A DNA stretch of 64,000 nt from Cellulosimicrobium composti (GTDB lineage: Bacteria; Actinomycetota; Actinomycetes; Actinomycetales; Cellulomonadaceae), in NCBI RefSeq assembly GCF_009711085.1, contig NZ_WMKA01000001.1, forward strand, positions 89,673 through 153,672, written 5' to 3'. The notes under the pieces are model-generated. The model made no database searches, was not told the DNA's origin, and was given only the letters and a program-made list of their open reading frames with translations. How positions within the stretch are numbered: position 1 is the first letter of the stretch; every line of letters starts with the position of its first letter. Below, piece after piece: positions 1 through 64,000 of this stretch. The position numbers and the translations under genes were made by a program.

Positions 1-582
1 AACGACGAACGGCCCCGGATCGCGTCAATCGCGTTCCGAGGCCGTCGTTCCGAGCAATTCCGGAGGTGTTCTCCGGAGAAGATTGAAACAGCGCGCACCG
101 CGCAGGGGGCAGGCGATGCGCGCTGTCGAGGACTATCTTGCACGGCGCGATCCCAGGCGTCAACACGGGACGGAGCACCTGGACGGGTGAACCGGGCGGC
201 GAGCCCAGCGGCGCCTGGGAATGACCTGGACGGGCGTCCACCACACGCGCGGGATTCCGCCATTCCCTGCCGGGTGGGGCGTTGCCCCCCGTGGCCGGAC
301 CACGGGTCGAACCGCCGGGCCGCGCCTGCCCCGGGCGGCGGGCGCCTCCGGCAGGATACGTCGCGCCGTCTCCCGCCCCGCGCCCCGCCCGGCCCGACCG
401 GCGGCGTCACAGGATCTTCTCCGTTCCTCTGAGGTGCGGCCACGGCGCCCCTGAGCGAGGTCCACACCGGCGTCCTATGGTGGTGGGGACGCCCGTGGCC
501 CGACGCCGGACCCGGCGCGGCCGCGACCCGGCCTGTGGCGACGGGCGGACCAGCCCACCACGCTACGGAGACCCCGCACCAC
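1..582. other. Intergenic region without a convincing gene
   Basis: No reading frame here has a believable start, domain or codon pattern; the open frames are GC-driven. The region holds the motif ACCTGGACGGG twice (177-187 and 224-234). The second copy extends into the palindrome TGGACGGGCGTCCA (227-240), which recurs almost exactly at 33794-33807. A small hairpin lies around 60-77 (TCCGGAG/CTCCGGA). It probably carries the promoter of the membrane protein that follows. Confidence 0.5.
227..240. promoter_or_regulatory. 14-bp palindrome, putative operator (copy 1)
   Basis: TGGAC-GGGC-GTCCA is a perfect 5-bp inverted repeat with a 4-nt spacer, about 340 bp upstream of the membrane-protein start. 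A second copy, differing only in the spacer (GGGT), lies in the long intergenic region upstream of the exopolysaccharide sugar transferase. The regulator is unknown. Calling it an operator is inference from its symmetry and its placement at two loci. Confidence 0.35.
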
Positions 583-1632
583 GTGACGACGACCCACCAC
601 CTCCGCCCCGAGCGCGACGTGTCGGCGCGCCCGGAGCCCGGCCCCGACGCCGCGGACGACACCCGGCGTCCTGCCGCCCCCGGGACGAAGCCCACGGCCC
701 CAGCGACGAAGGACGACGCCCCCGCGAAGCTGTCGCTCACGCAGGTCCTCGCGAGCGCGCTCGCCGCGGTGAGCACCACCGTGCTCCTGTCGTACTTCGG
801 GACGGCCGGGACGATCATCGGCGCCGGCATCGCGAGCGCGCTGACCGTCGTCGCGAACTACGTGTACACGCGCTCGATCCAGAAGACGCGCGAGCAGCTC
901 GTCCCCGTCGTCGGCAAGGTCGTCCAGGTCACGACCGGGACCGGCGCCGCGCGGGACCGCACCACGACGACGACGGTCACGACCGCCGTCGCGAACGTCC
1001 CCCGCGGCTCGGCCACCGTCGACGACGACGCGGACGGCGCGGAAGGCGCGGGCGACGCGGACGGGACGGACGCGGAGGAGGCGCAGCCCGACGCGCCCGC
1101 GACGGACACCCCGACGAACCGGTGGTTGCGCCTGGTCGACCGCTACGGCCGCGGCCCGGTGCTCACGGTCACGGCGCTCGCGCTGTTCGTCGTCGTCATG
1201 GGCGCCGTGCTCGTCGTCGAGCTGACGATCGGCAAGCCGATCGCCGACGCCGTGCGGGGCGTCGAGGGGTCGGGCACGACGATCAGCCGCGACCGCTCCG
1301 TCGGCACGGAGACGCCCGTGACCCCGGCCCCCACGGTCCCGGCCCCGGACCCGTCGGGCGTGCCGACGCAGGACCCGGTGCCCGCGCCGTCGACCACGCC
1401 CACCGAGGAGCCGACCACGGCGCCGACCGAGGAGCCCGGCGTGGAGCCGACGCCGGACCCGACCACGGACCCGACGATGCCCGAGCCCGACCCCTCGACC
1501 ACGCCCGAGCCGGGCACGGGCACGGGCACGGGCGAGGAGACCGGCGAAGGGGCGCCCGTCCCCGGGACCGGCCCGGGCGAGGGTGCGACGGCCGAGCAGA
1601 CGCCCGCGCCCGTGCCGCCCGCGACGAGCTGA
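583..1632 (+). CDS. Hypothetical two-helix membrane protein with Pro/Thr-rich tail
   Basis: I do not recognise a named family. The 349-residue product has a charged N-terminus, a Gly/Ala-rich hydrophobic stretch at about residues 50-95, a charged loop with a run of Thr, a second membrane segment at about 192-215, and then about 130 residues rich in Pro, Thr, Glu and Asp (repeats like PTEEP and TPDPT). Such tails usually cross or extend into the cell wall. The GTG at 583 is chosen because GGAG at 567-570 precedes it; an upstream in-frame GTG at 535 has no ribosome site. It lies alone, followed 46 nt later by a lipoprotein gene, so both may serve the cell envelope. Confidence 0.7.
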   Translation: MTTTHHLRPERDVSARPEPGPDAADDTRRPAAPGTKPTAPATKDDAPAKLSLTQVLASALAAVSTTVLLSYFGTAGTIIGAGIASALTVVANYVYTRSIQKTREQLVPVVGKVVQVTTGTGAARDRTTTTTVTTAVANVPRGSATVDDDADGAEGAGDADGTDAEEAQPDAPATDTPTNRWLRLVDRYGRGPVLTVTALALFVVVMGAVLVVELTIGKPIADAVRGVEGSGTTISRDRSVGTETPVTPAPTVPAPDPSGVPTQDPVPAPSTTPTEEPTTAPTEEPGVEPTPDPTTDPTMPEPDPSTTPEPGTGTGTGEETGEGAPVPGTGPGEGATAEQTPAPVPPATS

Positions 1633-1678
1633 GTCCCGGTCGGTGCGGACCGGTGCCGACCGGTGGCAGGATCACGCC

Positions 1679-2062
1679 ATGCCGCCGACGCCGCTCGCCC
1701 CCTCTCACCGTCCGGGTCCCGTCGTGCTCGCGCTCGTCACGGTCCTGGTCTTCCTCGCGGCGTGCAGCCCGGGTGACGGCGGTCCGGCGGATGCGCAGCC
1801 GAGCGCGCCGCCCGCACGCGCCGCCGACGTCGAGGGGACCGTCGCCGGGACCGGTGACGCCGCGCGCCTCGTCGACGCCTCGGACGCCTACTACGAGGGG
1901 ATGGGGCTGCTCTCCGCCGGCACCGTCGTCGTCGGGGACGACGGCACCGCGCTCACGCCCGGCGACCTGACCGACGGCGACGCCGTCGAGGTCTGGACGG
2001 ACGCGTGCGCGGAGTCGTACCCCGTGCAGTGCGAGGTCGTCGCGGTCCGCGTCGCGGGCTGA
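1679..2062 (+). CDS. Small putative lipoprotein
   Basis: The 127-residue protein starts at ATG 1679, with GGCAGG about 8 nt upstream. Residues 1-28 form a signal peptide (Arg-containing n-region and a hydrophobic core) ending in a FLAAC lipobox, so the mature protein should be lipid-anchored at the Cys outside the membrane. The rest is a short acidic domain of about 75 residues with two further Cys in the pattern TDACAESYPVQCE, which could form a disulfide. The fold resembles small beta-barrel lipoproteins of unknown function, and no enzymatic motif is visible. It follows the membrane protein in the same direction. Confidence 0.75.
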   Translation: MPPTPLAPSHRPGPVVLALVTVLVFLAACSPGDGGPADAQPSAPPARAADVEGTVAGTGDAARLVDASDAYYEGMGLLSAGTVVVGDDGTALTPGDLTDGDAVEVWTDACAESYPVQCEVVAVRVAG

Positions 2063-2113
2063 CCCGGCGACGCCGACCGCGACCCCACCGGGCGGTCCGG
2101 CGGGCGTGCCGCG

Positions 2114-2296
2114 CTACTCGCGGCCGAGCTTCGAGTCGGCCTGCTGCGTGCCCTTGTCGATCGCGTCGTCGTGCTTGCCGCCGGTCGCCTTCGACGCCGC
2201 GTCGCCGCCCTTGTCCAGGGCCGCGTCCGACGCCTTCTCGCCCTTGTCGCTGTCCAGCGCGTCGGACGCCTTGCCCTTCAGGTCGTCGATCCCCAC
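2114..2296 (-). CDS. MT0933-like antitoxin / CsbD-like small protein
   Basis: This 60-residue, Lys/Asp/Gly-rich hydrophilic protein has repeated KxxDAxDK-type segments. It matches the actinobacterial family annotated as antitoxin MT0933-like (Rv0909), which also resembles CsbD stress proteins. GTG at 2296 is the start because AAGGAGGTG lies about 7 nt upstream; frames extending further upstream are not needed. No partner toxin gene lies beside it: the neighbours are a lipoprotein gene and a tRNA. A role as a stress protein is therefore as likely as a role as an antitoxin. Confidence 0.75.
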   Translation of the reverse strand: MGIDDLKGKASDALDSDKGEKASDAALDKGGDAASKATGGKHDDAIDKGTQQADSKLGRE

Positions 2297-2393
2297 GGTG
2301 CACCTCCTTCGTCGGCCCGGGCGGGCCGTCACGCTCATCGTGGGCACCGGTGGAGTTCGGTCGCACCCCGGCAGGGGAGGTGGCCGTGATCGG

Positions 2394-2466
2394 TGCGCCT
2401 GACTGGATTCGAACCAGCGACACCCGCTTTAGGAGAGCGGTGCTCTATCCCCTGAGCTACAGGCGC
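2394..2466 (-). tRNA. tRNA-Arg (anticodon CCT)
   Basis: Read on the minus strand, the 73-nt sequence folds as a complete cloverleaf. The acceptor stem is GCGCCTG/CAGGCGC, the D-arm is TAGCTCAGGGGATAGAGCA, the anticodon stem is CCGCT/AGCGG around loop CTCCTAA (anticodon CCT), and the T-arm loop is TTCGAAT. The discriminator base is A and CCA is not encoded. It decodes AGG, a rare codon in such a GC-rich genome. Confidence 0.96.
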
Positions 2467-2565
2467 GTGGCCCCGGGTCAGGGCCGGAGCACAGCCTATC
2501 CGCCGCGCGTCGTGACGCGAAGCGGCGGCGCTGCGCCGCGCGCGGTCGCGCGCGAGGATGGGGCG

Positions 2566-3546
2566 GTGCCCGCACCTGCCGCTCCCCCGCCCGCCGACCG
2601 TCCGCGCCGGGTCGTGCTCGACTGCGACCCCGGCCACGACGACGCGGTCGCGATGCTCCTCGCGCACGGCAGCCCGGGCGTCGAGCTGGTCGCGGTGACG
2701 ACGGTCGCGGGGAACCAGACGCTCGAGAAGGTCACGCGCAACGCGCTCGCGGTCGCGGAGGTCGCGGGGATCGACGCACCGGTCGCGGCCGGGTGCGACC
2801 GGCCGCTCGTGCGGCCGCGGATCGTCGCGCCGGACATCCACGGCGAGTCCGGGATGGACGGGCCGGTCCTGCCCGCGCCGCGGCGCGCCGTCGACCGGCG
2901 TCATGCGGTGGACCTCATCGTCGAGACGGTGCTCGCGGCCGAGCCGGGCGAGATCACGCTCGTGCCGACCGGCCCGCTGACGAACGTCGCGATGGCCGCG
3001 CGCAAGGAGCCGCGGATCGTGCCGCGCGTGCGCGAGGTCGTGATGATGGGCGGCGGGTACCACGTGGGCAACCGCACGCCGGTCGCGGAGTTCAACGTGC
3101 TCGCGGACCCGGAGGCGGCGCACGTGGTGCTCACGGAGCCGTGGCCCGTGACGATGGTCGGGCTCGACCTCACGCACCAGGCCGTCGCGACGCCGGACGT
3201 GCGCGACCGGGTGGCCGCGCTCGGCACGGCGCCGGCCCGGCTCGTCGGCGACCTGCTCGACTTCTACGGGACGACGTACCGGTCCGCGCAGGGGTTCCCC
3301 CACCCGCCGGTCCACGACCCGTGCGCGGTCGCGTACGTCGTCGACCCGGACGTCATGACGACGCGGCGCGCGCCCCTGGACGTCGAGCTGCACGGGTCGC
3401 TGACGACCGGCATGACCGTGGCCGACCTGCGCGGGGAGGAGCCCGGCTCGGACGCGTGCCGCACGCAGGTCGCGGTCACGCTCGACCACGCGCGGTTCTG
3501 GGACCTCGTCGTGGACGCGCTGGCGCGGCTGGGCGACCCCGCCTGA
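2566..3546 (+). CDS. Nucleoside hydrolase (inosine/uridine-preferring family)
   Basis: The product hydrolyses the N-glycosidic bond of ribonucleosides to free base and ribose, in the cytoplasm. It has 326 residues, usual for the family. The calcium-binding signature is near the N-terminus (DCDPGHDDAVA, Asp19, Asp21, Asp25 and Asp26), and the conserved VPTGPLTNVA, MMGGGY and VAEFNVLADPEAA motifs follow. Near the C-terminus, VHDPCAVAY supplies the catalytic-site His and a metal-binding Asp. GTG 2566 gives a natural N-terminus; upstream frame extension runs through the tRNA and is excluded. A salvage role fits the purine permease elsewhere in the window, but the substrate cannot be read from sequence. 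Confidence 0.93.
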   Translation: MPAPAAPPPADRPRRVVLDCDPGHDDAVAMLLAHGSPGVELVAVTTVAGNQTLEKVTRNALAVAEVAGIDAPVAAGCDRPLVRPRIVAPDIHGESGMDGPVLPAPRRAVDRRHAVDLIVETVLAAEPGEITLVPTGPLTNVAMAARKEPRIVPRVREVVMMGGGYHVGNRTPVAEFNVLADPEAAHVVLTEPWPVTMVGLDLTHQAVATPDVRDRVAALGTAPARLVGDLLDFYGTTYRSAQGFPHPPVHDPCAVAYVVDPDVMTTRRAPLDVELHGSLTTGMTVADLRGEEPGSDACRTQVAVTLDHARFWDLVVDALARLGDPA

Positions 3547-3551
3547 GGGGC

Positions 3552-3590
3552 GAGGTCCTGCCGGCCCGGACCGACGGTCGGCAGGACCTC
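3552..3590. terminator. Bidirectional hairpin terminator
   Basis: GAGGTCCTGCCG (3552-3563) pairs perfectly with CGGCAGGACCTC (3579-3590) across a 15-nt loop. It sits between the converging nucleoside hydrolase (stop 3546) and ehuA (stop at 3595). There is no U-tract, as is common in actinobacteria. Confidence 0.75.
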
Positions 3591-3594
3591 GGTC

Positions 3595-4449
3595 TCAGTC
3601 CCCGAGGACCGCCCGCAGGAACTCCTGCGTGCGCTCGTGGGTGGGCGAGGTGAACATCGTCTCGGGGTCGGCCTCCTCGACGATGCGGCCGTGGTCGAAC
3701 ATGAGCACGCGGTTGGACACGTCGCGGGCGAACTGCATCTCGTGCGTGACGATGAGCATGGTGATGTCGGTGGTCTCGGCGACCTCGCGCAGCACGCCGA
3801 GCACGTCGGCGACGATCTCCGGGTCGAGCGCGGACGTCACCTCGTCGAGCAGGAGGATCTCCGGGTCCATCGCGAGGGCGCGCGCGATCGCGACGCGCTG
3901 CTGCTGGCCGCCGGAGAGCTGCGTGCACCGCGCGTCGCGCTTGTCCGCGAGCCCGACCTGGTCGAGCAGTTCCTCCGCGCGGACCGTGGCCTGCGCCCGG
4001 GCCAGCCCGAGCACGTGCATCGGCGCCTCGATGATGTTCTCCAGCACGGACATGTTGGGGAACAGGTTGAACTGCTGGAACACCATCCCCACGCGCCGTC
4101 GCACGGCGCGGCGCCGCTTCTCCGGCACCTCGACCCGCTTCCCGCCGCGGATCTCGTGGGTGTACGGGTCGCCGTCGACGAGGATGATCCCGCCGTCCGC
4201 CTCCTCGAGCGTCATGAGGAGGCGCAGGATCGTCGTCTTCCCCGACCCGGACGGGCCGATGAGGGTGACGCGGTCGCCCTTCGCGACGCTGAAGTCGAGC
4301 CCGTCGAGCACGGTGTTGTCGCCGAAGCGCTTGACGACGCCCTGGAACTCGATGGCGGGCACGGCGCCCTGGACGGTGGTGGTCGCCCGCGCGGGCGCGG
4401 GCGCGGTGCCCGACGGCACGGCGTCGCGGGGTGCGGTGGTCTCAGGCAA
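3595..4449 (-). CDS. ehuA: Ectoine/polar amino acid ABC importer, ATPase
   Basis: This cytoplasmic ATPase powers the importer encoded with ehuB, ehuC and ehuD. It has 284 residues: Walker A GPSGSGKT (65-72), Q-loop FQQFNLF, signature LSGGQQQR (178-185), Walker B with LLLDEVTSALDP (about 199-210) and H-loop VTHEMQFARDV. It belongs to the polar amino acid subfamily (GlnQ/HisP/EhuA type). The frame opens with TTG at 4449, overlapping the end of ehuD, so it is probably translationally coupled. An in-frame GTG at 4362 would remove about 29 unconserved residues and is a real alternative. The ectoine call rests mainly on the binding protein of the operon. Confidence 0.85.
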   Translation of the reverse strand: MPETTAPRDAVPSGTAPAPARATTTVQGAVPAIEFQGVVKRFGDNTVLDGLDFSVAKGDRVTLIGPSGSGKTTILRLLMTLEEADGGIILVDGDPYTHEIRGGKRVEVPEKRRRAVRRRVGMVFQQFNLFPNMSVLENIIEAPMHVLGLARAQATVRAEELLDQVGLADKRDARCTQLSGGQQQRVAIARALAMDPEILLLDEVTSALDPEIVADVLGVLREVAETTDITMLIVTHEMQFARDVSNRVLMFDHGRIVEEADPETMFTSPTHERTQEFLRAVLGD

Positions 4450-5083
4450 GGCGGTTCTCCAATCGGCGGACGAGGAGCGACGTCGGGTAGCTCGCCAGGA
4501 GGAAGAGCAGCCCGACCATCGTCAGCGCCTCGGTGTAGACGAACGTGCGGCCCCCGAACTGCTGCGCGGCCGTGAACATCTCCACGACGCTGATCGCGAA
4601 GAGGTAGGGCGTCTCCTTGAACATGGAGATCGCGTAGTTGCCCAGGCCGGGCAGCGTCTTGCGGATCGCCTGCGGCAGGACGACCGCGCGCCACACGCGC
4701 GTGCGCGGCAGGTCGAGCGCCTTGGCGGCCTCCCACTGGCCGCGCGGGACGGCGTCGATCCCCGCCCGGTACACCTCGGACATGTACGTCGCGTAGTGCA
4801 CGCCCAGCACGACGCACCCGACCACGAGGGCCGGGACGCTCGGCAGCATGAGGTAGACGAACACGAGCTGCACGAGCAGCGGGGTCGACCGGACGAACTC
4901 GACCGCGAGGCCCACGGGCGCGGTGACCCACCGGCTGCGCGAGCGCCGCACGAGCGCGACGAGCAGGCCGAGGACGGCGGCGATCGCCGTGCCGACGACC
5001 GTCGCGAGCAGGGTGATGCGGAATCCCTCGAGGATCGGGGGCAGCGCCTCGGCGGCGCGCTGCCAGCTCCAGACGTCGTTCAC
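4442..5083 (-). CDS. ehuD: Ectoine/polar amino acid ABC importer, permease
   Basis: This 213-residue HisM-type inner-membrane permease pairs with EhuC. It has about five membrane helices and the conserved cytoplasmic EAAKALDLPRTRVWRAVVLPQA loop that docks on the ATPase. The N-terminal region (residues about 15-45 and 50-75) carries the first two helices. GTG 5083 overlaps the ehuC stop by 4 nt (GTGA) and is much better than the upstream frame extension, which lies within ehuC. Its place in the operon (B-C-D-A order) is the arrangement known for ehu clusters. Confidence 0.85.
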   Translation of the reverse strand: MNDVWSWQRAAEALPPILEGFRITLLATVVGTAIAAVLGLLVALVRRSRSRWVTAPVGLAVEFVRSTPLLVQLVFVYLMLPSVPALVVGCVVLGVHYATYMSEVYRAGIDAVPRGQWEAAKALDLPRTRVWRAVVLPQAIRKTLPGLGNYAISMFKETPYLFAISVVEMFTAAQQFGGRTFVYTEALTMVGLLFLLASYPTSLLVRRLENRLA

Positions 5084-5808
5084 GCGGCGCCTCCCCTCGT
5101 CGTGGCCGGGACGGGCGCGACGCGCAGCACCTCGCGCAGCGAGGGCCCGCTGCCGAGCCGGTTCTTCGCGCGCACCTCGAGCGCGTTCATGCCGAGCGTC
5201 AGCACGTACGCGAGCGCGAAGTACACGAGCAGGCCCACGGTGTAGGAGAAGAAGGTGTCCTGCGTGCTGCGCCGCAGCTGCTCGATGAAGTAGTTGACGT
5301 CGTGCAGCAGGATGTAGGTCGCCAGCGCGGAGCCCTTGAGGAGCTGGATGAGCAGGTTCGTGAGCATGGGGATCATGAGGGCCCACGCCTGCGGCAGGAT
5401 CACGCGGCGCAGGCGGTGCACGGGGCCGAGGTCGAGCGCGGTCGCGGCCTCCCACTGGCCCTGCGGCACGGCGTTGATCGACCCGCGCACCACCTCGGCG
5501 CCGTACGCGCCGTAGTTGAGGCCGAGCGCGAGGATGCCGCACGCGAGCGACTCCATGCGGAAGCCGAAGACGGGCAGGACGTAGAAGAGCCAGAAGAGCT
5601 GGACGACGAGCGACGTCCCGCGGAAGAACTCGACGACGAACCGCGACGGTCCGCGCACCCACAGGCTCCCGGCCCGCGAGCCGAGGCCCAGGAGCAGGGC
5701 GAGGACGAGGGCGAGCGCCGCACCCCCCAGCGTGAGCTGGAGGGTGACGACGACGCCCTCGCCGAGCCGTGGCAGCGCGTCACGGAGCGTGCTGAGGTTG
5801 TCGGACAC
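5080..5808 (-). CDS. ehuC: Ectoine/polar amino acid ABC importer, permease
   Basis: This 242-residue permease is the partner of EhuD. It has a periplasmic-facing first helix from about residue 18, four further helices, and the EAA loop QWEAATALDLGPVHRLRRV. A tail of about 30 residues after the last helix is polar. GTG 5808 lies 9 nt after the ehuB stop, and GAGG of the ehuB TGAGGTCC serves as its ribosome site. The HisM-like fold and the pairing with EhuB support import of a zwitterionic amino-acid-like compatible solute. Confidence 0.85.
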   Translation of the reverse strand: MSDNLSTLRDALPRLGEGVVVTLQLTLGGAALALVLALLLGLGSRAGSLWVRGPSRFVVEFFRGTSLVVQLFWLFYVLPVFGFRMESLACGILALGLNYGAYGAEVVRGSINAVPQGQWEAATALDLGPVHRLRRVILPQAWALMIPMLTNLLIQLLKGSALATYILLHDVNYFIEQLRRSTQDTFFSYTVGLLVYFALAYVLTLGMNALEVRAKNRLGSGPSLREVLRVAPVPATTRGGAA

Positions 5809-5817
5809 GCGGGGACC

Positions 5818-6771
5818 TCAGGAGTCCGAGCCGAGCTCCGGCGCGAGCTCGGTGGCGAGCGCGTCGAGGTCTCCCTCGCACAGCTTCTCCGTGGTCAGGC
5901 CCTCGACGGGGCGCTCGGCCGCGGTGAACCCGAACTCCCCGACGATGTCGAGGTAGCGGTCCTCGTCGGCGACGATCTCGGCGAGCTTCTCGTTGTACGC
6001 CTCGAGCAGGTCGGTGTCGCTCGTGCGGAAGACGGTGCCGCCCGCGCCGATCTGCGGGACGCCGTCGATCTCGGCCACGAAGGACTCCGTGACCTCGACG
6101 GGCGCGTCGGTGCTGTCGGCGAGGTGGTTGAGCGAGATGCCGGTGAGCGCGAACGCGTCGGCGCGGCCGGCGACGACGGCGTCGAGGCCGTCCTGGGGCG
6201 TGCCGACCTCGAGGTTGTCGATGCCGAGCTGGCGCGCGTAGTCGCCCTCGATCGCGCCGGTCATGGTGGCGAGCGTGATGCCCGCGTCGGCGGCGGACTG
6301 CATGTCCGTGAGCCCGTCGGGGTTGCCCTCGGGCGTCATGAACGCCGTGGTGTACATGAACTCGGGCTCGCTGAACGCGGCCTGCGCGCAGCGGTCGGGC
6401 AGGATCGACATGCCCGCGCTGACGGCGTCGAAGCGGTTGGCCGTGAGGCCGGGGATGAGCGAGCCGAACTCCGTGTTCACGCCCTCGACCGTGTCGATGC
6501 CGAGCTCGGCGAAGATCTCGCGGTGCAGGGCGACCGTCGCGCCCGTGAGCTCGCCGCCGTCCTCGTAGCTGTAGGGGGCCTCGCCGGCGAAGCCGACGGT
6601 GATGGTCCCGCGGTCCTGCAGCGTCTCGAGCGCGCTCCCGCCGGAGGTCTCGCTCGTGCTCCCGCCCCCGCCGTCGACGCTCGTGCAGGCCGCGGTCGCG
6701 GCGAGGAGGAGGACGGCGCCCGAGCCCAGGAGGGCGCGGTGCCGGGTCGCGGTGGTTCGCGTGGAAGTCAT
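5818..6771 (-). CDS. ehuB: Ectoine/hydroxyectoine-type solute-binding lipoprotein
   Basis: The product is the extracellular binding subunit. The 317-residue protein has a signal peptide and a lipobox ending at Cys29 (AATAAC), a Ser/Gly linker, and then a family 3 solute-binding domain. The stretches GTITVGFAGEAPYSYEDGG, EFGSLIPGL..RFDAVSAGM and PDRCAQAAFSEPEF match the EhuB pattern well, including the RC pair and the FGFT segment near the end. ATG 6771 follows GGGA. No ectoine breakdown genes lie beside it, so the solute may be used for osmoprotection or degraded by enzymes encoded elsewhere. Other polar amino acids cannot be excluded. Confidence 0.82.
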   Translation of the reverse strand: MTSTRTTATRHRALLGSGAVLLLAATAACTSVDGGGGSTSETSGGSALETLQDRGTITVGFAGEAPYSYEDGGELTGATVALHREIFAELGIDTVEGVNTEFGSLIPGLTANRFDAVSAGMSILPDRCAQAAFSEPEFMYTTAFMTPEGNPDGLTDMQSAADAGITLATMTGAIEGDYARQLGIDNLEVGTPQDGLDAVVAGRADAFALTGISLNHLADSTDAPVEVTESFVAEIDGVPQIGAGGTVFRTSDTDLLEAYNEKLAEIVADEDRYLDIVGEFGFTAAERPVEGLTTEKLCEGDLDALATELAPELGSDS

Positions 6772-6833
6772 GGTTCCCTTCGTGGCCGCCGACGCCGGGG
6801 CGCGGGCGGTCATGGCTGGTTGGACGGTCGTCC

Positions 6834-6862
6834 ACGCTAACGCGCTGTCGACCGTTCGACAA
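6834..6862 (-). promoter_or_regulatory. Predicted ehuBCDA promoter
   Basis: Read on the minus strand, -35 TTGTCG (6862-6857) and -10 TAGCGT (6839-6834) are exactly 17 nt apart, 62 nt upstream of the ehuB start. The -35 box overlaps a GACAATC half-site (6858-6864) of the palindromic operator just upstream, so a bound GntR regulator would block it. Confidence 0.55.
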
Positions 6863-6881
6863 TCCGATGTTCCTACTGTCA

Positions 6882-6895
6882 GATTGTCTACAATC
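6882..6895. promoter_or_regulatory. FadR/GntR-type operator between ehuB and its regulator
   Basis: GATTGT-CT-ACAATC is a perfect 6-bp inverted repeat and fits the TTGTNTACAA-type sites bound by FCD-domain GntR regulators. A further half-site GACAATC lies at 6858-6864. TACAAT (6889-6894), inside the palindrome, makes a good -10 box for the rightward gntR gene, so the regulator may control both itself and the transporter. Confidence 0.6.
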
Positions 6896-7010
6896 GACGT
6901 CGCGGGCGTGATCCGGCCGATCGGGCGCCGGGTACGGGCCGCAGACAGGGGATGATGTGATACCGGATCGTGACCTCGATCGACCGTTCGACGACCTCGG
7001 AGGAGAGCCG

Positions 7011-7775
7011 ATGAGCCCGGCCTCGCGCGCACCGCTCACCGCACCGTTCCTCTCGCCGGTGACCCGTCCGTCGACGGTGGACCTCATCGCCCGGGAGCTG
7101 CGCGACGCGATCTACTCCGGCGCGCTGCGCGTCGGGTCGCCGATCCGCGAGGTGGAGATCGCCGGCCAGCTCGGCGTGAGCCGCGGCCCGTTCCGCGAGG
7201 CCGCGCAGCGGCTCGTGCAGGAGGGGCTGCTCACCGCGACGCCGGGGCGCGGCCTGAGCGTCGTGACCATCGGCCGCGAGCGCATCCCCGCCCTGTACGC
7301 CGCGCGCACGAGCGTCGAGACGACCGCGGCGCGCCTCGCCGTGGCGACCGCGTCCGCCGCGGACGTCGCCGCCGTCCGCACCGCCTACCGCGCGCTCGTC
7401 GAGGCGGGCGACTCGCAGGACGCGCGCCGCATCGGGGACGCCGACCTCAACCTGCACTGGGCGCTCGTCGCCGCGAGCGGCAACCCCTGGCTCCTGCGGT
7501 GGATGACGACGCTCATCGTCGAGGTGCGCGTCGCGAGCTTCACGGTGAGCGACGAGTACGCCGTGCGCGCCGACTCGGCCGCGTCGCACGAGGAGATCGT
7601 CCTGCGGCTCGAGGAGCGCGACGCCGACGCGCTCGTCGCCGCGCTCACGACGAACCTCACGGAGGCCGTCGCACGGCTCACCGCGCCGCAGGAGGCGGAC
7701 GTCGAGACGCTCGAGGAGCCGCACCCCGTGCCGCCGCCGCGGCTCGACCCGATCGAGCCGTCGGGACTGATCTGA
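7011..7775 (+). CDS. GntR family regulator, FCD (FadR-like) type
   Basis: This is a ligand-responsive repressor, probably of the divergent ehu operon. The 254-residue protein has an N-terminal winged helix (VDLIARELRDAIYSGALRVG, then VSRGPFREAAQRLVQEGLL, about residues 22-80) and an all-helical FCD ligand domain (about 95-230) with metal-binding-type residues Asp/His (DADLNLHWAL; ASHEEI; ALTTNLTEA). ATG 7011 has GGAGGAG about 5 nt upstream; an in-frame GTG-like start at 6957 has none. It lies divergent to ehuB with a matching operator in the gap, so the ligand may be ectoine or a breakdown product (inference). Confidence 0.9.
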   Translation: MSPASRAPLTAPFLSPVTRPSTVDLIARELRDAIYSGALRVGSPIREVEIAGQLGVSRGPFREAAQRLVQEGLLTATPGRGLSVVTIGRERIPALYAARTSVETTAARLAVATASAADVAAVRTAYRALVEAGDSQDARRIGDADLNLHWALVAASGNPWLLRWMTTLIVEVRVASFTVSDEYAVRADSAASHEEIVLRLEERDADALVAALTTNLTEAVARLTAPQEADVETLEEPHPVPPPRLDPIEPSGLI

Positions 7776-7778
7776 GGC

Positions 7779-8318
7779 TCAGCGCCGTACGTCGACGACG
7801 CGGAAGCGCAGCCCTGTCGACGACGTGCGCCACTCCCCCGGCTCACGGACCCAGCCGTCCCCGGGCACCGGGGCGAACGTGTCGCCCTCGACGACGGCGT
7901 CGATCTCGGTGATCACGCACCGGTCCGCGACGGCGAGCGTCGCCGCGTAGAGCTGCGCCCCGCCGATCACCCACACCTCGTCCGACCCGGCGTCTCGCGC
8001 CGCCGCGCGGGCGACCGCGAGCGCCGCGTCGACCGTCCCCGCCACGCGCACGGGGGCGCCGGCCCCGTCGGCCGCGGGACCGCCGTCGGGCGACCACGCC
8101 TCCTGACGCGTCACGACGAGGTTCGTGCGCCCCGGCAGCGGCCGGAACCGGGGCGGGAGCGAGTCCCACGTGCGGCGCCCCATGACCACGGGGTGCCCGG
8201 ACGTGAGCCGGCGGAAGTGCGCGAGGTCCTCGGGCAGGTGCCACGGCATGGTGCCGCCCGCGCCGATGACGGGCCGTCCGGCGCCGTCGCGCGCCTGGGC
8301 CCAGACGAGTCCGAGCAT
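7779..8318 (-). CDS. folA: Dihydrofolate reductase
   Basis: The product reduces dihydrofolate to tetrahydrofolate with NADPH, regenerating the cofactor consumed by ThyA. The 179-residue protein has the PWHLPEDLAHF motif, VVMGRRTWDSLP (NADPH site) and VIGGAQLYAATL near residue 130. Its ATG shares one base with the thyA stop (TGATG), so thyA-folA are co-transcribed and coupled. The N-terminus [19 protein letters not shown] fits family starts. Confidence 0.96.
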   Translation of the reverse strand: MLGLVWAQARDGAGRPVIGAGGTMPWHLPEDLAHFRRLTSGHPVVMGRRTWDSLPPRFRPLPGRTNLVVTRQEAWSPDGGPAADGAGAPVRVAGTVDAALAVARAAARDAGSDEVWVIGGAQLYAATLAVADRCVITEIDAVVEGDTFAPVPGDGWVREPGEWRTSSTGLRFRVVDVRR

Positions 8319-9193
8319 CAGACGGCGATCGGGGCCTTGATCGTCGGGTGGTGCTGGTACCCGACGACCTCGATGTCCTCGTACTCGTACGCGTCGATCG
8401 AGTCGCGCGGGGCGAGGCGCAGCGTCGGGTAGGGGTACGGCTCGCGCGTGAGCTGCTCGCGCACCTGCTCGACGTGGTTGTCGTAGATGTGCACGTCGCC
8501 GCCGGTCCACACGAAGTCGCCGACCTCGAGCCCCGTCTGCGCGGCGACCATGTGCACGAGCAGCGCGTACGACGCGATGTTGAACGGCACGCCGAGGAAC
8601 AGGTCGGCCGAGCGCTGGTAGAGCTGGCACGAGAGCCTGCCGTCGGCGACGTAGAACTGGAAGAGCGCGTGGCACGGCGGCAGGGCCATGTCCTCGATCT
8701 CCGCGACGTTCCACGCGGAGACGATGTGCCGCCGCGAGTCGGGGTTGGCGCGGATCTGCTCGATCACCCGGGCGACCTGGTCCACGTGGCGGCCGTCCGG
8801 TGTCGGCCACGAGCGCCACTGGACGCCGTAGACCGGTCCGAGCTCGCCGTCCGCGTCCGCCCACTCGTCCCAGATGGTCACGCCGCGCTCCTGGAGCCAG
8901 CGCACGTTCGAGTCGCCGCGCAGGAACCACAGCAGCTCGTACGCGATCGACTTGAGGTGCACGCGCTTGGTCGTGATCAGCGGGAACCCCTGCGAGAGGT
9001 CGAAGCGGAGCTGCCGACCAAACACGCTGCGGGTGCCCGTCCCCGTCCGGTCGCCCTTGTGCGTCCCGTGCTCCAGGACGTCGCGCAGGAGGTCCTCGTA
9101 CGGGGTCGGGACGGCGCCCGCGGGGGTGCCCGACGGCGCGGGCCCGCCGGTGCTCAGCGGTGCGGTCGGGGCGGAGGTCGCGTCGAGTGCCAC
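8318..9193 (-). CDS. thyA: Thymidylate synthase
   Basis: The product methylates dUMP to dTMP using methylene-tetrahydrofolate and is functionally paired with the FolA encoded next to it. Visible motifs include [12 protein letters not shown], the catalytic Cys in [34 protein letters not shown] and HIYDNH. I chose GTG 9193 (291 residues) because a -10 box TAGACT ends 7 nt before it, which gives a leaderless mRNA. An in-frame GTG at 9211 would add six residues but lies upstream of that -10 box. The first 34 residues (Ala/Pro/Thr-rich) are an extension relative to the E. coli enzyme. Confidence 0.95.
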
Positions 9194-9200
9194 GCGCGCC

Positions 9201-9206
9201 AGTCTA
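9201..9206 (-). promoter_or_regulatory. -10 box of thyA-folA (leaderless)
   Basis: TAGACT on the minus strand is followed by 7 nt and then the GTG start of thyA at 9193. No ribosome site precedes that start, which is consistent with leaderless translation. A matching -35 box is not evident. Confidence 0.5.
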
Positions 9207-9236
9207 GGCACCGCGGTCGGTCGCGGCTCGCGACGC

Positions 9237-10265
9237 TCAGCGGTCCTGGCCGTCGGGCGTCGGCGCGTAGTCGCGGTGGCCCGCGACCAGGGCCGGGGGC
9301 ACGGCGTCGGCGAGGCGGCGCAGGTCGTCCGCGGTGAGCTCGAGGCTCGCGGCCGCGGCGTTCTCGTCGAGCCGCTCGCGACGGCGCGTCCCGGGGATGG
9401 GCACCGCGCCCTGCGCGACGACCCACGCGAGCGCGACCTGGGCCTCGGTGACGCCCTTCTCCGCGGCGATCCCGCGCACGCGGTCCGCGAGCCGCAGGTT
9501 CGCGGCGAACGCGTCAGGCCGGAACCGCGGCAGGCCGCGGCGCGCGTCGTCGGGCGCGAGGTCGTCGAGGCTGCGCACGCTGCTCGTGAGCACGCCGCGC
9601 CCGAGCGGGGAGAACGCGACGAGGCCGATGCCGAGCTCGTCCATGACGGCCTTCTCCCCGTTGCGCAGCACGTCCGGGGAGAACAGGGAGAGCTCCGACT
9701 GCACGGCCGCGAGCGGGTGCACGGCGTGCGCGCGCCGGATCGTGGCGGCCGACACCTCGGAGAGGCCGAGGTGACGCACCTTGCCGGCCGCGACGAGCTC
9801 GGCCATCGCGCCGACGGACTCCTCGATCGGCACGGCCGGGTCGGCGCGGTGCAGGTAGTAGAGGTCGATGACGTCGGTGCCGAGGTGCCGCAGCGACCGG
9901 TCGGCGGCTCGGCGGATGTACTCGGGCGTGCCGTTGCGGCCGTGGACCGTGCCGTCGTCGTCGGTCTCGGCCGACGCCTTCGTCGCGAGCACGACCTCGT
10001 CGCGACGGTCGCCGAGCGCCCGGCCGAGCAGCTTCTCGTTCTCGAACGGCCCGTACGCCTCGGCGGTGTCGACGAAGGTCACGCCCGCGTCGACGGCGTG
10101 CCGGAGCGTCGCGACGGCCTCGGCCTCGTCCGTCGGCCCGTAGAACGCGCTCATGCCCATCGCGCCGAGGCCGACCGCGGACACGCGCAGGCCGTCGCCG
10201 AGCGGGACGACCGGGGGTCGCGCGGCGGGGCGGACCCCGGCGGGTCGGGTCGTGGGGGTCGTCAT
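9237..10265 (-). CDS. Aldo/keto reductase
   Basis: This 342-residue NADPH-dependent oxidoreductase reduces aldehydes or ketones. The catalytic tetrad is visible: Asp and Tyr in [14 protein letters not shown], Lys in VVLATKAS, and His in YYLHRAD. The AKR signature GLSEVSA and the NADPH-binding [14 protein letters not shown] follow. The N-terminal 25 residues are a Pro/Arg-rich extension. Its ATG overlaps the stop of the upstream MerR gene by 4 nt (ATGA), so the two form one operon. MerR/AKR pairs of this kind usually respond to electrophiles or oxidative stress; the inducer here is not visible. Confidence 0.93.
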
Positions 10266-10687
10266 CGGGGGTCCTCCTGGTCCGGTGCGGTGACCGCGCG
10301 GTAGGACGCGATCTTGGCGTCGAGCGCCGCGAGGTGGCGCCGCGTGCGCTCCAGCGCCGCGAGCACGCGCTCGCGGTGCCGCTCGAGCACGACGAGGCGC
10401 TCGGCCTCGGTGCCCGCGCGGCGGCTCAGGTCCGCCATGACGCGCACGTCGGCGATCGACATGCCCGTCTCGCGCAGCATGACGAGACCGGCGAGCCACG
10501 CCAGGTCGTGCGCGCCGTAGCGCCGCCGCCCGCCGCCGTCGCGCGGCGCGGGGTCGAGGAGGAGGCCCTCCTTCTCGTAGTAGCGCAGCGTGTCGACGCT
10601 CAGGCCGACGGCACGGGCGGCGTCCCCGATGGCGAGGCCCTCGGGTGGCACGTCGGCGGGCGGTACGGGGATCAGCGGGTCGGGCAT
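10262..10687 (-). CDS. MerR family transcriptional regulator
   Basis: The 141-residue regulator has a MerR winged helix at about residues 17-85 (LAIGDAARAVGLSVDTLRYYEKEGLL, then RRYGAHDLAWL), a dimerisation coiled coil (about 95-130), and no Cys cluster. It is therefore probably not a metal sensor. ATG 10687 lies 6 nt after a MerR-type promoter -10 box, with no ribosome site, suggesting a leaderless transcript. It is first in the operon with the aldo/keto reductase. Activation by DNA unwinding of the 19-bp-spacer promoter is the known MerR mechanism. Confidence 0.93.
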   Translation of the reverse strand: MPDPLIPVPPADVPPEGLAIGDAARAVGLSVDTLRYYEKEGLLLDPAPRDGGGRRRYGAHDLAWLAGLVMLRETGMSIADVRVMADLSRRAGTEAERLVVLERHRERVLAALERTRRHLAALDAKIASYRAVTAPDQEDPR

Positions 10688-10693
10688 GCCTCG

Positions 10694-10724
10694 AGCATCC
10701 GACCTGGAGCGCGCTCCAGGTCAA
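10694..10724 (-). promoter_or_regulatory. MerR-type promoter with perfect palindrome
   Basis: On the minus strand, -35 TTGACC (10724-10719) and -10 GATGCT (10699-10694) are 19 nt apart, the long spacer typical of MerR-activated promoters. The spacer holds a perfect 22-bp dyad at 10701-10722 (arms GACCTGGAGCG/CGCTCCAGGTC). The start codon follows 6 nt after the -10 box. Confidence 0.75.
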
Positions 10725-10832
10725 GGGCGCCCGGGCGTGACGCACGTCATGTCACGGGACGCCGGGGCGGCCGGTCGAGAGGGTGAGGCACCCGCGAGGG
10801 CGCCGAGCGGGTGCGACGCACAGGAGGCAGTG

Positions 10833-12287
10833 ATGGAACGCATCGTCGTCGTCGGTGGGGGCTACGCCGGGTTCACGGCGGCCCGGGTGCTCGAGAAGCG
10901 CCTGCGGCGCGAGCTGCGCCGCGGCGAGGTCGAGGTCGTCCTCGTGGACCCGCGCCCGTACATGACGTACCAGCCGTTCCTGCCCGAGGTCGTCGCCGGT
11001 TCCGTCGAGGCGCGGCACGCCGCCGTCGCGCACCGCAGCCACCTGCGCCGCACGCGCCTGCTCGACGGGACGGTCGAGCGCGTGGACCACGCGCGGCACG
11101 TCGTCGTCGTGCGCCCGCGCTCGGGCGAGCCGTACGACCTGACGTACGACACCGTCGTCGTCACGGCCGGCGCGGTGACGCGCGTGTTCCCCGTGCCCGG
11201 CGTCGCCGAGCACGCGATCGGCATGAAGCACGTCGAGGAGGCCGTCGCGATCCGCGACCGGCTCCTCACCTCGTTCGACCGGGCGGCGAGCCTCCCGGCC
11301 GGGCCGGAGCGCGAGCGGCTGCTCACCGTGACGTTCGTCGGCGGCGGGTTCTCCGGCGTCGAGGGGTTCGCCGAGCTGCTGTCGCTCGCGCACGACCTCA
11401 CGCGCGTCTACCCCGAGATCGACCCGGCGGAGCTGCGGTTCCACCTCGTCGAGCGCAACCCGCGCATCCTGCCGGAGGTCACCGAGCGACCGGGGCGGTG
11501 GGTCGTGCGCGAGCTCGAGCGCCGCGGCGCGCACGTGCACCTGGAGGCCGGCCTCGTGTCGGCCGAGGGCGGCGTCGTCACGCTGTCGACCGGGGAGTCG
11601 TTCGCGTCCGGCCTGCTCGTCTGGACCGCGGGGAACGCCGCGAACCCCGTGGTCGCGACGCACACGGACCTGCCCGTGGACGCGCGCGGCTACCTCGTCA
11701 CGCGGCCGGACCTGCGGGTCGGCACGGTGGACGACACCGTGCCCGACGCGTGGGCCGCCGGCGACGGCGCGGCCGTGCCGGACCTCGCCCTGCCGGCCCC
11801 GGGCGCGCTGACCGTCCCGAACGCGCAGCACGCCGTGCGCCAGGGACGCCGCCTCGCCAAGAACCTCGTCGCGGCGCGGCGCGGGCGCCCGACCCGGCCC
11901 TACGTGCACGGGAGTCTCGGGGTGGTGGCGACGCTCGGGCTCGGCTCGGGGGTCTTCCAGTACCACCGGGTCGTCGTGCGGGGGCGGCTCGCGTGGTTCA
12001 TGCACCGCGGCTACCACGTCCTCGCGATCCCGACGTGGGAGCGCACGGTCCGCGTCCTCGCCGTCTGGTCCACCGCCGTGCTGTTCGGGCGCGACGTCGT
12101 CTCGCTCGCCGAGGTGCAGCGGCCCCGCGACGCGTTCGTCGCCGGCGCGACGGCGGCGGGTGCGACGGCGGGCGCCCGGCGCGTCACCGGGCCCTCGGGC
12201 CCGACCGACCGGTCCGCCACCGGGCCCGCGGCCGCCTCACGGCGCGCGGAGCAGCCTGCCGCGACGGACCCCGTCCGCGCGGCCTGA
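10833..12287 (+). CDS. ndh: Type II NADH dehydrogenase-like FAD oxidoreductase
   Basis: This is a membrane-associated FAD enzyme that passes electrons from NADH to quinone without pumping protons. The 484-residue protein has an N-terminal FAD dinucleotide fold (VVGGGYAGFTAARVLE), a second NAD(P)H fold at about residue 170 (VTFVGGGFSGVEGFAE), the FAD-binding WAAGDGAAVPD (about 305), and a C-terminal amphipathic/hydrophobic part (YHVLAIPTWERTVRVLAVW) for membrane contact. The last 50 residues are an Ala/Thr/Pro-rich tail. ATG 10833 has a perfect AGGAGG 5 nt upstream. It is a stand-alone gene. A GTGAC-N9-GTCAC dyad at 10737-10755 may be regulatory. Confidence 0.88.
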   Translation: MERIVVVGGGYAGFTAARVLEKRLRRELRRGEVEVVLVDPRPYMTYQPFLPEVVAGSVEARHAAVAHRSHLRRTRLLDGTVERVDHARHVVVVRPRSGEPYDLTYDTVVVTAGAVTRVFPVPGVAEHAIGMKHVEEAVAIRDRLLTSFDRAASLPAGPERERLLTVTFVGGGFSGVEGFAELLSLAHDLTRVYPEIDPAELRFHLVERNPRILPEVTERPGRWVVRELERRGAHVHLEAGLVSAEGGVVTLSTGESFASGLLVWTAGNAANPVVATHTDLPVDARGYLVTRPDLRVGTVDDTVPDAWAAGDGAAVPDLALPAPGALTVPNAQHAVRQGRRLAKNLVAARRGRPTRPYVHGSLGVVATLGLGSGVFQYHRVVVRGRLAWFMHRGYHVLAIPTWERTVRVLAVWSTAVLFGRDVVSLAEVQRPRDAFVAGATAAGATAGARRVTGPSGPTDRSATGPAAASRRAEQPAATDPVRAA

Positions 12288-12296
12288 GACCGCCGT

Positions 12297-12332
12297 CCGG
12301 GCCCGCCGGCCCGCCCCGACCGGCGGGCCCGG
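12297..12332. terminator. Bidirectional terminator hairpin
   Basis: CCGGGCCCGCCGG (12297-12309) pairs perfectly with CCGGCGGGCCCGG (12320-12332). The stem can extend outward by about four more pairs. It lies between the convergent NDH-2 gene (stop 12287) and the NmrA-like gene (stop 12337). Confidence 0.75.
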
Positions 12333-12336
12333 GCGG

Positions 12337-13080
12337 CTACGCGTCCTGGGCGGCGAACGCCGCCCACGTCGTGCGCCCGCGCAGCGCGTCCCCGCGCGGG
12401 ACGAGGGAGTCCTCCACGAGGCGCGCGCCGAAGTAGCGGGCGAGCGGGTCCGTGACGACGTCGCGCGCGTCGCGCCACGAGGCGAGGACGTCGCGCAGGA
12501 ACGCGTCGAGGCGCACACGCTCCGGGCCGGCGAGGTCGACGACCTCCCGCCGCGGCTCCCCCGTCGCCGTGCCGGCCACCACCGCCGCGACGTCGGCCGC
12601 CGCGACGGGCTGGAAGGCGACCGGCGGGACCCGCACGGCGCCGTCGACCGTGAGGTGGTCCGCGATCGTGCCGACGAACTCGAAGAACTGGGTGGCCCGC
12701 ACGACCGTCCACGCGACGCCCGCCGCACGGACGAGCTCCTCCTGCGCGCGCTTCGCGCGGAAGAACCCGGCGTCGGTCCGGTCCACGGCGACGATCGAGA
12801 GCACCACGTGGTGCCGGACGCCGGCGCGCGCCCCGGCGTCGAGCAGCGTGCGCGTGCCCGTGGTGAAGAAGCGCAGCACCTCCTCGTCCACGTACGTCGA
12901 CGGCCGCGACACGTCCACGACGACGTCCGCACCGGCGAGCGCCGCGTCGACCCCGGCGCCCGTCCGCAGGTCCGCCCCCGTGGCCCGCGCGAGGGGCACG
13001 GCCTCGTGCCCGTCCGCGCGCAGCCCCGCGACGACCCGGCGACCGATGCGGCCCGTGCCGCCCGCGGCGACGATCCTCAT
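12337..13080 (-). CDS. NmrA-like / SDR NAD(P)-binding protein
   Basis: The 247-residue atypical short-chain dehydrogenase-like protein has a Rossmann GGTGRIGRRV motif at residues 7-16, followed by VVVDVSRPSTYVDEE and VVLSIVAVDRTDAGFFRAKRAQEELV. It lacks the classical SDR YxxxK, in line with NmrA/YwnB-type redox-sensing or sugar-modifying proteins. ATG 13080 follows GGAGG about 8 nt upstream. It is divergent from the OsmC gene across 122 nt; that gap holds GGGGA-A-TCCCC (13111-13121), which may be an operator. The substrate is unknown. Confidence 0.82.
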   Translation of the reverse strand: MRIVAAGGTGRIGRRVVAGLRADGHEAVPLARATGADLRTGAGVDAALAGADVVVDVSRPSTYVDEEVLRFFTTGTRTLLDAGARAGVRHHVVLSIVAVDRTDAGFFRAKRAQEELVRAAGVAWTVVRATQFFEFVGTIADHLTVDGAVRVPPVAFQPVAAADVAAVVAGTATGEPRREVVDLAGPERVRLDAFLRDVLASWRDARDVVTDPLARYFGARLVEDSLVPRGDALRGRTTWAAFAAQDA

Positions 13081-13202
13081 GCGTCCGATCCTCCCCCGGC
13101 CGCGCACCACGGGGAATCCCCGGGGCGCGGCGCGCGTTGGGGCGGACGACCGACCGGTGGGCGACGAGCGCACCGGCACCGCACGAGTGCGAGGATCGAC
13201 GC

Positions 13203-13697
13203 ATGACGACCGAGCCGACCACCACGACCCCGCTGACCGGCACCGACGAGATCGCCCCGTCGTCGCCGTCGCCCACGGACCCCCTGTGGGTCGAGCGGAC
13301 GGGCGTCCGGACGTACACGGGCTACTCCGCCCGCGGCGCGCAGGTGCTCATCGGGCCCGCGAGCGAGGGGGCCGTGTTCACGCCGGGCGAGCTGCTGAAG
13401 ATCGCGCTCGCCGCGTGCGCCGGCATGAGCTCGGACCGCACGTTCGCGCGCCGGCTCGGCGACGACTACGCGGTGACGATCCACGCCGAGGGCGTCAAGG
13501 ACCTGCCGGAGGACCGCTACCCGGAGATCACCGAGCGGTTCGAGATCGACCTGTCCTCGCTCGACGACGAGGCGCGCGAACGGCTGCTCACGGTCGCCGA
13601 GCGGGCGATCGAGAAGACCTGCACAGTGGGACGGACGATCAAGGCGGGCGCGACCGTGCGGACGGTGTTCCAGCAGCCGGGCGGCAGCGTCGAGTGA
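13203..13697 (+). CDS. OsmC family peroxide-reductase-like protein
   Basis: The 164-residue protein belongs to the OsmC/Ohr superfamily, which reduces organic hydroperoxides using two Cys. Those Cys are in place: ALAACAGMSSDRTFA (peroxidatic) and EKTCTVGRTIKAG (resolving). About 35 Thr/Pro-rich residues precede the domain. ATG 13203 has GAGG about 8 nt upstream. Because GAGGAT also ends 6 nt before the ATG, a leaderless start is possible. It is the first gene of a run of three with EcsC-like and SRPBCC proteins. Confidence 0.88.
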   Translation: MTTEPTTTTPLTGTDEIAPSSPSPTDPLWVERTGVRTYTGYSARGAQVLIGPASEGAVFTPGELLKIALAACAGMSSDRTFARRLGDDYAVTIHAEGVKDLPEDRYPEITERFEIDLSSLDDEARERLLTVAERAIEKTCTVGRTIKAGATVRTVFQQPGGSVE

Positions 13698-13731
13698 CGA
13701 CCGGGCCGTGAGGCCCGACACGGGAGGCGAG

Positions 13732-14664
13732 ATGGCGCACGAGCAGCCGTCCGGCACGCCGGACCACGGGACGCCGGACCGTTCGCGGCCGGGCGCCGTC
13801 GAGCGGCGGGGCCGCCGCGGGCTGCGCGCACCGCAGGACGCCCCCGTGGACACGACGGACTGGACCTCCTACCGGCCCACGCCGCTCCTCGACGCGGCGC
13901 TCGACAAGGCCGTGACCATCCCGTCGCACGCGATCCGCGCCCACGTCGACTCCGTGCGTCGGCGCAACCCCGAGGCGAGCCCCGCGCAGATCGTCCGGAT
14001 CCTCGAGCGCGAGTACCTGCTCGTGATCCAGACCGCGGGCGGCGCCGTGGGTGCCGCCGCCGCGATCCCGTCGGTCGGCACCGGTGTGGGGATCGCGCTG
14101 ACGTCGAGCGACGTCGCCACGTTCTTCGCGTCCTCGGCGGCGTTCGCGCTCGCGGTCGCCGACGTCCACGGCATCGCCGTGGACGACGTCGCGCGGCGCC
14201 GGGCGCTGCTCCTCGCGACCGTGCTGGGCGAGAAGGGCGCGCGCGACGTCGAGCGTGCGACGCAGGGCTCGGGCCTCGCGTGGGGCAAGGTGCTGCTCAC
14301 GAGCATGCCCGCCGGGACGCTCGTCAAGGTCAACAAGGCGCTCGGCAACCGGTTCCTGCGCACGCAGCTCGCGAAGCAGTCCGGCCTCGCGATCGGGCGC
14401 CTCGTGCCGTTCGGCGTGGGTGCGGTCGTCGGCGTCGCGGGGGCGCGGGCCCTCGGGCACGGCGTCATCGCGCAGTCCCGGCGCGCGTTCGGCCCGCCGC
14501 CGTCCGTGTTCGGGCGGCTGCTCGAGGTCGTGGAGGCGCCCACGCAGGACGCGCCACCGCAGCTCGTGCCCGTGACCGACGACGCGGCCCGGCCCCGCCG
14601 GCGGCGTCGTCTCCTGCCCGGGCGCGGTCGGCGGGACCACTCGCCGGCCCGCGACGCCGAGTGA
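13732..14664 (+). CDS. EcsC family protein
   Basis: The 310-residue protein has a hydrophobic Gly/Ala-rich centre, with segments at about 105-150 (VGAAAAIPSVGTGVGIALTS) and about 225-250 (GRLVPFGVGAVVGVAGARALG) typical of EcsC-domain proteins. In Bacillus, EcsC is encoded with an ABC exporter, but its molecular role is unknown. The N-terminal 45 residues and the last 35 (Arg-rich) are polar. ATG 13732 has GGGAGG 5 nt upstream and is better than GTG 13708. It is 34 nt after osmC and overlaps the next gene by 4 nt, so it is co-transcribed. Confidence 0.8.
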   Translation: MAHEQPSGTPDHGTPDRSRPGAVERRGRRGLRAPQDAPVDTTDWTSYRPTPLLDAALDKAVTIPSHAIRAHVDSVRRRNPEASPAQIVRILEREYLLVIQTAGGAVGAAAAIPSVGTGVGIALTSSDVATFFASSAAFALAVADVHGIAVDDVARRRALLLATVLGEKGARDVERATQGSGLAWGKVLLTSMPAGTLVKVNKALGNRFLRTQLAKQSGLAIGRLVPFGVGAVVGVAGARALGHGVIAQSRRAFGPPPSVFGRLLEVVEAPTQDAPPQLVPVTDDAARPRRRRRLLPGRGRRDHSPARDAE

Positions 14665-15152
14665 CGTCGCGCGGCGTGCGGCGCGTCGCCGTCGCGCGCG
14701 AGCTCGGCGTCGACGCGAGCGTCGCGTTCGCCTGGGTCGCCGACCCGCGCACGCACCCGCGCTGGATCCCGCTGACCGTCATGGCCACCCCCGCCGCCCG
14801 CGGCCCCGAGGTGGGCGACCGCTTCACCATGGTCAGCGGGCCGCGCGTCGGACGCACCGGCCGCGGGTTCCCCGACCGGATGGTGGTCGAGTCGCTCGAC
14901 CGCCCGTCCGTCGCGGCGGGGCGCACCGGGAGCACGCGCGTGCGCAAGCTCGGCCCGGCGCTGCTCGGGGAGGCGGGGTTCGACGTCGTGCCGCTCGGCC
15001 GCGACCGCTGCCGCGTCGTGTGGTGGGAGGAGGCGTACCTCGCCGGGCCGCTCCCCCGCGGCGTCACCGCGCCCCTGGTGGGGCTCGCCCTGCGCGCGAT
15101 GATGCACGTCTCGCTGCGCCGCCTCGGAGGGCGGCTGACGGCGCACCGCTGA
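14661..15152 (+). CDS. SRPBCC (START-like) family protein
   Basis: This 163-residue polyketide-cyclase/START-like fold protein has the typical opening VARELGVDASVAFAWVADPRTHPRW, central strands (VGDRFTMVSGPRVG) and a long C-terminal helix (TAPLVGLALRAMMHVSLRRLGG). Such proteins bind hydrophobic ligands, and no catalytic residues stand out. GTG 14661 overlaps the EcsC stop (GTGA); an in-frame GTG at 14676 is an alternative. Co-translation with EcsC and OsmC suggests a shared envelope or stress role (inference). Confidence 0.78.
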   Translation: MTSRGVRRVAVARELGVDASVAFAWVADPRTHPRWIPLTVMATPAARGPEVGDRFTMVSGPRVGRTGRGFPDRMVVESLDRPSVAAGRTGSTRVRKLGPALLGEAGFDVVPLGRDRCRVVWWEEAYLAGPLPRGVTAPLVGLALRAMMHVSLRRLGGRLTAHR

Positions 15153-15160
15153 GCCGTGCG

Positions 15161-15250
15161 CGAGGTCGGCAGGTTCGGCCGACCTCGGCACTCGCTGGCG
15201 AGATCGGCGGTCCGGAGTGCCGATCTGGCCAGGGAGTGCCGATCTCGGGG
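15161..15250. repeat. Dispersed palindromic repeat cluster (family A, copy 1)
   Basis: This cluster of direct and inverted copies of a 10-13 bp word includes CGAGGTCGGCA, CGAGATCGGC, GAGTGCCGATC (twice) and TGCCGATCTCG. It lies between two converging genes (SRPBCC stop 15152 and PadR stop 15261). Nearly identical words form clusters at 40921-41009 and 42020-42110. It can fold into several alternative hairpins and may also end transcription. Confidence 0.7.
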
Positions 15251-15260
15251 CCCGGTGGGG

Positions 15261-16097
15261 TCAGGTGGTCGGCTCGTCCTCGACGGGGGCGTCCGCGACG
15301 GTCGGGCCCGCCAGGATGAGGTAGAGCTCGCGGCGCGTGCGCTCCAGGAGCTCGACGGCGGCCTTCGCCTCGGCGTCGGTGCCCGTGCGGGCGACCTGGT
15401 GGACCGCCGCGGCGACCGCCTCGACGGCTGCGCGCAGCTCACGCCGCGAGCGCCCGCCGCGACCTGCCGCGTCGGCGAACGGGTCGCCGAGCTCGGCCGC
15501 GTGCTCCGCGACGTACGCGGTGCCCGCCTCGGTGAGCGTCGCGAGACGACGCCCGCCGTCGGCCGAGAGCTCGACGAGCCCCTCGTCCTGGAGCAGGTTC
15601 AGGGCCGGGTAGACCGCGCCCGGGCTCGGGCGCCACTGGCCCTCGCTGCGCTCGGCGATCTCCTGGATGACCTGGTAGCCGTGCATGGGCTGCTCGGCGA
15701 GGAGCAGCAGGACGGCGGCGCGGACGTCGCCGCGGCCGGCGCGACCGGGGCCGCGACCGCGGCCCCCGTGGCGTCGACCGCCGTGACCCGGACCGAAGCC
15801 GGGCCCGCCGGGGCCGAAGCCCGGTCCGCCCGGTCCGCCCGGACCGAAGCCGGGCCCGCCGGGGCCGAAGCCCCGACCGCCGTCGGCGGGACCGCCGAAC
15901 CCGCGGCCTCCGCCGCGGCGTGCGCCGCCCCGACCGCGGGGGCCGTCGCCGCGGAACCAGGCCGCGTCGTCGGGCACGGGCGGGAAGCCGTCGCGACGGC
16001 GACGGCCGGGCCGCGGCCCGGGGCGCTCGCCGAACGGCTGGGACGTGTTCTGGGTGATGTCCGGGGTCCTGCCCCGGTGCTGGCGTGCGTAGCTCAT
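15261..16097 (-). CDS. PadR family transcriptional regulator with long Gly/Pro-rich N-terminus
   Basis: The 278-residue repressor has a PadR winged helix at about residues 125-205 (GDVRAAVLLLLAEQPMHGYQVIQEIAERS, then PSPGAVYPALNLLQDEGLVE) and a C-terminal helical region for dimerisation (about 225-260). About 120 N-terminal residues are low complexity, dominated by GFGPGGPG-type repeats and Arg/Gly, which is unusual for the family. ATG 16097 has AGGAG about 9 nt upstream. The 34-bp dyad in its own promoter strongly suggests autorepression. No target exporter lies immediately beside it. Confidence 0.92.
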   Translation of the reverse strand: MSYARQHRGRTPDITQNTSQPFGERPGPRPGRRRRDGFPPVPDDAAWFRGDGPRGRGGARRGGGRGFGGPADGGRGFGPGGPGFGPGGPGGPGFGPGGPGFGPGHGGRRHGGRGRGPGRAGRGDVRAAVLLLLAEQPMHGYQVIQEIAERSEGQWRPSPGAVYPALNLLQDEGLVELSADGGRRLATLTEAGTAYVAEHAAELGDPFADAAGRGGRSRRELRAAVEAVAAAVHQVARTGTDAEAKAAVELLERTRRELYLILAGPTVADAPVEDEPTT

Positions 16098-16196
16098 GGG
16101 ATGTGTCTCCTGTGGTTCGTGGGGCTCCGGGTGATCCGCGGAGCGGTGGCGGGCCGTTCCGGCCTCGCGACGGTCGCGAGCAGCTTCTCAGGCTCA

Positions 16197-16236
16197 GCGA
16201 TACGCTATCGATATATCGATAGACTATCGCTGTCAA
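16197..16236 (-). promoter_or_regulatory. PadR promoter and operator
   Basis: A perfect 18-bp AT-rich palindrome (16205-16222, arms CTATCGATA/TATCGATAG) is flanked by a second pair of arms, GCGATA (16197-16202) and TATCGC (16225-16230). On the minus strand a consensus -35 TTGACA (16236-16231) is followed 17 nt later by TATCGA (16213-16208). The dyad therefore covers the spacer and the -10 box. Its base composition stands out sharply from the surroundings. Confidence 0.8.
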
Positions 16237-16401
16237 CCCCTTGGTGGGAGCGCGTCGTCCCGAGCCGCGCGCGGGCCACGGACGTACGCTGGCATCCAGC
16301 AGCCACCCGGCAGCACCTCAGCACCACCGGACGCCACCCCCGTCCGGCCACCACCCGGGTCGCACCACCCCGGCCGGCCCGGCTCCCGCAAGGAGGCGGC
16401 G

Positions 16402-17298
16402 ATGCGCCCAGGCCAGCCCCGGCACTACCTCATGTGCCGGCCGACGTACTTCACCGTCAGCTACGAGATCAACCCCTGGATGGACCGGCGGACCCCGGTC
16501 GACACCCCGCTCGCCGTCGCCCAGTGGGAACGGCTCCGCGACACCTACCGCGACCTCGGGCACGTCGTCGAGACGGTCGAGCCCGTCGCGGGCCTGCCGG
16601 ACATGGTCTACGCCGCCAACGGCGCGACCGTCGTCGACGGGCTCGTCTACTCGGCGCGCTTCACGCACCCCGAGCGCGCACCCGAGGGCCCCGCCTACCT
16701 CAAGTGGTTCGCCGACCACGGGTACGTGACCCACCTCGCCGAGCACGTCAACGAGGGCGAGGGCGACCTCCTCGTCGCCGGTGACGTCGTCCTCGCCGGC
16801 ACCGGCTTCCGCACCGACCGCGCCGCGCACGCCGAGGCCGCCGCGCTGTGGGGCCGCGAGGTCGTCACGCTCGAGCTCGTCGACCCGCGCTTCTACCACC
16901 TCGACACCGCGCTCACCGTGCTGCGCGGGAACGACGGCGGCGCCCCGCCCGACGGCGCGCACCCCGCCCTCGCCGGGGGCGGCGTCGACGTCGCGTACTT
17001 CCCGCCCGCGTTCTCGCCCGCCGCGCAGGAGGTCCTGCGCGAGCGCTTCCCCGATGCGCTCCTCGCGACCGAGGAGGACGCCGTCGTGCTCGGGCTCAAC
17101 GCCGTGAGCGACGGCACGCACGTGGTCCACGCCCCGCGGGCCGAGCGGTTCGCCGCCGCGCTGCGCGAGCGTGGCTACGAGACCCTCGGCGTCGACACGT
17201 CCGAGCTGCTGCGCGGCGGCGGCGGGGCCAAGTGCTGCACGCTCGAGATCCGCGAGCCGGCGGGCGCGCACGCCACGCACCTCGGGAGCGCGTCGTGA
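16402..17298 (+). CDS. ddaH: Arginine/dimethylarginine guanidine-modifying hydrolase (DDAH/ArgZ type)
   Basis: The 298-residue beta/alpha-propeller enzyme of the amidinotransferase superfamily is usually labelled dimethylargininase. Visible residues are His166 and Asp168 in FYHLDTAL and the nucleophile Cys278 or Cys279 in GGAKCCTLEI. The substrate loop MVYAANGATV has Asn73 followed by SARFTHPERAPEGP, which resembles arginine dihydrolases (ArgZ/AgrE), where an Asn at this point lets the enzyme carry arginine on to ornithine, CO2 and ammonia. Because the next, overlapping gene consumes ornithine, I favour a dihydrolase role (inference). AAGGAGG lies 6 nt before the ATG. Confidence 0.85.
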   Translation: MRPGQPRHYLMCRPTYFTVSYEINPWMDRRTPVDTPLAVAQWERLRDTYRDLGHVVETVEPVAGLPDMVYAANGATVVDGLVYSARFTHPERAPEGPAYLKWFADHGYVTHLAEHVNEGEGDLLVAGDVVLAGTGFRTDRAAHAEAAALWGREVVTLELVDPRFYHLDTALTVLRGNDGGAPPDGAHPALAGGGVDVAYFPPAFSPAAQEVLRERFPDALLATEEDAVVLGLNAVSDGTHVVHAPRAERFAAALRERGYETLGVDTSELLRGGGGAKCCTLEIREPAGAHATHLGSAS

Positions 17299-18554
17299 CC
17301 GCGCAGGACGTCCGCCCGGTCGCCGGACCGGCGGACGGGACGCCGCGCGACGCGCTCGCACACAACTACCACCCGCTGCCCGTGACGGTCGCGACCGCCG
17401 AGGGGTCGTGGGTCACCGACGTCGAGGGGCGGAGGTACCTCGACCTCCTCGCGGGCTACTCGGCGCTCAACTTCGGGCACCGCCACCCCGCGCTCGTCGA
17501 GGCGGCCATGCGCCAGCTCGGGCGCGTCACCCTCACGTCGCGCGCGTTCGACCACGACCTCCTGCACCCGTTCGCCCGCGCGCTCGCCGCGCTCGTCGGG
17601 CCGCTGACCACGGGCGGCGACGCCTCGCTCGTGCTGCCCATGAACACGGGTGCCGAGGCCGTCGAGACCGCGATCAAGACCGCGCGCAAGTGGGGCTACG
17701 ACGTCAAGGGCGTACGACCGGGCGAGGCGACGGTCGTCGTCGGCTCCGGGAACTTCCACGGCCGCACCACGACGATCGTGTCGTTCTCCGACGACCCCGA
17801 CGCGCGCCGCGGCTTCGACCCGTACACGCCGGGGTTCCGGGTCGTGCCCTATGGCGACGCCGACGCCGTGGCCGCCGCGATCGACGACACGACGGTCGCG
17901 GTGCTCCTGGAGCCCGTGCAGGGCGAGTCGGGCGTCGTCGTCCCACCGGCCGACTACTGGCCGCGCGTGCGGGAGGTCACCGCCGCGCGCGACGTGCTGC
18001 TCGTCGCCGACGAGATCCAGTCCGGCCTCGGGCGCGCCGGCACGACGCTCGCGACCGAGACGTGGGGCGTCCGGCCCGACCTCGTCACGCTCGGCAAGGC
18101 GCTCGGCGGCGGGATCGTGCCCGTCTCCGCGGTCGTCGGGCGGCGCGACGTGCTCGAGGTGCTCACGCCCGGGACGCACGGCAGCACGTTCGGCGGCAAC
18201 CCGCTCGCGTGCGCGGTCGGGATCGCGGTCGTCGAGCTGCTGCGCACGGGCGAGCCGCAGCGCCGCGCGCGCGAGCTCGGCGTGCTGTTCCACGCGCGTC
18301 TGCGCGGCCTCGTGGACGCCGGGCTGCTCGACGCCGTGCGCGGCCTCGGCCTGTGGGCGGGGCTCGACCTCGACCCGGCGCGCGGGACGGGACGCGACCT
18401 GTGCGAGGCGCTGCTCGCGCGCGGTGTGCTCGCCAAGGACACGCACGGGTCGACCATCCGGCTCGCTCCCCCGCTGACCGTCTCGGCCGAGGACCTCGAG
18501 ACCGGCCTGTCCGCCCTGGAGAACGCCCTCACGGACCTCGCGCGGGATCGGTAG
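17295..18554 (+). CDS. rocD: Ornithine aminotransferase
   Basis: This PLP enzyme converts ornithine and 2-oxoglutarate to glutamate semialdehyde and glutamate. The 419-residue class III aminotransferase shows LPMNTGAEAVETAIKTARKW, NFHGRTTTIVSFS, EPVQGESGV, the PLP-lysine segment TLGKALGGG (Lys at about 268) preceded by VADEIQSGLGRAG, and HGSTFGGNPLACAV. GTG 17295 overlaps the ddaH stop by 4 nt (GTGA), so the pair is translated together as an arginine-to-glutamate route. Its TAG stop forms the start of the -10 box of the next gene. Confidence 0.94.
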   Translation: MTAQDVRPVAGPADGTPRDALAHNYHPLPVTVATAEGSWVTDVEGRRYLDLLAGYSALNFGHRHPALVEAAMRQLGRVTLTSRAFDHDLLHPFARALAALVGPLTTGGDASLVLPMNTGAEAVETAIKTARKWGYDVKGVRPGEATVVVGSGNFHGRTTTIVSFSDDPDARRGFDPYTPGFRVVPYGDADAVAAAIDDTTVAVLLEPVQGESGVVVPPADYWPRVREVTAARDVLLVADEIQSGLGRAGTTLATETWGVRPDLVTLGKALGGGIVPVSAVVGRRDVLEVLTPGTHGSTFGGNPLACAVGIAVVELLRTGEPQRRARELGVLFHARLRGLVDAGLLDAVRGLGLWAGLDLDPARGTGRDLCEALLARGVLAKDTHGSTIRLAPPLTVSAEDLETGLSALENALTDLARDR

Positions 18555-18557
18555 AGT
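18552..18557 (+). promoter_or_regulatory. -10 box overlapping the rocD stop codon
   Basis: TAGAGT begins with the TAG stop of rocD and is followed by 7 nt and the GTG of the aminotransferase at 18565. GGAGG abuts that GTG directly, too close to act as a ribosome site, so a leaderless start is likely. Confidence 0.5.
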
Positions 18558-18564
18558 CCGGAGG

Positions 18565-19848
18565 GTGACCACGCCCGAGCCCGCCGCACCCGGTTCCCCC
18601 TCCCTCGCGTCGTCCCTCGACGACCTGCGTCGCGCGTACGCCGACCTGCAGTCCCTGGGGCTGCGGCTCGACCTCACGCGCGGCAAGCCGTCCGCCGAGC
18701 AGCTCGACCTGTCGGAGGCGCTGCTCGCGCTCCCCGGCGAGGGCGTGCACACCGACGCGGACGGCACCGACGTACGCAACTACGGCGGCCTCGACGGGCT
18801 CCCCCAGCTCCGCCGCATCTTCGCGGAGCTGCTGGGCGTGCCCGTCGAGCAGCTCCTCGCGTCGGGCAACGCGAGCCTCACGCTCATGTACGACACGCTC
18901 GCGTACGCGACCCTGTTCGGCGTCCCCGGGTCGGACCGCCCGTGGGGCCGCGAGGAGACGGTCCGCTGGATCTGCCCCGTGCCCGGGTACGACCGCCACT
19001 TCTCCGTGTGCGAGGCCCTCGGTATCGAGATGGTCACCGTGCCCATGACCCCGGACGGCCCCGACGCGGACGCCGTCGCCGCGCTCGTCGCCGACGACCC
19101 CACGATCAAGGGCATGTGGGTCGTGCCGACGTACGCGAACCCCGACGGGTCGGTCGTCACCGAGGAGATCGCGCGCGCCCTCGTCTCGGTGCCCGCCGCC
19201 GCGCCCGACTTCCGCATCCTGTGGGACAACGCGTACGCGCTGCACCACCTCACCGACGACGAGGTCACGAGCGCCGACGCGATCTCCCTCGCCGCCGAGG
19301 CCGGGCACCCCGACCGCGTGGTCCTCTACGCGTCGACGTCGAAGATCACGTTCGCCGGCGCCGGCGTCGCGTTCCTCGCGTCCTCGCCCGCGAACGTCGC
19401 CTGGTACAAGAAGCACCTGTCCGCCCAGTCCATCGGCCCGGACAAGGTCAACCAGCTCCGCCACGCGCTGTTCTTCGGCGACGCGGACGGCGTGCGCGCC
19501 CACATGCGCAAGCACCGCGAGATCATCGCGCCCAAGTTCGACGCCGTGACGAGCATCCTCGCCGAGCGCCTCAGCGGCACGGGCGTCGCGTCGTGGACGG
19601 AGCCGAAGGGCGGCTACTTCGTGAGCCTCGAGGTCGTGCCCGGCACGGCGTCGCGCGTCGTCGAGCTGGCCAAGGCGGCCGGCATCGCGCTGACGCCCGC
19701 GGGAGCGCCGTTCCCCTACGGCAAGGACCCGGAGGACAAGGTCCTGCGCCTCGCGCCGACCCTGCCCCCCATCGAGGAGGTCCGCGTCGCGATGGACGGC
19801 GTCGCGACGTGCGTGCTCCTCGCCGCCGCGGAGCACGCCGCGCGCTGA
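18565..19848 (+). CDS. Aspartate aminotransferase-like, subgroup Ic
   Basis: The 427-residue fold-type I PLP enzyme resembles the actinobacterial class Ic aspartate aminotransferase (C. glutamicum AspT type, PF12897). Evidence is the opening LRRAYADLQSLGLRLDLTRGKPS, NYGGLDGLPQLRRIFAELLG, GNASLTLMYDTL, ILWDNAYALHHL, and the PLP-lysine in YASTSKITFAGAGVAFLASS (Lys at about 258). It would transfer amino groups between aspartate and glutamate, complementing the arginine-to-glutamate pair upstream, although it has its own promoter. A hairpin 17 nt after the stop ends the unit. Confidence 0.88.
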   Translation: MTTPEPAAPGSPSLASSLDDLRRAYADLQSLGLRLDLTRGKPSAEQLDLSEALLALPGEGVHTDADGTDVRNYGGLDGLPQLRRIFAELLGVPVEQLLASGNASLTLMYDTLAYATLFGVPGSDRPWGREETVRWICPVPGYDRHFSVCEALGIEMVTVPMTPDGPDADAVAALVADDPTIKGMWVVPTYANPDGSVVTEEIARALVSVPAAAPDFRILWDNAYALHHLTDDEVTSADAISLAAEAGHPDRVVLYASTSKITFAGAGVAFLASSPANVAWYKKHLSAQSIGPDKVNQLRHALFFGDADGVRAHMRKHREIIAPKFDAVTSILAERLSGTGVASWTEPKGGYFVSLEVVPGTASRVVELAKAAGIALTPAGAPFPYGKDPEDKVLRLAPTLPPIEEVRVAMDGVATCVLLAAAEHAAR

Positions 19849-19865
19849 CGCACGACCCTCCCGTA

Positions 19866-19923
19866 CCGAGCAGGTGATCGTGGCGCGTCCTGGTTCCCGG
19901 ACGCGCCAGGACCGCCTGCTCGG
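19866..19923. terminator. Terminator-like hairpin of repeat family B
   Basis: Arms of 24 nt (19866-19889 and 19900-19923), beginning CCGAGCAGGTGATC and ending GACCGCCTGCTCGG, pair with three mismatches across a 10-nt loop. The same outer word (CCGARCAGGYGRYC) occurs in the hairpin at 60114-60192. It lies just after the aminotransferase stop, as expected for a terminator. Confidence 0.65.
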
Positions 19924-20127
19924 CGTGCCGGTGGCGCCTGGTCGTCCCGCCTCGACCGTCACGGGCAGGACCTGACGAATCGCACTGGTCCCCCGCGCCG
20001 TGCGCGGCGCAGGATGGAAGACGTGCACGACCGATGAGTTCCGGCGGTCGGCGCGGTCGGTCGGTGGGTGGCCCGGGAAGCCGGGCGGCTCGTCGGCATC
20101 GGCGAACGACCATCCCGCGGAGGGGAC

Positions 20128-21129
20128 ATGACCGACACTGCACGCGGCGACCTCGCCGTCGAGGCACGCGGCCTCGTCAAGCACTTCACGACCGGGAAGT
20201 CCGTCACCAAGGCGGTCGACGGCATCGACCTGCTCATCCCCGAGGGCACGGTGTTCGGGGTGCTCGGGCCGAACGGCGCGGGCAAGACGACCGCGGTGCG
20301 CATGCTCGCGACGCTCCTGCGACCCGACGCCGGCACGGCGCGCGTCCTGGGCCACGACGTGGTGCACGACGCCGACAAGGTGCGCTCCGTCGTCGGGCTC
20401 ACCGGGCAGTACGCGTCCGTGGACGAGGACCTCACGGGCACCGAGAACCTCGTGATGCTCGCCCGGCTCTACGGGTTCCTCGGCGGCACGGCGCGCGGGC
20501 GCTCGGCCGAGCTCCTGGAGGCGTTCGGCCTCGGCGACGCGGGCGACCGCCAGGTCAAGACGTACTCGGGCGGCATGCGCCGCCGCATCGACCTCGCGGC
20601 GAGCCTCGTCATGAGCCCGCGCGTCATCTTCCTCGACGAGCCCACGACCGGGCTCGACCCGCGCAGCCGCAACCAGGTGTGGGACATCGTGCGCGTGCTC
20701 GTCGCGGACGGCGCGACCGTGCTGCTCACGACCCAGTACCTCGAGGAGGCGGACCAGCTCGCGGACCGCATCGCCGTGATCGACCACGGCAAGGTCATCG
20801 CGGAGGGCACCGCCACCGAGCTCAAGCGCTCGGTCGGCGAGGGCGCGGTGCACGTGCGCCTCGCGAACTCGGCGGACCGGGCCCGCGCGGCCGAGGCCGT
20901 CGGGCGGCTCCTCGGGACGGAGATCACGCTCGCGAACGACCCGTACGCGTTCTCCGCCCGCGTGCCGGACGACGGCGCCGAGCACGTCGCGCGCATCCTC
21001 CCGACGCTCGGCGACGAGGGCATCGTCGTCCCCGAGTTCACGCTCGGGCAACCGAGCCTCGACGAGGTGTTCCTCGCGCTCACCGGCCAGCCCATGGAGG
21101 ACGACGAGACGATCGAGGAGGTGGCCTGA
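20128..21129 (+). CDS. DrrA-type ABC exporter ATPase
   Basis: The 333-residue ATPase of the daunorubicin-resistance (DrrA/CcmA) family has Walker A GPNGAGKT (47-54), signature [12 protein letters not shown], Walker [17 protein letters not shown], and H-loop [13 protein letters not shown]-terminal DrrA-specific domain (about 235-320) contains the [16 protein letters not shown] motif. ATG 20128 follows GGAGG. The permease gene overlaps its stop (TGATG), so the two subunits are coupled. Such pairs export hydrophobic compounds; the substrate here is unknown. Confidence 0.92.
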
Positions 21130-21980
21130 TGGCCGTCGACCCCACCGCCACCGCCGCGGACCTGCGCGCGCCCGAGGCGAACGCGCTGCGCGCCGCCGTC
21201 GCGCTCGAGCACCGGCCCGACCGGCCGTCGCCCGTGTCCGCGACCCTCACCTACACATGGCGCGCGCTGCTCAAGATCAAGCACGTGCCCGAGCAGCTGT
21301 TCGACGTCACGGTGTCCCCGATCATCTTCACGCTGATGTTCACGTACCTGTTCGGCGGCGCGCTCGCCGGCAACGTGCAGGCGTACCTGCAGTTCCTGCT
21401 CCCCGGGATCCTCGTGCAGGCGGTCCTCTTCACCACCATCTACACCGGCTACACGATGAACACGGACATCAGCAAGGGCGTCTTCGACCGGTTCCGGTCG
21501 CTGCCCGTGTGGCGGCCCGCGCCGATCGTCGGGGCGCTGCTGGGCGACACCGTCCGGTACACGATCGCGTCCGTCGTCACGCTCGCGCTCGGCCTCGTGC
21601 TGGGCTTCCGCCCGCCGGGCGGCGTCGTCGGCGTCGTCCTCGGCATCGTGCTCCTGCTCGTCTTCGCGTTCGCGCTGAGCTGGGTGTTCACGGCCCTGGG
21701 CCTCGTCCTGCGCTCCCCGAACGCCGTCATGGGCACGTCGATGCTCGTGCTCATGCCGCTGACGTTCGCGTCGAACATCTTCGTCGACCCGTCGACCATG
21801 CCCGTGGTGCTGCAGCGCTTCGTCGACATCAACCCCGTCACCCACCTCGTGTCGGCGGTGCGCGGCCTCATGGCCGGCGAGCCCGCTACGGACGGCATCC
21901 TGTGGGTGCTCGTCGCGTCCGTCGCGCTCACCGCGGTCCTCGCGCCGATCACGATGCGCCTCTACCGCAACCGCAGCTGA
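21129..21980 (+). CDS. DrrB-type ABC exporter permease
   Basis: This 283-residue ABC-2 type permease is the partner of the ATPase. After a polar N-terminus of about 35 residues there are six predicted membrane helices, with typical ABC-2 motifs LLPGILVQAVLFTTIYTG, DISKGVFDRFRSLP (the intracellular coupling region) and a late MPVVLQRFVDINPVTHLVSAVRGL. It starts at ATG 21129, overlapping the ATPase stop by 1 nt. A strong hairpin follows the stop. Confidence 0.92.
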   Translation: MAVDPTATAADLRAPEANALRAAVALEHRPDRPSPVSATLTYTWRALLKIKHVPEQLFDVTVSPIIFTLMFTYLFGGALAGNVQAYLQFLLPGILVQAVLFTTIYTGYTMNTDISKGVFDRFRSLPVWRPAPIVGALLGDTVRYTIASVVTLALGLVLGFRPPGGVVGVVLGIVLLLVFAFALSWVFTALGLVLRSPNAVMGTSMLVLMPLTFASNIFVDPSTMPVVLQRFVDINPVTHLVSAVRGLMAGEPATDGILWVLVASVALTAVLAPITMRLYRNRS

Positions 21981-21987
21981 GCGCGGA

Positions 21988-22022
21988 CCGGCCGCGGGCC
22001 CCCACCGGGGCACCGCGGCCGG
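21988..22022. terminator. Bidirectional terminator hairpin
   Basis: CCGGCCGCGG (21988-21997) pairs with CCGCGGCCGG (22013-22022), with an inner GCCCC/GGGGC stem. It lies between the ABC permease stop (21980) and the converging universal stress protein gene (stop at 22055). Confidence 0.75.
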
Positions 22023-22054
22023 GCACGCAGCGGCTGTTCCGGTGCTCGGCGAGG

Positions 22055-23002
22055 TCAGTCCGCCTCGGGTGACCCCTCGCCGTCGTCGCACTTCTTGGTG
22101 ACGACCATGACCGGGCACGCGGAGTGGTGCAGCACCGCCTGGCTCGTGGAGCCGAGCAGGAGGCCGCGGAAGCCGCCGCGCCCGCGCGAGCCGACGACGA
22201 TGAGGTCGGACGCCGTGGAGAACTCCGTGAGCAGCTCGGCCCCCGTGCCGTCGAGCACGATGCGCTTGATCGTGAGACCGGGGTGCTCGGCCTCGTGGCG
22301 GTCGATGATGACGTTGAGACCCTCGGTGATGTCCGCGAGCACCTGCTCGTGGTCGATCGACGCGGGCAGCCACGCCAGGAGCCCGGCCCCGGCCCCCACG
22401 GGGACGCCGGCGACCGCGACGAGCTCGGCGTCCCACGCCTTCGCCTGGCGGATCGCGTGCCGCAGCGCGATCTCGGCGGAGGGGGACCCGTCGACGCCGA
22501 CGACGATGCGGCGCAGCGGCGTGACGGGCGGCAGCTCCTGCGGGTCGCCCTCCTCCTGCTTGGCGCCCGCGCGGAACGGCACGACGACGGTCGGGCAGTG
22601 GGCGTGCGCGGGCAGCGCCGACGACACGGTGCCGAGCAGCCGCTCGGTGAAACCGCCTCGGCCGCGCGTGCCGACCACGACGAGCGAGTGCTCGCGCGAC
22701 ATCTCGACGAGCACCCCGGCCGCGTCGCCGGTCGTCACGGTCGCCGTCGTGCGCACGCCGGCGTCCTCCGCGCGCGAGCGGGCCTCCTCGAGGACGGCCC
22801 GCGCCCCCTCCTGGATCGCCGAGTCGTCGAGGGCCGCGTAGCCGCCGTCGAGCGACGCGGCGGTGAAGGACGGGAGGGAGTAGGTACACACGACGTGCAG
22901 CGGCCACCCGACCTGCAGGGCGTAGGCGGCGGCCCAGTCCAGGGCGTGCAGGCTCGGCGCCGAGCCGTCGACGCCGACGAGGACCGATTCCGTGCGGGTC
23001 AT
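22055..23002 (-). CDS. Universal stress protein with two UspA domains
   Basis: The 315-residue cytoplasmic protein has tandem UspA folds at about residues 1-145 and 160-305. Each has the VGVDGS opening and an ATP-binding GxxGxGG-N9-GS-type motif: GTRGRGGFTERLLGTVSSAL in the first and GSRGRGGFRGLLLGSTSQAV in the second. It should bind ATP and be induced under stasis or hypoxia, as in mycobacterial homologues. The last 15 residues are acidic. ATG 23002 is preceded by GAGGAG about 8 nt upstream. It is a single-gene unit. Confidence 0.93.
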   Translation of the reverse strand: MTRTESVLVGVDGSAPSLHALDWAAAYALQVGWPLHVVCTYSLPSFTAASLDGGYAALDDSAIQEGARAVLEEARSRAEDAGVRTTATVTTGDAAGVLVEMSREHSLVVVGTRGRGGFTERLLGTVSSALPAHAHCPTVVVPFRAGAKQEEGDPQELPPVTPLRRIVVGVDGSPSAEIALRHAIRQAKAWDAELVAVAGVPVGAGAGLLAWLPASIDHEQVLADITEGLNVIIDRHEAEHPGLTIKRIVLDGTGAELLTEFSTASDLIVVGSRGRGGFRGLLLGSTSQAVLHHSACPVMVVTKKCDDGEGSPEAD

Positions 23003-23103
23003 GAGCGACTCTCCTCTCGACGGCCCGGTGCCATCGGACGACCAACCTAGCCGAGACCAGCCCGTTCGTCCGTCAGCCTGGAGTCACGAACACGTCAAGA
23101 ATG

Positions 23104-23153
23104 CCACGAACCCCGCCCACTCGCGACGATGCGCGAGGTGACGGGGTTCGTGG
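23104..23153 (-). terminator. Terminator hairpin after the NlpC/P60 gene
   Basis: CCACGAACCCCG (23104-23115) pairs perfectly with CGGGGTTCGTGG (23142-23153), with a partly paired inner segment (ACTCGCG/CGCGAGGT). It lies 33 nt past the stop of the leftward NlpC/P60 gene. Confidence 0.65.
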
Positions 23154-23186
23154 AGCCAGCGGCCGGTACGGCCCTGGGAGCGTGGA

Positions 23187-23993
23187 TCAGGCCACGCGGA
23201 TGAACGTGGGGTTCGACTGCCAGATCTGACGGAACTGGATGGTCTTCCCGGGACGCGGGGCGTCGATCATCATGTTGTCGCCCGCGTAGATGGCGATGTG
23301 GCCCGGCGTCCAGATGAGGTCGCCCGGCTGCGCCTGGTCGCGCGACACCTTGGTGCCGACCGAGCCCTGGGCGCCCGAGGTGCGCGGCAGGCTGATGCCG
23401 ACCTGCGCGTAGACGTAGCTGGTGAAGCCCGAGCAGTCGAAGCCGTCGGGGGTGGTGCCGCCGTACACGTAGGGGACGCCCACGTAGCGCGCGGCGATCG
23501 ACACGATGGTCGAGCCGTAGGCCGAGGCCGGGACGTCGACCGACGCCTCCTGCTGGGCAGGCGCCTCGGACTGGGTGGACTGACGCTCCTGCGAGCGGCT
23601 CGTCTGCTGGGTGCGGACCGGCTCGGGGTCCGGCTCCGGCTCCGGCTCGGGAGCCGGGGTCACGGTGACGGGCGCCTGGGCCTGCTCGATGGTGAACGCG
23701 GCGTCGGCCGCGACGGTCACGGCGGGAGCGGCCTCGAGGGCCTGGCGGGCCTGCGCCGTCAGGGCGCTGAGGTCGACCGCGTTGAGCTTCCCGGACTCGT
23801 TGTCGACGGGAGCGGCGGTCGCCGGGGCGGCGGCGCCGATCATCGAGACGATGAGGCCCGACGAGGCGGCGACGACGGCGGTACGGCGGCCAGCGGTCGA
23901 CATCTGGGTCGACGCGGCCTGGGCGATGGAGCTGAGCGGCGTCACGGGACGCCGCGCCGCGCGGTGGCGGGCGCGAGTCGTGCTCACGGTCAC
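23187..23993 (-). CDS. Secreted NlpC/P60 peptidoglycan hydrolase
   Basis: The 268-residue exported endopeptidase should cleave cell-wall stem peptides. A long signal peptide (about residues 1-60) ends in ATAA/PV. A linker rich in Glu/Pro (about 112-126) and Gln/Ser follows, then an NlpC/P60 domain (about 158-268) with catalytic Cys187 in FDCSGFTSYVY and His232 in TPGHIAIYAG. GTG 23993 has GAGAGG 6 nt upstream; a second GTG two codons later is possible. A c-di-AMP riboswitch precedes it, tying wall remodelling to c-di-AMP as seen for actinobacterial rpf and nlpC genes. Confidence 0.93.
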   Translation of the reverse strand: MTVSTTRARHRAARRPVTPLSSIAQAASTQMSTAGRRTAVVAASSGLIVSMIGAAAPATAAPVDNESGKLNAVDLSALTAQARQALEAAPAVTVAADAAFTIEQAQAPVTVTPAPEPEPEPDPEPVRTQQTSRSQERQSTQSEAPAQQEASVDVPASAYGSTIVSIAARYVGVPYVYGGTTPDGFDCSGFTSYVYAQVGISLPRTSGAQGSVGTKVSRDQAQPGDLIWTPGHIAIYAGDNMMIDAPRPGKTIQFRQIWQSNPTFIRVA

Positions 23994-24007
23994 TTGGTGC
24001 CTCTCCT

Positions 24008-24178
24008 GGACGCCTGCGAGGTCAGCTGTCGGGTTCGGGTGGAAGAGTCACCCGGCCCTCCGGACCGAGGTCCGTCGGGCTTCACCCCAAGGGCGCTGTC
24101 TCCAGCACCCAAAAATTGGGTCCCCCGTCCCTGTCATCGGGTCGTCGTTGGCCTCTCGCGGTGACAGGGTTAGGCGTT
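24008..24178 (-). ncRNA. c-di-AMP riboswitch (ydaO/yuaA leader)
   Basis: The minus-strand leader of the NlpC/P60 gene contains the hallmark blocks of the ydaO/yuaA element in order: ACGCCTAACCCTGTC, GGGGGACCCA with a short hairpin, TTGGGGTGAAGCC, a GGTCCGGAGGGCC hairpin region, and CCGAACCCGACAGCTGACCTCGCAGGCGT (split here, 24010-24037). ACGCCT at the 5' end pairs with AGGCGT at the 3' end to form P1. In known cases, c-di-AMP binding turns expression off. The 3' end lies only about 15 nt from the start codon, so control of translation or of early termination is possible. Confidence 0.93.
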
Positions 24179-24224
24179 CCGCTCGAGGACTTCACCAGAT
24201 GGGTCTTCGGATGAAGCAGCACCG

Positions 24225-24253
24225 ACCGTACAGGACCGCCTGGCAAAAGTCAC
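24225..24253 (-). promoter_or_regulatory. Predicted promoter of the riboswitch/nlpC transcript
   Basis: On the minus strand, GTGACT (24253-24248) and TACGGT (24230-24225) are 17 nt apart and lie about 45 nt upstream of the riboswitch P1 stem. The match to sigma-70-type consensus is moderate. Confidence 0.4.
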
Positions 24254-24295
24254 GTTCCCATTACGACACGGGCCGGACGATTCCGTCGTCGCAGG

Positions 24296-25036
24296 TCAGG
24301 GCGTCGCGGGGGCCTGGAGGGCCGGCTCGCCGCGCGCGACGAACAGGTGTCGCGCGACGTCGTCGGGCAGGTCCAGGACGACCGGCGCGCCCTCCCCCCG
24401 GACGGTCACCACACCGTCCCCGGCGGACCGCACCACGAGCGTCCGGCGCGGTAGCACCTCGGCCTGCGCGAGGCGCCGGAGCAGGTCGACGTCGACCTGG
24501 ATCGGCTCGCCGATGCGCTGCAGGACGACGCGGACCTCGCCCGCGTCGCGACCGCGCTCGACCAGGTACGACGGCAGCGCGACGACGCCGTCGAGGAAGC
24601 CGACGGCGGGCGGCTGCTCCCCCAGCTCGGGCAGGCCCGGGATCGGGTTGCCGTACGGGTCGAAGTGCGGGTGGTCGAGCAGACCGAGGAGCCGCTCCTC
24701 GACCAGCTCGCTCATGACGTGCTCCCAGCGGCACGCCTCCGTGTGGACGTGCTCCCAGTCGAGCTTGATGACGTCGGTGAGCAGGCGCTCGGCGAGGCGG
24801 TGCTTGCGCATGACGCGGGTCGCCTTGGCGTGGCCGGTGGGCGTGAGCTCGAGGTGCCGGTCGCCCGTGACGACGACGAGACCGTCGCGCTCCATGCGCG
24901 CCACCGTCTGCGACACCGTGGGACCCGAGTGACCGAGACGCTCCGCGATGCGCGCGCGCAGGGGGACGATGCCCTCCTCGACGAGCTCGTAGATCGTCTT
25001 CAGATACATCTCGGTGGTATCGATCAGATCGGTCAC
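24296..25036 (-). CDS. ideR: Iron-dependent repressor, DtxR/IdeR family
   Basis: This Fe(II)-activated repressor controls iron uptake and storage. The 246-residue protein has the DtxR winged helix (about 1-72), dimerisation and metal domain, and an SH3-like C-terminal domain (about 165-235). All metal ligands of the family fall at canonical numbers: Met10, Cys102, Glu105 and His106 (primary site), and His79, Glu83 and His98 (ancillary site). GTG 25036 gives exactly this numbering, which supports the start; GGGAG lies about 8 nt upstream. The C-terminus is about 15 residues longer than in mycobacteria. A manganese-sensing (MntR-like) role is unlikely given Cys102. Confidence 0.95.
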   Translation of the reverse strand: MTDLIDTTEMYLKTIYELVEEGIVPLRARIAERLGHSGPTVSQTVARMERDGLVVVTGDRHLELTPTGHAKATRVMRKHRLAERLLTDVIKLDWEHVHTEACRWEHVMSELVEERLLGLLDHPHFDPYGNPIPGLPELGEQPPAVGFLDGVVALPSYLVERGRDAGEVRVVLQRIGEPIQVDVDLLRRLAQAEVLPRRTLVVRSAGDGVVTVRGEGAPVVLDLPDDVARHLFVARGEPALQAPATP

Positions 25037-25216
25037 GTCACGCTCCCCGTTCGCTCGTCGGCTCCGCGCGCCCGGTCGTCGCTCCCCGCGGGCGCCTGCC
25101 CGCACCACGGGCCGCCGGGGACAGTCTATGGCGAACCCGTGACCGGGCCTGGGGGCCGTCCGGGCACACCCGTGGCGCACCCGCGGACACGGCTGCCGGC
25201 CACGCCCCCGCGCGCG

Positions 25217-25222
25217 TAGGGT
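25217..25222 (+). promoter_or_regulatory. -10 box of serC (leaderless)
   Basis: TAGGGT is followed by 6 nt and then the GTG start of serC at 25229. No ribosome site is present, consistent with leaderless translation. Confidence 0.5.
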
Positions 25223-25228
25223 GACCGC

Positions 25229-26371
25229 GTGCCCGATCCCGCCACCGCCCCGATCACCATCCCCGCCGACCTCCTGCCCGCCGACGGCCGCTTCGGCTCC
25301 GGGCCGAGCAAGGTCCGCGCGGAGCAGGTCCGCGCCCTGTCCGACGCCGGCACGTCCCTGCTCGGCACGTCGCACCGCCAGGCGCCCGTCCGGTCCGTCG
25401 TGCGGCGCGTGCGCGAGGGTCTCGCCGAGCTCTTCTCGCTCCCCGAGGGATACGAGGTCGTGCTCGGCAACGGCGGATCGACGACGTTCTGGGACGTCGC
25501 GACCGCGTGCCTCGTGCGGACCAAGGCCCAGCACGCGGCGTTCGGCGAGTTCGGGGCCAAGTTCGCGGCCGCGACGACGGCCGCGCCGTTCCTCGAGGCG
25601 TCGCAGGTGATCGCCGCCCCGCCCGGCACCGTCGCCCTGCCCGCACCCGCCGACGACGTCGACGTGCACGCGTGGCCGCACAACGAGACCTCGACCGGGG
25701 CCATGGCGCCCGTCGTGCGCGTCCCGGGGTCGCGCGAGCGCGGCGCGCTGACGCTCGTCGACGCCACGTCGGGCGCCGGTGCGCTGCCCGTGGACGTCGC
25801 GGAGACCGACGTCTACTACTTCGCCCCCCAGAAGGTCTTCGGGTCGGACGGCGGCCTGTGGCTCGCGCTGTGCTCCCCCGACGCGCTCGCGCGCGCCGAG
25901 GAGGTCGAGTCGAGCGGCACGCGCTGGGTCCCGGAGTCCCTCTCGCTGCGCGCCGCCGCGGCGAACTCGCGCCAGGACCAGACGCTCAACACGCCCGCCA
26001 TCGCGACGCTCGTCATGCTCGCCGAGCAGGTCGAGTGGATCCTCGGCCACGGCGGCCTCGCGTGGGCCGCGGCCCGCTCCGCCGAGTCGGCCGCGCACCT
26101 CTACGGCTGGGCCGAGGAGCGCGAGTGGGCGACGCCGTTCGTCGCCGACCCGGCCGAGCGCTCCACCGTGGTGGGCACGATCGACCTCGACGAGACGATC
26201 GACGCGACCGCCGTCGTGTCGACGCTGCGCGCCCACGGCGTCCTCGACGTCTTCCCCTACCGCAAGCTCGGCCGCAACCAGCTCCGCGTCGCGATGTTCC
26301 CCGCGATCGACCCCGACGACGTCCGCGCCCTCACCGCCTGCGTCGACCACGTCGTGTCCCGCCTCGCCTGA
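25229..26371 (+). CDS. serC: Phosphoserine aminotransferase
   Basis: This PLP enzyme makes 3-phosphoserine from 3-phosphohydroxypyruvate and glutamate (serine and, indirectly, pyridoxal phosphate synthesis). The 380-residue protein is of the mycobacterial SerC type: FGSGPSKVRAEQVRAL near residue 22, TSHRQAPV, GNGGSTTFWD, HNETSTG, DATSGAGALPVD, and the PLP-lysine in YYFAPQKVFGSDGGLW (Lys at about 200). KLGRNQLRVAMFP marks the C-terminal domain. It is a single gene with its own leaderless-type promoter. A weak hairpin (CGAGGCGG/CCGCCTCG, 26395-26411) follows. Confidence 0.96.
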   Translation: MPDPATAPITIPADLLPADGRFGSGPSKVRAEQVRALSDAGTSLLGTSHRQAPVRSVVRRVREGLAELFSLPEGYEVVLGNGGSTTFWDVATACLVRTKAQHAAFGEFGAKFAAATTAAPFLEASQVIAAPPGTVALPAPADDVDVHAWPHNETSTGAMAPVVRVPGSRERGALTLVDATSGAGALPVDVAETDVYYFAPQKVFGSDGGLWLALCSPDALARAEEVESSGTRWVPESLSLRAAAANSRQDQTLNTPAIATLVMLAEQVEWILGHGGLAWAAARSAESAAHLYGWAEEREWATPFVADPAERSTVVGTIDLDETIDATAVVSTLRAHGVLDVFPYRKLGRNQLRVAMFPAIDPDDVRALTACVDHVVSRLA

Positions 26372-26509
26372 CGACGGCGCGGTCCGGGCCAGCGCGAGGC
26401 GGACCGCCTCGGCAGGTGACGGGACAGCGGCGGTCGCGGCGGCCGTGCCCCGTCAGCCCTCCGCGCGACCGCGCGGGCTGTCGCGCACCGGAAACGAGCG
26501 CGACGCGGC

Positions 26510-27856
26510 TCAGGCCGCGCGGGCGATCTCCTCCGCGTCCTCGACCCCGAGCCGGCGTCGCGTCTCGGCGCGGGCGGACCGGTCGACGGGGGTCCCGGCG
26601 TCGAGGTAGCGCACGACGAGGTGCGGGCGCTGCAGGACGCGGTAGCGGACCTCGAGGCGCCAGTTGCGGACGGCCCACGCGGCGGCGCCGACGGCGACGA
26701 GGCCGGCGGTGATGGAGCCGACGCCGATGGCCCAGCGGGGGCCCCACGCCTCGGCGATCCAGCCGACGAGCGGCGAGCCGACGGGCGTCGCGCCGAGGAA
26801 CACGATCATGTAGAGCGACATGACGCGTCCGCGCATGACCGGGTCGACGGACATCTGGATCGTGGAGTTGGCGGCGGTCATCATCGTGAGCGACGCGAGG
26901 CCGACGGGGATGCACGCGAGCGCGAAGCTCGCGTAGGTGGGCATGAGGGCCATGACGCCGGTGGCGACGGCGAACCCGAAGGCGGAGCCGATGACGAGCC
27001 GGACGCGCGGCCGTTCGCGCCGCGCGGCGAGCAGGGCGCCGGTGAGGGAGCCGATGGCGAGGACGGACCCGAGGATCCCGTACTCGCCGGGGCCCATGCC
27101 GAACTCGACCTTGGCCATCATCGCGGACGTGAGCTGGAAGTTGAGGCCGAACGTGGACACGACGCCGACGACGACCATGATGACGACGATGTCGGTCCGC
27201 CGTCGCACGTACCGGATGCCCTCGCGGATCTGGCCCTTCTCGCGGGGCGCGCTGGGGAGCACGTGGAGCTCGCGCGTGCGCATGGAGGCGAGGGCGAGGA
27301 TGGTCGCGCCGAAGGTCACGCCGTTGATGATGAACAGCCAGCCGGAGCCGACGGCGGCGATGAGCAGGCCGGCGACGCCGGGGCCGACGAGGCGTGCGGC
27401 GTTGAACGACGCGCTGTTGAGCCCGACGGCGTTGGACAGCTTGTCGGCGGGGACCATCTCGGCGACGAACGTCTGGCGCACGGGGTTGTCGAAGGCGGTG
27501 ACGACGCCGAGCAGGCCGGCGAACACGTAGACGTGCCAGAGCTGGACGTGCCCGGAGAGCACGAGCGCGCCGAGGCCGAGCGCGAGCAGTCCCATGGCGC
27601 CCTGCGTGGCCATGAGGAGGCGGCGGCGCGGGAGGCGGTCGGCGAGCAGCCCGGCCCACGCGGACAGCGCGAGCACGGGCGCGAACTGGAGCGCGGTGAC
27701 GACGCCGACGGCGATGCCGGAGCTGTCGGTGAGGTCGCTGAGGACGAGCCAGTCCTGCGCGACGCGCTGCATCCAGGTGCCGACGTTCGCGACGAGCGCG
27801 GCGCCGAACCAGATCCGGTAGTTGTGGTGCTTGAGGGAGGAGAACGTCGCGCTCAT
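26510..27856 (-). CDS. MFS transporter (EntS/DHA3-type exporter)
   Basis: The 448-residue twelve-helix major facilitator opens with FSSLKHHNYRIWFGAALVANVGTWMQRVAQDWLVL, characteristic of the EntS/DHA3 export group, and carries the A-motif-like GLLADRLPRRRLLMATQ between helices 2 and 3. It probably exports a drug or siderophore-like compound. Its ATG overlaps the stop of the upstream MarR gene by 4 nt (ATGA), so MarR presumably represses both genes until a ligand releases it. The closeness to ideR is noted, but no iron box was seen. Confidence 0.92.
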   Translation of the reverse strand: MSATFSSLKHHNYRIWFGAALVANVGTWMQRVAQDWLVLSDLTDSSGIAVGVVTALQFAPVLALSAWAGLLADRLPRRRLLMATQGAMGLLALGLGALVLSGHVQLWHVYVFAGLLGVVTAFDNPVRQTFVAEMVPADKLSNAVGLNSASFNAARLVGPGVAGLLIAAVGSGWLFIINGVTFGATILALASMRTRELHVLPSAPREKGQIREGIRYVRRRTDIVVIMVVVGVVSTFGLNFQLTSAMMAKVEFGMGPGEYGILGSVLAIGSLTGALLAARRERPRVRLVIGSAFGFAVATGVMALMPTYASFALACIPVGLASLTMMTAANSTIQMSVDPVMRGRVMSLYMIVFLGATPVGSPLVGWIAEAWGPRWAIGVGSITAGLVAVGAAAWAVRNWRLEVRYRVLQRPHLVVRYLDAGTPVDRSARAETRRRLGVEDAEEIARAA

Positions 27857-28311
27857 CGGGCGGCGATCCGGGTCAACAGGTCACTGGCGCGGGCCAAGGT
27901 CTCTCTTTCGTCGGGGGTGAGGGAGGACAGCTGCTGCGTGAGCCACGCGTCCCGGCGGCGGCGGGTCTCCTTGACCTCGCGCACGCCGGCGTCGGTGAGG
28001 CGGACGACGACCTGGCGGCGGTCGGTGGCGTGCTCGCCCTTCTCGACGAGGCCCATCTCGGCGAGGGCGTTGACGGCGCGGGTCATGCTCGGCGGGCGGA
28101 CGCGCTCGTGCGCAGCGAGCTCGCCGGGGGACATCGCGCCGTGCTTGTGGAGCACGGTGAGGACGCCGAACTGGCCCTCGGGGAGGTCGGCCTCGCCGCG
28201 CTGGGCGCGCAGTCGGCGCGACACGCGCGTGAGGGCGACGCGGAGCTCGCCGCCGAGGGTCGCGGGCCGGCACTGGTTCCGGGTGGGCGCAGTGGGGTCC
28301 GCAGCAGGCAT
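27853..28311 (-). CDS. MarR family transcriptional regulator
   Basis: The 152-residue repressor has a MarR winged helix: FGVLTVLHKHGAMSPGELAAHERVRPPSMTRAVNALAEMGLVEK at about residues 47-92, then the wing ATDRRQVVVRLTDAG. Dimerisation helices lie at both ends. ATG 28311 is 6 nt after a -10-like TAAGGT, suggesting a leaderless mRNA, and the promoter carries an inverted repeat. It is first in the operon with the MFS exporter gene, the classic arrangement for ligand-induced efflux. Confidence 0.94.
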   Translation of the reverse strand: MPAADPTAPTRNQCRPATLGGELRVALTRVSRRLRAQRGEADLPEGQFGVLTVLHKHGAMSPGELAAHERVRPPSMTRAVNALAEMGLVEKGEHATDRRQVVVRLTDAGVREVKETRRRRDAWLTQQLSSLTPDERETLARASDLLTRIAAR

Positions 28312-28315
28312 ATAC

Positions 28316-28342
28316 TTACCTTAACTCATTACCTTGGGTAAT
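28316..28342 (-). promoter_or_regulatory. marR-MFS promoter and MarR operator
   Basis: ATTACC-TTG-GGTAAT (28328-28342) is a perfect 6-bp inverted repeat, and TTACCTT occurs twice (28316-28322 and 28329-28335). On the minus strand TAAGGT (28323-28318) lies 6 nt before the ATG of marR, so the dyad sits just upstream of and over the promoter. The AT content is well above background. Confidence 0.65.
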
Positions 28343-28394
28343 GAAAGAGACGCAGGTCACCCCGGGTGGCGCGGGTGGGCGGCCGCGGGCGCCG

Positions 28395-29744
28395 TCAGGG
28401 CACGTAGGCGACGACGACGCGGCCCTCGCCGCGCACGGCGACCGCACCCGTCGCGTGGGGCACGAACACCGACTCGCCGCGTGCCAGGACGGTCCGGACC
28501 GACGCACCGTGGTCGGCCCCGGCGAGCGACACGGAGCCGTCGAGGCACAGCACGACGCGCGGGCCGGCGTCGGGCAGGGGCACGGCCTCGTCGCCCGCCA
28601 CCCGCCCCGCGCGCAGCGCGAACTCCGCGACGGGCGGGCGGTAGGTCGTGAGCCCCGTGCCGTCGTCGATGACCCGCGGGCGGGCGGCGGGCCCGGGCGT
28701 GCACGTCGCGCACTCGAGCAGCGCGTCGACGTCGACGAGCTTGCGCGTGAGCCCGGCGCGCAGCACGTTGTCCGAGCTCGCCATGATCTCGACCGCGCAC
28801 CCGGACAGGTAGGCGTGCACGTGCCCCGACGGGACGAACATCGACTCGCCGGGCGCGAGGGTCACGCGGTTGAGCATGAGCGAGACGACGGCGCCCGGGT
28901 CGCCCGGGTGCTGCTCGGCGAGCGCCAGGACCGTCGTGTCCGCGCGGCGCGACGACCGTCCCCGGCCGCCGTCGTCCGGCCCGCGCTCGGCGCGCGCCCG
29001 CACGGACGCGACGGTCCGCGCGAGGTCGGCCGCGAGGTCGGGCTCGGAGCGCGCGTGCAGCGCGAGCGTGAACGCCTCGCGGACGCCCGCCTCCGTCGGG
29101 CGTGCCTCGAGCGCCGCCCGCATCCGGGCGACGAGCCCGCCGTCGAGCCCGTCGAGCAGCTCGAGGATGCGCCGGGGCCGCCGGAAGCCCGAGAGCCCCT
29201 CGAAGCGCGTCAGCGCGACGACCATCTCGGGCTTGTGCTGGTCGTCGTGGAAGCTGCGCAGCGGCGAGTCGCGCGCGACGCCCTCCCGGTTCTCGCGGTT
29301 GAACCCTGCGCGCGCGAGGTGCGGGCGCGGGTGCACCTGGAGCGAGAGCGCGCGCTCGGCGGCGAGCACCTTGAGGAGGAACGGGAGGCGCGGGCCGTAC
29401 TGGTCGAGCACCCGCTGCCCCAGGACCCGCACCGGGTCCGTGCGCACGAGGTCGACGAGCGTGCCCGGACCGGCGCCGGAGGGCGCGCCCTCGCCGGGGC
29501 GCAGCGCGCCGTCGGGCACGACGCGCGACGGCGCGAGCGGGTGCGCGCCCATCCAGAGCTCGGCCGCCGGACGGCCGTCCGGTTCCACCCCCAGGAGGTC
29601 CTGGATGGCCGACGTCGAGCCCCAGTCGTACGGCTGGACGGTGTTCTCCAGCCGGTAGAACGCGGGCGGACGAGCCGCGGCGGAGACGTCGACCGACGCC
29701 GGTGCGCCGGTCGGCTCGCCGCGCTCGTCCGCCTCGCTCGTCAT
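28395..29744 (-). CDS. manA: Mannose-6-phosphate isomerase, class I
   Basis: This zinc enzyme interconverts mannose-6-phosphate and fructose-6-phosphate, feeding GDP-mannose for glycans. The 449-residue protein has the opening NTVQPYDWGSTSAIQDLLG, AELWMGAHP, zinc ligands in LSLQVHPRPHLA and HKPEMVVAL, and GHVHAYLSGCAVEIMASSDNVLRAGLT in the catalytic part, followed by a C-terminal cupin-like region. The internal Arg-rich insert at about 265-275 is lineage specific. It has a leaderless-type promoter whose -10 overlaps the stop of the NCS2 gene upstream. It could support the exopolysaccharide genes nearby (inference). Confidence 0.94.
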   Translation of the reverse strand: MTSEADERGEPTGAPASVDVSAAARPPAFYRLENTVQPYDWGSTSAIQDLLGVEPDGRPAAELWMGAHPLAPSRVVPDGALRPGEGAPSGAGPGTLVDLVRTDPVRVLGQRVLDQYGPRLPFLLKVLAAERALSLQVHPRPHLARAGFNRENREGVARDSPLRSFHDDQHKPEMVVALTRFEGLSGFRRPRRILELLDGLDGGLVARMRAALEARPTEAGVREAFTLALHARSEPDLAADLARTVASVRARAERGPDDGGRGRSSRRADTTVLALAEQHPGDPGAVVSLMLNRVTLAPGESMFVPSGHVHAYLSGCAVEIMASSDNVLRAGLTRKLVDVDALLECATCTPGPAARPRVIDDGTGLTTYRPPVAEFALRAGRVAGDEAVPLPDAGPRVVLCLDGSVSLAGADHGASVRTVLARGESVFVPHATGAVAVRGEGRVVVAYVP

Positions 29745-29750
29745 GTGCCG

Positions 29751-29756
29751 AGCCTA
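29751..29756 (-). promoter_or_regulatory. -10 box of manA overlapping the NCS2 stop codon
   Basis: On the minus strand TAGGCT begins with the TAG stop of the upstream NCS2 gene and is followed by 6 nt and the manA ATG. The layout is the same as at rocD/aminotransferase (18552). Confidence 0.5.
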
Positions 29757-31229
29757 GAGGCCCAGGACCTCCCGGATCGGGCCGAGGAGGAAGTAGACGA
29801 GGAACATCACCGACGCGACCCACATGAGCGGGTGGATCGCACGGACCTTGCCGAGCGCGAGCTTGATGACGACGAACGCGAGGAAGCCCGCGCCGATGCC
29901 GTCCGCGATGGAGTACGTGAACGGCATGACGATGATCGTGAGGAACGCCGGGATGGCGATCTCGACGTTCTTCCACGAGATGCCGGCGATCTGCGTCATC
30001 ATGAGGAACCCGACGAAGACGAGCGCGGGCGCGGCCGCCTCGTAGGGCACGAGCGCGACGAGCGGCGACAGGAACGTCGCGAGGAGGAACGCGACGCCCG
30101 TGACGACGGACGCGAGACCCGTGCGCGCGCCCTCGCCCGCGCCGGTCGTGGACTCGACGAAGCTCGTGTTCGACGACACCGAGCCCGCACCTCCCGCGGC
30201 GGCGGCGATCGAGTCGACGACGAGGATGGCGCGCGAGCGCGGCGGGACGCCCTCGGCGTCGTTGAGCCGCGCCTCGGCGCCGACGGCGACCATGGTGCCC
30301 ATCGTGTCGAAGAAGTCCGCGAGCAGCAGCGAGAACACCAGCAGGATCACGGTGACGGTCGCGATGTTCTGGAACGAGCCCAGGAGCGAGAACTGGCCGA
30401 GGAGGCCGAAGTCCGGGACCTGCACGACGCCGTCGAACGTCGGGGCGTTGAGGTTGAAGCCGTTCGGGTTCGAGCCGTCGGGCGCCTTGGCGCCGATGTG
30501 GAGGGTGTTCTCCAGCGCGACGGCGAGCGCGGTCGCCGTGAGGATCGCGACGAGCAGCGCGCCCTTGACCTTGCGGACCCACAGCACGATCGTCAGCACG
30601 AGGCCGACGACGAACACGAGGATCGGCCACGTGCCGAGGTTGCCGAGCGCGAGGAGCGTGCCGCTGCCCGCGGTGACGAAGCCGGCGTTGACGAGGCCGA
30701 TGAGCGCGATGAAGAGGCCGATGCCCACGCTGATCGCCGTCTTGAGCTCGACGGGGACCGCGCGGAAGACCGCCTCGCGGAAGCCGGTGAGCACGAGCAG
30801 CAGGATGATGAGGCCCTCGATGACCACGAGGCCCATCGCGTCGGCCCACGTGACGCCGGGGAGCGAGGCGATCGAGTACGCGACGACCGCGTTGAGGCCG
30901 AGCCCGGCGGCCAGGCCGAGCGGGAAGTTCGCGAACACGCCCATGGCGATCGTCATGACGCCCGCGACGAGCGCGGTGGCCGCCGCGATCTTGCCGAAGT
31001 CGGGCGCGTCACCCCCGCCGAGGAACTGGCCGGTGCCGTCCTGGACGGTCCCGATGATCAGCGGGTTCAGCACGACGATGTACGCCATCGCGAAGAACGT
31101 GACGAGACCGCCACGGATCTCGGTGCCGATCGTCGAGCCGCGCTCGGTGATCTTGAAGAAGCGGTCGATCGCGCCGGTCGCAGGGGGCAGCGCCTGCTCG
31201 TCCTCGTGGACGGAGGTGGGGGTGGACAT
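29754..31229 (-). CDS. NCS2 family purine permease (AzgA/PbuG type)
   Basis: The 491-residue integral membrane protein has about 12-14 helices and opens with DRFFKITERGSTIGTEIRGGLVTFFAMAYIVVLNP, diagnostic of the AzgA/PbuG branch that imports adenine, guanine or hypoxanthine by proton symport. GLGLNAVVAYSI and SSNTSFVESTTGAGEGARTGLASVVTG (split around residue 355) contain the conserved substrate-site residues of the branch. ATG 31229 has no strong ribosome site. No purine riboswitch was found in the 82-nt upstream gap. Confidence 0.93.
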   Translation of the reverse strand: MSTPTSVHEDEQALPPATGAIDRFFKITERGSTIGTEIRGGLVTFFAMAYIVVLNPLIIGTVQDGTGQFLGGGDAPDFGKIAAATALVAGVMTIAMGVFANFPLGLAAGLGLNAVVAYSIASLPGVTWADAMGLVVIEGLIILLLVLTGFREAVFRAVPVELKTAISVGIGLFIALIGLVNAGFVTAGSGTLLALGNLGTWPILVFVVGLVLTIVLWVRKVKGALLVAILTATALAVALENTLHIGAKAPDGSNPNGFNLNAPTFDGVVQVPDFGLLGQFSLLGSFQNIATVTVILLVFSLLLADFFDTMGTMVAVGAEARLNDAEGVPPRSRAILVVDSIAAAAGGAGSVSSNTSFVESTTGAGEGARTGLASVVTGVAFLLATFLSPLVALVPYEAAAPALVFVGFLMMTQIAGISWKNVEIAIPAFLTIIVMPFTYSIADGIGAGFLAFVVIKLALGKVRAIHPLMWVASVMFLVYFLLGPIREVLGL

Positions 31230-31311
31230 GGGGAGAATGCTGCCAGAACCGTGTCACCGCCACGTAAACGCCCGCACTCCGGCGTGCGGCGCGCGAGGGC
31301 GTCTGCCCACG

Positions 31312-32049
31312 TCAGGCGGCGCCGACGGCGGCGAGCGGCACCCCGGGTGTGCTCGACGCCACGCCCCGCGCGTCGCCGTCGTCCGCGCCCGCGAGCACCG
31401 CGTCGCCCGGGCGCGGCGTCCCGTGGCCGTGGCCCAGGTCCTCCGCGGTCGCAAGATCGGTGACGAACCGGGGCGCACCCGTCGCGAGCTGGACGGCGTG
31501 GAGCGCGTCGAGGATCGCGCTCGCGCGCTCCCCCGCCGGGCCGTCCGGCACGCCGTGCACGAGGCGGGCCGGCCGCAGGAGGTCGACGACCGCGTGCCCC
31601 GGCCGGTGCTCGTCGGGCACCCAGGCGACGGTCGCGCGGACGCCGTCGGCGGCGAGTCCCGCCGCGAGCCGCTCGGCCGTGCCGGCGGGGACGCGCGCCC
31701 GCCCCACGACGAGCTCGCCCGGGCCGAGGTGCGGCGCGAGGTCGTCGAGCGCGTCGCGGAGCGCCGCCACGCGCGACGCGCCGTCGAGGCCCGCGCCCGC
31801 GCCGACGCACAGGAGGTGCACCCGCGCCCCGGCGACCGCCGTCCGGTCGGTCGTGGGGCGCAGGCGTCCGCTCACGAGGCCCAGCGCGAGGAGTCGGTGG
31901 AGCCGCGGCTCGGCGGTGGTCAGGCCGGTGCGGAGCGCGTCGAGCGCGCGGGCGTCCGTGTCGTGGAGGACGACCTCATGACCCGCCGCCGCGAGGCACG
32001 CGGCGTGGAGGACGCCCCGACGACCGCATCCCGAGACCGAGACCCGCAC
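31312..32049 (-). CDS. Truncated UDP-glucose dehydrogenase-like Rossmann protein
   Basis: The 245-residue protein matches only the N-terminal NAD-binding domain of UDP-glucose/GDP-mannose dehydrogenases: SGCGRRGVLHAACLAAAGHEVVLHD at residues 6-30, GRLRPTTDRTAV, HLLCVGAGA, LDDLAPHLGPGELVVGRARVPAGTAERLA. The central and C-terminal domains with the catalytic Cys are absent, and the last 45 residues do not resemble the family. It is therefore unlikely to be an active dehydrogenase; it may be a remnant or a binding protein. GTG 32049 has a strong GGAGGAGG upstream, so it is translated. It follows the sugar transferase gene by 40 nt in the same direction. Confidence 0.72.
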   Translation of the reverse strand: MRVSVSGCGRRGVLHAACLAAAGHEVVLHDTDARALDALRTGLTTAEPRLHRLLALGLVSGRLRPTTDRTAVAGARVHLLCVGAGAGLDGASRVAALRDALDDLAPHLGPGELVVGRARVPAGTAERLAAGLAADGVRATVAWVPDEHRPGHAVVDLLRPARLVHGVPDGPAGERASAILDALHAVQLATGAPRFVTDLATAEDLGHGHGTPRPGDAVLAGADDGDARGVASSTPGVPLAAVGAA

Positions 32050-32089
32050 GGCGCACCTCCTCCCACCGGTTCCGCACCCTCGGCCGGCC

Positions 32090-33604
32090 TCAGTAGGCCC
32101 CGGATCCGCCGAACACCGCGCGCGCGGTGCGCGCGAGGATGAGGAAGTCGCCGAACATCGTCCAGTTCTCGACGTAGTAGACGTCGAGGCGGACGCTCTC
32201 CTCCCACGACAGGTCCGACCGTCCGCCGACCTGCCACAGGCCCGTGAGACCCGGCTTCACGAGGAGCCGCCGGCGGACCTTCTTCTCGTACTTCTGGACC
32301 TCGCTCGGCAGCGGCGGCCGCGGACCGACGAGGCTCATGTCGCCGCGCAGGACGTTGAAGAGCTGCGGCAGCTCGTCCAGCGAGTAGCGGCGCAGCACGC
32401 GGCCGACGGGCGTGACGCGCGGGTCGTCGCGCATCTTGAACAGCGGCCCCGCGCCCTCGTTGCGCTCGGCGAGCTGCTGGACCTCGCGGTCCGCCCCCAC
32501 GCGCATCGAGCGGAACTTGTACATGGAGAACGTGCGGCCGTTGCGGCCGACGCGCTCCTGACGGAACAGGACCGGGCCGCGGCTCGTGCACCGGACCGCG
32601 AGCGCGACGATCACGAGCACCGGCAGCGCGGCGAGCGTGACGAGGAACGCGCCGGCCCAGTCCACGACCGACTTCACCGCGAACTTCGGCCCGGTGAAGC
32701 GCGGGGCGTCCACGTGCAGCAGCGAGACGCTCTCCGCCGGGGTGATGGTGATGCGCGGCCCCGCGACGTCCGCGAGCTCCGCGGTGAGCATGAGGTCGAC
32801 GCCGTACGGCTCGAGCTCCCAGCCCAGGCGGCGCACGACCTCGGCCGTGATGGCGTCGGAGCCGGACACCGCGACGACGTCGGCACCGACCCGCGTCGCC
32901 ACCTCGCCCGCGTGCCGCAGCTCGCCGAGGACGGGGACCCCGTGGATCTCCTCGTCGGCACCGAACCCGCCCGACGGGACGCACACGCCGACGACGCGGT
33001 AGCCCGACTCGTCGCGCCCGTTGAGGTCGCGGATGAGGCGCTCGGCCTGGTCGCGGTGCCCGATGGCGAGGACGGCCGAGCGCATGCGGCCGCGCGCACG
33101 CTGGCCGTGCAGCCACTGCCGCCAGGCGTACCGGCCGACGAGCAGCCCGCCCAGGCCGAGGGGGAACGCGAACGCGAGGTAGCCGCGCGCCTCCGGGAAC
33201 CGGAAGAGGAAGGCGAGCACGGCGAGGATCGCGAAGAGCCGCCACGACCCGTCGAAGACGCGGTGGTACTCGGTGGGCCCGCTGCCCATGACCCGCGGGT
33301 CGCGCGACCGGCTCGCGACGAGCGACACCGACCACGCGACGCCGACGAGAAGGCTCAGCACCACGTACGGGACGCGCGCCTCGCGGACGGGCTCGTTGAT
33401 GAACTGGTCCCAGCGCAGGAAGTAGGCGACGAGCACGGCGACGACGATCACCGCAGTGTCGGTCAGGACGAGCCGGCGACGGTACGCGACCTCCCAGCCC
33501 TGCGCGGCGAACGCGGCGCGCGCGGCCCGGACCCGGGCGGCGGGAGAGCTGGTGAGAAGGGTGCGCAGGCCACGCCTGGCGTCCTCGGTGACGCTGTGGG
33601 ACAT
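32090..33604 (-). CDS. Exopolysaccharide-initiating undecaprenyl-phosphate sugar phosphotransferase
   Basis: This membrane enzyme transfers a sugar-phosphate to undecaprenyl phosphate, the first step of polysaccharide assembly. The 504-residue protein has four N-terminal helices (about 45-165), a CoA-binding-like Rossmann domain (about 175-310) and a WbaP/CpsE catalytic domain after a fifth membrane segment (about 320). Conserved motifs are VLFRQERVGRNGRTFSMYKFRSM, RYSLDELPQLFNVLRGDMSLVGPRP and KPGLTGLWQVGGRSDLSWEE. ATG 33604 has GGAGG about 8 nt upstream; an in-frame ATG at 33637 lies 8 nt after TAGGAT and could be a leaderless start. No glycosyltransferase cluster is in view. Confidence 0.93.
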   Translation of the reverse strand: MSHSVTEDARRGLRTLLTSSPAARVRAARAAFAAQGWEVAYRRRLVLTDTAVIVVAVLVAYFLRWDQFINEPVREARVPYVVLSLLVGVAWSVSLVASRSRDPRVMGSGPTEYHRVFDGSWRLFAILAVLAFLFRFPEARGYLAFAFPLGLGGLLVGRYAWRQWLHGQRARGRMRSAVLAIGHRDQAERLIRDLNGRDESGYRVVGVCVPSGGFGADEEIHGVPVLGELRHAGEVATRVGADVVAVSGSDAITAEVVRRLGWELEPYGVDLMLTAELADVAGPRITITPAESVSLLHVDAPRFTGPKFAVKSVVDWAGAFLVTLAALPVLVIVALAVRCTSRGPVLFRQERVGRNGRTFSMYKFRSMRVGADREVQQLAERNEGAGPLFKMRDDPRVTPVGRVLRRYSLDELPQLFNVLRGDMSLVGPRPPLPSEVQKYEKKVRRRLLVKPGLTGLWQVGGRSDLSWEESVRLDVYYVENWTMFGDFLILARTARAVFGGSGAY

Positions 33605-33793
33605 GCGTCCACCTCCGGTTGGCTCCACACCCTGCATGGCGACTCATCCTAGGGTCGAGAAACGGCGATAACGAGACCTGTTGATGGGTTTCACCCGGGT
33701 GAGACGACGCGTCGGTCCGCGCCGTCCAGGATGGCCACGACCCGCGGAATCCTGCGGGTCTCGGGACCGCGTCCGTTGCCCGGGGAAAAACAT

Positions 33794-33807
33794 TGGACGG
33801 GTGTCCA
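33794..33807. promoter_or_regulatory. 14-bp palindrome, putative operator (copy 2)
   Basis: TGGAC-GGGT-GTCCA is a 5-bp inverted repeat differing from the copy at 227-240 only in one spacer base. It lies about 190 nt upstream of the sugar transferase start. A short A-rich tract (GGAAAAAC) sits beside it. Confidence 0.35.
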
Positions 33808-34041
33808 GATATCGCGTTCTCCGGACGGCGCACGAGCACCCGCAGAAGCTCTGCGTGCGAAACGCGGCACTGCGTGGAGCGCGAGAACCTGGACAGGTGA
33901 CCACGTGCGAGAGCCCGCAGCGCGGCGCATGCATCCTAGCGTGCGGTTGCGAGAGGACCCGACGTGTGCTCACACCAGGAGGAGAAGCGACGCAGGTCAC
34001 AGCCGTGACAACGGGGAGCGGGTGAAAAATCCGGGCCTCGC

Positions 34042-34047
34042 TACGAT
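34042..34047 (+). promoter_or_regulatory. -10 box of the DUF2530 gene (leaderless)
   Basis: TACGAT is followed by 6 nt and GTG at 34054. No ribosome site is present. Confidence 0.45.
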
Positions 34048-34053
34048 GCCCTC

Positions 34054-34317
34054 GTGCCCTCGTTCGTGACGCTCCTGCTCCACCCCGACCGCCGACGCCC
34101 GGACCCCGCGCCCTGGCGCGTCGACCTGCGCGTCGTCATCCTCGTCGGCATGGGGCTCTGGGCGGCCGCGCTCGTCGTGTGCGCGGTCCTGCTCGCCACG
34201 GGCGCGCTCGGCCCGCGGGCCGTCGCCACGTGCGCCGCGGGACTCGTGCTCGGCCTCCTCGGCCTGGTGTGGGAGCGCCGCAACCGGACCCGTTACCGGG
34301 CGACGTCCGGCGACTGA
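34054..34317 (+). CDS. DUF2530 small membrane protein
   Basis: The 87-residue protein has two membrane helices (about 25-48 and 53-75, VVILVGMGLWAAALVVCAVLL and a Gly/Leu-rich second), then a basic tail ERRNRTRYRATSGD. It matches DUF2530, an actinobacteria-specific family of unknown function. The GTG start is supported by the TACGAT box 6 nt upstream. Its last 25 nt overlap the 3' end of the opposite-strand sacsin-like gene, so the two coding regions share sequence. Confidence 0.85.
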   Translation: MPSFVTLLLHPDRRRPDPAPWRVDLRVVILVGMGLWAAALVVCAVLLATGALGPRAVATCAAGLVLGLLGLVWERRNRTRYRATSGD

Positions 34318-37300
34318 GCGTCGTCCCACGCGGTCCGCGCGAGCACGCCCTCCACGGCCTGAGGCGCGCGCAGGACCTCCTCGACCACGTGCCGCGCGCC
34401 GTAGCTGCCCGCCGCGACGGCGAGCCCCGCCGCGAGCCCCGTCGGGTCGGTCGCGTGCACGACCGGGGGCGCGTGCTCCTCGCGCTCGACCCACCACGCG
34501 ACCTCCGCCCCTCCGACGCGCAGGTCGTCGTGCCGCTGCCAGGTGCGCGGCGCACCGTCCCCGAGGACCGCGACGACCGCGGCCGGCACCTCGACGCGCC
34601 GCCCGGGCTCGTCCGGACCGGGCGCGGCGACGGGGACCGTCGCGACGTCGAGGAGGTCGGCGACGTCCTCGACGAGCGCCGGTGACGCCGGGACGACCGG
34701 GCGCACAGGAGCCCACATCGGGTCCGGGGCGACCGCGGCGTCGTCCGCGGCCACCACCACGACCGCGCCGCCGCGGAGCGCCGGCACCCGGTCGGGCGCC
34801 GGGTCCAGGCGCTCGCCCCGCGCCGCGAGGACGCCGAGCGCACGCCACAGCGCGACGGCCGCGCGCGCGTCGACCGCCTCCCCGACGGCGGGGAGGTCGT
34901 CGAGCACCTCGACCCACGTGTCGCCGTCGAGGTCCGCGAGGTCCCGCACCCCGCCGAGCGCGGCCAGCACCTCGTCGTCGAGGCCCGCCACCTCGGGCGG
35001 TGCGGGCCGCAGGAACGGGACGGTCGGCGCGTCCTGCGCGAGCGCGAACGGCCCGCCGAGCTCGTCGCGCAGCCACCACGCCGTGTAGGAGAGCGCCGTC
35101 GCGACCGGTCCGCCCTCGGCACGGACGGGCGCGAGCAGCGCCTCGCGCGTCTCCCGGTCCGCGGCGACGCGCGCGAGCACCCCGGGCCACGCGTCGTCGG
35201 CCACGGCGTCCAGGTCCGCGACCGCGAGCACGTCGCCGACGTACGCCTCGGGCCCGAGCGCCGTCGCCAGGTACGCGAGGTAGCCCGCCCAGTCGGAGAG
35301 CCAGCCCTCGGGCGCGTGCGGGTCGAGGTCGGGCTCGTCGTCCTCGGACGGCGGCGTGAGGACGTCCCGCACGCGCAGCACCGTGGGCTCGGCGGCCACC
35401 CCGACGGAGCGGAGCACGTCCGTCCCCCACCGGCTCGCGACGTCGTCGTCCACCGCGTCGAGGCCGTCGAGCACGTCGCCCGCCCACGTCCCCGGGAGCA
35501 CGCAGCCGCGCGCGGGCGACCAGCCGCCGTCCGCCGTCGGGAGCGGCAGCTCGCCCCACCAGAACGGCAGGCCGCCCGGCTCCGCACCCGTCGCGCGCGC
35601 GGAAGCCGCGACGAGCGCGAGCAGGCGCTCCACCTCCGCGGCAGGGTCGTCGTCCGCGTCGACCGCGTCGGCGGCGGCGAGGACGCGCTCGCGCACCGCC
35701 GCGTCGGCGAGCACGCTCCGCAGGTCCGTCGCGCGGGCACCGAGCCGCTCGAGCAGCGGGTGGGCCGCGCGCGGGTCGACGACGCGCAGGCCGAGTCCGG
35801 CCACGTCGCGGGCGTCGAGCGCGGCGTCCTGCGCCGCGACGTCGAGCAGCAGGAGACCGCGCGCGCCACGCATCACGCGCCCGTCGACGAGCGGGACGGG
35901 CAACGCACCGAGCGCCTCGACGACGGTCCGGTCGCCCGCGTGCGGCGCGAGCGCCTCGTACAGCGAGCGCCACCGCGCCGGGTCCGCGACGAGCGGGAGC
36001 TCGTCCACGACGTCGGCGAGGTCCACGACCTGCGCGCCCAGGGACCGCGCGACGGCGCGCAGCGGCCCGGGGACGTCCACGAGGTGCGCGACGCCGAGCG
36101 CGGAGCGCACGCGCGCGTCGCCGACGTCCCCCGCGAGCACGCGCGCCTCCGCGGGCGTGACCAGGCCGTGCGCGGCGGCGCGACCGCCCGCCTCCTCGAC
36201 CGCCTCCGGGTCGAGTGCCGTGTCGACCGGCACGTCGGGCGCGCCGGACGGCTCGTCGGACGGCGCGTCGAGCGGCAGGAGGGGCGTGCCGGCCAGCGCC
36301 GCCTCCGCGGCGTCCCGGACCGCGGCGTCGACCGCGCTCGCCGGGAGACCCGTCGGCACGAGCGCGAGGACGTCGACGCCGCGCACGGGCGCGAGCGCGC
36401 CCAGGAGCTCCGCGTAGGCGGCCCCGGCCGCGCGGGCGACGTGCGTCGTCACCGGCCCCGGCGGCACGTGGCGCCGCGCCGGGTCGAGCGGGAACGTCGC
36501 GAGCAGCAGCGCCGGGAACGTGAGGCGCTCGTCGGTCGGGGTCGGCGCGTGGAGGACGTCCGGGCCGGCGGGCTCGTGGGGCAGCGCCCACGTGACCGAC
36601 CACCGGGTCGTCGCACGCTCCTCGACCGGGCGGTCGGCGAGCAGCGCCGGGTCCAGCGCACCCTCGCGCCGCAGGACCGTCCACCGGTCGTCGACGTCCG
36701 CGACCCGGCGCTCGGACCCCGCGGCGTCGACCACGACGACCTCGACGAGGGCGGGCAGCGCGAGCAGCAGCGGGTCGCCCACCGCGTCGAGCTCGGCGCG
36801 GACCGCGGCGACGGCGTCCGCGTCGCGCAGCTCGACCTCGACGACCGTGTCGTACCCCGCCGGCACGTCGACGTGCGCGGGGAACGGCAGGCGCAGCACG
36901 GGGAGGCGGTCCGCGCGGCGCGCCACCTCGGCCGCGAGGTCGGGCCGGTCGGCGACGACCTCGCGCAGCGCGTCGCGCGTCCGGTCGAGCGAGAGCTCCA
37001 CGGCGCGGTCGCCCGCGCCGACGCGCACGCGGTCCGCGACCGACCGGACGGCCGCGAAGCCCACGCCGAACCGCCCGACGGTCCGCGCCGCGCCCCCGGT
37101 CCGGGCACCGCCCGTCGCCGACGCCCGCATCGCCACGAGCGACGCGACCCCCTCGGCGTCGAGGGGCTCGCCCGTGTTCGCCGCGCGCAGCACCCAGGAC
37201 CCCGCGTCCGGACCGGTCGTGCCCGACGGCGCGTGCAGGCTCAGGCGCAGCCGTCCGGGGACCCCGGCGCGCGCCGCCGCGTCCGCCGCGTTCTGCGCGA

Positions 37301-37445
37301 GCTCGACGACGACGCGCCCCCGGTACGACCCGTGGGCGTGGTCCTCCTCGGTGTTGGCGTCCTCGCGCAGGCGCGTCGGCGAGGACCGCCACGCCTCCAG
37401 GACCGCACGGCGCAGCGCGGCCGTCCCGAAGACGTCGTCCGTCAC
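34293..37445 (-). CDS. Sacsin N-terminal ATPase-like (GHKL) protein
   Basis: The 1050-residue cytoplasmic protein begins with a GHKL/HSP90-like nucleotide-binding domain (about 1-230): N-box VVELAQNAADAAARAG at about 46-60 and RFGVGFAAVRSVAD at about 125 as the second glycine motif. At the place of the usual DxGxG box it reads RAANTGEPLDAEG, so the aspartate is replaced by Asn; from memory this is normal for this actinobacterial family. The remaining 800 residues are Ala/Asp/Val-rich without a recognised domain. GTG 37445 overlaps the DUF3027 stop (GTGA). It forms an operon with cold-shock and DUF3027 genes. The function is unknown; a chaperone-like role is a guess from the fold. Confidence 0.82.
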   Translation of the reverse strand: MTDDVFGTAALRRAVLEAWRSSPTRLREDANTEEDHAHGSYRGRVVVELAQNAADAAARAGVPGRLRLSLHAPSGTTGPDAGSWVLRAANTGEPLDAEGVASLVAMRASATGGARTGGAARTVGRFGVGFAAVRSVADRVRVGAGDRAVELSLDRTRDALREVVADRPDLAAEVARRADRLPVLRLPFPAHVDVPAGYDTVVEVELRDADAVAAVRAELDAVGDPLLLALPALVEVVVVDAAGSERRVADVDDRWTVLRREGALDPALLADRPVEERATTRWSVTWALPHEPAGPDVLHAPTPTDERLTFPALLLATFPLDPARRHVPPGPVTTHVARAAGAAYAELLGALAPVRGVDVLALVPTGLPASAVDAAVRDAAEAALAGTPLLPLDAPSDEPSGAPDVPVDTALDPEAVEEAGGRAAAHGLVTPAEARVLAGDVGDARVRSALGVAHLVDVPGPLRAVARSLGAQVVDLADVVDELPLVADPARWRSLYEALAPHAGDRTVVEALGALPVPLVDGRVMRGARGLLLLDVAAQDAALDARDVAGLGLRVVDPRAAHPLLERLGARATDLRSVLADAAVRERVLAAADAVDADDDPAAEVERLLALVAASARATGAEPGGLPFWWGELPLPTADGGWSPARGCVLPGTWAGDVLDGLDAVDDDVASRWGTDVLRSVGVAAEPTVLRVRDVLTPPSEDDEPDLDPHAPEGWLSDWAGYLAYLATALGPEAYVGDVLAVADLDAVADDAWPGVLARVAADRETREALLAPVRAEGGPVATALSYTAWWLRDELGGPFALAQDAPTVPFLRPAPPEVAGLDDEVLAALGGVRDLADLDGDTWVEVLDDLPAVGEAVDARAAVALWRALGVLAARGERLDPAPDRVPALRGGAVVVVAADDAAVAPDPMWAPVRPVVPASPALVEDVADLLDVATVPVAAPGPDEPGRRVEVPAAVVAVLGDGAPRTWQRHDDLRVGGAEVAWWVEREEHAPPVVHATDPTGLAAGLAVAAGSYGARHVVEEVLRAPQAVEGVLARTAWDDAQSPDVAR

Positions 37446-38581
37446 TCCTGCGGCTCGTCCGGCGCGGCGTCGGCGGCCGGGTCCCCTGCCTCGGCGGGGG
37501 CGGGCTGCTCGGCAACGTCGTCCGTGGCCGTCGCCCCGTCGCCCACGGACCCGGCGTCCGCCGGGCCGTCGGCGGCCTCGGCCGTGGTCCCGGTCTCCGC
37601 GGCCCCGGCGGCGGGGTCGGTGCCGACGGTCACCTCGACCGTCGAGACGACGGACTCGGTCACCGTCGCGGTCTCGGCGGCACCCGGCTCGGGCGCCGTC
37701 CCGTCCGTGGCATCACCGGGCTGGGGCCCGGCGTCGCCGGGCTCGGCCGCGGCGTCCCCGGGCTCGCCGGTCCCGGCCGCCGCGGACTCGAGCAGCGAGA
37801 CGATCTCGACGTGCAGCTCGTCGACGAGCGGGTCGGGGTCCGGCCACTCGCTGCGCTGCGGCTCGACGTCGGTCTCCGAGTGCGCGCCGCAGCCGTGGTC
37901 GAGGCTCACGACCTTGCCGTCGTCGGGCGACCACTCGTTCGCGCACACGCCGAACACCTGTCCGAGGCTGCCCTGGAGCGGCACGAGGAACCCGCACGAC
38001 CCGCACTCCGCGGCCGACGCCACGGCACCGCGCGCCGTCGGGCCGCGCGACCCGCGGTACCAGCGCTCGGCGGCCTCGTCCCGGCCCTGGGGCGACAGGA
38101 CGCGCGCCCGTGCGAGCGCGAGCTCCTCGATCGCGACCGCGTCCTGCTCCTCGTCGCCCGTCGGCACGTAGCCCGGCTCGAGGCGCGGGTCGTCGGCGCG
38201 GAACGGGAGCACGTCGCCGGGGCCGACGTCGCCCGGGCGCAGGCGCTCGGCCCACGGGAGCCACGGGGGCGCGAGCAGCGCGCCGTCGCCCGGCAGGAGC
38301 TCGACCTCGCACACCGTCGCGGTGCGCCCGCGCGGCACGCGGGCCAGCGTCACGGTCCAGTGCCACCCGCGGTAGCCACGCATCGTGCACGCGAACCGGT
38401 GCGAGATGAGACGTTCCGCCTCGGCGACCGTCCCCAGGTGCTCACCCACGTCCTGCGGGCTCTCCGCGACCTCCTCGGCCGCGGCGCGCGCGAGCTCGAC
38501 CGCGCCCGTGAGCACGGCGTCCCGCGCGGCACGGGCGGAGACCCCCCGGACGCGCTCCTCGGCGGCTGCCACGGCGACCAT
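37442..38581 (-). CDS. DUF3027 protein
   Basis: The 379-residue protein is of the actinobacterial DUF3027 family. A conserved core covers residues 1-275, including HRFACTMRGYRGWHWTVTLARV, LLPGDGALLAPPWLPWAERL, a Cys pair in AAECGSCGFLVPLQGSLG and the segment VCANEWSPDDGKVVSLDHGCGAHSE (Cys and His residues that could bind a metal). The last 105 residues are an acidic Ala/Pro/Thr-rich tail. ATG 38581 lies 2 nt after the cold-shock gene stop, so translation is coupled. The function is unknown, but the tight link to a cold-shock gene recurs in actinobacteria. Confidence 0.87.
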   Translation of the reverse strand: MVAVAAAEERVRGVSARAARDAVLTGAVELARAAAEEVAESPQDVGEHLGTVAEAERLISHRFACTMRGYRGWHWTVTLARVPRGRTATVCEVELLPGDGALLAPPWLPWAERLRPGDVGPGDVLPFRADDPRLEPGYVPTGDEEQDAVAIEELALARARVLSPQGRDEAAERWYRGSRGPTARGAVASAAECGSCGFLVPLQGSLGQVFGVCANEWSPDDGKVVSLDHGCGAHSETDVEPQRSEWPDPDPLVDELHVEIVSLLESAAAGTGEPGDAAAEPGDAGPQPGDATDGTAPEPGAAETATVTESVVSTVEVTVGTDPAAGAAETGTTAEAADGPADAGSVGDGATATDDVAEQPAPAEAGDPAADAAPDEPQE

Positions 38582-38583
38582 CG

Positions 38584-38967
38584 TCAGGCCTCGATCTCGT
38601 CCGCGACCGCGCGCAGGACCGCGGCGACCTTGGTGGCCTTGCCCTTCTCCGGGTACCGGCCGCGGCGCAGGCCGTTGCCGATCCCGTCGAGCTCCTTGAT
38701 GAGGTCCTCCACGATGACCGCCATCTCGTCCGCCGAGCGACGCTTCGCCTTGACGACCGACGGCGTCGGGTCGAGGAGCGTGACGGCGAGCGCCTGCGGG
38801 CCGCGACGCCCGTCCGCGACGCCGAAGTCGACCCGGGCGCCGGGCTTCGGCGCGGGCGCGTCCGCAGGCAGCGCGGAGGCGTGCAGGAAGACCTCGCCGC
38901 CGTCGTCGTTGGCGATGAAGCCGAACCCGCGTTCGGTGTCGAACCACTTGACCTTGCCGGTGGGCAC
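38584..38967 (-). CDS. Cold-shock domain protein with C-terminal extension
   Basis: The 127-residue protein has an RNA-binding cold-shock domain in residues 1-65: GKVKWFDTERGFGFIANDDGGEVFLHASAL contains both RNP motifs (KWFD..GFGFI and VFLH). About 60 further residues (SADEMAVIVEDLIKELDGIGNGL and beyond) are helical and basic, which marks the long actinobacterial CspB-like class. GTG 38967 has GAGG 5-6 nt upstream. It leads the operon with DUF3027 and the sacsin-like gene. Confidence 0.93.
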   Translation of the reverse strand: MPTGKVKWFDTERGFGFIANDDGGEVFLHASALPADAPAPKPGARVDFGVADGRRGPQALAVTLLDPTPSVVKAKRRSADEMAVIVEDLIKELDGIGNGLRRGRYPEKGKATKVAAVLRAVADEIEA

Positions 38968-39090
38968 GTGAACCTCGTTCGTGCTCGTAGGAACCAGAAC
39001 CCCCAGGTTACCGGCCGGACGGCATCATGGCCGCATCCTCGGTGGGGGCGGGGGCGAGGGAGCCGCGCGGCACGCGACGGCGTCCGCCGG

Positions 39091-39819
39091 TCAGGGCGCC
39101 GCGGAGCGCGGCACCACGCCGGCGTCCGCGCCGACCCGCAGGGCGACGGCGTCGAACCAGTCGTCGTAGTCCGCCACGGTGCGGTGCAGGTGGCCGAAGA
39201 GCTCGAAGGACACCGTGCCGAACAGCGTGGTCCAGGCCATGAGGGTGCGCGCGACGGCCTCGGCCGGGGCGTCGGTGCCGACGAGACCACGTGCGCTCAC
39301 GAACACGAGGGCCGGGGCGACCAGCGCGGCCGCGTCGCCGCCCGGCCCGGGCGCGGGCGCGGGGCTCCCGCCGGACTCCCACGAGTCCGCGACGATCCGG
39401 ACGAGGGCCTGCACGACGCGCGTCGCCGGCTCGACCGTGTCCTGCGGCGCCGCGTACCCGGGGACGGGCGTCCCGTAGAGCAGCGCGAAGTCCCCGGGAC
39501 GCCGGACGCACCACGCCCGCAGCGCCCGGCACGCCGCGAGCCACCTGCCGGGCAGGTCGTCGCGCGCGACGGCGGCCTCGGCCGTCTCGACCGCGGCACC
39601 GAGCTCGTCGTAGCACTCGACGAGGAGCGCGGTGAGCAGCGCGTCGCGGCTGGGGAAGTACCGGTAGACGGCCGACGACACCATGCCGACGTCCCGGGCG
39701 ACGGCCCGCAGCGAGAGTGCCGCGGGGCCGTCGGTCACCAGCCGCGCCCGGGCGGCGTCGAGGATCTCGCGCGTCAGGGTCTCGCGCGCCAGGGCGCGCG
39801 CGGTCCGGGGTGCCGTCAT
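39091..39819 (-). CDS. TetR family transcriptional regulator (WHG-type C-terminus)
   Basis: The 242-residue repressor has a TetR helix-turn-helix at about residues 15-62 (REILDAARARLVTDGPAALSLRAVARDVGMVSSAVYRYFPSRDAL) and a C-terminal ligand domain of the WHG type (VFVSARGLVG..TLMAWTTLFGTVSFELFGHL). ATG 39819 has GGAG closely upstream; earlier in-frame starts run into the divergent promoter. It is divergent from an epimerase-like gene, with at least three overlapping dyads between the two, so it probably represses both. Confidence 0.92.
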   Translation of the reverse strand: MTAPRTARALARETLTREILDAARARLVTDGPAALSLRAVARDVGMVSSAVYRYFPSRDALLTALLVECYDELGAAVETAEAAVARDDLPGRWLAACRALRAWCVRRPGDFALLYGTPVPGYAAPQDTVEPATRVVQALVRIVADSWESGGSPAPAPGPGGDAAALVAPALVFVSARGLVGTDAPAEAVARTLMAWTTLFGTVSFELFGHLHRTVADYDDWFDAVALRVGADAGVVPRSAAP

Positions 39820-39858
39820 GCCCTCCAGGCTCGCAGAGGAGAGCGCTGACCACAAACG

Positions 39859-39924
39859 AGAGCAGTGCTCTTGCTCTGCGCGACGTCCCGTGCCAGGCTG
39901 CTCTCGAAGCGAGAGCACTGCTCT
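39859..39924. promoter_or_regulatory. TetR operator array between tetR and the epimerase gene
   Basis: There are three dyads. AGAGCA-G-TGCTCT lies at 39859-39871, and AGAGCA-C-TGCTCT at 39912-39924 has the same arms. TGCTCTCG-AAG-CGAGAGCA (39899-39917) overlaps the latter. They share the half-site AGAGCA/TGCTCT, as expected for a dimeric TetR repressor at two sites. Confidence 0.8.
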
Positions 39925-39940
39925 CGGAAAGGAGCCCCTC

Positions 39941-40879
39941 ATGCCCAGCACCCCGTCCCCCACGGACCGGCACGTCGTCGTCGGCGCCGGACCCGTCGGG
40001 CGTCACGTCGCGGCCGAGCTCGCGGCCCGCGGGTCGCACGTCACCGTCGTGACCCGGTCAGGGCGCGACACCGGCGTCGACGGCGTCACGCACGTGGCCC
40101 TCGACGCCTCCGACGCCGACGCCCTGACCCGCGTCGCCGACGGCGCCGCCGTGCTCTACAACTGCGCCAACCCCGGCGACTACACCCAGTGGGAGAAGGT
40201 CTGGCCGCCGCTCGCCACGGCGCTGCTCACCACCGCGGAACGGACGGGAGCGGTCTACGCGATCACGGGCAACCTCTACCCCTACGGCCCGGTCGACGGG
40301 CCCATGACCGAGGACCTGCCGGACGCCGCGACCGACCACAAGGGAATCCTGCGCACCCGGCTGTGGGCCGACGCCCTCGCCGCGCACCGCGCCGGCCGCG
40401 CGCGCGTCGTCGAGGTCCGCAGCTCCGACTTCGTCGGGCCCGGGGTCGGCCGCAACGGGCACGTCTCGCGCGTCGTGCCGACCGCGCTGCGCGGCCGGGC
40501 CGTGACCATGATCGGTCGGACCGACCAGCCGCACTCGTTCACCGACGTCCGCGACGCCGCGCGCACGCTCGTCGCGGCGGCCGCGGATCCCGGCGCGCTC
40601 GGCCGCACGTGGCACACCCCGAGCAACGCGCCGCGCACCCAGCGCGAGGCGCTGACCGACGTCCTCGCGAGCGTCGGGCGTCCGCCGGTCCGGGTCCGCT
40701 CGCTGCGCGGCGCCGGGCTCGCCGCCGCCGGGCTGGTCTCGCCCCTGCTGCGCGAGCTGCGCGACCTCGCCTACCAGTGGGAGCGCCCCTACGTCCTCGA
40801 CGACACCGCCGCGCGCGCCCGCTTCGGCATCGAGCCGACGCCCTGGGACGAGGTCTGCCGCAGCACCGCCCGCGGCTGA
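39941..40879 (+). CDS. NAD(P)-dependent epimerase/dehydratase-like protein
   Basis: The 312-residue extended SDR has a Rossmann motif HVVVGAGPVGRHVAAELAARG at residues 10-30. A Tyr in ITGNLYPYGPVDG stands at the active-site position, but the classical YxxxK spacing is not clear. FVGPGVGRNG and HSFTDVRDAARTLVAA are typical of sugar or flavonoid-type reductases. The C-terminal 60 residues contain LAYQWERPYVLDDTAARARFGIEPTPW, normal for this group. ATG 39941 has AAAGGAG 6 nt upstream. It is controlled by the divergent TetR gene (inferred from the operators). The substrate is unknown. Confidence 0.9.
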   Translation: MPSTPSPTDRHVVVGAGPVGRHVAAELAARGSHVTVVTRSGRDTGVDGVTHVALDASDADALTRVADGAAVLYNCANPGDYTQWEKVWPPLATALLTTAERTGAVYAITGNLYPYGPVDGPMTEDLPDAATDHKGILRTRLWADALAAHRAGRARVVEVRSSDFVGPGVGRNGHVSRVVPTALRGRAVTMIGRTDQPHSFTDVRDAARTLVAAAADPGALGRTWHTPSNAPRTQREALTDVLASVGRPPVRVRSLRGAGLAAAGLVSPLLRELRDLAYQWERPYVLDDTAARARFGIEPTPWDEVCRSTARG

Positions 40880-40920
40880 GCACCCCGTCGGCACGCCCTG
40901 CCCCGCCCGCCAGTCGCACG

Positions 40921-41009
40921 CGAGGTCGGCAGTCGGGGGTGAGGTCGGCAGTCGCACGTGCCGATGTCGGGTGGAACTGCCGACGTCGGGCACGACTGCC
41001 GATCTCGCG
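40921..41009. repeat. Dispersed palindromic repeat cluster (family A, copy 2)
   Basis: CGAGGTCGGCAGTC, TGAGGTCGGCAGTC, GTGCCGATGTC, ACTGCCGACGTC and ACTGCCGATCTCG occur within 89 nt, in both orientations. The cluster lies immediately upstream of the AbiEi/DUF559 gene, and a matching cluster lies right at that gene's 3' end. Confidence 0.75.
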
Positions 41010-41070
41010 TCGTCCACAGATCCCGGCACCGGGTACCGCGACGCCGCGCGGGACGGCACGATCGCTCGTC

Positions 41071-42023
41071 ATGCCGAGACCCGAGCCCGAGCACACCCTG
41101 CACCTCGCGCAGGAGCACCTGCCGGACGCCGTCCGACGGCACCTGGCCGACGGCGCGTGGGAACGGGTGCGGCGCGGTGCCTACCGGGACGCGCCACCGC
41201 CCGGCGTCCCGCCCGTCGTCGCCGCGCGGACCCTCGCGGTCGACCGGGCGCGCGCGGTCGGCCGTGGCCTGCGCCGCGACCCCGTCGTCAGCCACGCGTC
41301 CGCGGCGCTGCTGCACGGGCTGCCCCTGTGGGAGCTCCCCGCGACGACCCACGTGGTCCAGCCGTACCGCCGGTCGGGTTCCGCGGCGCGCGACGTGACG
41401 CGGCACGTCGGCGAGGTCGGCGCCGAGGACCGCGAGACCGTCCTCGGCGTCACGACGACCTCGCTCGTGCGCACGGTCGCGGACTGCCTGCGCACGATGC
41501 CCGCGCTCGACGGTCTCGTCGTCGCGGACGCGGCGCTGGCGAGGGGCGTGCGACGCTCGGAGGTCACGGCCGTCCTGGACCGCCGGCCGGGCGGTCGGGG
41601 GTCCCGCCGCTCCCGGCACGTGCTCGGGCTCGCGGACCCGGGCGCGGAGTCGGCCCGCGAGACCTGGCTGAGATACGTCCTCCTGCGGAGCGGTCTGCCA
41701 CGACCGGAGACGCAGGTGCCGCTGCGCACCGAGGTCGGCCCGGTGCGGGCGGACCTGGGGTGGCCGCGCTGGCGCCTGCTGCTGGAGTTCGACGGCCTCC
41801 TGAAGTACCGCACCGGGCCGGGCGGCGTCGCACCGCACGAGGATCCGGGCGCGTGCTCGTGCGGGAGAAGCTGCGGCAGGAGGCGATCGAGCGCACGGGG
41901 CACCGTCTGCTGCGCGTCACGGCGCGCGACCGGCCGTCGGACGTCGTGGCGCGGGTGCTCCGGCACGTCCCGGTCGACGTCGTCCGCGGCCTGCGACCCG
42001 ACCCTCGCCTACCCCCGGCGTGA
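41071..42023 (+). pseudogene. AbiEi-like / DUF559 endonuclease-fold protein, frameshifted
   Basis: From ATG 41071 the product shows an AbiEi-antitoxin-like region (DGAWERVRRGAYRDAPP; VVSHASAALLHGLPLWELP; RTVADCLRTMPALDGLVVADAAL) and then the DUF559/Vsr-like nuclease fold start (AESARETWLRYVLLRSGLPRPETQVPL, VRADLGWPRWRLLLEFDGLLKY). At about 41845-41853 the frame breaks. The expected continuation VLVREKLRQEAIERTGHRLLRVTARD is read one frame over and ends at 42023. Adding one C near 41850 (GGC-CGC-GTG) restores it. Left uncorrected, the frame runs on without a stop into the next gene. This could be a true mutation or an assembly error. Confidence 0.78.
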
Positions 42024-42110
42024 GATCGGCACTCCGGTCCGACGTCGGCACGCGCTGCCGAGATCGGCGGTCGGGACTGCCGATCTCGCTCGCGACCACC
42101 GATCTCGTGG
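42020..42110. repeat. Dispersed palindromic repeat cluster (family A, copy 3)
   Basis: TGAGATCGGCACTC, GACGTCGGCACG, CTGCCGAGATCGGCGGTC, ACTGCCGATCTCG and CACCGATCTCG occur within 91 nt. The cluster begins at the stop codon of the frameshifted DUF559 gene and ends about 15 nt before the promoter of the helicase-associated gene. Confidence 0.75.
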
Positions 42111-42125
42111 GACCCGGCCGACGCG

Positions 42126-42131
42126 TAGCAT
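42126..42131 (+). promoter_or_regulatory. -10 box of the helicase-associated gene (leaderless)
   Basis: TAGCAT is followed by 7 nt and the ATG at 42139. No ribosome site is seen in the 7-nt leader. Confidence 0.5.
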
Positions 42132-42138
42132 CGGACGG

Positions 42139-44619
42139 ATGGCCTCTTCCCGGCCCGAGCGGGCTCCGACGTACAGCGAGTCGCTGCGCCAGCGCGACGA
42201 CGCCGCGCTGGTCGCCCTGCTCGCACGCCGTCCGGACCTCGCGACGCCGTCGCCCTCGACGCTGCTCTCCCTCGCCGCGCGCGCGATGAACCGCACGAGC
42301 CTCGAACGGGCGCTCGCGTCGCTGGACGAGCTCGCGCTGCACGTCCTCGAGTCGGTCCTGGTGCTCGACTCGGTGGGCACCGCCGCGACCGCCGCGGCCG
42401 TCGCGCGCGCGACGGGGGTCGACCGGACGACCGTCGCGACGACGCTCGGACAGCTCGACGAGCGGGCGCTCGTCTGGTCACCGGGGCCGCGGTCGGCCGG
42501 GTTCCGCCCGGCACCGGGGATCGCGGAGGTGCTCGGCCCGCACCCCGCCGGTCTCGGTCCGGTCGACGCACCCCCGGGCGGCGCGTCGGCACCCGGCGGC
42601 GGGGCGCCGGGCACCCGGCCCCCGGGCGGCACGCGCGCGACACCGGACGGCGACCTGCCCGACGACGCGCCGCCGGGTGCGCGCGCGATCCTCGACGCCT
42701 TGGCCTGGGGCCCGCCCGTCGGCGTGGCGCCGCGCTCGGACCCGGCGGCCCGCCGCGCGACGGAGTGGCTCGTGGAGCACGGGTACCTGCGCGCGACGGA
42801 CGAGCGGCACGTCGTGCTCCCGGGGGAGGTCGGGCTCGCGCTGCGCGGCGGCCGCACCCACCGCGACGTGCGCACGACGCCGCCCGTCCCCGAGGTCCGG
42901 GAGCTCCCCGCGGCGACGGTGGACGCCGAGTCCGCGAGCGCCGGCATCGAGGCCGTGCGGCTCGTGGCGCGCCTCGTGACGCTCTGGACCGAGCACCCGC
43001 CGGGCGTCCTGCGCGCGGGCGGGCTCGGCGTGCGCGACCTGCGCCGCGCGGCCGTCGCGCTCGAGGTCGACGACCCGACGGCGGCCGCGGTGGTCGAGCT
43101 GGCCGCCGCGGCGGGCCTCGTCGCGGACGACGGCGACGACCCGCCGACGTTCGCCCCGACGCTCACGGCGGAGGACTGGCTCGACGACGACCTGGGCGAC
43201 CGGTGGGCGACGCTCGCGCGCGGCTGGTGGCGCTCGCGCCGCACGCCGTGGCTCGTGGGGAGCCGCGACGAGAAGGGGGCGCTGCGCGCCGCGCTGGACC
43301 CGGAGCTGTGGCGCCCGTGGGTGCCGCGGCTGCGCCGCTCGGTGCTCGACGTGCTCGCGCTCGCGCCGGGGCGCCCGCTCGCGGCCGCGGACGTGGTGGC
43401 GGTCCTGCGGTGGCGCACGCCGCGCGCCGTGCCGCCCGAGCAGGCGGTCGCGGGCCTGCTGCGCGAGGCGGCGCTGCTCGGGGTGACGGGCGCGGGAGCG
43501 CTCGCTCCCCCGGGCCGCGTGCTCGTCGCCGGCGACGACCCGGCGTCGTCGGAGCCCACGGACCTGGGCGCGGCGTTCGAGGCGGTGCTCCCGCCGGAGG
43601 TCGACGACCTCCTGCTCCAGGGCGACCTCACCGGCATCGTCCCCGGCCGCCCGTCCCGGGCGCTGGAACGGCTCGTGGAGGTCGCGGCCGACGTCGAGTC
43701 GCGCGGCGCCGCGACGACGGTGCGGTTCACCGCCGAGTCCGTGTTGCGTGCGCTCGACCGCGGTGCGACGGCCGACGAGCTGCTCGCCGACCTCGCCTCG
43801 CACTCGCGCACGCCGGTACCCCAGCCGCTCGAGTACCTGGTGCGGGACACGGCGCGGCGGCACGGGCGCGTGCGCGTGGGGACGGCGTCGTCGTACGTGC
43901 GTGCGGAGGACCCGGTGCTGCTCGCCGGGATCGCGGAGGACCCGGCGCTGCGCGGACTGGGGCTCGTCCTTCTCGCGCCGACCGTCCTCGTGTCGTCCGC
44001 CCCGGCGGGCGAGCTCCAGGAGGTGCTGCGCGCACGGGGCGTGCCGTCCGTCGTCGAGGGTCCGGACGGCCGCGTGCTGGTCGCGGAACGGGCGGGGCGC
44101 CGCGACGCGGCCGACGGCGCGGGGTCGGCCCGGCGGGGCCGGGTCGGTCGGCGCACGGCGGGGCGTTCGCGGACGGGCGTCGTCCCGGGGTCGGGCGTGC
44201 GTGCGGAGGAGCCGGCGGGCACCGGCGAGCAGCGGTTCGCCGACCTCGTCGCGCGCCTGCGCGCCGCCGACGCGCGGGGGGCCGAACAGGCCGGTCCGGG
44301 CCGCGCGGGCGAGGCCGGGAACGGTGCCGCCCGGTCGCGCGGGCTCGCGGCGGGCGGCGGTGGCCGCACCGCGGACCCCGGCCCCGAGGGAACAAGCGAC
44401 CCGGTCGCGGCGTTGGGGCTGCTGCGCGAGGCGATCGCGGACGGGGCGATGGTCTGGCTCGAGGTGGTCGGGCCGACGGGCTCGCCGGACCGGCGCCGCG
44501 TGCGACCCCTGACCCTCGACGCGGGGCGCCTGCGCGCGCAGGACCCGGCGCGCGACGCCGAGCTCACGGTCGCCGTGCACCGCATCGCGTCGGTCACGCC
44601 CGACGCCCCGCCGCGCTAG
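42139..44619 (+). CDS. Helicase-associated (XPB/Ssl2-like N-terminal, PF13625-type) protein
   Basis: The 826-residue actinobacterial protein is encoded directly before the XPB helicase and presumably acts with it in DNA repair. The N-terminus (SESLRQRDDAALVALLARRPDLATPSPSTLLSLAARAMNRTS) and an HTH-like LDSVGTAATAAAVARATGVDRTTVATTLGQL fit the family. The core at about 480-660 has LLLQGDLTGIVPGRPS, FTAESVLRALDRGATADELLADLASHSRTPVPQPLEYLV and RVRVGTASSYVRAEDPVLLAGI. A WYL-like region ends it (LREAIADGAMVWLEVV). Pro/Gly/Arg-rich inserts at about 135-180 and 655-755 are disordered. Start at ATG 42139, supported by TAGCAT. Confidence 0.85.
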   Translation: MASSRPERAPTYSESLRQRDDAALVALLARRPDLATPSPSTLLSLAARAMNRTSLERALASLDELALHVLESVLVLDSVGTAATAAAVARATGVDRTTVATTLGQLDERALVWSPGPRSAGFRPAPGIAEVLGPHPAGLGPVDAPPGGASAPGGGAPGTRPPGGTRATPDGDLPDDAPPGARAILDALAWGPPVGVAPRSDPAARRATEWLVEHGYLRATDERHVVLPGEVGLALRGGRTHRDVRTTPPVPEVRELPAATVDAESASAGIEAVRLVARLVTLWTEHPPGVLRAGGLGVRDLRRAAVALEVDDPTAAAVVELAAAAGLVADDGDDPPTFAPTLTAEDWLDDDLGDRWATLARGWWRSRRTPWLVGSRDEKGALRAALDPELWRPWVPRLRRSVLDVLALAPGRPLAAADVVAVLRWRTPRAVPPEQAVAGLLREAALLGVTGAGALAPPGRVLVAGDDPASSEPTDLGAAFEAVLPPEVDDLLLQGDLTGIVPGRPSRALERLVEVAADVESRGAATTVRFTAESVLRALDRGATADELLADLASHSRTPVPQPLEYLVRDTARRHGRVRVGTASSYVRAEDPVLLAGIAEDPALRGLGLVLLAPTVLVSSAPAGELQEVLRARGVPSVVEGPDGRVLVAERAGRRDAADGAGSARRGRVGRRTAGRSRTGVVPGSGVRAEEPAGTGEQRFADLVARLRAADARGAEQAGPGRAGEAGNGAARSRGLAAGGGGRTADPGPEGTSDPVAALGLLREAIADGAMVWLEVVGPTGSPDRRRVRPLTLDAGRLRAQDPARDAELTVAVHRIASVTPDAPPR

Positions 44620-44679
44620 CGACCCCACCGACGACCGCCCCCTCCCGGGCACCACGGCTCGACCTCGGCAAGGAGACAC

Positions 44680-46359
44680 ATGACCGACGGACCCCTCATC
44701 GTCCAGAGCGACAAGTCGCTCCTGCTCGAGGTGGACCACCCGCGCGCCGACGACGCGCGCCGGGCGATCGCGCCGTTCGCCGAGCTCGAGCGCGCCCCGG
44801 AGCACGTCCACACGTACCGGCTCACGCCGCTGGGTCTGTGGAACGCGCGGGCCGCCGGGCACGACGCCGAGCAGGTCGTCAACACGCTCATCGAGTACTC
44901 GCGCTACCCGGTGCCGCACGCGCTGCTCATCGACGTCGCGGAGACGATGTCCCGCTACGGGCGGCTCACGCTCGCGCAGCACCCGACGCACGGGCTCGTG
45001 CTCGAGGCCACCGACCGCGCCGTGCTCGCCGAGGTGCTCAAGTCCAAGCGCACCGCGGGCCTCGTGGGCGACCGGATCGACGACACGACCGTCGTCGTGC
45101 ACCCGTCCGAGCGCGGCCACCTCAAGCAGGTCCTCGTGAAGCTCGGCTGGCCCGCCGAGGACCTCGCGGGGTACGTCGACGGCGAGAAGCACCCCATCGC
45201 ACTGAGCCCGACGACGCCGCCGCGCGCCGAGGGCGAGGAGCCGAAGCCCTGGGAGATGCGGCCGTACCAGGCGCAGGCGGTGGACGGGTTCTGGCACGGC
45301 GGGAGCGGCGTCGTCGTGCTCCCGTGCGGTGCGGGCAAGACGATCGTCGGCGCGGGCGCGATGGCGAGGTCCGGGACGACGACCCTCATCCTCGTGACGA
45401 ACACCGTGAGCGCGCGCCAGTGGCGCGACGAGCTCGTGCGGCGCACGACGCTCACCGAGGACGAGATCGGCGAGTACTCCGGCGCGCGCAAGGAGATCAA
45501 GCCCGTCACGATCGCGACCTACCAGGTGCTGACGACCAAGCGGAAGGGCGTGTACACGCACCTCGAGCTGCTCGACGCGCGTGACTGGGGCCTCGTCGTC
45601 TACGACGAGGTGCACCTGCTGCCCGCGCCGATCTTCCGCATGACCGCGGACCTGCAGGCGCGCCGCCGCCTCGGGCTCACCGCGACGCTCGTGCGCGAGG
45701 ACGGCCGGGAGGACGAGGTGTTCTCGCTCATCGGGCCCAAGCGGTACGACGCGCCGTGGAAGGACATCGAGGCGCAGGGGTACATCGCGCCCGCCGACTG
45801 CGTCGAGGTGCGCCTCACCCTGCCGGAGTCCGACCGCATGACATACGCCGTCGCCGAGCCGGAGGACAAGTACCGCCTCGCCGCCACGGCCACGGGCAAG
45901 CACCGGGTCGTCGAGCAGATCGTCGCGCAGCACCCGGACGACCAGGTGCTCGTCATCGGGCAGTACCTCGACCAGCTCGAGGAGCTCTCGAACCACCTCG
46001 ACGCGCCGCTCATCACGGGCGCGACGACCGTCCGCGAGCGCCAGCGCCTGTTCGACGCGTTCCGCACGGGCGAGATCTCGCGGCTCGTCGTGTCGAAGGT
46101 CGCGAACTTCTCCATCGACCTGCCCGAGGCGTCCGTCGCGATCCAGGTCTCCGGGTCGTTCGGGTCGCGCCAGGAGGAGGCCCAGCGTCTCGGCCGCGTC
46201 ATGCGCCCCAAGGCCGACGGCCGGACGGCGCACTTCTACGCCGTCGTCGCGCGCGACACCGTGGACCAGGACTTCGCGGCCCACCGGCAGCGGTTCCTGG
46301 CGGAGCAGGGGTACGCCTACCGCATCGTCGACGCGGAGGACCTGGGCGTCGTGCAGTAG
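44680..46359 (+). CDS. DNA repair helicase, XPB/Ssl2 type
   Basis: This 3'-to-5' DNA helicase (bacterial XPB) probably takes part in nucleotide-excision-type repair. The 559-residue protein has an N-terminal damage-recognition-like domain (about 1-190), Walker A LPCGAGKT (214-221), DEVH box (309-312), GLTATLVREDGRED with the XPB RED element (about 332-344), and a helicase C-terminal domain with QVSGSFGSRQEEAQRLGRVMRPK. AAGGAGA lies close before the ATG. It follows the helicase-associated gene by 60 nt in one transcription unit. A hairpin at 46447-46472 ends it. Confidence 0.95.
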   Translation: MTDGPLIVQSDKSLLLEVDHPRADDARRAIAPFAELERAPEHVHTYRLTPLGLWNARAAGHDAEQVVNTLIEYSRYPVPHALLIDVAETMSRYGRLTLAQHPTHGLVLEATDRAVLAEVLKSKRTAGLVGDRIDDTTVVVHPSERGHLKQVLVKLGWPAEDLAGYVDGEKHPIALSPTTPPRAEGEEPKPWEMRPYQAQAVDGFWHGGSGVVVLPCGAGKTIVGAGAMARSGTTTLILVTNTVSARQWRDELVRRTTLTEDEIGEYSGARKEIKPVTIATYQVLTTKRKGVYTHLELLDARDWGLVVYDEVHLLPAPIFRMTADLQARRRLGLTATLVREDGREDEVFSLIGPKRYDAPWKDIEAQGYIAPADCVEVRLTLPESDRMTYAVAEPEDKYRLAATATGKHRVVEQIVAQHPDDQVLVIGQYLDQLEELSNHLDAPLITGATTVRERQRLFDAFRTGEISRLVVSKVANFSIDLPEASVAIQVSGSFGSRQEEAQRLGRVMRPKADGRTAHFYAVVARDTVDQDFAAHRQRFLAEQGYAYRIVDAEDLGVVQ

Positions 46360-46446
46360 AGGGTGGGGGCCGCAGCGGAGCAAGGCACCCGCCCGGCACG
46401 GAACGACGCCCGGTCCGACCACGAGCCCGAACCGCTGAGCACTGAC

Positions 46447-46472
46447 GGCCCGCCCCCTCTCCGGGGCGGGCC
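46447..46472 (+). terminator. Terminator hairpin after the XPB gene
   Basis: GGCCCGCCCC (46447-46456) and GGGGCGGGCC (46463-46472) form a perfect 10-bp stem with loop CTCTCC, 87 nt past the helicase stop. Confidence 0.7.
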
Positions 46473-46525
46473 GCGGCGCGTCCGCAGCGATTGCGGGACC
46501 TGGGAGCGTGGGAAAGGATCGGGCC

Positions 46526-48562
46526 GTGAGCACGGCCGAACGTCCCTCGCGCCCCCGCACGGCCGCGGATCGAGGCGCCCCTGCGGCCCTGGTGCTGCTC
46601 GTGGCGCTGCTGGCTCTCCTCGCGCTCGTGGTCCCGGCGGGCTCGGCCCGCGCCGTGCCACCGATGGACGTGGCGGGTGAGATCACGGACCCGGACGGCG
46701 TGCTCGGCGACCGCACGGGCGCCGTGCAGGACGCGCTCGACCGTCTCGCCGAGGACACCGACCTGCAGCTCTTCGTGGTGTACGTCCCGAGCTTCGACGG
46801 CATGGACGGCGTCGACTGGGCGAACGCGACGGCCAACGCGTCGGGGCTCGGGGTGGACGACCTCCTTCTCGCCGTCGCGACCGAGGAGCGGCGCTACGGG
46901 CTGTCGTACGACAACAACGTGTCGCTGTCGGACGCGGAGCTCGACCGGATGGTGTCCGCCGTCGAGGACGAGCTGCGCGACGACGACTGGGCGGGTGCCG
47001 CGATCGCCGCGGCGGAGGTCGCGCGCGGCGCGGGCCAGGGTTCCGGCGTCTCCTGGTTCTGGGTGCTCCTGGGCCTCGGCGCCGTCGTGCTGGTCGTGGT
47101 GCTCGTCGTGCGGGCGGTCGCGAAGCGGCGCCGCACCGGGTCCGCGGCGGCTCCGGACGGCGACGAGCTGGCGGCCCTGCCCACCGACGAGCTCAACCGC
47201 CGGGCGAGCGCGGCGCTCGTCGCGATCGACGACGCCGTGAAGACCTCCGAGCAGGAGCTGGGGTTCGCGCAGGCGCAGTTCGGCCTGGAGGCGACGCGGC
47301 AGTTCTCCGCGGTGCTCGCCGAGGGCAAGCAGAAGGTCTCCGAGGCGTTCGCGCTGCGCCAGCAGCTCGACGACGACCAGCCGGAGACGGAGCCGCAGGC
47401 CCGGCAGATGATGGCGCGCATCGTCGCGCTGTGCGACGAGGTCGCGGACGCGCTCGACGCCGAGTCCCGGACGTTCGACGAGCTGCGCGACCTGCAGGCC
47501 CGCGCGCCCGAGGTGCTGGAGGAGACCGACCAGCGCGCGGCCGAGGTGCTCGCGCGCGTCGAGCCTGCGCGCGCGACGCTCGAGGGTCTCGCTCGCACGT
47601 ACCCGCCGGCGTCGCTCGCGTCCGTCGTGCAGAACCCGGAGCAGGCGCAGGCGCTCGTCGCGGGGGCGCGCGAGTCCGTCGCCCGCGGGCGCGAGGCGCT
47701 CGCCGGCAAGGACCGCGCGACGGCGGTCGCGCTCGCGCGGGCCGCGCAGAACGCCGTCGGCCAGGCGGTGACGCTGCTCGACGCCGTGGACCGCGCGGGC
47801 TCCGACCTCGCCGAGTCGGGCCCTCGCCTCGACCGGGGGCTCGCGTCCATCACGTCGGACATCGCGGATGCCGGCCGGCTCGCGCCCGGCGACCCCGGGG
47901 TCGCGCCCTCGCTCGCCGAGGCGCAGGACGCCGTCGCGGAGGCGCGTGCCGCGCGCGAGGGCGGTGACCCGCTCGCGGCGTTGCGCCGCCTCACGGAGGC
48001 CGAGGCGGCGCTCGACGCGGCGCTCGCCCCGTTCCGTGAGCGCGCGGAGCAGGCCGCGCGCGCGAACGCGCTCCTGCGCGACACCCTCGCGCGCGTCGAC
48101 TCGCAGGTCCGCGCGACGAACGACTTCATCGAGACGCGGCGCGGCGCCGTCGGGCCGGAGGCGAGGACGCGCCTGTCCGAGGCGATCCGGCTGCTGGGCG
48201 AGGCCCGGGCGCTCCAGCCCACCGACCCGGTCGCCGCGCTGGAGCGCGCGCAGCAGGCCGACGCCCAGGCGCAGTCCGCGGCGCAGCGCGCCCAGCAGGA
48301 CGCGTCGAGCTGGCAGTCGTCCCAGGGCGGCAGCGGCATGTTCGGCGGGGGCGGCGGGAGCAACGTCGGCGGCATGGTGCTCGGCGGGATCCTGCTCGAC
48401 TCGATCCTGCGGGGCGGCGGGGGTGGTGGCCGCTCCGGCGGGTTCGGCGGCGGCAGCTTCGGCGGCGGCTACGGCGGCGGCGGGTTCGGCGGCGGACGGT
48501 CGGGCGGACGCTCCGGCGGCCGGTCGTCGGGCGGACGCTCGGGCCGTGGCGGTCGCTTCTGA
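46526..48562 (+). CDS. TPM-domain membrane protein with coiled coil and Gly-rich tail
   Basis: The 678-residue protein has a signal peptide or anchor (about 15-48), an extracytoplasmic TPM domain (about 50-165, with VDDLLLAVATEERRYGLSYDNNVSLSDAELDRM), a membrane helix (about 177-200), a long helical, probably coiled-coil region (about 215-600), and a Gly/Ser/Arg tail of GGGFGGG-type repeats. TPM domains occur in proteins linked to photosystem repair and membrane maintenance. GTG 46526 has AAGGA 7 nt upstream; GTG 46508 is an in-frame alternative. The pspA gene 92 nt downstream suggests a shared role in membrane integrity. Confidence 0.88.
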   Translation: MSTAERPSRPRTAADRGAPAALVLLVALLALLALVVPAGSARAVPPMDVAGEITDPDGVLGDRTGAVQDALDRLAEDTDLQLFVVYVPSFDGMDGVDWANATANASGLGVDDLLLAVATEERRYGLSYDNNVSLSDAELDRMVSAVEDELRDDDWAGAAIAAAEVARGAGQGSGVSWFWVLLGLGAVVLVVVLVVRAVAKRRRTGSAAAPDGDELAALPTDELNRRASAALVAIDDAVKTSEQELGFAQAQFGLEATRQFSAVLAEGKQKVSEAFALRQQLDDDQPETEPQARQMMARIVALCDEVADALDAESRTFDELRDLQARAPEVLEETDQRAAEVLARVEPARATLEGLARTYPPASLASVVQNPEQAQALVAGARESVARGREALAGKDRATAVALARAAQNAVGQAVTLLDAVDRAGSDLAESGPRLDRGLASITSDIADAGRLAPGDPGVAPSLAEAQDAVAEARAAREGGDPLAALRRLTEAEAALDAALAPFRERAEQAARANALLRDTLARVDSQVRATNDFIETRRGAVGPEARTRLSEAIRLLGEARALQPTDPVAALERAQQADAQAQSAAQRAQQDASSWQSSQGGSGMFGGGGGSNVGGMVLGGILLDSILRGGGGGGRSGGFGGGSFGGGYGGGGFGGGRSGGRSGGRSSGGRSGRGGRF

Positions 48563-48654
48563 CACCACGACGCACGGCCCGGACCACGACCTACCGACGG
48601 ACGGCACCACACAGCACCGACCAGCACGAGACGGTTCACCAGAGAGGGACGACC

Positions 48655-49458
48655 ATGGCGGAGAAGCAGAGCATCTTCGGACGGATCGCGCAGCTCGCGC
48701 GCGCGAACATCAACGCGCTCCTCGACAGCGCGGAGGACCCGCAGAAGATGCTGGACCAGCTCGTGCGGGACTACACGAACAACATCGCCGACGCGGAGCA
48801 GGCGGTGGCGCAGACCATCGGCAACCTGCGCCTCGCGGAGCAGGACTACAACGAGGACGTCGCCGCCGTCCAGGAGTGGGGCCAGAAGGCGGCCGCCGCG
48901 TCCGCGCAGGCGGACCGCTACCGCCAGCAGGGCGACGCGGCGAACGCGGACAAGTTCGACAACCTCGCCAAGGTCGCGCTCGGCAAGCAGATCGCCGCCG
49001 AGGCCGAGGTGCGCCAGGCCGAGCCGCTCATCGCCTCGCAGCGCGAGTCGGTCGAGAAGCTCAAGTCGGGCCTCGCGATGATGAAGGACAAGCTCGGTGA
49101 GCTGAAGTCGAAGCGCGACTCGCTCGTCGCGCGGCAGAAGAGCGCCCAGGCCCAGCAGACCGTGCAGGGTGCGATCAGCTCGATCAACGTGCTCGACCCG
49201 ACGAGCGAGATCTCACGCTACGAGGAGATCGTGCGCCGCGAGGAGGCGCAGGCGATCGGTCAGGCCGAGGTCGCGGCGTCGAGCATCGACGCGCAGTTCG
49301 CCGAGCTCGAGACGTCCGGCGAGGCCGTCGAGATCGAGGCCCGTCTCGCGGCCCTCAAGCAGGGGTCGTCGCCCGCGCCGCAGGTGTCCCCCACCCAGGT
49401 CACGCCCGCGATCGAGTCGGGCACGAGTGCGCAGGACGCCCCGACCAGCGACTGGTGA
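48655..49458 (+). CDS. pspA: PspA/IM30 family protein
   Basis: The 267-residue, almost entirely helical protein polymerises on damaged membranes. The N-terminal amphipathic helix FGRIAQLARANINALLDSAEDPQKMLDQLVRDY and following coiled coils (about 30-220) match PspA/Vipp1, with a Ser/Pro-rich end. ATG 48655 has AGAGGGAC upstream. It is in the same direction as the TPM-domain gene and ends in the strongest hairpin of the window, so TPM-PspA is a closed two-gene unit. Confidence 0.94.
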   Translation: MAEKQSIFGRIAQLARANINALLDSAEDPQKMLDQLVRDYTNNIADAEQAVAQTIGNLRLAEQDYNEDVAAVQEWGQKAAAASAQADRYRQQGDAANADKFDNLAKVALGKQIAAEAEVRQAEPLIASQRESVEKLKSGLAMMKDKLGELKSKRDSLVARQKSAQAQQTVQGAISSINVLDPTSEISRYEEIVRREEAQAIGQAEVAASSIDAQFAELETSGEAVEIEARLAALKQGSSPAPQVSPTQVTPAIESGTSAQDAPTSDW

Positions 49459-49482
49459 CCACCGACACCGCACCACCCTCGC

Positions 49483-49542
49483 GCCGAGCATGCGGTTCTC
49501 GCCCGTCCTGACCGCAGGACGGGCGAGAACCGCATGCTCGGC
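49483..49542. terminator. Bidirectional terminator with a 28-bp perfect stem
   Basis: Arms 49483-49510 and 49515-49542 are exact reverse complements over 28 bp (beginning GCCGAGCATGCGG, ending CCGCATGCTCGGC) with a 4-nt loop ACCG. It lies 24 nt after pspA and 17 nt beyond the stop of the converging amidotransferase-like gene. Confidence 0.88.
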
Positions 49543-49559
49543 CGTGTCGTGAGGGGGCG

Positions 49560-50315
49560 TCAGACGAGGATGCGGTCCTCGGCCCGGGCGCGGACCTCCG
49601 CCACGAACGCCTCGGCGAGCCGACGCCCGCCGCCGAGGAGGTCGTCCGCGTGCTCGTCGAACGTCGCGAGCGTCGCCGCGGTGTCCACGTCGTCGTCCGC
49701 GTCGCACCACGCCGCGAGACTCGCGCGCGTCGTCTCGGGGTGGAACTGCACGCCGAGCGCCGAGCCGAGGCGGAACGCCTGGTAGGGGTACACGTTCGAG
49801 GACCCGAGCCAGACGGCGCCCGGCGGCAGCTCGACGACCGCGTCCGCGTGCCTGCTCGTCACGTGGCGTGCCGGGTCCTCGCCCGCGGCGAGCGCCGCGA
49901 GCACGGGGTCGGTCTCGGCCTCGGCGCGCCAGAAGACGCGCGTCACGCCGACCTCGCGCCCGGGCGGTGCCGCGACCGCGACCTGCCCCCCGCCCGCCAC
50001 GGCGAGGAGCTGTGCGCCGAGGCCGATGCCGAGGGTCGGGACGCCGGCCGTCGCGGCGGCGAGCAGCGTCTCGCGCAGCGCGGGCAGCCAGGGCGCACGC
50101 TCGTCGTCGTGGGCGGACACGTGCCCGCCGAGGACGACGAGGCCGTCGCCGAGCGCGTCGACGCCCGGGACGGCGTCGCCGTCGTGCGCGCGCACGACGT
50201 CCAGGTCGGCGGCGAGGTGCCCCGCGAAGGCGTCGAGCGTGACGTCCGGGGAGTTCTGGACGACCGTGATCCGGACGGTTCCGGTCGCGGCCGTGGCGTC
50301 GGTGTGGTAGGTCAC
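49560..50315 (-). CDS. Class I glutamine amidotransferase-like protein lacking the catalytic Cys
   Basis: The 251-residue GMP-synthase-like amidotransferase fold opens with VRITVVQNSPDVTL and has VVLGGHVSAHDDE, and retains His192 and Glu194 in VQFHPETTRAS. The nucleophile-elbow motif reads GIGLGAQLLA, so residue 98 is Gly (codon GGC) where active enzymes have Cys. Glutaminase activity is therefore not expected; it may be a pseudoenzyme or act by another chemistry. GTG 50315 lies 8 nt after TACGGT with no ribosome site; longer frames upstream overlap the divergent gene. It is divergent from an NYN nuclease gene. Confidence 0.85.
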   Translation of the reverse strand: MTYHTDATAATGTVRITVVQNSPDVTLDAFAGHLAADLDVVRAHDGDAVPGVDALGDGLVVLGGHVSAHDDERAPWLPALRETLLAAATAGVPTLGIGLGAQLLAVAGGGQVAVAAPPGREVGVTRVFWRAEAETDPVLAALAAGEDPARHVTSRHADAVVELPPGAVWLGSSNVYPYQAFRLGSALGVQFHPETTRASLAAWCDADDDVDTAATLATFDEHADDLLGGGRRLAEAFVAEVRARAEDRILV

Positions 50316-50323
50316 GAGGTCCG

Positions 50324-50426
50324 ACCGTACCCACTCCGGGGCGCGGTCACGCAACCCCTCACCTCGTGGACGCTCCGGCGCGGGCCCCACCGCCCGAGCG
50401 ACGCGCCCCCGCCCCACGGATAGGCT
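50324..50426. promoter_or_regulatory. Divergent leaderless promoters
   Basis: On the minus strand TACGGT (50329-50324) lies 8 nt before the GTG of the amidotransferase-like gene. On the plus strand TAGGCT (50421-50426) lies 7 nt before the ATG of the NYN-domain gene. No dyad was noticed between them. Confidence 0.45.
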
Positions 50427-50433
50427 GACCGGC

Positions 50434-51033
50434 ATGTCCGACCTCCAGACCCCCGACGGCCGCTCGCTGACGACGCCGCGCCGCACCTACCTCGTCGTCG
50501 ACGGCGAGAACATCGACGCGACGCTCGGCATGAACGTCCTCGGGCACCGCCCCGCGCCGGACGAGCGCCCGCGCTGGGACCGCATCGTCGAGTTCGCGCG
50601 CCAGGCCTGGGGGCAGGACGTCACGCCGCTGTTCTTCCTCAACGCGTCGTCGGGCCAGATGCCGATGTCGTTCGTGCAGGCGCTGCTCGCGATGGGCTAC
50701 CGCCCGATCCCGCTGGCCGGGTCGGGCAACGAGAAGGTCGTGGACATCGGCATCCAGCGCATGCTGGAGGCGATCGCGGGCCAGCCGGGCGACGTGCTCC
50801 TCGCGAGCCACGACGGCGACTTCCTGCCGCAGGTCGAGACGCTGCTCGACGACCCGGACCGGCGCGTGGGCGTCCTGGCGTTCCGCGAGTTCGTCAACGT
50901 GCGGCTCGGCGAGCTCACCGGCCGGGGACTCCAGGTGTTCGACCTCGAGGACCACGCGGGCGCGTTCACGACCGTCCTGCCCCGCGTGCGGATCATCCCG
51001 CTCGAGGAGTTCGACCCGATGCGCTACCTCTGA
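50434..51033 (+). CDS. NYN domain (PIN-like) putative ribonuclease
   Basis: The 199-residue NYN/LabA-type protein has the expected cluster of acidic residues for metal-dependent RNA cleavage: Asp23 in YLVVDGENID, Asp104 in EKVVDIGIQRML, and Asp127/Asp129 in ASHDGDFLPQVE. The domain spans about 15-160, followed by a short tail with VRIIPLEEFDPMRYL. ATG 50434 is 7 nt after the -10 box TAGGCT (leaderless). RNA targets are unknown. It converges with the winged-helix gene, 25 nt away. Confidence 0.9.
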   Translation: MSDLQTPDGRSLTTPRRTYLVVDGENIDATLGMNVLGHRPAPDERPRWDRIVEFARQAWGQDVTPLFFLNASSGQMPMSFVQALLAMGYRPIPLAGSGNEKVVDIGIQRMLEAIAGQPGDVLLASHDGDFLPQVETLLDDPDRRVGVLAFREFVNVRLGELTGRGLQVFDLEDHAGAFTTVLPRVRIIPLEEFDPMRYL

Positions 51034-51058
51034 CGCGCCGGCCGCGGGCTGCGCGTTC

Positions 51059-52288
51059 TCAGGCGTGCAGCTCGCGGTACAGGGGCGTGGGGAACGACGC
51101 CGTCACGCCGTCGCCGCCGAGGAGCGACGCAAGGCGCGCGGCCTCTGCGGCGACGGCGCGCTCGGCGTCGGCGCCCACGTCCTCCAGGAGGCGGAACGCG
51201 GGTTCGCCGCCCGGCCGCACGGCCCACGCCCCGACGATCCGGCCCTCCCACCAGACGGTCGCGCCCGCGTTGCCGATGGTGTCGAAGATCGCCGCCTTGT
51301 GCGGGCCGAGGTACCAGCCGCGCTCGGCCCAGCCCATCGTCGTCGGGTCGAGCGACGGCAGCAGCGCGACGCTCCCCTCGAGCGGCGACTCCGCGGCGCC
51401 CGGCAGGTCCGTCCCGACGAGCATGACGCCGGGCTGCGGGGCCGGGTCGTCCGGCGCGCCCGTCTCGACCTCCACGTCGACGACGTCGAGCTCCGCGAGC
51501 GCCGCCCGCGTGTCTCGCTGGTTCCAGCCCGTCCACCACGCGAGGTCCTTGACCGTCGCCGGGCCGAACACCTCGAGCCAGGACCGGGCGAGCTCGGTGC
51601 GCGCGGCCGCCTCGTCCATCGCGGGGATCCCGCCTGGGAACCAGTCCTCGACCGGGGACCAGACGTGCCGGTTGGACGACCACGACCCGCGCGGCTCGCC
51701 CCGCACGACCGCGCCCTCGGCGGAGAGGAGCGCCGTGAGCGGGGACGTCAGGGTGCGGCGCACGTCCCAGGTCTTGGCGGTGGTGGGCAGGAACGCCGTC
51801 CGCAGCAGCGGCGCGGCCCGCGACAGGCTCGCGCCGTCGAGCGGTCCCTGCGATGCGAGCGCGTCGTGCACCTGCGCCTCGACCGCGGCGAGGAACGCCT
51901 CCGCGTCGTCGACGGGAGGGTCCGTGGGCAGCGTCGCGAGCTCCTTGAGCAGCCGGGTGCGCAGGCGGCGCGCGACGGCGAGCGCCGCCGCGGCGTGCAC
52001 GACCGGCACCGTCTCGCGGCGCACGACGAACATCGTGCGCCGCATGGCGAGCACCTTGACGAGCGTGCGCCGCCCGAACAGGGCGTCGCGGACGTCGTCG
52101 AGCACGAGGCCGGGCACGCGCGCGAGCACCGAGAGGTAGACGCTCGGGGCGTCCGTCGCGTGCAGCGCGAGGAGCCGGTCGACGACGTCCTCCGGGCTCC
52201 GTGCCGCGGGTCGCCCGGGCAGGTCCGCGGCGAGCGCGAGCTGCTGGGCGACCAGCCGGCGCCGTCTCTGGTCCACCGTGATCCGCAC
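51059..52288 (-). CDS. Winged-helix DNA-binding protein (HTH_42 / AlkZ-YcaQ type)
   Basis: The 409-residue protein is of the tandem winged-helix family that includes DNA glycosylases AlkZ and YcaQ. The N-terminus (RRRRLVAQQLALAADLPGRPA, then DVVDRLLALHATDAPSVYLSVLARVPG) carries HATD where AlkZ/YcaQ enzymes have their catalytic QxD or QxQ motif. RRTMFVVRRETVP and the C-terminal beta-barrel with WWEGRIVGAWAVRP match the family. Whether it removes modified bases is unproven. GTG 52288 gives the usual VRITVDQRRR start, 6 nt after CAGGAT. Confidence 0.85.
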   Translation of the reverse strand: MRITVDQRRRRLVAQQLALAADLPGRPAARSPEDVVDRLLALHATDAPSVYLSVLARVPGLVLDDVRDALFGRRTLVKVLAMRRTMFVVRRETVPVVHAAAALAVARRLRTRLLKELATLPTDPPVDDAEAFLAAVEAQVHDALASQGPLDGASLSRAAPLLRTAFLPTTAKTWDVRRTLTSPLTALLSAEGAVVRGEPRGSWSSNRHVWSPVEDWFPGGIPAMDEAAARTELARSWLEVFGPATVKDLAWWTGWNQRDTRAALAELDVVDVEVETGAPDDPAPQPGVMLVGTDLPGAAESPLEGSVALLPSLDPTTMGWAERGWYLGPHKAAIFDTIGNAGATVWWEGRIVGAWAVRPGGEPAFRLLEDVGADAERAVAAEAARLASLLGGDGVTASFPTPLYRELHA

Positions 52289-52360
52289 TCCGTCATCCTG
52301 CCGCGGGCCACCCACGGCGGGCCGCGGGGCGCGCCGCGCCGGCCCGGGACGGTCGAGCCC

Positions 52361-52379
52361 CCTCCCAGGCGCCTCCCAG
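52361..52379 (+). promoter_or_regulatory. OmpR-type direct repeat upstream of the response regulator
   Basis: CCTCCCAG occurs at 52361-52368 and 52372-52379, an 11-bp period equal to one helical turn. This is the usual layout for tandem binding of OmpR/PhoB-type regulators. It lies 24 nt before the regulator start, suggesting autoregulation. Confidence 0.5.
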
Positions 52380-52402
52380 ACCGGGGGAGGACACTGGGAC
52401 CC

Positions 52403-53140
52403 ATGAGCACCACCCCCGAGGCACGCCTCGTCGTCGTCGACGACGAGCCGAACATCCGCGAGCTGCTGGCGACGTCCCTGCGCTTCGCCGGGTTCGAGGT
52501 GCACGCCGCCGCGGACGGGCAGAGCGCCCTGCGGCTCGTGCGCGACGTCGACCCCGACCTCGTCGTGCTCGACGTCATGCTGCCCGACATGGACGGGTTC
52601 ACCGTCACGCGCCGCCTGCGTGAGAAGGGGCAGCACACGCCCGTCGTCTTCCTCACCGCGAAGGACGACACGCGCGACAAGGTCACCGGCCTCACCGTCG
52701 GCGGCGACGACTACGTGACGAAGCCGTTCAGCCTGGAGGAGGTCGTCGCGCGCATCCGCGCGGTGCTGCGCCGCACGCACGCCGAGCCCGTCGACGACGC
52801 CGTGCTGCGCTTCGCCGACCTCGAGCTCGACGAGGACTCGCACGAGGTCCGGCGCGCGGGCGTCGACGTCGACCTGTCCCCCACGGAGTTCAAGCTCCTG
52901 CGGTACCTCATGCTCAACGCGGGGCGCGTGCTGTCCAAGGCGCAGATCCTCGACCACGTGTGGCAGTACGACTGGGGCGGAGACGCGAACATCGTCGAGT
53001 CGTACATCTCCTACCTGCGCCGCAAGATCGACAACCTCACCGTGCCCGGCCCCGATGGCGAGCCCGTCGCCCTGCCGCCCCTGATCCACACGAAGCGCGG
53101 CGTCGGCTATCTCCTGCGCCAGCCGCCGACGGCGACATGA
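52403..53140 (+). CDS. Two-component response regulator, OmpR/PhoB family
   Basis: The 245-residue DNA-binding regulator has a receiver domain (7-120) with acidic pair Asp13/Asp14, phospho-acceptor Asp57 (VVLDVMLPD) and Lys107 (TKPF), and a winged-helix output domain (about 135-240) with LSPTEFKLLRYLMLNAGRVLSKAQILDHVW and a C-terminal HTKRGVGYLL. It resembles actinobacterial TrcR/TcrA-type regulators. The stop overlaps the ATG of the kinase (ATGA), so the two are made together. Confidence 0.95.
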   Translation: MSTTPEARLVVVDDEPNIRELLATSLRFAGFEVHAAADGQSALRLVRDVDPDLVVLDVMLPDMDGFTVTRRLREKGQHTPVVFLTAKDDTRDKVTGLTVGGDDYVTKPFSLEEVVARIRAVLRRTHAEPVDDAVLRFADLELDEDSHEVRRAGVDVDLSPTEFKLLRYLMLNAGRVLSKAQILDHVWQYDWGGDANIVESYISYLRRKIDNLTVPGPDGEPVALPPLIHTKRGVGYLLRQPPTAT

Positions 53141-54813
53141 CGACCGGTCCCGACCGCACGACGTCGGGCTCCCGCCCGGTCCCGCCGCCCCCTCCCCAGC
53201 CGCCCGGGTCGCGCGCGGGCGACCCCGCGCCGTCGGGCACGGGCGGCACCGCCCCCGCGGCGGCGACGCCGGCAGGACCGGGCGACGGCGGGCCGACGGC
53301 GGAACGCCCCTTCGGACGCCCCGTCCCCACCGAGGGGTGGGGCTGGTTCGCGCGCGTCCCGCTGCGCGCCCGGCTCGTCGCCATCACCGTGCTCCTCCTC
53401 GCCGCGGGCCTCGGGCTCGCGTCGGCGGTGACGACGACCGTCGTGTCGAGCTACCTGGTCGGGCAGGTCGACTCGCAGCTGCGCACGTCGGCGGGCGGCA
53501 TCGGGGCGTCGCTGCTCAACAGCCCGTCCGCGGCGAGCCAGCTCCCGAGCGACTACTTCGTGCTGTTCCGCGACCCGTCCGGCACCGAGCAGGGGCTGAG
53601 CTGGAAGGCCACGATCTCCCGCTTCGGCGAGCCCACGATCCCCGCGCTCTCCGACCAGGAGGTCGAGCTCCTGGCCGGCGAGCCGTTCACTGTGCGCTCG
53701 ACCGGGGGCACGGACCCCGCGGAGTGGCGCGTCGTCGCGCAGCCGTTCTCGGTCGGCAGCCAGAACGTGGGCACCGTCTTCGTCGCGCTGCCGCTCACCG
53801 GCATCCACGAGACCGTCAAGGTGCTCGGCCGGGCGCTCGCGCTCTCGGCGCTCGGGATCGCGCTCGTGGGCGGCGCCGTCGCGTACCTCGCGGTGCACCG
53901 CGCGCTGCGGCCGCTGCGCGAGATCGAGGAGACCGCGGCGGACATCGCCGCGGGCGACCTGTCGCGTCGCGTGCGACCCGCTCCGCCGACCACGGAGGTC
54001 GGGTCGCTCGCGCTGTCCCTCAACGCGATGCTCACCCAGATCGAGGAGGCGTTCGCCGTCCAGGAGGCGTCCGAGGAGCGGATGCGGCGCTTCGTGTCGG
54101 ACGCGAGCCACGAGCTGCGCACACCGCTCGCGACGATCCGTGGCTACGGCGAGCTCTACCGGATGGGCGCGCTCGACACGCCCGCGAAGGTCGACGACAC
54201 GATGGGTCGCATCGAGGACTCGGCCACGCGCATGGGCACGCTCGTCAACGACCTGCTCGCGCTCGCGCGCCTCGACGAGGGCCGCCCCCTGCGGCACGAG
54301 CCGGTCGACCTCGTCTCGCTCGCGCGCGACTCCGCGCAGGACCTGCACGCGCTCGACCCGACGCGCGAGGTCGGGCTCGTGGGACTCGCCCCCGGCGCGT
54401 CCGCGCCGGCGACGCTCCGCGCCGTCGGCGACGAGGACCGGCTGCGACAGGTGCTCGCGAACCTCGTCGGCAACGTCACGCGCCACACTCCCGCGGGCAC
54501 ACCGGTCGAGATCGCGCTGGGCACGGTCGGACCGGCCGCCCCACCGGACGCGCGCAAGGACGGCGCGGCCGTCGACGCGGTCGCCGTGCTCGAGGTACGG
54601 GACCACGGGCCGGGCGTCCCCAGCGAGCAGCGCGGCCGGGTGTTCGAGCGGTTCTACCGCGCGGACTCCTCGCGCAACCGCGCGTCGGGGGGCTCGGGCC
54701 TGGGTCTGGCCATCGTCGCCGCGATCGTGGGCGCGCACCGGGGACGAGTCTCGGTGAGCGAGACGACGGGCGGCGGGCTCACCGTGCGCGTCGACCTCCC
54801 GCTCGCCCCCTGA
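53137..54813 (+). CDS. Two-component sensor histidine kinase
   Basis: The 558-residue membrane kinase is the partner of the response regulator. A Pro/Gly-rich cytoplasmic N-terminus (1-70) precedes helix 1 (about 80-103). An extracytoplasmic sensor domain of about 125 residues follows, then helix 2 (about 231-254), HAMP, HisKA with His325 in SDASHELRTPLATIRGYGE, and HATPase (N-box RQVLANLVGNVTRH, DHGPGVP, GGSGLGLAIV). No known sensor fold is recognised. ATG 53137 overlaps the regulator stop by 4 nt. Confidence 0.95.
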   Translation: MTTGPDRTTSGSRPVPPPPPQPPGSRAGDPAPSGTGGTAPAAATPAGPGDGGPTAERPFGRPVPTEGWGWFARVPLRARLVAITVLLLAAGLGLASAVTTTVVSSYLVGQVDSQLRTSAGGIGASLLNSPSAASQLPSDYFVLFRDPSGTEQGLSWKATISRFGEPTIPALSDQEVELLAGEPFTVRSTGGTDPAEWRVVAQPFSVGSQNVGTVFVALPLTGIHETVKVLGRALALSALGIALVGGAVAYLAVHRALRPLREIEETAADIAAGDLSRRVRPAPPTTEVGSLALSLNAMLTQIEEAFAVQEASEERMRRFVSDASHELRTPLATIRGYGELYRMGALDTPAKVDDTMGRIEDSATRMGTLVNDLLALARLDEGRPLRHEPVDLVSLARDSAQDLHALDPTREVGLVGLAPGASAPATLRAVGDEDRLRQVLANLVGNVTRHTPAGTPVEIALGTVGPAAPPDARKDGAAVDAVAVLEVRDHGPGVPSEQRGRVFERFYRADSSRNRASGGSGLGLAIVAAIVGAHRGRVSVSETTGGGLTVRVDLPLAP

Positions 54814-54844
54814 CGGTCCGCACCGCGCCCCACCTGCGCGTCCG

Positions 54845-54900
54845 CCGAGCGCCCGGCCAGGCATGCCCCGAGCGCCCGGCCAGGCATGCCCCGAGCGCCC
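54845..54900. repeat. 23-bp tandem repeat, 2.4 copies
   Basis: A 23-bp unit starting CCGAGCGCCCGGCC and ending GGCATGCC occurs at 54845-54867 and 54868-54890, followed by the first 10 bp again (54891-54900). It lies 31 nt after the kinase stop. Each unit carries GCATGC. A slippage-derived intergenic repeat is the simplest explanation. Confidence 0.85.
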
Positions 54901-55073
54901 CGACGGCACCGGTCCCGTGCACCGCCGAGTGCGGGCTACGATGGCGGGTCGTCCCGCGCGACCTAGGCTGGTGGTGAGGCCACGCGGCGACGCGGGGGCC
55001 TCCGCGTCAGGTACCACCCTGGCGACGACGACCTCCGTCATCTCCTCGTCACCGTCGAAGAAGGCTGAAGTTC

Positions 55074-55805
55074 ATGGGCGTCAACAGCGCCGACGCACCG
55101 CAGTGGTTCCTCTCCTCGTTCGTCCGCAGCGCCCGTGGCGCAGGGGCGACCGCCCCGGACGACGAGATCCGCGCCGTCGGGCAGGGGCTGCTCGACCGCT
55201 GGGACCAGCCGGACCGCCACTTCCACAACCTGCGCCACCTCGCGGACGTGCTCGGCCGGGTCGACGAGCTCTCCCAGGAGACGCACGACCCCGACCTGGT
55301 GCGCCTCGCCGCCTGGTACCACGGCGCGATCTTCGACGCGAAGGGACGAGCGACGTACGCCAACAAGGGCGGCGAGGACGAGTCGGCGAGCGCCGCGCTC
55401 GCCCACACGGAGCTCACCTCGCTCGGGGTCCCGGAGCCGGCCGTCCGCCGCGTCGCCTACCTCGTCAACGCGCTCGTGCGGCACGCACCCGACGCGTCGG
55501 ACTTCGACTGCGCGGTGCTGTGCGACGCCGACCTCGCGATGCTCGCCGCGGAGCCGCAGCGCTACAAGGAGTACCTCAAGGACGTGCGTGACGAGTACGC
55601 GCACATCCCGAAGCCCGACTACGTGCGGGCCCGCATCGCGATCCTCACCAAGCTGCTCGACCGCCGGTCGCTCTTCTCGAGCCCGCTCGGCGCGGCGTGG
55701 GAGGAACCGGCGCGGCAGAACCTGGACGCGGAGCTCCAGCGGCTGCGCAAGGAGCAGCTCAAGCTGGCGGAGGCATCCACGCCGTCCACAGGCCCCACTT
55801 CCTGA
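55074..55805 (+). CDS. HD-superfamily metal-dependent phosphohydrolase-like protein
   Basis: The 243-residue protein matches predicted HD hydrolases: DRHFHNLRHLADVLGRVDEL at about 46-65 supplies the first His residues, LAAWYHGAIFD (about 80-90) has His where HD is usual, and DADLAMLAAEP (about 150) gives the metal Asp, followed by a helical C-terminus. Reaction and substrate are unknown. ATG 55074 is preceded by GAAGG-like sequence, and TAGGCT at 54964-54969 could be its -10 box with a 5' leader of about 100 nt. It is a single gene. Confidence 0.85.
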   Translation: MGVNSADAPQWFLSSFVRSARGAGATAPDDEIRAVGQGLLDRWDQPDRHFHNLRHLADVLGRVDELSQETHDPDLVRLAAWYHGAIFDAKGRATYANKGGEDESASAALAHTELTSLGVPEPAVRRVAYLVNALVRHAPDASDFDCAVLCDADLAMLAAEPQRYKEYLKDVRDEYAHIPKPDYVRARIAILTKLLDRRSLFSSPLGAAWEEPARQNLDAELQRLRKEQLKLAEASTPSTGPTS

Positions 55806-55929
55806 TCTGCCGTCCACAGGGGCGTCGCCGTGCACACGCCGCCCGGCGTCCCGTGGCTAGCGTCGTCGTCGCACCGGCGCCCGCCGCGTGCAGGGCGGTC
55901 CGCGGACCGAGGAGACGACGGAGGACGAC

Positions 55930-56223
55930 ATGAGCCGGTACGAGGTCGACAGCGCACGGGTCGCCCAGGCGAGCGCGGCGGTGAACGGGTCGGTCACCGC
56001 GATCCGGGCGGAGGTCGGCGCCATGATGCGCCACCTCACCGACCTGCAGGCGTCGTGGCGAGGCGGCGCGGCGACGTCCTTCACGGGCGTGATGGCGCAG
56101 TGGCAGACCACGCAGAACCAGGTCGAGCTCGCGCTCGACGACATCACGGCCGCGCTCGGCGCGGCCGCCCAGACCTACGCCGACGCCGAGTCCCAGGCCG
56201 CGCGGCTGTTCACCACGCGATAG
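55930..56223 (+). CDS. WXG100 family protein (type VII secretion target)
   Basis: The 97-residue helical-hairpin protein is of the ESAT-6-like WXG100 family. Trp appears in the central turn ASWRGGAATSF (about residue 43), with flanking helices starting YEVDSARVAQASAAVNGSV and ending AAAQTYADAESQAARLFTTR. Such proteins dimerise and are exported by ESX/type VII systems. GGAGGAC lies upstream of ATG 55930. It stands alone: no EccC, partner WXG protein or effector gene is next to it, so it may be exported by a system encoded elsewhere. Confidence 0.93.
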   Translation: MSRYEVDSARVAQASAAVNGSVTAIRAEVGAMMRHLTDLQASWRGGAATSFTGVMAQWQTTQNQVELALDDITAALGAAAQTYADAESQAARLFTTR

Positions 56224-56248
56224 CCGCACCGGGCGACGACGCTCCGCG

Positions 56249-59200
56249 TCACGCGTCGAGGTGCACGACGGCGAGCGGATCGCCGGCGCGCACGTGGTCG
56301 CCGGGACGTACGGGGACGTCGACGACACGGCCGCCGGACGGCGCCAGGACCGGCAGCTCGAGCTTCATCGCCTCGAGCACGACCACGGGTGCGCCCTCGG
56401 TGACGCGCCGCCCCGGCGGCGACTCCACGCGCCACACGACTCCGCCCAGTGGCGCGCGCAGCACGACGCGGGACGGGTCGTCGACATCGGTGGAGCCGCC
56501 TCGGGCGCCGTCCGTGCCGGTGGCCGCCGCGGCCGGTCCGCCGCGCGCGGTCGCGCGGGCGGGGGACCCGACGAGCTCGCCCGCTTCCGCCCAGGCGGCG
56601 GCCTCGCGCTCGAACGCCGCGCGGCGCGCCGCCGCGACCGCGGCGATGTCGTCGGCCTCGCGCGCGAGGAGCGCGGCATGCTCCCGGCCGGAGAAGACCC
56701 CGTCCTCGACCGGGACCTCCAGGACTCCCGCGCGCGCCGCCGCGCGACGTTCGCCTAGCTCGTCCGGGTCGACCGGTTCCCACACGATCCGGTCGAAGTA
56801 TCGGAACAGCCACGGGACGCCCGGGCGGAACGGCGGGCGCTGCACGTGGGCCGACCAGACCGGGACGGTCCGGCCCACGAGCTGGTAGCCCCCGGGGCTC
56901 GCCATGCCGTACACGCACAGAAACGCCCCGCCCAGGCCGACCGCGTCCGACGGGGTCCAGGTGCGTGCCGGGGTGTACTTGGTCGTGAGCAGGCGGTGCC
57001 GAGGGTCGACCGGCACCGCGAGCGGGGCGCCGAGGTACACGTCGCCCAGCCCGAGGACGAGGTACTCGGCGTCGAGGACGGTACGCCGCACGTCCTCGAC
57101 GCTCGCGAGCCCGTTGGCGCGCCGGACGAAGTCGACGTTGGACGGCAGCCACGGCGCGTCGGACCGGACCCCGGCCGCGTACCGTTCGACGGCGTCCCGG
57201 ATCGCCGGGTCGTCCCAGCTCAGCGGCAGGCGGAGCACACGGCTCGGGACCTCGATCTCGGTGCTCGGGGGGAGGTCCACCTCCAGCTCGCGGAGCAGCC
57301 CCACCAGGGTGGGTACCGGCAGCACGTCGGGGTCGACGTGCAGGTGGAGCGTGCGCACCCCCGGCGTCACGTCGCGCACCCCGCGCGGAGCCGCCGCCTC
57401 GAGCCCTCGCGCGAGAGCGTGGACGCGCAGGCGGTCGTGCAGGTCCAGTCCGCCGCCGCCGTCGTACTCGACGAGCACCGCGTCGTCCGCGCCGCGCAGG
57501 TAGCGGACCGCGGGCCGGCCGTCGGCGGGCGACGTCGGCCCGCCCGTGGCGCGGACGTCGTCACCGTCGAACGCCACGGCGTCGCGACCGCGCGCGGCGC
57601 GCACCTGCGTCGGGACGCGTGCCGCCGCCCGGGCCGTGTCGTCGCGGCGCAGCCGGTCGGCGCCGTCGTCGTGGACGGTGACGAACCGCACGACGTCGCC
57701 GGGCCGCATCTGTCCGAGCTTCCACCGGGAGCCGGCGACGACGGTGAGGGCGCACACGAAGCCGCCGAGGCTGGGCCCGTCCGGGCCGAGCAGGATCGGG
57801 GTGTCCCCGCTGATGTTCAGCGCGCCGACCGAGTACGGGTTGTCGAGCACGGTGGACGGATGGAGGCCCGCGTCGCCGCCGTCGGGCCGCGCCCACGTGA
57901 GCGGGGGCCCGGCGAGCCGCACGCCCGTCCGGTCGGCGTGCGGCAGGACGCGCCACCACGACGTCCGCAGCCGCCCGAGGGCGGCGGCGGTGAGCGCCGC
58001 GGACTGCGGTCCCGTCGTCACCGCGAGCTCCCACGAGTGGCCCATCCGGGGGCGGGCGTCGGGCGGCACCGCACCGGCCGCATCGAGCCCGGGAGCGCTC
58101 GCCACCTCCTCGCCCCTGCGACGTGCCGTCCCTGGACCGGTGGTGCGAGGGTGCAGCGCGTCGCCCGCGACGAGCGCGCGCCCGGCCGGGCCGCCGACGG
58201 CGCCGAGGACGAAGGTCGCCGCCGACCCGAGGTACTCCGGGACGTCCAGACCGCCCGCCACGAGCACGTACGTCCGCAGCCCGACGGCGTGCGGGGCCCC
58301 GACCGCGAGCACGCCGCCCGCGGGGACCGCGACCGGCTCCCACTGTCGCACGGGCTCGCCGTCGACCGTCACCGGCGCAGGCGCCCCGGTGACGCACACC
58401 GTCGCCTCGTGGGAGAACCGCAGGGTCGGACCGGCAAGGGTGCACTCGAGCCCCGCCGCGCCCTCGGGGTTGCCGAGCGCGCGGTTGCCGGTCCGGAACG
58501 ACAGGTCGTCCATCGGACCCGAGGGCGGGATGCCCACGCCCCAGTAGCCCGTGCGTCCCGGCCAGTCCTGGACCGTCGTGAGGACTCCCGGGTCGAGCAC
58601 GTCGATCCAGGGTGCGGGGTCCCGCACCGTGGCGAGGGTCGCCGTGGTCGCCGTGCCTGCGACCACGGCAGGGTCCGCGAGCGCCGCGCGCAGCAGCGAC
58701 ACGTTCGTCGGGACGCCGTCGACGCCCACGTCGCCCAGCGCGTCGCGCAGCCCCGCGACCGCGGCCTCGTGCGACACGGCGCGCACGACCACCTTCGCGA
58801 CCAACGGGTCGGCGTGCGGACCGAGCTCGTCGCCCACGCTCGCGCCGGTCTCGACCCGGACCGCGGGCCGCCGGTCCGCGGTGGTGCCGCCGTCGTCCGT
58901 CGCCGCGCGCCCGGCCGGGAGGTCGAGCCGCGCGAGCGTGCCCGCGACGGGTTGGCCGTGCCGCACGTCCTCGGCGTAGACGCGCGCCTGCGCCGCCGCC
59001 CCCCGGACCGCGGGTCCCGACGGCGGCACGTCGTCGAGCACGGTCGTGTCGCCGAGGGCGAGGCGCAGCATCCAGCCCATCAGGTCGACACCGGTGACCT
59101 CCTCGGTCACGGTGTGCTCGACCTGGATCCGCGGGTTCACCTCGAGGAACGTGACCTCGCCGGAACCGACGTCGAGCAGCGCCTCCAGCGTCGCGGCGGA

Positions 59201-59995
59201 GCGCAGCCCGACGCGCGCCGCGAGGCGACGTGCGCCGTCGTGCAGGGCCCTGCGGACGCCGGGGTCGAGTCCGGGCGCGGGCGCGACCTCGACGACCTTC
59301 TGGTGGCGGCGCTGGAGCGAGCAGTCCCGGTCCCCGAGCGAGACCACACGACCCGCGCCGTCGCCGAAGAGCTGCACCTCGAGATGCCGCGCCCGGTCGA
59401 CGTGGCGCTCGACGAACAACCGCCCGGACGACCCCGGGCGCGACGACTCCCGCCGCCACGCCGCGGCGAGCGCCTCCGCGTCGCGGCACACGTGCACGCC
59501 CGTCCCGCCCCCGCCGCCCGCGTCCTTGAGCACGAGCGGGAAGCCGATCTCCTGCGCCCAGCCGAGCGCGTCCTCCAGCCCGCCCAGCACCGGCGACCCG
59601 GGCAGCACCCGGAGGCCGCACTCCTGCGCGAGCACCCGGGCGCGCGCCTTGTCGCCGAGGACGCGGAGCTGCTCGGGCGTCGGCCCCGCGAACGCCACAC
59701 CCGCCGCCTCGACCGCCGCGGCGAAGTCGGCGTCCTCCGCGCGGAACCCGTAGCCCGGGTGCAGGAGGTCCGCGCCCGCGGCGAGCGCCGCGTCGAGCAG
59801 CCGGCGACCGTCGTCGTAGGACTCGGCGACCGGAGCGGGACCGATCCGCACCGCCTGGTCCGCGAGCCGGACGTGGCGGGCGCCGCGGTCCGCGTCGGAG
59901 TGCACGGCGACGGTGCGCAGCCCGAGCCCCCGCGCGCTGCGCAGCACGCGGCAGGCGATCTCGCCGCGGTTCGCGACGAGCAGCGTGGCGGCCAT
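56249..59995 (-). CDS. uca: Urea (or guanidine) carboxylase, biotin-dependent
   Basis: The 1248-residue multidomain enzyme carboxylates urea to allophanate or guanidine to carboxyguanidine. The order is biotin carboxylase (1-460; LVANRGEIACRVLRSAR, ATP-grasp KDAGGGGGTGVHV, EVNPRIQVEHTVTEE), KipA-type domain (about 485-800; GVLTTVQDWPGRTGYWGVG), KipI-type domain (about 830-1120; PGVRTLHLHVDPD and VYGMASPGGYQLVGRTVP), and biotinyl domain with EAMKLEL, Lys1211. In YGMxSPGGYQ the variable residue is Ala here. Allophanate hydrolase and accessory genes are not in the window. A urea-type transporter operon lies beside it. Confidence 0.9.
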   Translation of the reverse strand: MAATLLVANRGEIACRVLRSARGLGLRTVAVHSDADRGARHVRLADQAVRIGPAPVAESYDDGRRLLDAALAAGADLLHPGYGFRAEDADFAAAVEAAGVAFAGPTPEQLRVLGDKARARVLAQECGLRVLPGSPVLGGLEDALGWAQEIGFPLVLKDAGGGGGTGVHVCRDAEALAAAWRRESSRPGSSGRLFVERHVDRARHLEVQLFGDGAGRVVSLGDRDCSLQRRHQKVVEVAPAPGLDPGVRRALHDGARRLAARVGLRSAATLEALLDVGSGEVTFLEVNPRIQVEHTVTEEVTGVDLMGWMLRLALGDTTVLDDVPPSGPAVRGAAAQARVYAEDVRHGQPVAGTLARLDLPAGRAATDDGGTTADRRPAVRVETGASVGDELGPHADPLVAKVVVRAVSHEAAVAGLRDALGDVGVDGVPTNVSLLRAALADPAVVAGTATTATLATVRDPAPWIDVLDPGVLTTVQDWPGRTGYWGVGIPPSGPMDDLSFRTGNRALGNPEGAAGLECTLAGPTLRFSHEATVCVTGAPAPVTVDGEPVRQWEPVAVPAGGVLAVGAPHAVGLRTYVLVAGGLDVPEYLGSAATFVLGAVGGPAGRALVAGDALHPRTTGPGTARRRGEEVASAPGLDAAGAVPPDARPRMGHSWELAVTTGPQSAALTAAALGRLRTSWWRVLPHADRTGVRLAGPPLTWARPDGGDAGLHPSTVLDNPYSVGALNISGDTPILLGPDGPSLGGFVCALTVVAGSRWKLGQMRPGDVVRFVTVHDDGADRLRRDDTARAAARVPTQVRAARGRDAVAFDGDDVRATGGPTSPADGRPAVRYLRGADDAVLVEYDGGGGLDLHDRLRVHALARGLEAAAPRGVRDVTPGVRTLHLHVDPDVLPVPTLVGLLRELEVDLPPSTEIEVPSRVLRLPLSWDDPAIRDAVERYAAGVRSDAPWLPSNVDFVRRANGLASVEDVRRTVLDAEYLVLGLGDVYLGAPLAVPVDPRHRLLTTKYTPARTWTPSDAVGLGGAFLCVYGMASPGGYQLVGRTVPVWSAHVQRPPFRPGVPWLFRYFDRIVWEPVDPDELGERRAAARAGVLEVPVEDGVFSGREHAALLAREADDIAAVAAARRAAFEREAAAWAEAGELVGSPARATARGGPAAAATGTDGARGGSTDVDDPSRVVLRAPLGGVVWRVESPPGRRVTEGAPVVVLEAMKLELPVLAPSGGRVVDVPVRPGDHVRAGDPLAVVHLDA

Positions 59996-60113
59996 CGCCC
60001 TCCCCGGGCCGGTGCGCGGACGAGGCCGCGCCTCGCCGTCGGACAGAACGGCCCCAGCCTAGAACCCGTCCGTGCCGCCCGGGCGTCGTCCGCACGACGT
60101 CAGGTCACCACGT

Positions 60114-60192
60114 CCGAACAGGCGACCCGGCAGGCCGAACAGGCGATCCCGGCGCGTCGGCCGAGCAGGAGGAGCCCGGACCACCTGTTCGG
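60114..60192. repeat. Hairpin repeat of family B, putative terminator
   Basis: CCGAACAGGCGACCCGG (60114-60130) is followed by a direct copy CCGAACAGGCGATCCCGG (60135-60152) and CCGAGCAGG (60161-60169). CCGGACCACCTGTTCGG (60176-60192) is the inverted partner of the first. Read on the minus strand it starts 11 nt after the GntR stop, so it may end the urt-gntR transcript. Confidence 0.65.
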
Positions 60193-60202
60193 CGCAGGGC
60201 CC

Positions 60203-60901
60203 TCAGACCGCGAGGGCCATGCGGGAGAGGGCTCGGGCCGCTCGTTCCATGACGACGGCGAGCGACTCGCCCACGTGCAGGTGGAGCGCGGTGCGGGCCT
60301 CGGGGAGGCGGTCGGCGAGCGCGAGCTCCAGGATCTCGATGTGCTCGTCGATGGTGATCCGGATGCGCTCGGACTCGACGAAGTCGTACATGCGCACCGC
60401 GCGCACCTTCTCGTTGACCTCGACGAGCGCCTCGGTCAGCCGCTCGTTCCCCGCGGCCCGGGACAGCACGGTGTGGAAGCGCTCGTCGAGGAGCACGAAG
60501 CTCGGGTCGGGCTCGGGCGGCGCGGCGCGCAGCTCGACCCACCGGGCGAGCTCGTCGCGCAGCGCGTCGGCGTCGTAGCGCAGCTCGGTGTTCTCGATGA
60601 TGCGCTCGACCCCGCGCAGCTCGAGGGTCACGCGCAGCTCGTAGAGGTCGCGCAGCTCGGCGAGGCTCGGCACGACGACGGCGTACCCGAAGTCGGTGCG
60701 CTGGATGAGCCCGTCGGACAGGAGCCGGGACAGCGCCTCCCGCACCGGCGTGCGCGACACCTCGAACCGCCGGCTCAGCTTGGGCTCGGTGAGCCGCTCG
60801 CGCGGGTCGACCCGGCCGTTGAGGATCTCGGCACGCAGCCGCGTGTAGACGGCGTCGCGCAGCGAGGTCGCGGCGGGTTCCGGCGCGGTCACGATGTCCA
60901 T
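60203..60901 (-). CDS. GntR family regulator, FCD type
   Basis: The 232-residue regulator has a winged helix at about residues 13-75 (RDAVYTRLRAEILNGRVDPRERLTEPKLSRRFEVSRTPVREALSRLLSDGLI) and an FCD domain (about 85-215; LRDLYELRVTLELRGVERII, FVLLDERFHTVLSRAAGNERL, IDEHIEILELAL with His and Glu/Asp metal-site positions). ATG 60901 has AGGAG 7 nt upstream. It lies between urtE and the carboxylase, all on one strand, so it probably controls one or both of them in response to a nitrogen compound (inference). It shares its architecture with the regulator beside ehuB. Confidence 0.92.
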   Translation of the reverse strand: MDIVTAPEPAATSLRDAVYTRLRAEILNGRVDPRERLTEPKLSRRFEVSRTPVREALSRLLSDGLIQRTDFGYAVVVPSLAELRDLYELRVTLELRGVERIIENTELRYDADALRDELARWVELRAAPPEPDPSFVLLDERFHTVLSRAAGNERLTEALVEVNEKVRAVRMYDFVESERIRITIDEHIEILELALADRLPEARTALHLHVGESLAVVMERAARALSRMALAV

Positions 60902-61014
60902 GCGGGGTCTCCTGGTCGTCCGTCCCGTGCGTCGTCGTCCTGCCCTGCCATCATCCCGCACCGCGGCCCCGCAGCGGTGCCGCCGGCACGCCCCACGGAT
61001 CGACGCGACGTCCC

Positions 61015-61707
61015 CTACACGGCCATCGCCGCACGGACGCTCTCCTCGGCCGCCTCCCCGCCCGCACCCCGGCTCGTCACGCGCCCGGACTGCAGCACGA
61101 CGTAGTCGCGCGCGGCGCCGAGCGCGAACCCGACGTGCTGCTCGACGAGCAGGACGGACAGCCCGCCGGCGTCGGTGAGCGTGAGGATCGCGTCCTCGAT
61201 CTCGGTGACGACGGACGGCTGGATGCCCTCGGTCGGCTCGTCGAGCACGAGCACGCGCGGGCCGGTGATGAGGGCGCGCGCGATGGCGAGCTGCTGCCGT
61301 TGGCCCCCGGACAGGAGCCCGGCGCGACGGCCGAGGAGGCCGCGGAGCGCCGGGAACAGGTCGAGCGCCTCGTCGAGGCGCCGCGGCCCTTCGCGCGACG
61401 TGTCGGCGACGAGCTGCAGGTTCTCGCGCGCCGTGAGGTCGCCGAACGACTGCTGCCCCTGCGGCACGTACGCGAGCCCGCGCCGCACACGCTGGTGGGT
61501 GGGCAGCCGGGTGACGTCCTCGCCGTCGAGCACGACGCGCCCCGACCGGGCCTTGAGCAGCCCGAGCGCGGTCCGCAGGAGCGTCGTCTTGCCGGCGCCG
61601 TTGTGCCCCAGCACGGCGGCGACGCCGCCCGCGGGCACGGTGAGGTCGACGTCGTGCAGCACCATCGTCCGGCCGTAGCCCGCGTGCAGTCCCGTCAGCT
61701 CGAGCAT
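61015..61707 (-). CDS. urtE: Urea-type branched-chain ABC importer ATPase
   Basis: The 230-residue LivF-like ATPase shows Walker A GHNGAGKT (about 34-41), PQGQQSFGDLTARENL (Q-loop plus the UrtE-like stretch), signature LSGGQRQQLAIARAL, Walker B LVLDEPTEGIQPSVV and H-loop VEQHVGFAL. LDEPTEGIQPSVV is characteristic of UrtE. ATG 61707 overlaps the urtD stop by 1 nt (TGATG), with GGAGG close upstream. Its position, last in urtA-B-C-D-E order, supports urea import. Confidence 0.92.
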   Translation of the reverse strand: MLELTGLHAGYGRTMVLHDVDLTVPAGGVAAVLGHNGAGKTTLLRTALGLLKARSGRVVLDGEDVTRLPTHQRVRRGLAYVPQGQQSFGDLTARENLQLVADTSREGPRRLDEALDLFPALRGLLGRRAGLLSGGQRQQLAIARALITGPRVLVLDEPTEGIQPSVVTEIEDAILTLTDAGGLSVLLVEQHVGFALGAARDYVVLQSGRVTSRGAGGEAAEESVRAAMAV

Positions 61708-62654
61708 CACGCCTCCTTCTCGTCGGTCGTCGTGCGCGGCGACGCGTGCGCGCCCTCGGTCGTCGACGCCGAACCTCTCCGTCTGGCGCCGCGGGTCGCG
61801 CCCGCGCTGCCGAGGTAGACCTCCTGCACGCGCGGGTCGGCCTGGACCTCGGCGTACGTGCCCTCGGCGAGCACCTGACCCAGGTGCAGCACGGTCACCG
61901 AGCTCGCGAAGGCCCGGAGGAAGTCCATGTCGTGCTCGACGACGACCACGGTCCGCTGGGCGCCGATGCGCTGCAGCAGCTCGCCCGTCTGCTCGCGCTC
62001 GGCCTGGCTCATGCCGGCGACGGGCTCGTCGAGCAGCAGCAGCCGGGCGTCCTGGACGAGCAGCATCCCGATCTCGAGCCACTGCTTCTGCCCGTGCGCG
62101 AGGATCCCGGCCTGGACGTCGCGCAGGTGCGCGAGCCCGACGGTCTCGAGCGCCTGCTCGACGGCCTCGGGCGTCGAGGACCGGCGGCGCAGGAGCGTCA
62201 GCGGACCGCGCCGAGCGCCCGCCGCGATGTCGAGGTTCTGCAGCACGCTGAGCTCCTCGAACACGCTCGCCGTCTGGAACGTGCGCCCGACACCGGCCCG
62301 CGCGATGCGGTGCGTCTTCCTGCCGAGCAGGTCGACCCCGCCGAACTGCACCGATCCCGACGCCCTGGCGAGACCGGTGATCGCGTCCACGATCGTCGTC
62401 TTGCCCGCACCGTTGGGCCCGATGAGGAACCGGAGGTCGCCCGCGGTGACGGTGAGGTCGACGCCCTGGACGGCGACGAACCCGTCGAACTCGACGCGCA
62501 GCCCGCGCACCTCGAGGTAGTCGTGCCGGAAGCGCGAGTCGTCGACGCCCAGGACGGACTGCGCGGCCTCGAGGTCGAGCCCGTCGCCCGCGACGCCGGT
62601 CTCGAGAAGCGTCTCTCCGGTGCCCGGCACCGGCCCGGTGGGTTGCGTGGTCAT
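61707..62654 (-). CDS. urtD: Urea-type branched-chain ABC importer ATPase
   Basis: The 315-residue LivG-like ATPase carries an N-terminal extension of about 45 residues. Walker [10 protein letters not shown] follows FLI, then RTHRIARAGVGRTFQTASVFEELSVLQNLDIA, signature-region ILAHGQKQWLEIGMLLVQDARLLLLDEPVAGMSQAEREQT typical of UrtD, and H-loop VEHDMDFLRAFASSVTVLH. A C-terminal Arg/Ser/Thr-rich tail is extra. Its ATG overlaps the urtC stop by 4 nt (ATGA). Confidence 0.92.
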   Translation of the reverse strand: MTTQPTGPVPGTGETLLETGVAGDGLDLEAAQSVLGVDDSRFRHDYLEVRGLRVEFDGFVAVQGVDLTVTAGDLRFLIGPNGAGKTTIVDAITGLARASGSVQFGGVDLLGRKTHRIARAGVGRTFQTASVFEELSVLQNLDIAAGARRGPLTLLRRRSSTPEAVEQALETVGLAHLRDVQAGILAHGQKQWLEIGMLLVQDARLLLLDEPVAGMSQAEREQTGELLQRIGAQRTVVVVEHDMDFLRAFASSVTVLHLGQVLAEGTYAEVQADPRVQEVYLGSAGATRGARRRGSASTTEGAHASPRTTTDEKEA

Positions 62655-63901
62655 GCGGTCCTCCCGGAGGTCGCAGGGTCGTGGTCGACGGCGGTCTGTG
62701 GTTCGACCGTCGGGTCGCCGCTGCCCGGCTCACCCGTGCGCGCCGCGCCCGGGCGACTCCCGTCGGAGGTGCCGTCGTCCCCTGGGGCGGGCGCACCGCC
62801 GTCGGGCACGGAGCCGCGGCGCGAACGGCGCCACCGCGTGAACAGCTCGGCGAGCCCGCCGGGCAGGAAGGCGACGACGAGGATGAACAGAGCACCCTGG
62901 GCGTAGATCCAGCCGGACGGGAACGCCTCGGAGAGGCTCGTCTGCGCCCAGCTCACGGCGATCGACCCGAGCACCGGGCCGAGGAGTGTCGCCCGACCGC
63001 CGATCGCGACGCCGATGAGGAACCCGATGGACGGCACGACGCCCACGTCGGCCGGCGAGATGATGCCGACGATCGGCACGAACAGCGCGCCGCCCACCGC
63101 GGCCATGAAGGCCGCGACCGCGTACGCGACGACCTTGACCTGCGCCGGGTCGTAGCCGAGGAACCGCACGCGGTTCTCCTGGTCGCGCACGGCGACGAGC
63201 AGCTCACCGAACCGCGACACCATGAGCTGGCGCGCGACGGCGACCATGACGAGCAGCGCGCCTGCGGCGAGGAAGAAGAGCATGCGCTTGTTCACCGGGT
63301 CCGCGAGGTCGTACCCGAAGAACGACCGGAACCCGTTGAGGCCGTTGGTGCCGCCCGTCGTCGCCTGCTGGCCGATGAGCAGGATCGCGAACGCCGCCGC
63401 GAGCGCCTGGGAGAGGATCGCGAAGTACGCGCCGCGCACGCGCCGCGTGAAGACGGCGAACCCGAGCAGCGCCGCGAGACCGGCAGGCACGATCGCGATG
63501 GCGAGGATCGTCACGACCGGCGACCGGAACGGCTCCCACCAGCCCGGCACCTCGCCCGAGCCGTACAGCATCATGAAGTCCGGCACGCCACCGGATCCCT
63601 CGACCGGCCCGGCGTCGGCAAGCTTGAGGTGCATCGCCATGAGGTAGGCGCCGAGGCCGAAGAACACGCCCTGCCCGAGCGTGAGCATCCCCCCGCGGCC
63701 CCACGCGAGGCCGATGCCGACGGCGACCATCGCGAGGCACAGGAACTTGCCGAGCAGGCCGAGCCGGAACGTGGAGAGCGTCGCGGGCGCGACGGCGAAC
63801 AGCAGGACCGCGGCGACGGCGAACCCGACGATCACGCGGGCGCGTGACGAGCGGTACAGGGCGGAGAGCCGCGACGGGCTCTCGGTGGTGACGGCGCTCA
63901 T
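62651..63901 (-). CDS. urtC: Urea-type branched-chain ABC importer permease
   Basis: This 416-residue LivM-like permease has about 10 helices. GIGLAWGRGGMLTLGQGVFFGLGAYLMAMHL near residue 65, GGTNGLNGF, RFGELLVAVRDQENRVRFLGYDP (coupling loop) and GRATLLGPVLGSIAVSWAQTSLSEAFPSGW match UrtC. The last 75 residues are a polar Gly/Ser/Asp-rich cytoplasmic tail. ATG 63901 overlaps the urtB stop by 4 nt (ATGA). Confidence 0.92.
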   Translation of the reverse strand: MSAVTTESPSRLSALYRSSRARVIVGFAVAAVLLFAVAPATLSTFRLGLLGKFLCLAMVAVGIGLAWGRGGMLTLGQGVFFGLGAYLMAMHLKLADAGPVEGSGGVPDFMMLYGSGEVPGWWEPFRSPVVTILAIAIVPAGLAALLGFAVFTRRVRGAYFAILSQALAAAFAILLIGQQATTGGTNGLNGFRSFFGYDLADPVNKRMLFFLAAGALLVMVAVARQLMVSRFGELLVAVRDQENRVRFLGYDPAQVKVVAYAVAAFMAAVGGALFVPIVGIISPADVGVVPSIGFLIGVAIGGRATLLGPVLGSIAVSWAQTSLSEAFPSGWIYAQGALFILVVAFLPGGLAELFTRWRRSRRGSVPDGGAPAPGDDGTSDGSRPGAARTGEPGSGDPTVEPQTAVDHDPATSGRTA

Positions 63902-64000
63902 GCGAGGCTCCTCGTCCGGACCGACACGAGGCCCTGGGGTCGCACCTGGAGGAAGACGACGATGACGACGAACACGAGCACCTTGGCGATGCTCGCCGTC
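63898..64000 (-). CDS. urtB: Urea-type ABC importer permease, C-terminal end only
   Basis: The last 33 codons of a LivH-like permease enter the window edge: ASIAKVLVFVVIVVFLQVRPQGLVS is the usual final helix and RPQGL motif of UrtB, followed by VRTRSLA and a stop. The stop overlaps the urtC ATG. The start and most of the gene lie beyond position 64000. Confidence 0.85.
   Translation of the reverse strand, partial: TASIAKVLVFVVIVVFLQVRPQGLVSVRTRSLA

Follow-up and report, generated by a model that had tools for sequence, protein, structure and literature searches.

The window, which here means the whole 64,000-nt stretch of DNA that was analysed, carries an AbiEi-Vsr gene of the DUF559 type between an epimerase gene and a helicase-associated gene. 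The features of this locus, together with one related element elsewhere in the window, are the following:

40916-41012, no strand assigned: upstream palindromic element with GA[GC][AG]TCGGCA units at 19-nt spacing, two forward and then three reverse (single-stranded DNA fold, z -7.1)
41013-41019, + strand: TCCACAG, a DnaA-box-like site located 58 nt 5' of the start codon, at a position conserved in much of the family
41071-42023, + strand: AbiEi-Vsr (DUF559-type) gene, broken, with its N-terminal part (41071-41847) in one frame, its C-terminal part (about 41853-42020) in another and its stop at 42021-42023
41846-41853, + strand: net loss of one base, from DNA alignment against 9/9 same-genus orthologues
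42018-42110, no strand assigned: downstream palindromic element with closely similar units at 19-nt spacing, the first of which overlaps the stop codon (z -2.8)
42123-42133, + strand: GCGTAGCATCG, promoter-like box of the helicase-associated gene, conserved among loci
42139-44619, + strand: helicase-associated gene (Helicase_C_3, PF13625), distinct from the preceding gene and joined to it at the ORF level only
44680-46359, + strand: DNA repair helicase XPB (NF045503, E 1.8e-261)
15156-15250, no strand assigned: lone copy of an element of the same class, with no such gene beside it (z -7.9)

The helicase-associated gene comes after the AbiEi-Vsr gene in all nine same-genus orthologues. A GCGTARCATCG box is found immediately 5' of its ATG in the window and in 11/11 Cellulosimicrobium-type loci (L021-L030 and L044), and this conservation suggests that the gene, located upstream of the XPB helicase, may have its own promoter. 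Where the cassette is present at the window locus, the intergenic distance is 1244-1477 nt (five loci measured); cassette-free alleles have 51 (L022), 51 (L024) and 103 nt (L029), and L025, also without the cassette, has 106 nt and keeps one lone palindrome. Recent transposition of the gene itself is unsupported, since the same downstream gene is found in nine genomes, though empty alleles exist. One record at this locus, titled Sphaerisporangium cinnabarinum ATCC 31213 (L023, QAPD01000044.1), encodes a helicase-associated protein 86% identical to that of the window; the protein resembles Cellulosimicrobium records, and the title looks mislabelled.

The interrupted AbiEi-Vsr reading frame

A preliminary description of this DNA had placed a one-base frameshift within 41840-41860, with the AbiEi/DUF559 pattern running to about 41850 and the expected VREKLRQEAIERTGHRLLRV lying beyond it in another frame. 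Translation and comparison with nine same-genus orthologues (L002-L010, of which L002 and L003 are almost identical) bear this out. The translation from 41071 is family-like to about residue 259 and diverges afterwards, and VREKLRQEAIERTGHRLLRV is encoded in a different frame of the same strand, with its stop TGA at 42021-42023. Alignment with the intact family proteins, proposed in that description as a check, found both parts in a single frame in 9/9 of these orthologues, and their nuclease genes stop 58-67 codons past the junction. In the DNA alignment against all nine, the window has a single gap, one base long, within 41846-41853, and this net change of -1 base supports the earlier proposal that the loss of a single base accounts for the split reading. 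A family match was found in 35 of the 39 genomes searched, the window's own included.

The preliminary description had also remarked that the unshifted frame stays open through to 44619, so that an automatic caller could report a giant fusion. The frame is indeed open, from 39865 (1584 aa), and a simple coding-score caller returned an ORF of 1182 aa at 41071-44619. A genuine 1182-aa protein that combines the AbiEi part with the helicase-associated protein would fit the open frame across the junction, but it is very improbable: fused homologues, which would have refuted the frameshift, number 0/9 among the same-genus orthologues, in all nine of which a stop codon ends the nuclease gene; the linker is an out-of-frame translation of the conserved nuclease end plus intergenic DNA; and the helicase-associated gene has its own conserved promoter-like box. 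Moreover, the stretch of 97 codons that leads from the junction to the start of the helicase-associated gene was free of stops in 38% of Markov simulations (a chance expectation of 0.38), so an open frame running into that gene is unremarkable. Reading the giant fusion as an artefact at the ORF level is supported.

Whether the lesion exists in the organism is a separate question. A scan for changes of frame against the syntenic genes of G016 found this one among 47 genes (17,028 codons), and the scan against G011 found the same single lesion among 48 (17,142 codons); the scan was limited to genes with a match of at least 60% identity and is blind to changes near gene ends. Third positions account for most of the differences from three orthologues, with dN/dS at 0.2-0.4 before as well as after the junction; because constraint is similar in the two parts, the lesion either arose very recently or is a sequence error. 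That the assembly or the sequencing is at fault, with the gene intact in the organism, is suggested by the draft state of the assembly (150 contigs), by the local G+C content of 77-79% and by the presence of a single lesion in a gene whose two parts are similarly constrained. It is opposed by the absence of any other frame change in either of the two comparisons (47 and 48 genes; about 17,000 codons per comparison), since a lesion that is the sole frame change points to a low error rate in the window. The frameshift is present in the assembled sequence; without reads, a true mutation and an assembly error cannot be told apart, and the odds are about even. Programmed frameshifting was rejected, with 9/9 orthologues in a single frame and no slippery heptamer seen by eye at the site, as was an old pseudogene, given the lone lesion and the similar dN/dS on either side.

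If the mutation is true, the product would lose all sequence beyond residue 259; in the model of orthologue L002 this takes in a helix (259-275) and a strand (279-284) of the nuclease domain. R269 and R282, both past the frameshift point, are invariant in 50/50 aligned members. The frameshift as such is ordinary, and the repeats around the gene, which the preliminary description had overlooked, are of greater weight.

Predicted folds and distribution of the family

The intact orthologue L002 was modelled with AlphaFold from an alignment of 21 sequences (pLDDT 89.9, pTM 0.87). Residues 6-189 of the model correspond to AbiEi (6y8q, Z 11.7), and the N-terminal fold also matches Rv2827c (1zel, Z 7.8); residues 194-305 correspond to the homing endonuclease I-Bth0305I (3r3p, Z 10.7) and residues 192-302 to Vsr (1cw0, Z 9.2), and the C-terminal fold also matches a second Vsr structure (1vsr, Z 8.2). 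These VIA-align scores call for caution, as Z 7-8 is the typical best for unrelated models, and the Vsr score of 9.2 barely exceeds those of mitoribosome entries (9.1 and 8.9). Foldseek alone was weak (6y8q, E 4.6e-4; 1cw0, E 0.021; 3r3p, E 3.1). The PADLOC AbiEi profiles match 5/5 members tested, with a best E of 1.5e-14 for L002. For the Pfam profile DUF559 (PF04480), L153 scores 21.5 against a gathering cut-off of 20.6, L013 and L016 fall under the cut-off, no match is listed for the other four of the seven members scanned, and none is found in the window's own reading. At an E cut-off of 0.1, none of seven family members matched a Y1 transposase in Pfam. The candidate catalytic residues E197, D228, E239, D241 and K245 are invariant in 50/50 aligned members. 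On the evidence of the model, the predicted gene product is shown to be an AbiEi-type wHTH DNA-binding domain joined to a nuclease of the Vsr/EDxHD fold.

Across the class Actinomycetes, 148 genomes were sampled, of which 103 had a family match. The AbiEi-Vsr gene is solitary, with no adjacent co-directional AbiEii toxin gene: of the 27 class-wide loci having a downstream neighbour, 23 have it on the opposite strand, and no AbiEii (DUF1814) partner was found among seven neighbours scanned (four co-directional and three others), all of which belong to other families.

Palindromic elements beside the gene and elsewhere

Unit pairs of the GA[GC][AG]TCGGCA type are found in 16/17 genomes of the genus (G003 had a single hit), with 41 in the window's own genome and 0 matches to a reversed-pattern control. 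From the list for the window's own genome, for which the reversed-pattern control gave 1 match, 14 places outside the window were picked by hand; 10 pass the three-unit rule, and L141, L144, L148 and L152 fail it. As for folding, 2/200 shuffles of the downstream element (42018-42110) fold as well as the element itself. No array was seen in G016 and G011 at the place syntenic to the lone element; the intergenic region that holds it (15153-15303) does not align with either genome, and their syntenic stretch contains a different hairpin, CGAACCCGGG.

The array cores around other members differ, several of them with 19-nt spacing (GAGCGCTGCGTC, GAGTTCGGCA, GCACGTCCGTTCC and more). Pairs of GAGTTCGGCA number 17 in G017, 16 in G019 and 0 in four others. 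Pairs of GCTGCGTC are found in the five genomes in which a gene flanked in this way was recognised, with 24 in G006 (one flank only), 21 in G003, 15 in G009 and 5 each in G004 and G014, and ten other genus genomes have 0-4; the reversed-pattern control gave 2 matches, one each in G005 and G014. G007 and G001 have 13 and 6 such pairs without a matching gene being found, and their elements may be orphaned, or the gene may have been lost or missed. G009 and G004 contain elements of the GATCGGC type, yet the best family member there is flanked by GCTGCGTC repeats. Because of these mismatches, elements can be said to outlive, or to lack, a found partner.

A 164-aa ORF in G016 (L101:9711-10205), GNAT-like by eye only, is flanked by a further palindrome family, GAGGTAGAGCCCTGG, which also occurs 3' of a second AbiEi-Vsr gene of the window's own genome (L153, G000:C140), so several element families coexist. 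L184 and L186, from different taxonomic families, both have the AbiEi-Vsr gene 5' of a DUF3151 gene with repeat sequences that are unlike; as the neighbour is common and the repeats differ, the place of the gene can be old while the repeats change.

The agreement between the two flanks of the gene was scored as the best ungapped similarity, in both orientations, between the 220 nt upstream and the 220 nt downstream, with a threshold of at least 20. Of 53 family loci examined, 52 were scored, namely 19 from relatives, 5 that are further family members from genomes of the genus and 28 of the 29 loci of a class-wide set; L183 was left out of these counts and of those for TCCACA below because its upstream stretch was incomplete. 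The threshold was reached by 42/52 family loci (27/28 in the class-wide set), against 4/349 control genes and 4/209 mismatched pairings of upstream and downstream sequence. Ten loci (L002, L003, L009, L010, L011, L012, L014, L153, L154 and L192) score below 20, several of which still have palindromes by eye. The class-wide set is not a random draw, since it is composed of the best-scoring 29 loci from the 103 genomes with a match among the 148, and the family loci are not independent, several being close relatives. The controls are genes of three G016 stretches and of the 70 loci (L031-L100) that surround helicase-associated orthologues; they are often mutually related, and the highest control score belongs to L044, itself a family member. 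An earlier count of k-mers per flank against Markov shuffles gave no signal separable from background and was superseded by the upstream-downstream comparison. Within these limits, the Actinomycetes members are shown to lie mostly between two copies of a gene-specific element with dyad symmetry.

The TCCACA motif is found within 220 nt upstream in 44/52 members against 8/349 controls (22/28 class-wide). It starts 55-60 nt before the start codon in 35/52 members by hand count, often with a second copy near 87, and it is placed between the element and the gene; in G181 it is outside the dispersed part. The motif resembles a DnaA box, whose consensus in high-G+C actinobacteria is TTGTCCACA; it is possible that another conserved regulator recognises the site instead of DnaA.

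Dispersal was examined with one flanking element from each of three genomes, G164 (101 nt), G181 (84 nt) and G090 (88 nt), searched in one and the same set of eight congeneric genomes, made up of its own and seven congeners. Counting by hand the places of at least 60 nt, the own genomes contain 7 (G164), at least 39 (G181) and 24 (G090), of which two each flank the gene, leaving 5, at least 37 and 22 further places, respectively; the value for G181 is a lower bound, with 40 of 50 first-look candidates scored. No match of at least 60 nt at 80% identity was found in the seven congeners of each. The further G181 copies are 82-98% identical, and the twenty inspected have both ends sharp, with unrelated flanks. 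Twenty G090 copies have a sharp left end and a right end of two kinds, one seen in 16 copies and the other in 4. At full length, the 115 nt that separate the G181 element from the start codon are single-copy, other hits being of 33 nt or less. Among 40 solo copies from G181 and G090, 18 are flanked by two 3' ends and 2 by two 5' ends, one falls within an ORF call, and the median distances to a 3' end are 20 and 15 nt in the two sets. No target-site duplication was recognised by eye at the element copies. The flanking element is thus shown to be dispersed also without the gene, in 3/3 genomes tested and in the genus of the window.

Known systems, alternative readings and significance

The nearest known kind is the REPIN-RAYT pair, which the present system resembles by analogy, with what would be an unrelated enzyme. 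RAYT tyrosine transposases are the proposed partners of one large group of REPs, in REP-associated systems termed REPtrons or TIRtrons, and a CGTC-tagged REP super-family apparently has no dedicated transposase (PMC3733652). The likeness lies in a gene flanked by palindromic repeats that are also dispersed intergenically, mostly 3' of coding regions or between convergent genes (PMC3733652). The AbiEi-Vsr protein differs in its domains, AbiEi and a nuclease of the Vsr/EDxHD fold, with no Pfam match to the HUH/Y1 tyrosine transposase domain in the seven members scanned, and its system has arrays of 19-nt units (in several clades) and the TCCACA site at about -58. As with the AbiE systems of type IV toxin-antitoxins, there is an AbiEi antitoxin fold with matches to the PADLOC AbiEi profiles, but here with an extra nuclease domain and with no AbiEii family among the seven neighbours scanned. 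With Vsr and I-Bth0305I the likeness is in the C-terminal fold, and the difference is that the nuclease is fused to an AbiEi domain and located between dispersed palindromic elements. Vsr goes with the Dcm methyltransferase, and EDxHD nucleases go with introns; RAYT genes are mostly inherited vertically. In the open-access literature, searched by title and start of abstract, no paper was found that connects dispersed palindromic repeats with DUF559, AbiEi or Vsr-like proteins.

Here it is proposed, with a probability of roughly 0.6, that the locus holds a frameshifted AbiEi-Vsr gene whose relatives are paired with dispersed elements in a REPIN-RAYT-like way, the action on the elements and their mobilisation being inferred. 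The AbiEi domain would bind the repeated units, and the Vsr domain would nick or cut the hairpin element; the protein would thereby have copied or moved small elements, making a REPIN-RAYT-like pair from an unrelated enzyme. The DnaA-box-like site at about -58 may tie expression to replication. Should the frameshift be a true mutation, this strain would lack the end of the nuclease domain, and its element family would now be without this partner. The association of the gene with the repeats is shown, and mobilisation is inferred, as no movement was directly seen. As a counterpoint to mobility, the gene itself looks vertically stable at the window locus, judging from its neighbourhood.

The chief rival is an operator model, in which the elements are sites of an autoregulating AbiEi-type repressor, the two flanking copies controls of the gene, the dispersed copies a regulon or decoys, and the nuclease domain unrelated. 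AbiEi and Rv2827c each bind multiple inverted repeats of 23 bp located 5' of the gene that encodes them, with autoregulation reported for Rv2827c (PMC7319586), and both the AbiEi fold of the N-terminal part and the regular 19-nt spacing of units in several members agree with such a role. Most members, however, have a matching element 3' of the gene too, the dispersed copies are chiefly 3' of genes and not in promoters, and the nuclease residues are invariant in 50/50 members; the 37 or more further copies in G181, with their high identity and the sharp ends of the 20 inspected, indicate spread rather than convergent operators. This model is considered unlikely, though it cannot be dismissed. 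A still less probable account takes the elements as ordinary bidirectional terminators or 3' hairpins that surround a poorly expressed solitary gene by chance. Their hairpin folding (four tested) and their position just 3' of stop codons would suit terminators, but flanks that match across a gene are rare elsewhere (4/349 controls), the element sequence is gene- and genome-specific in three cases, and an element is also found 5' of the start. The reading of the gene as a partner of the repeats is preferred to both. Its widest form, held at somewhat less than even odds, would be an undescribed class of bacterial mobile DNA, in which palindromic miniature elements with gene-specific sequences, widespread in Actinomycetes, are spread by AbiEi-Vsr nucleases of no known transposase type, with DnaA-gated expression timing their processing to replication.

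Bacterial genomes commonly contain short palindromic repeats (REPs). The strain of the window would be a natural loss-of-function case if its frameshift is a true mutation. If AbiEi-Vsr proteins are the partners of the repeats, a function would be found for a common family of "uncharacterised antitoxin/endonuclease" proteins in Actinomycetes, and it would become testable where the dispersed hairpins in Actinomycetes genomes come from.
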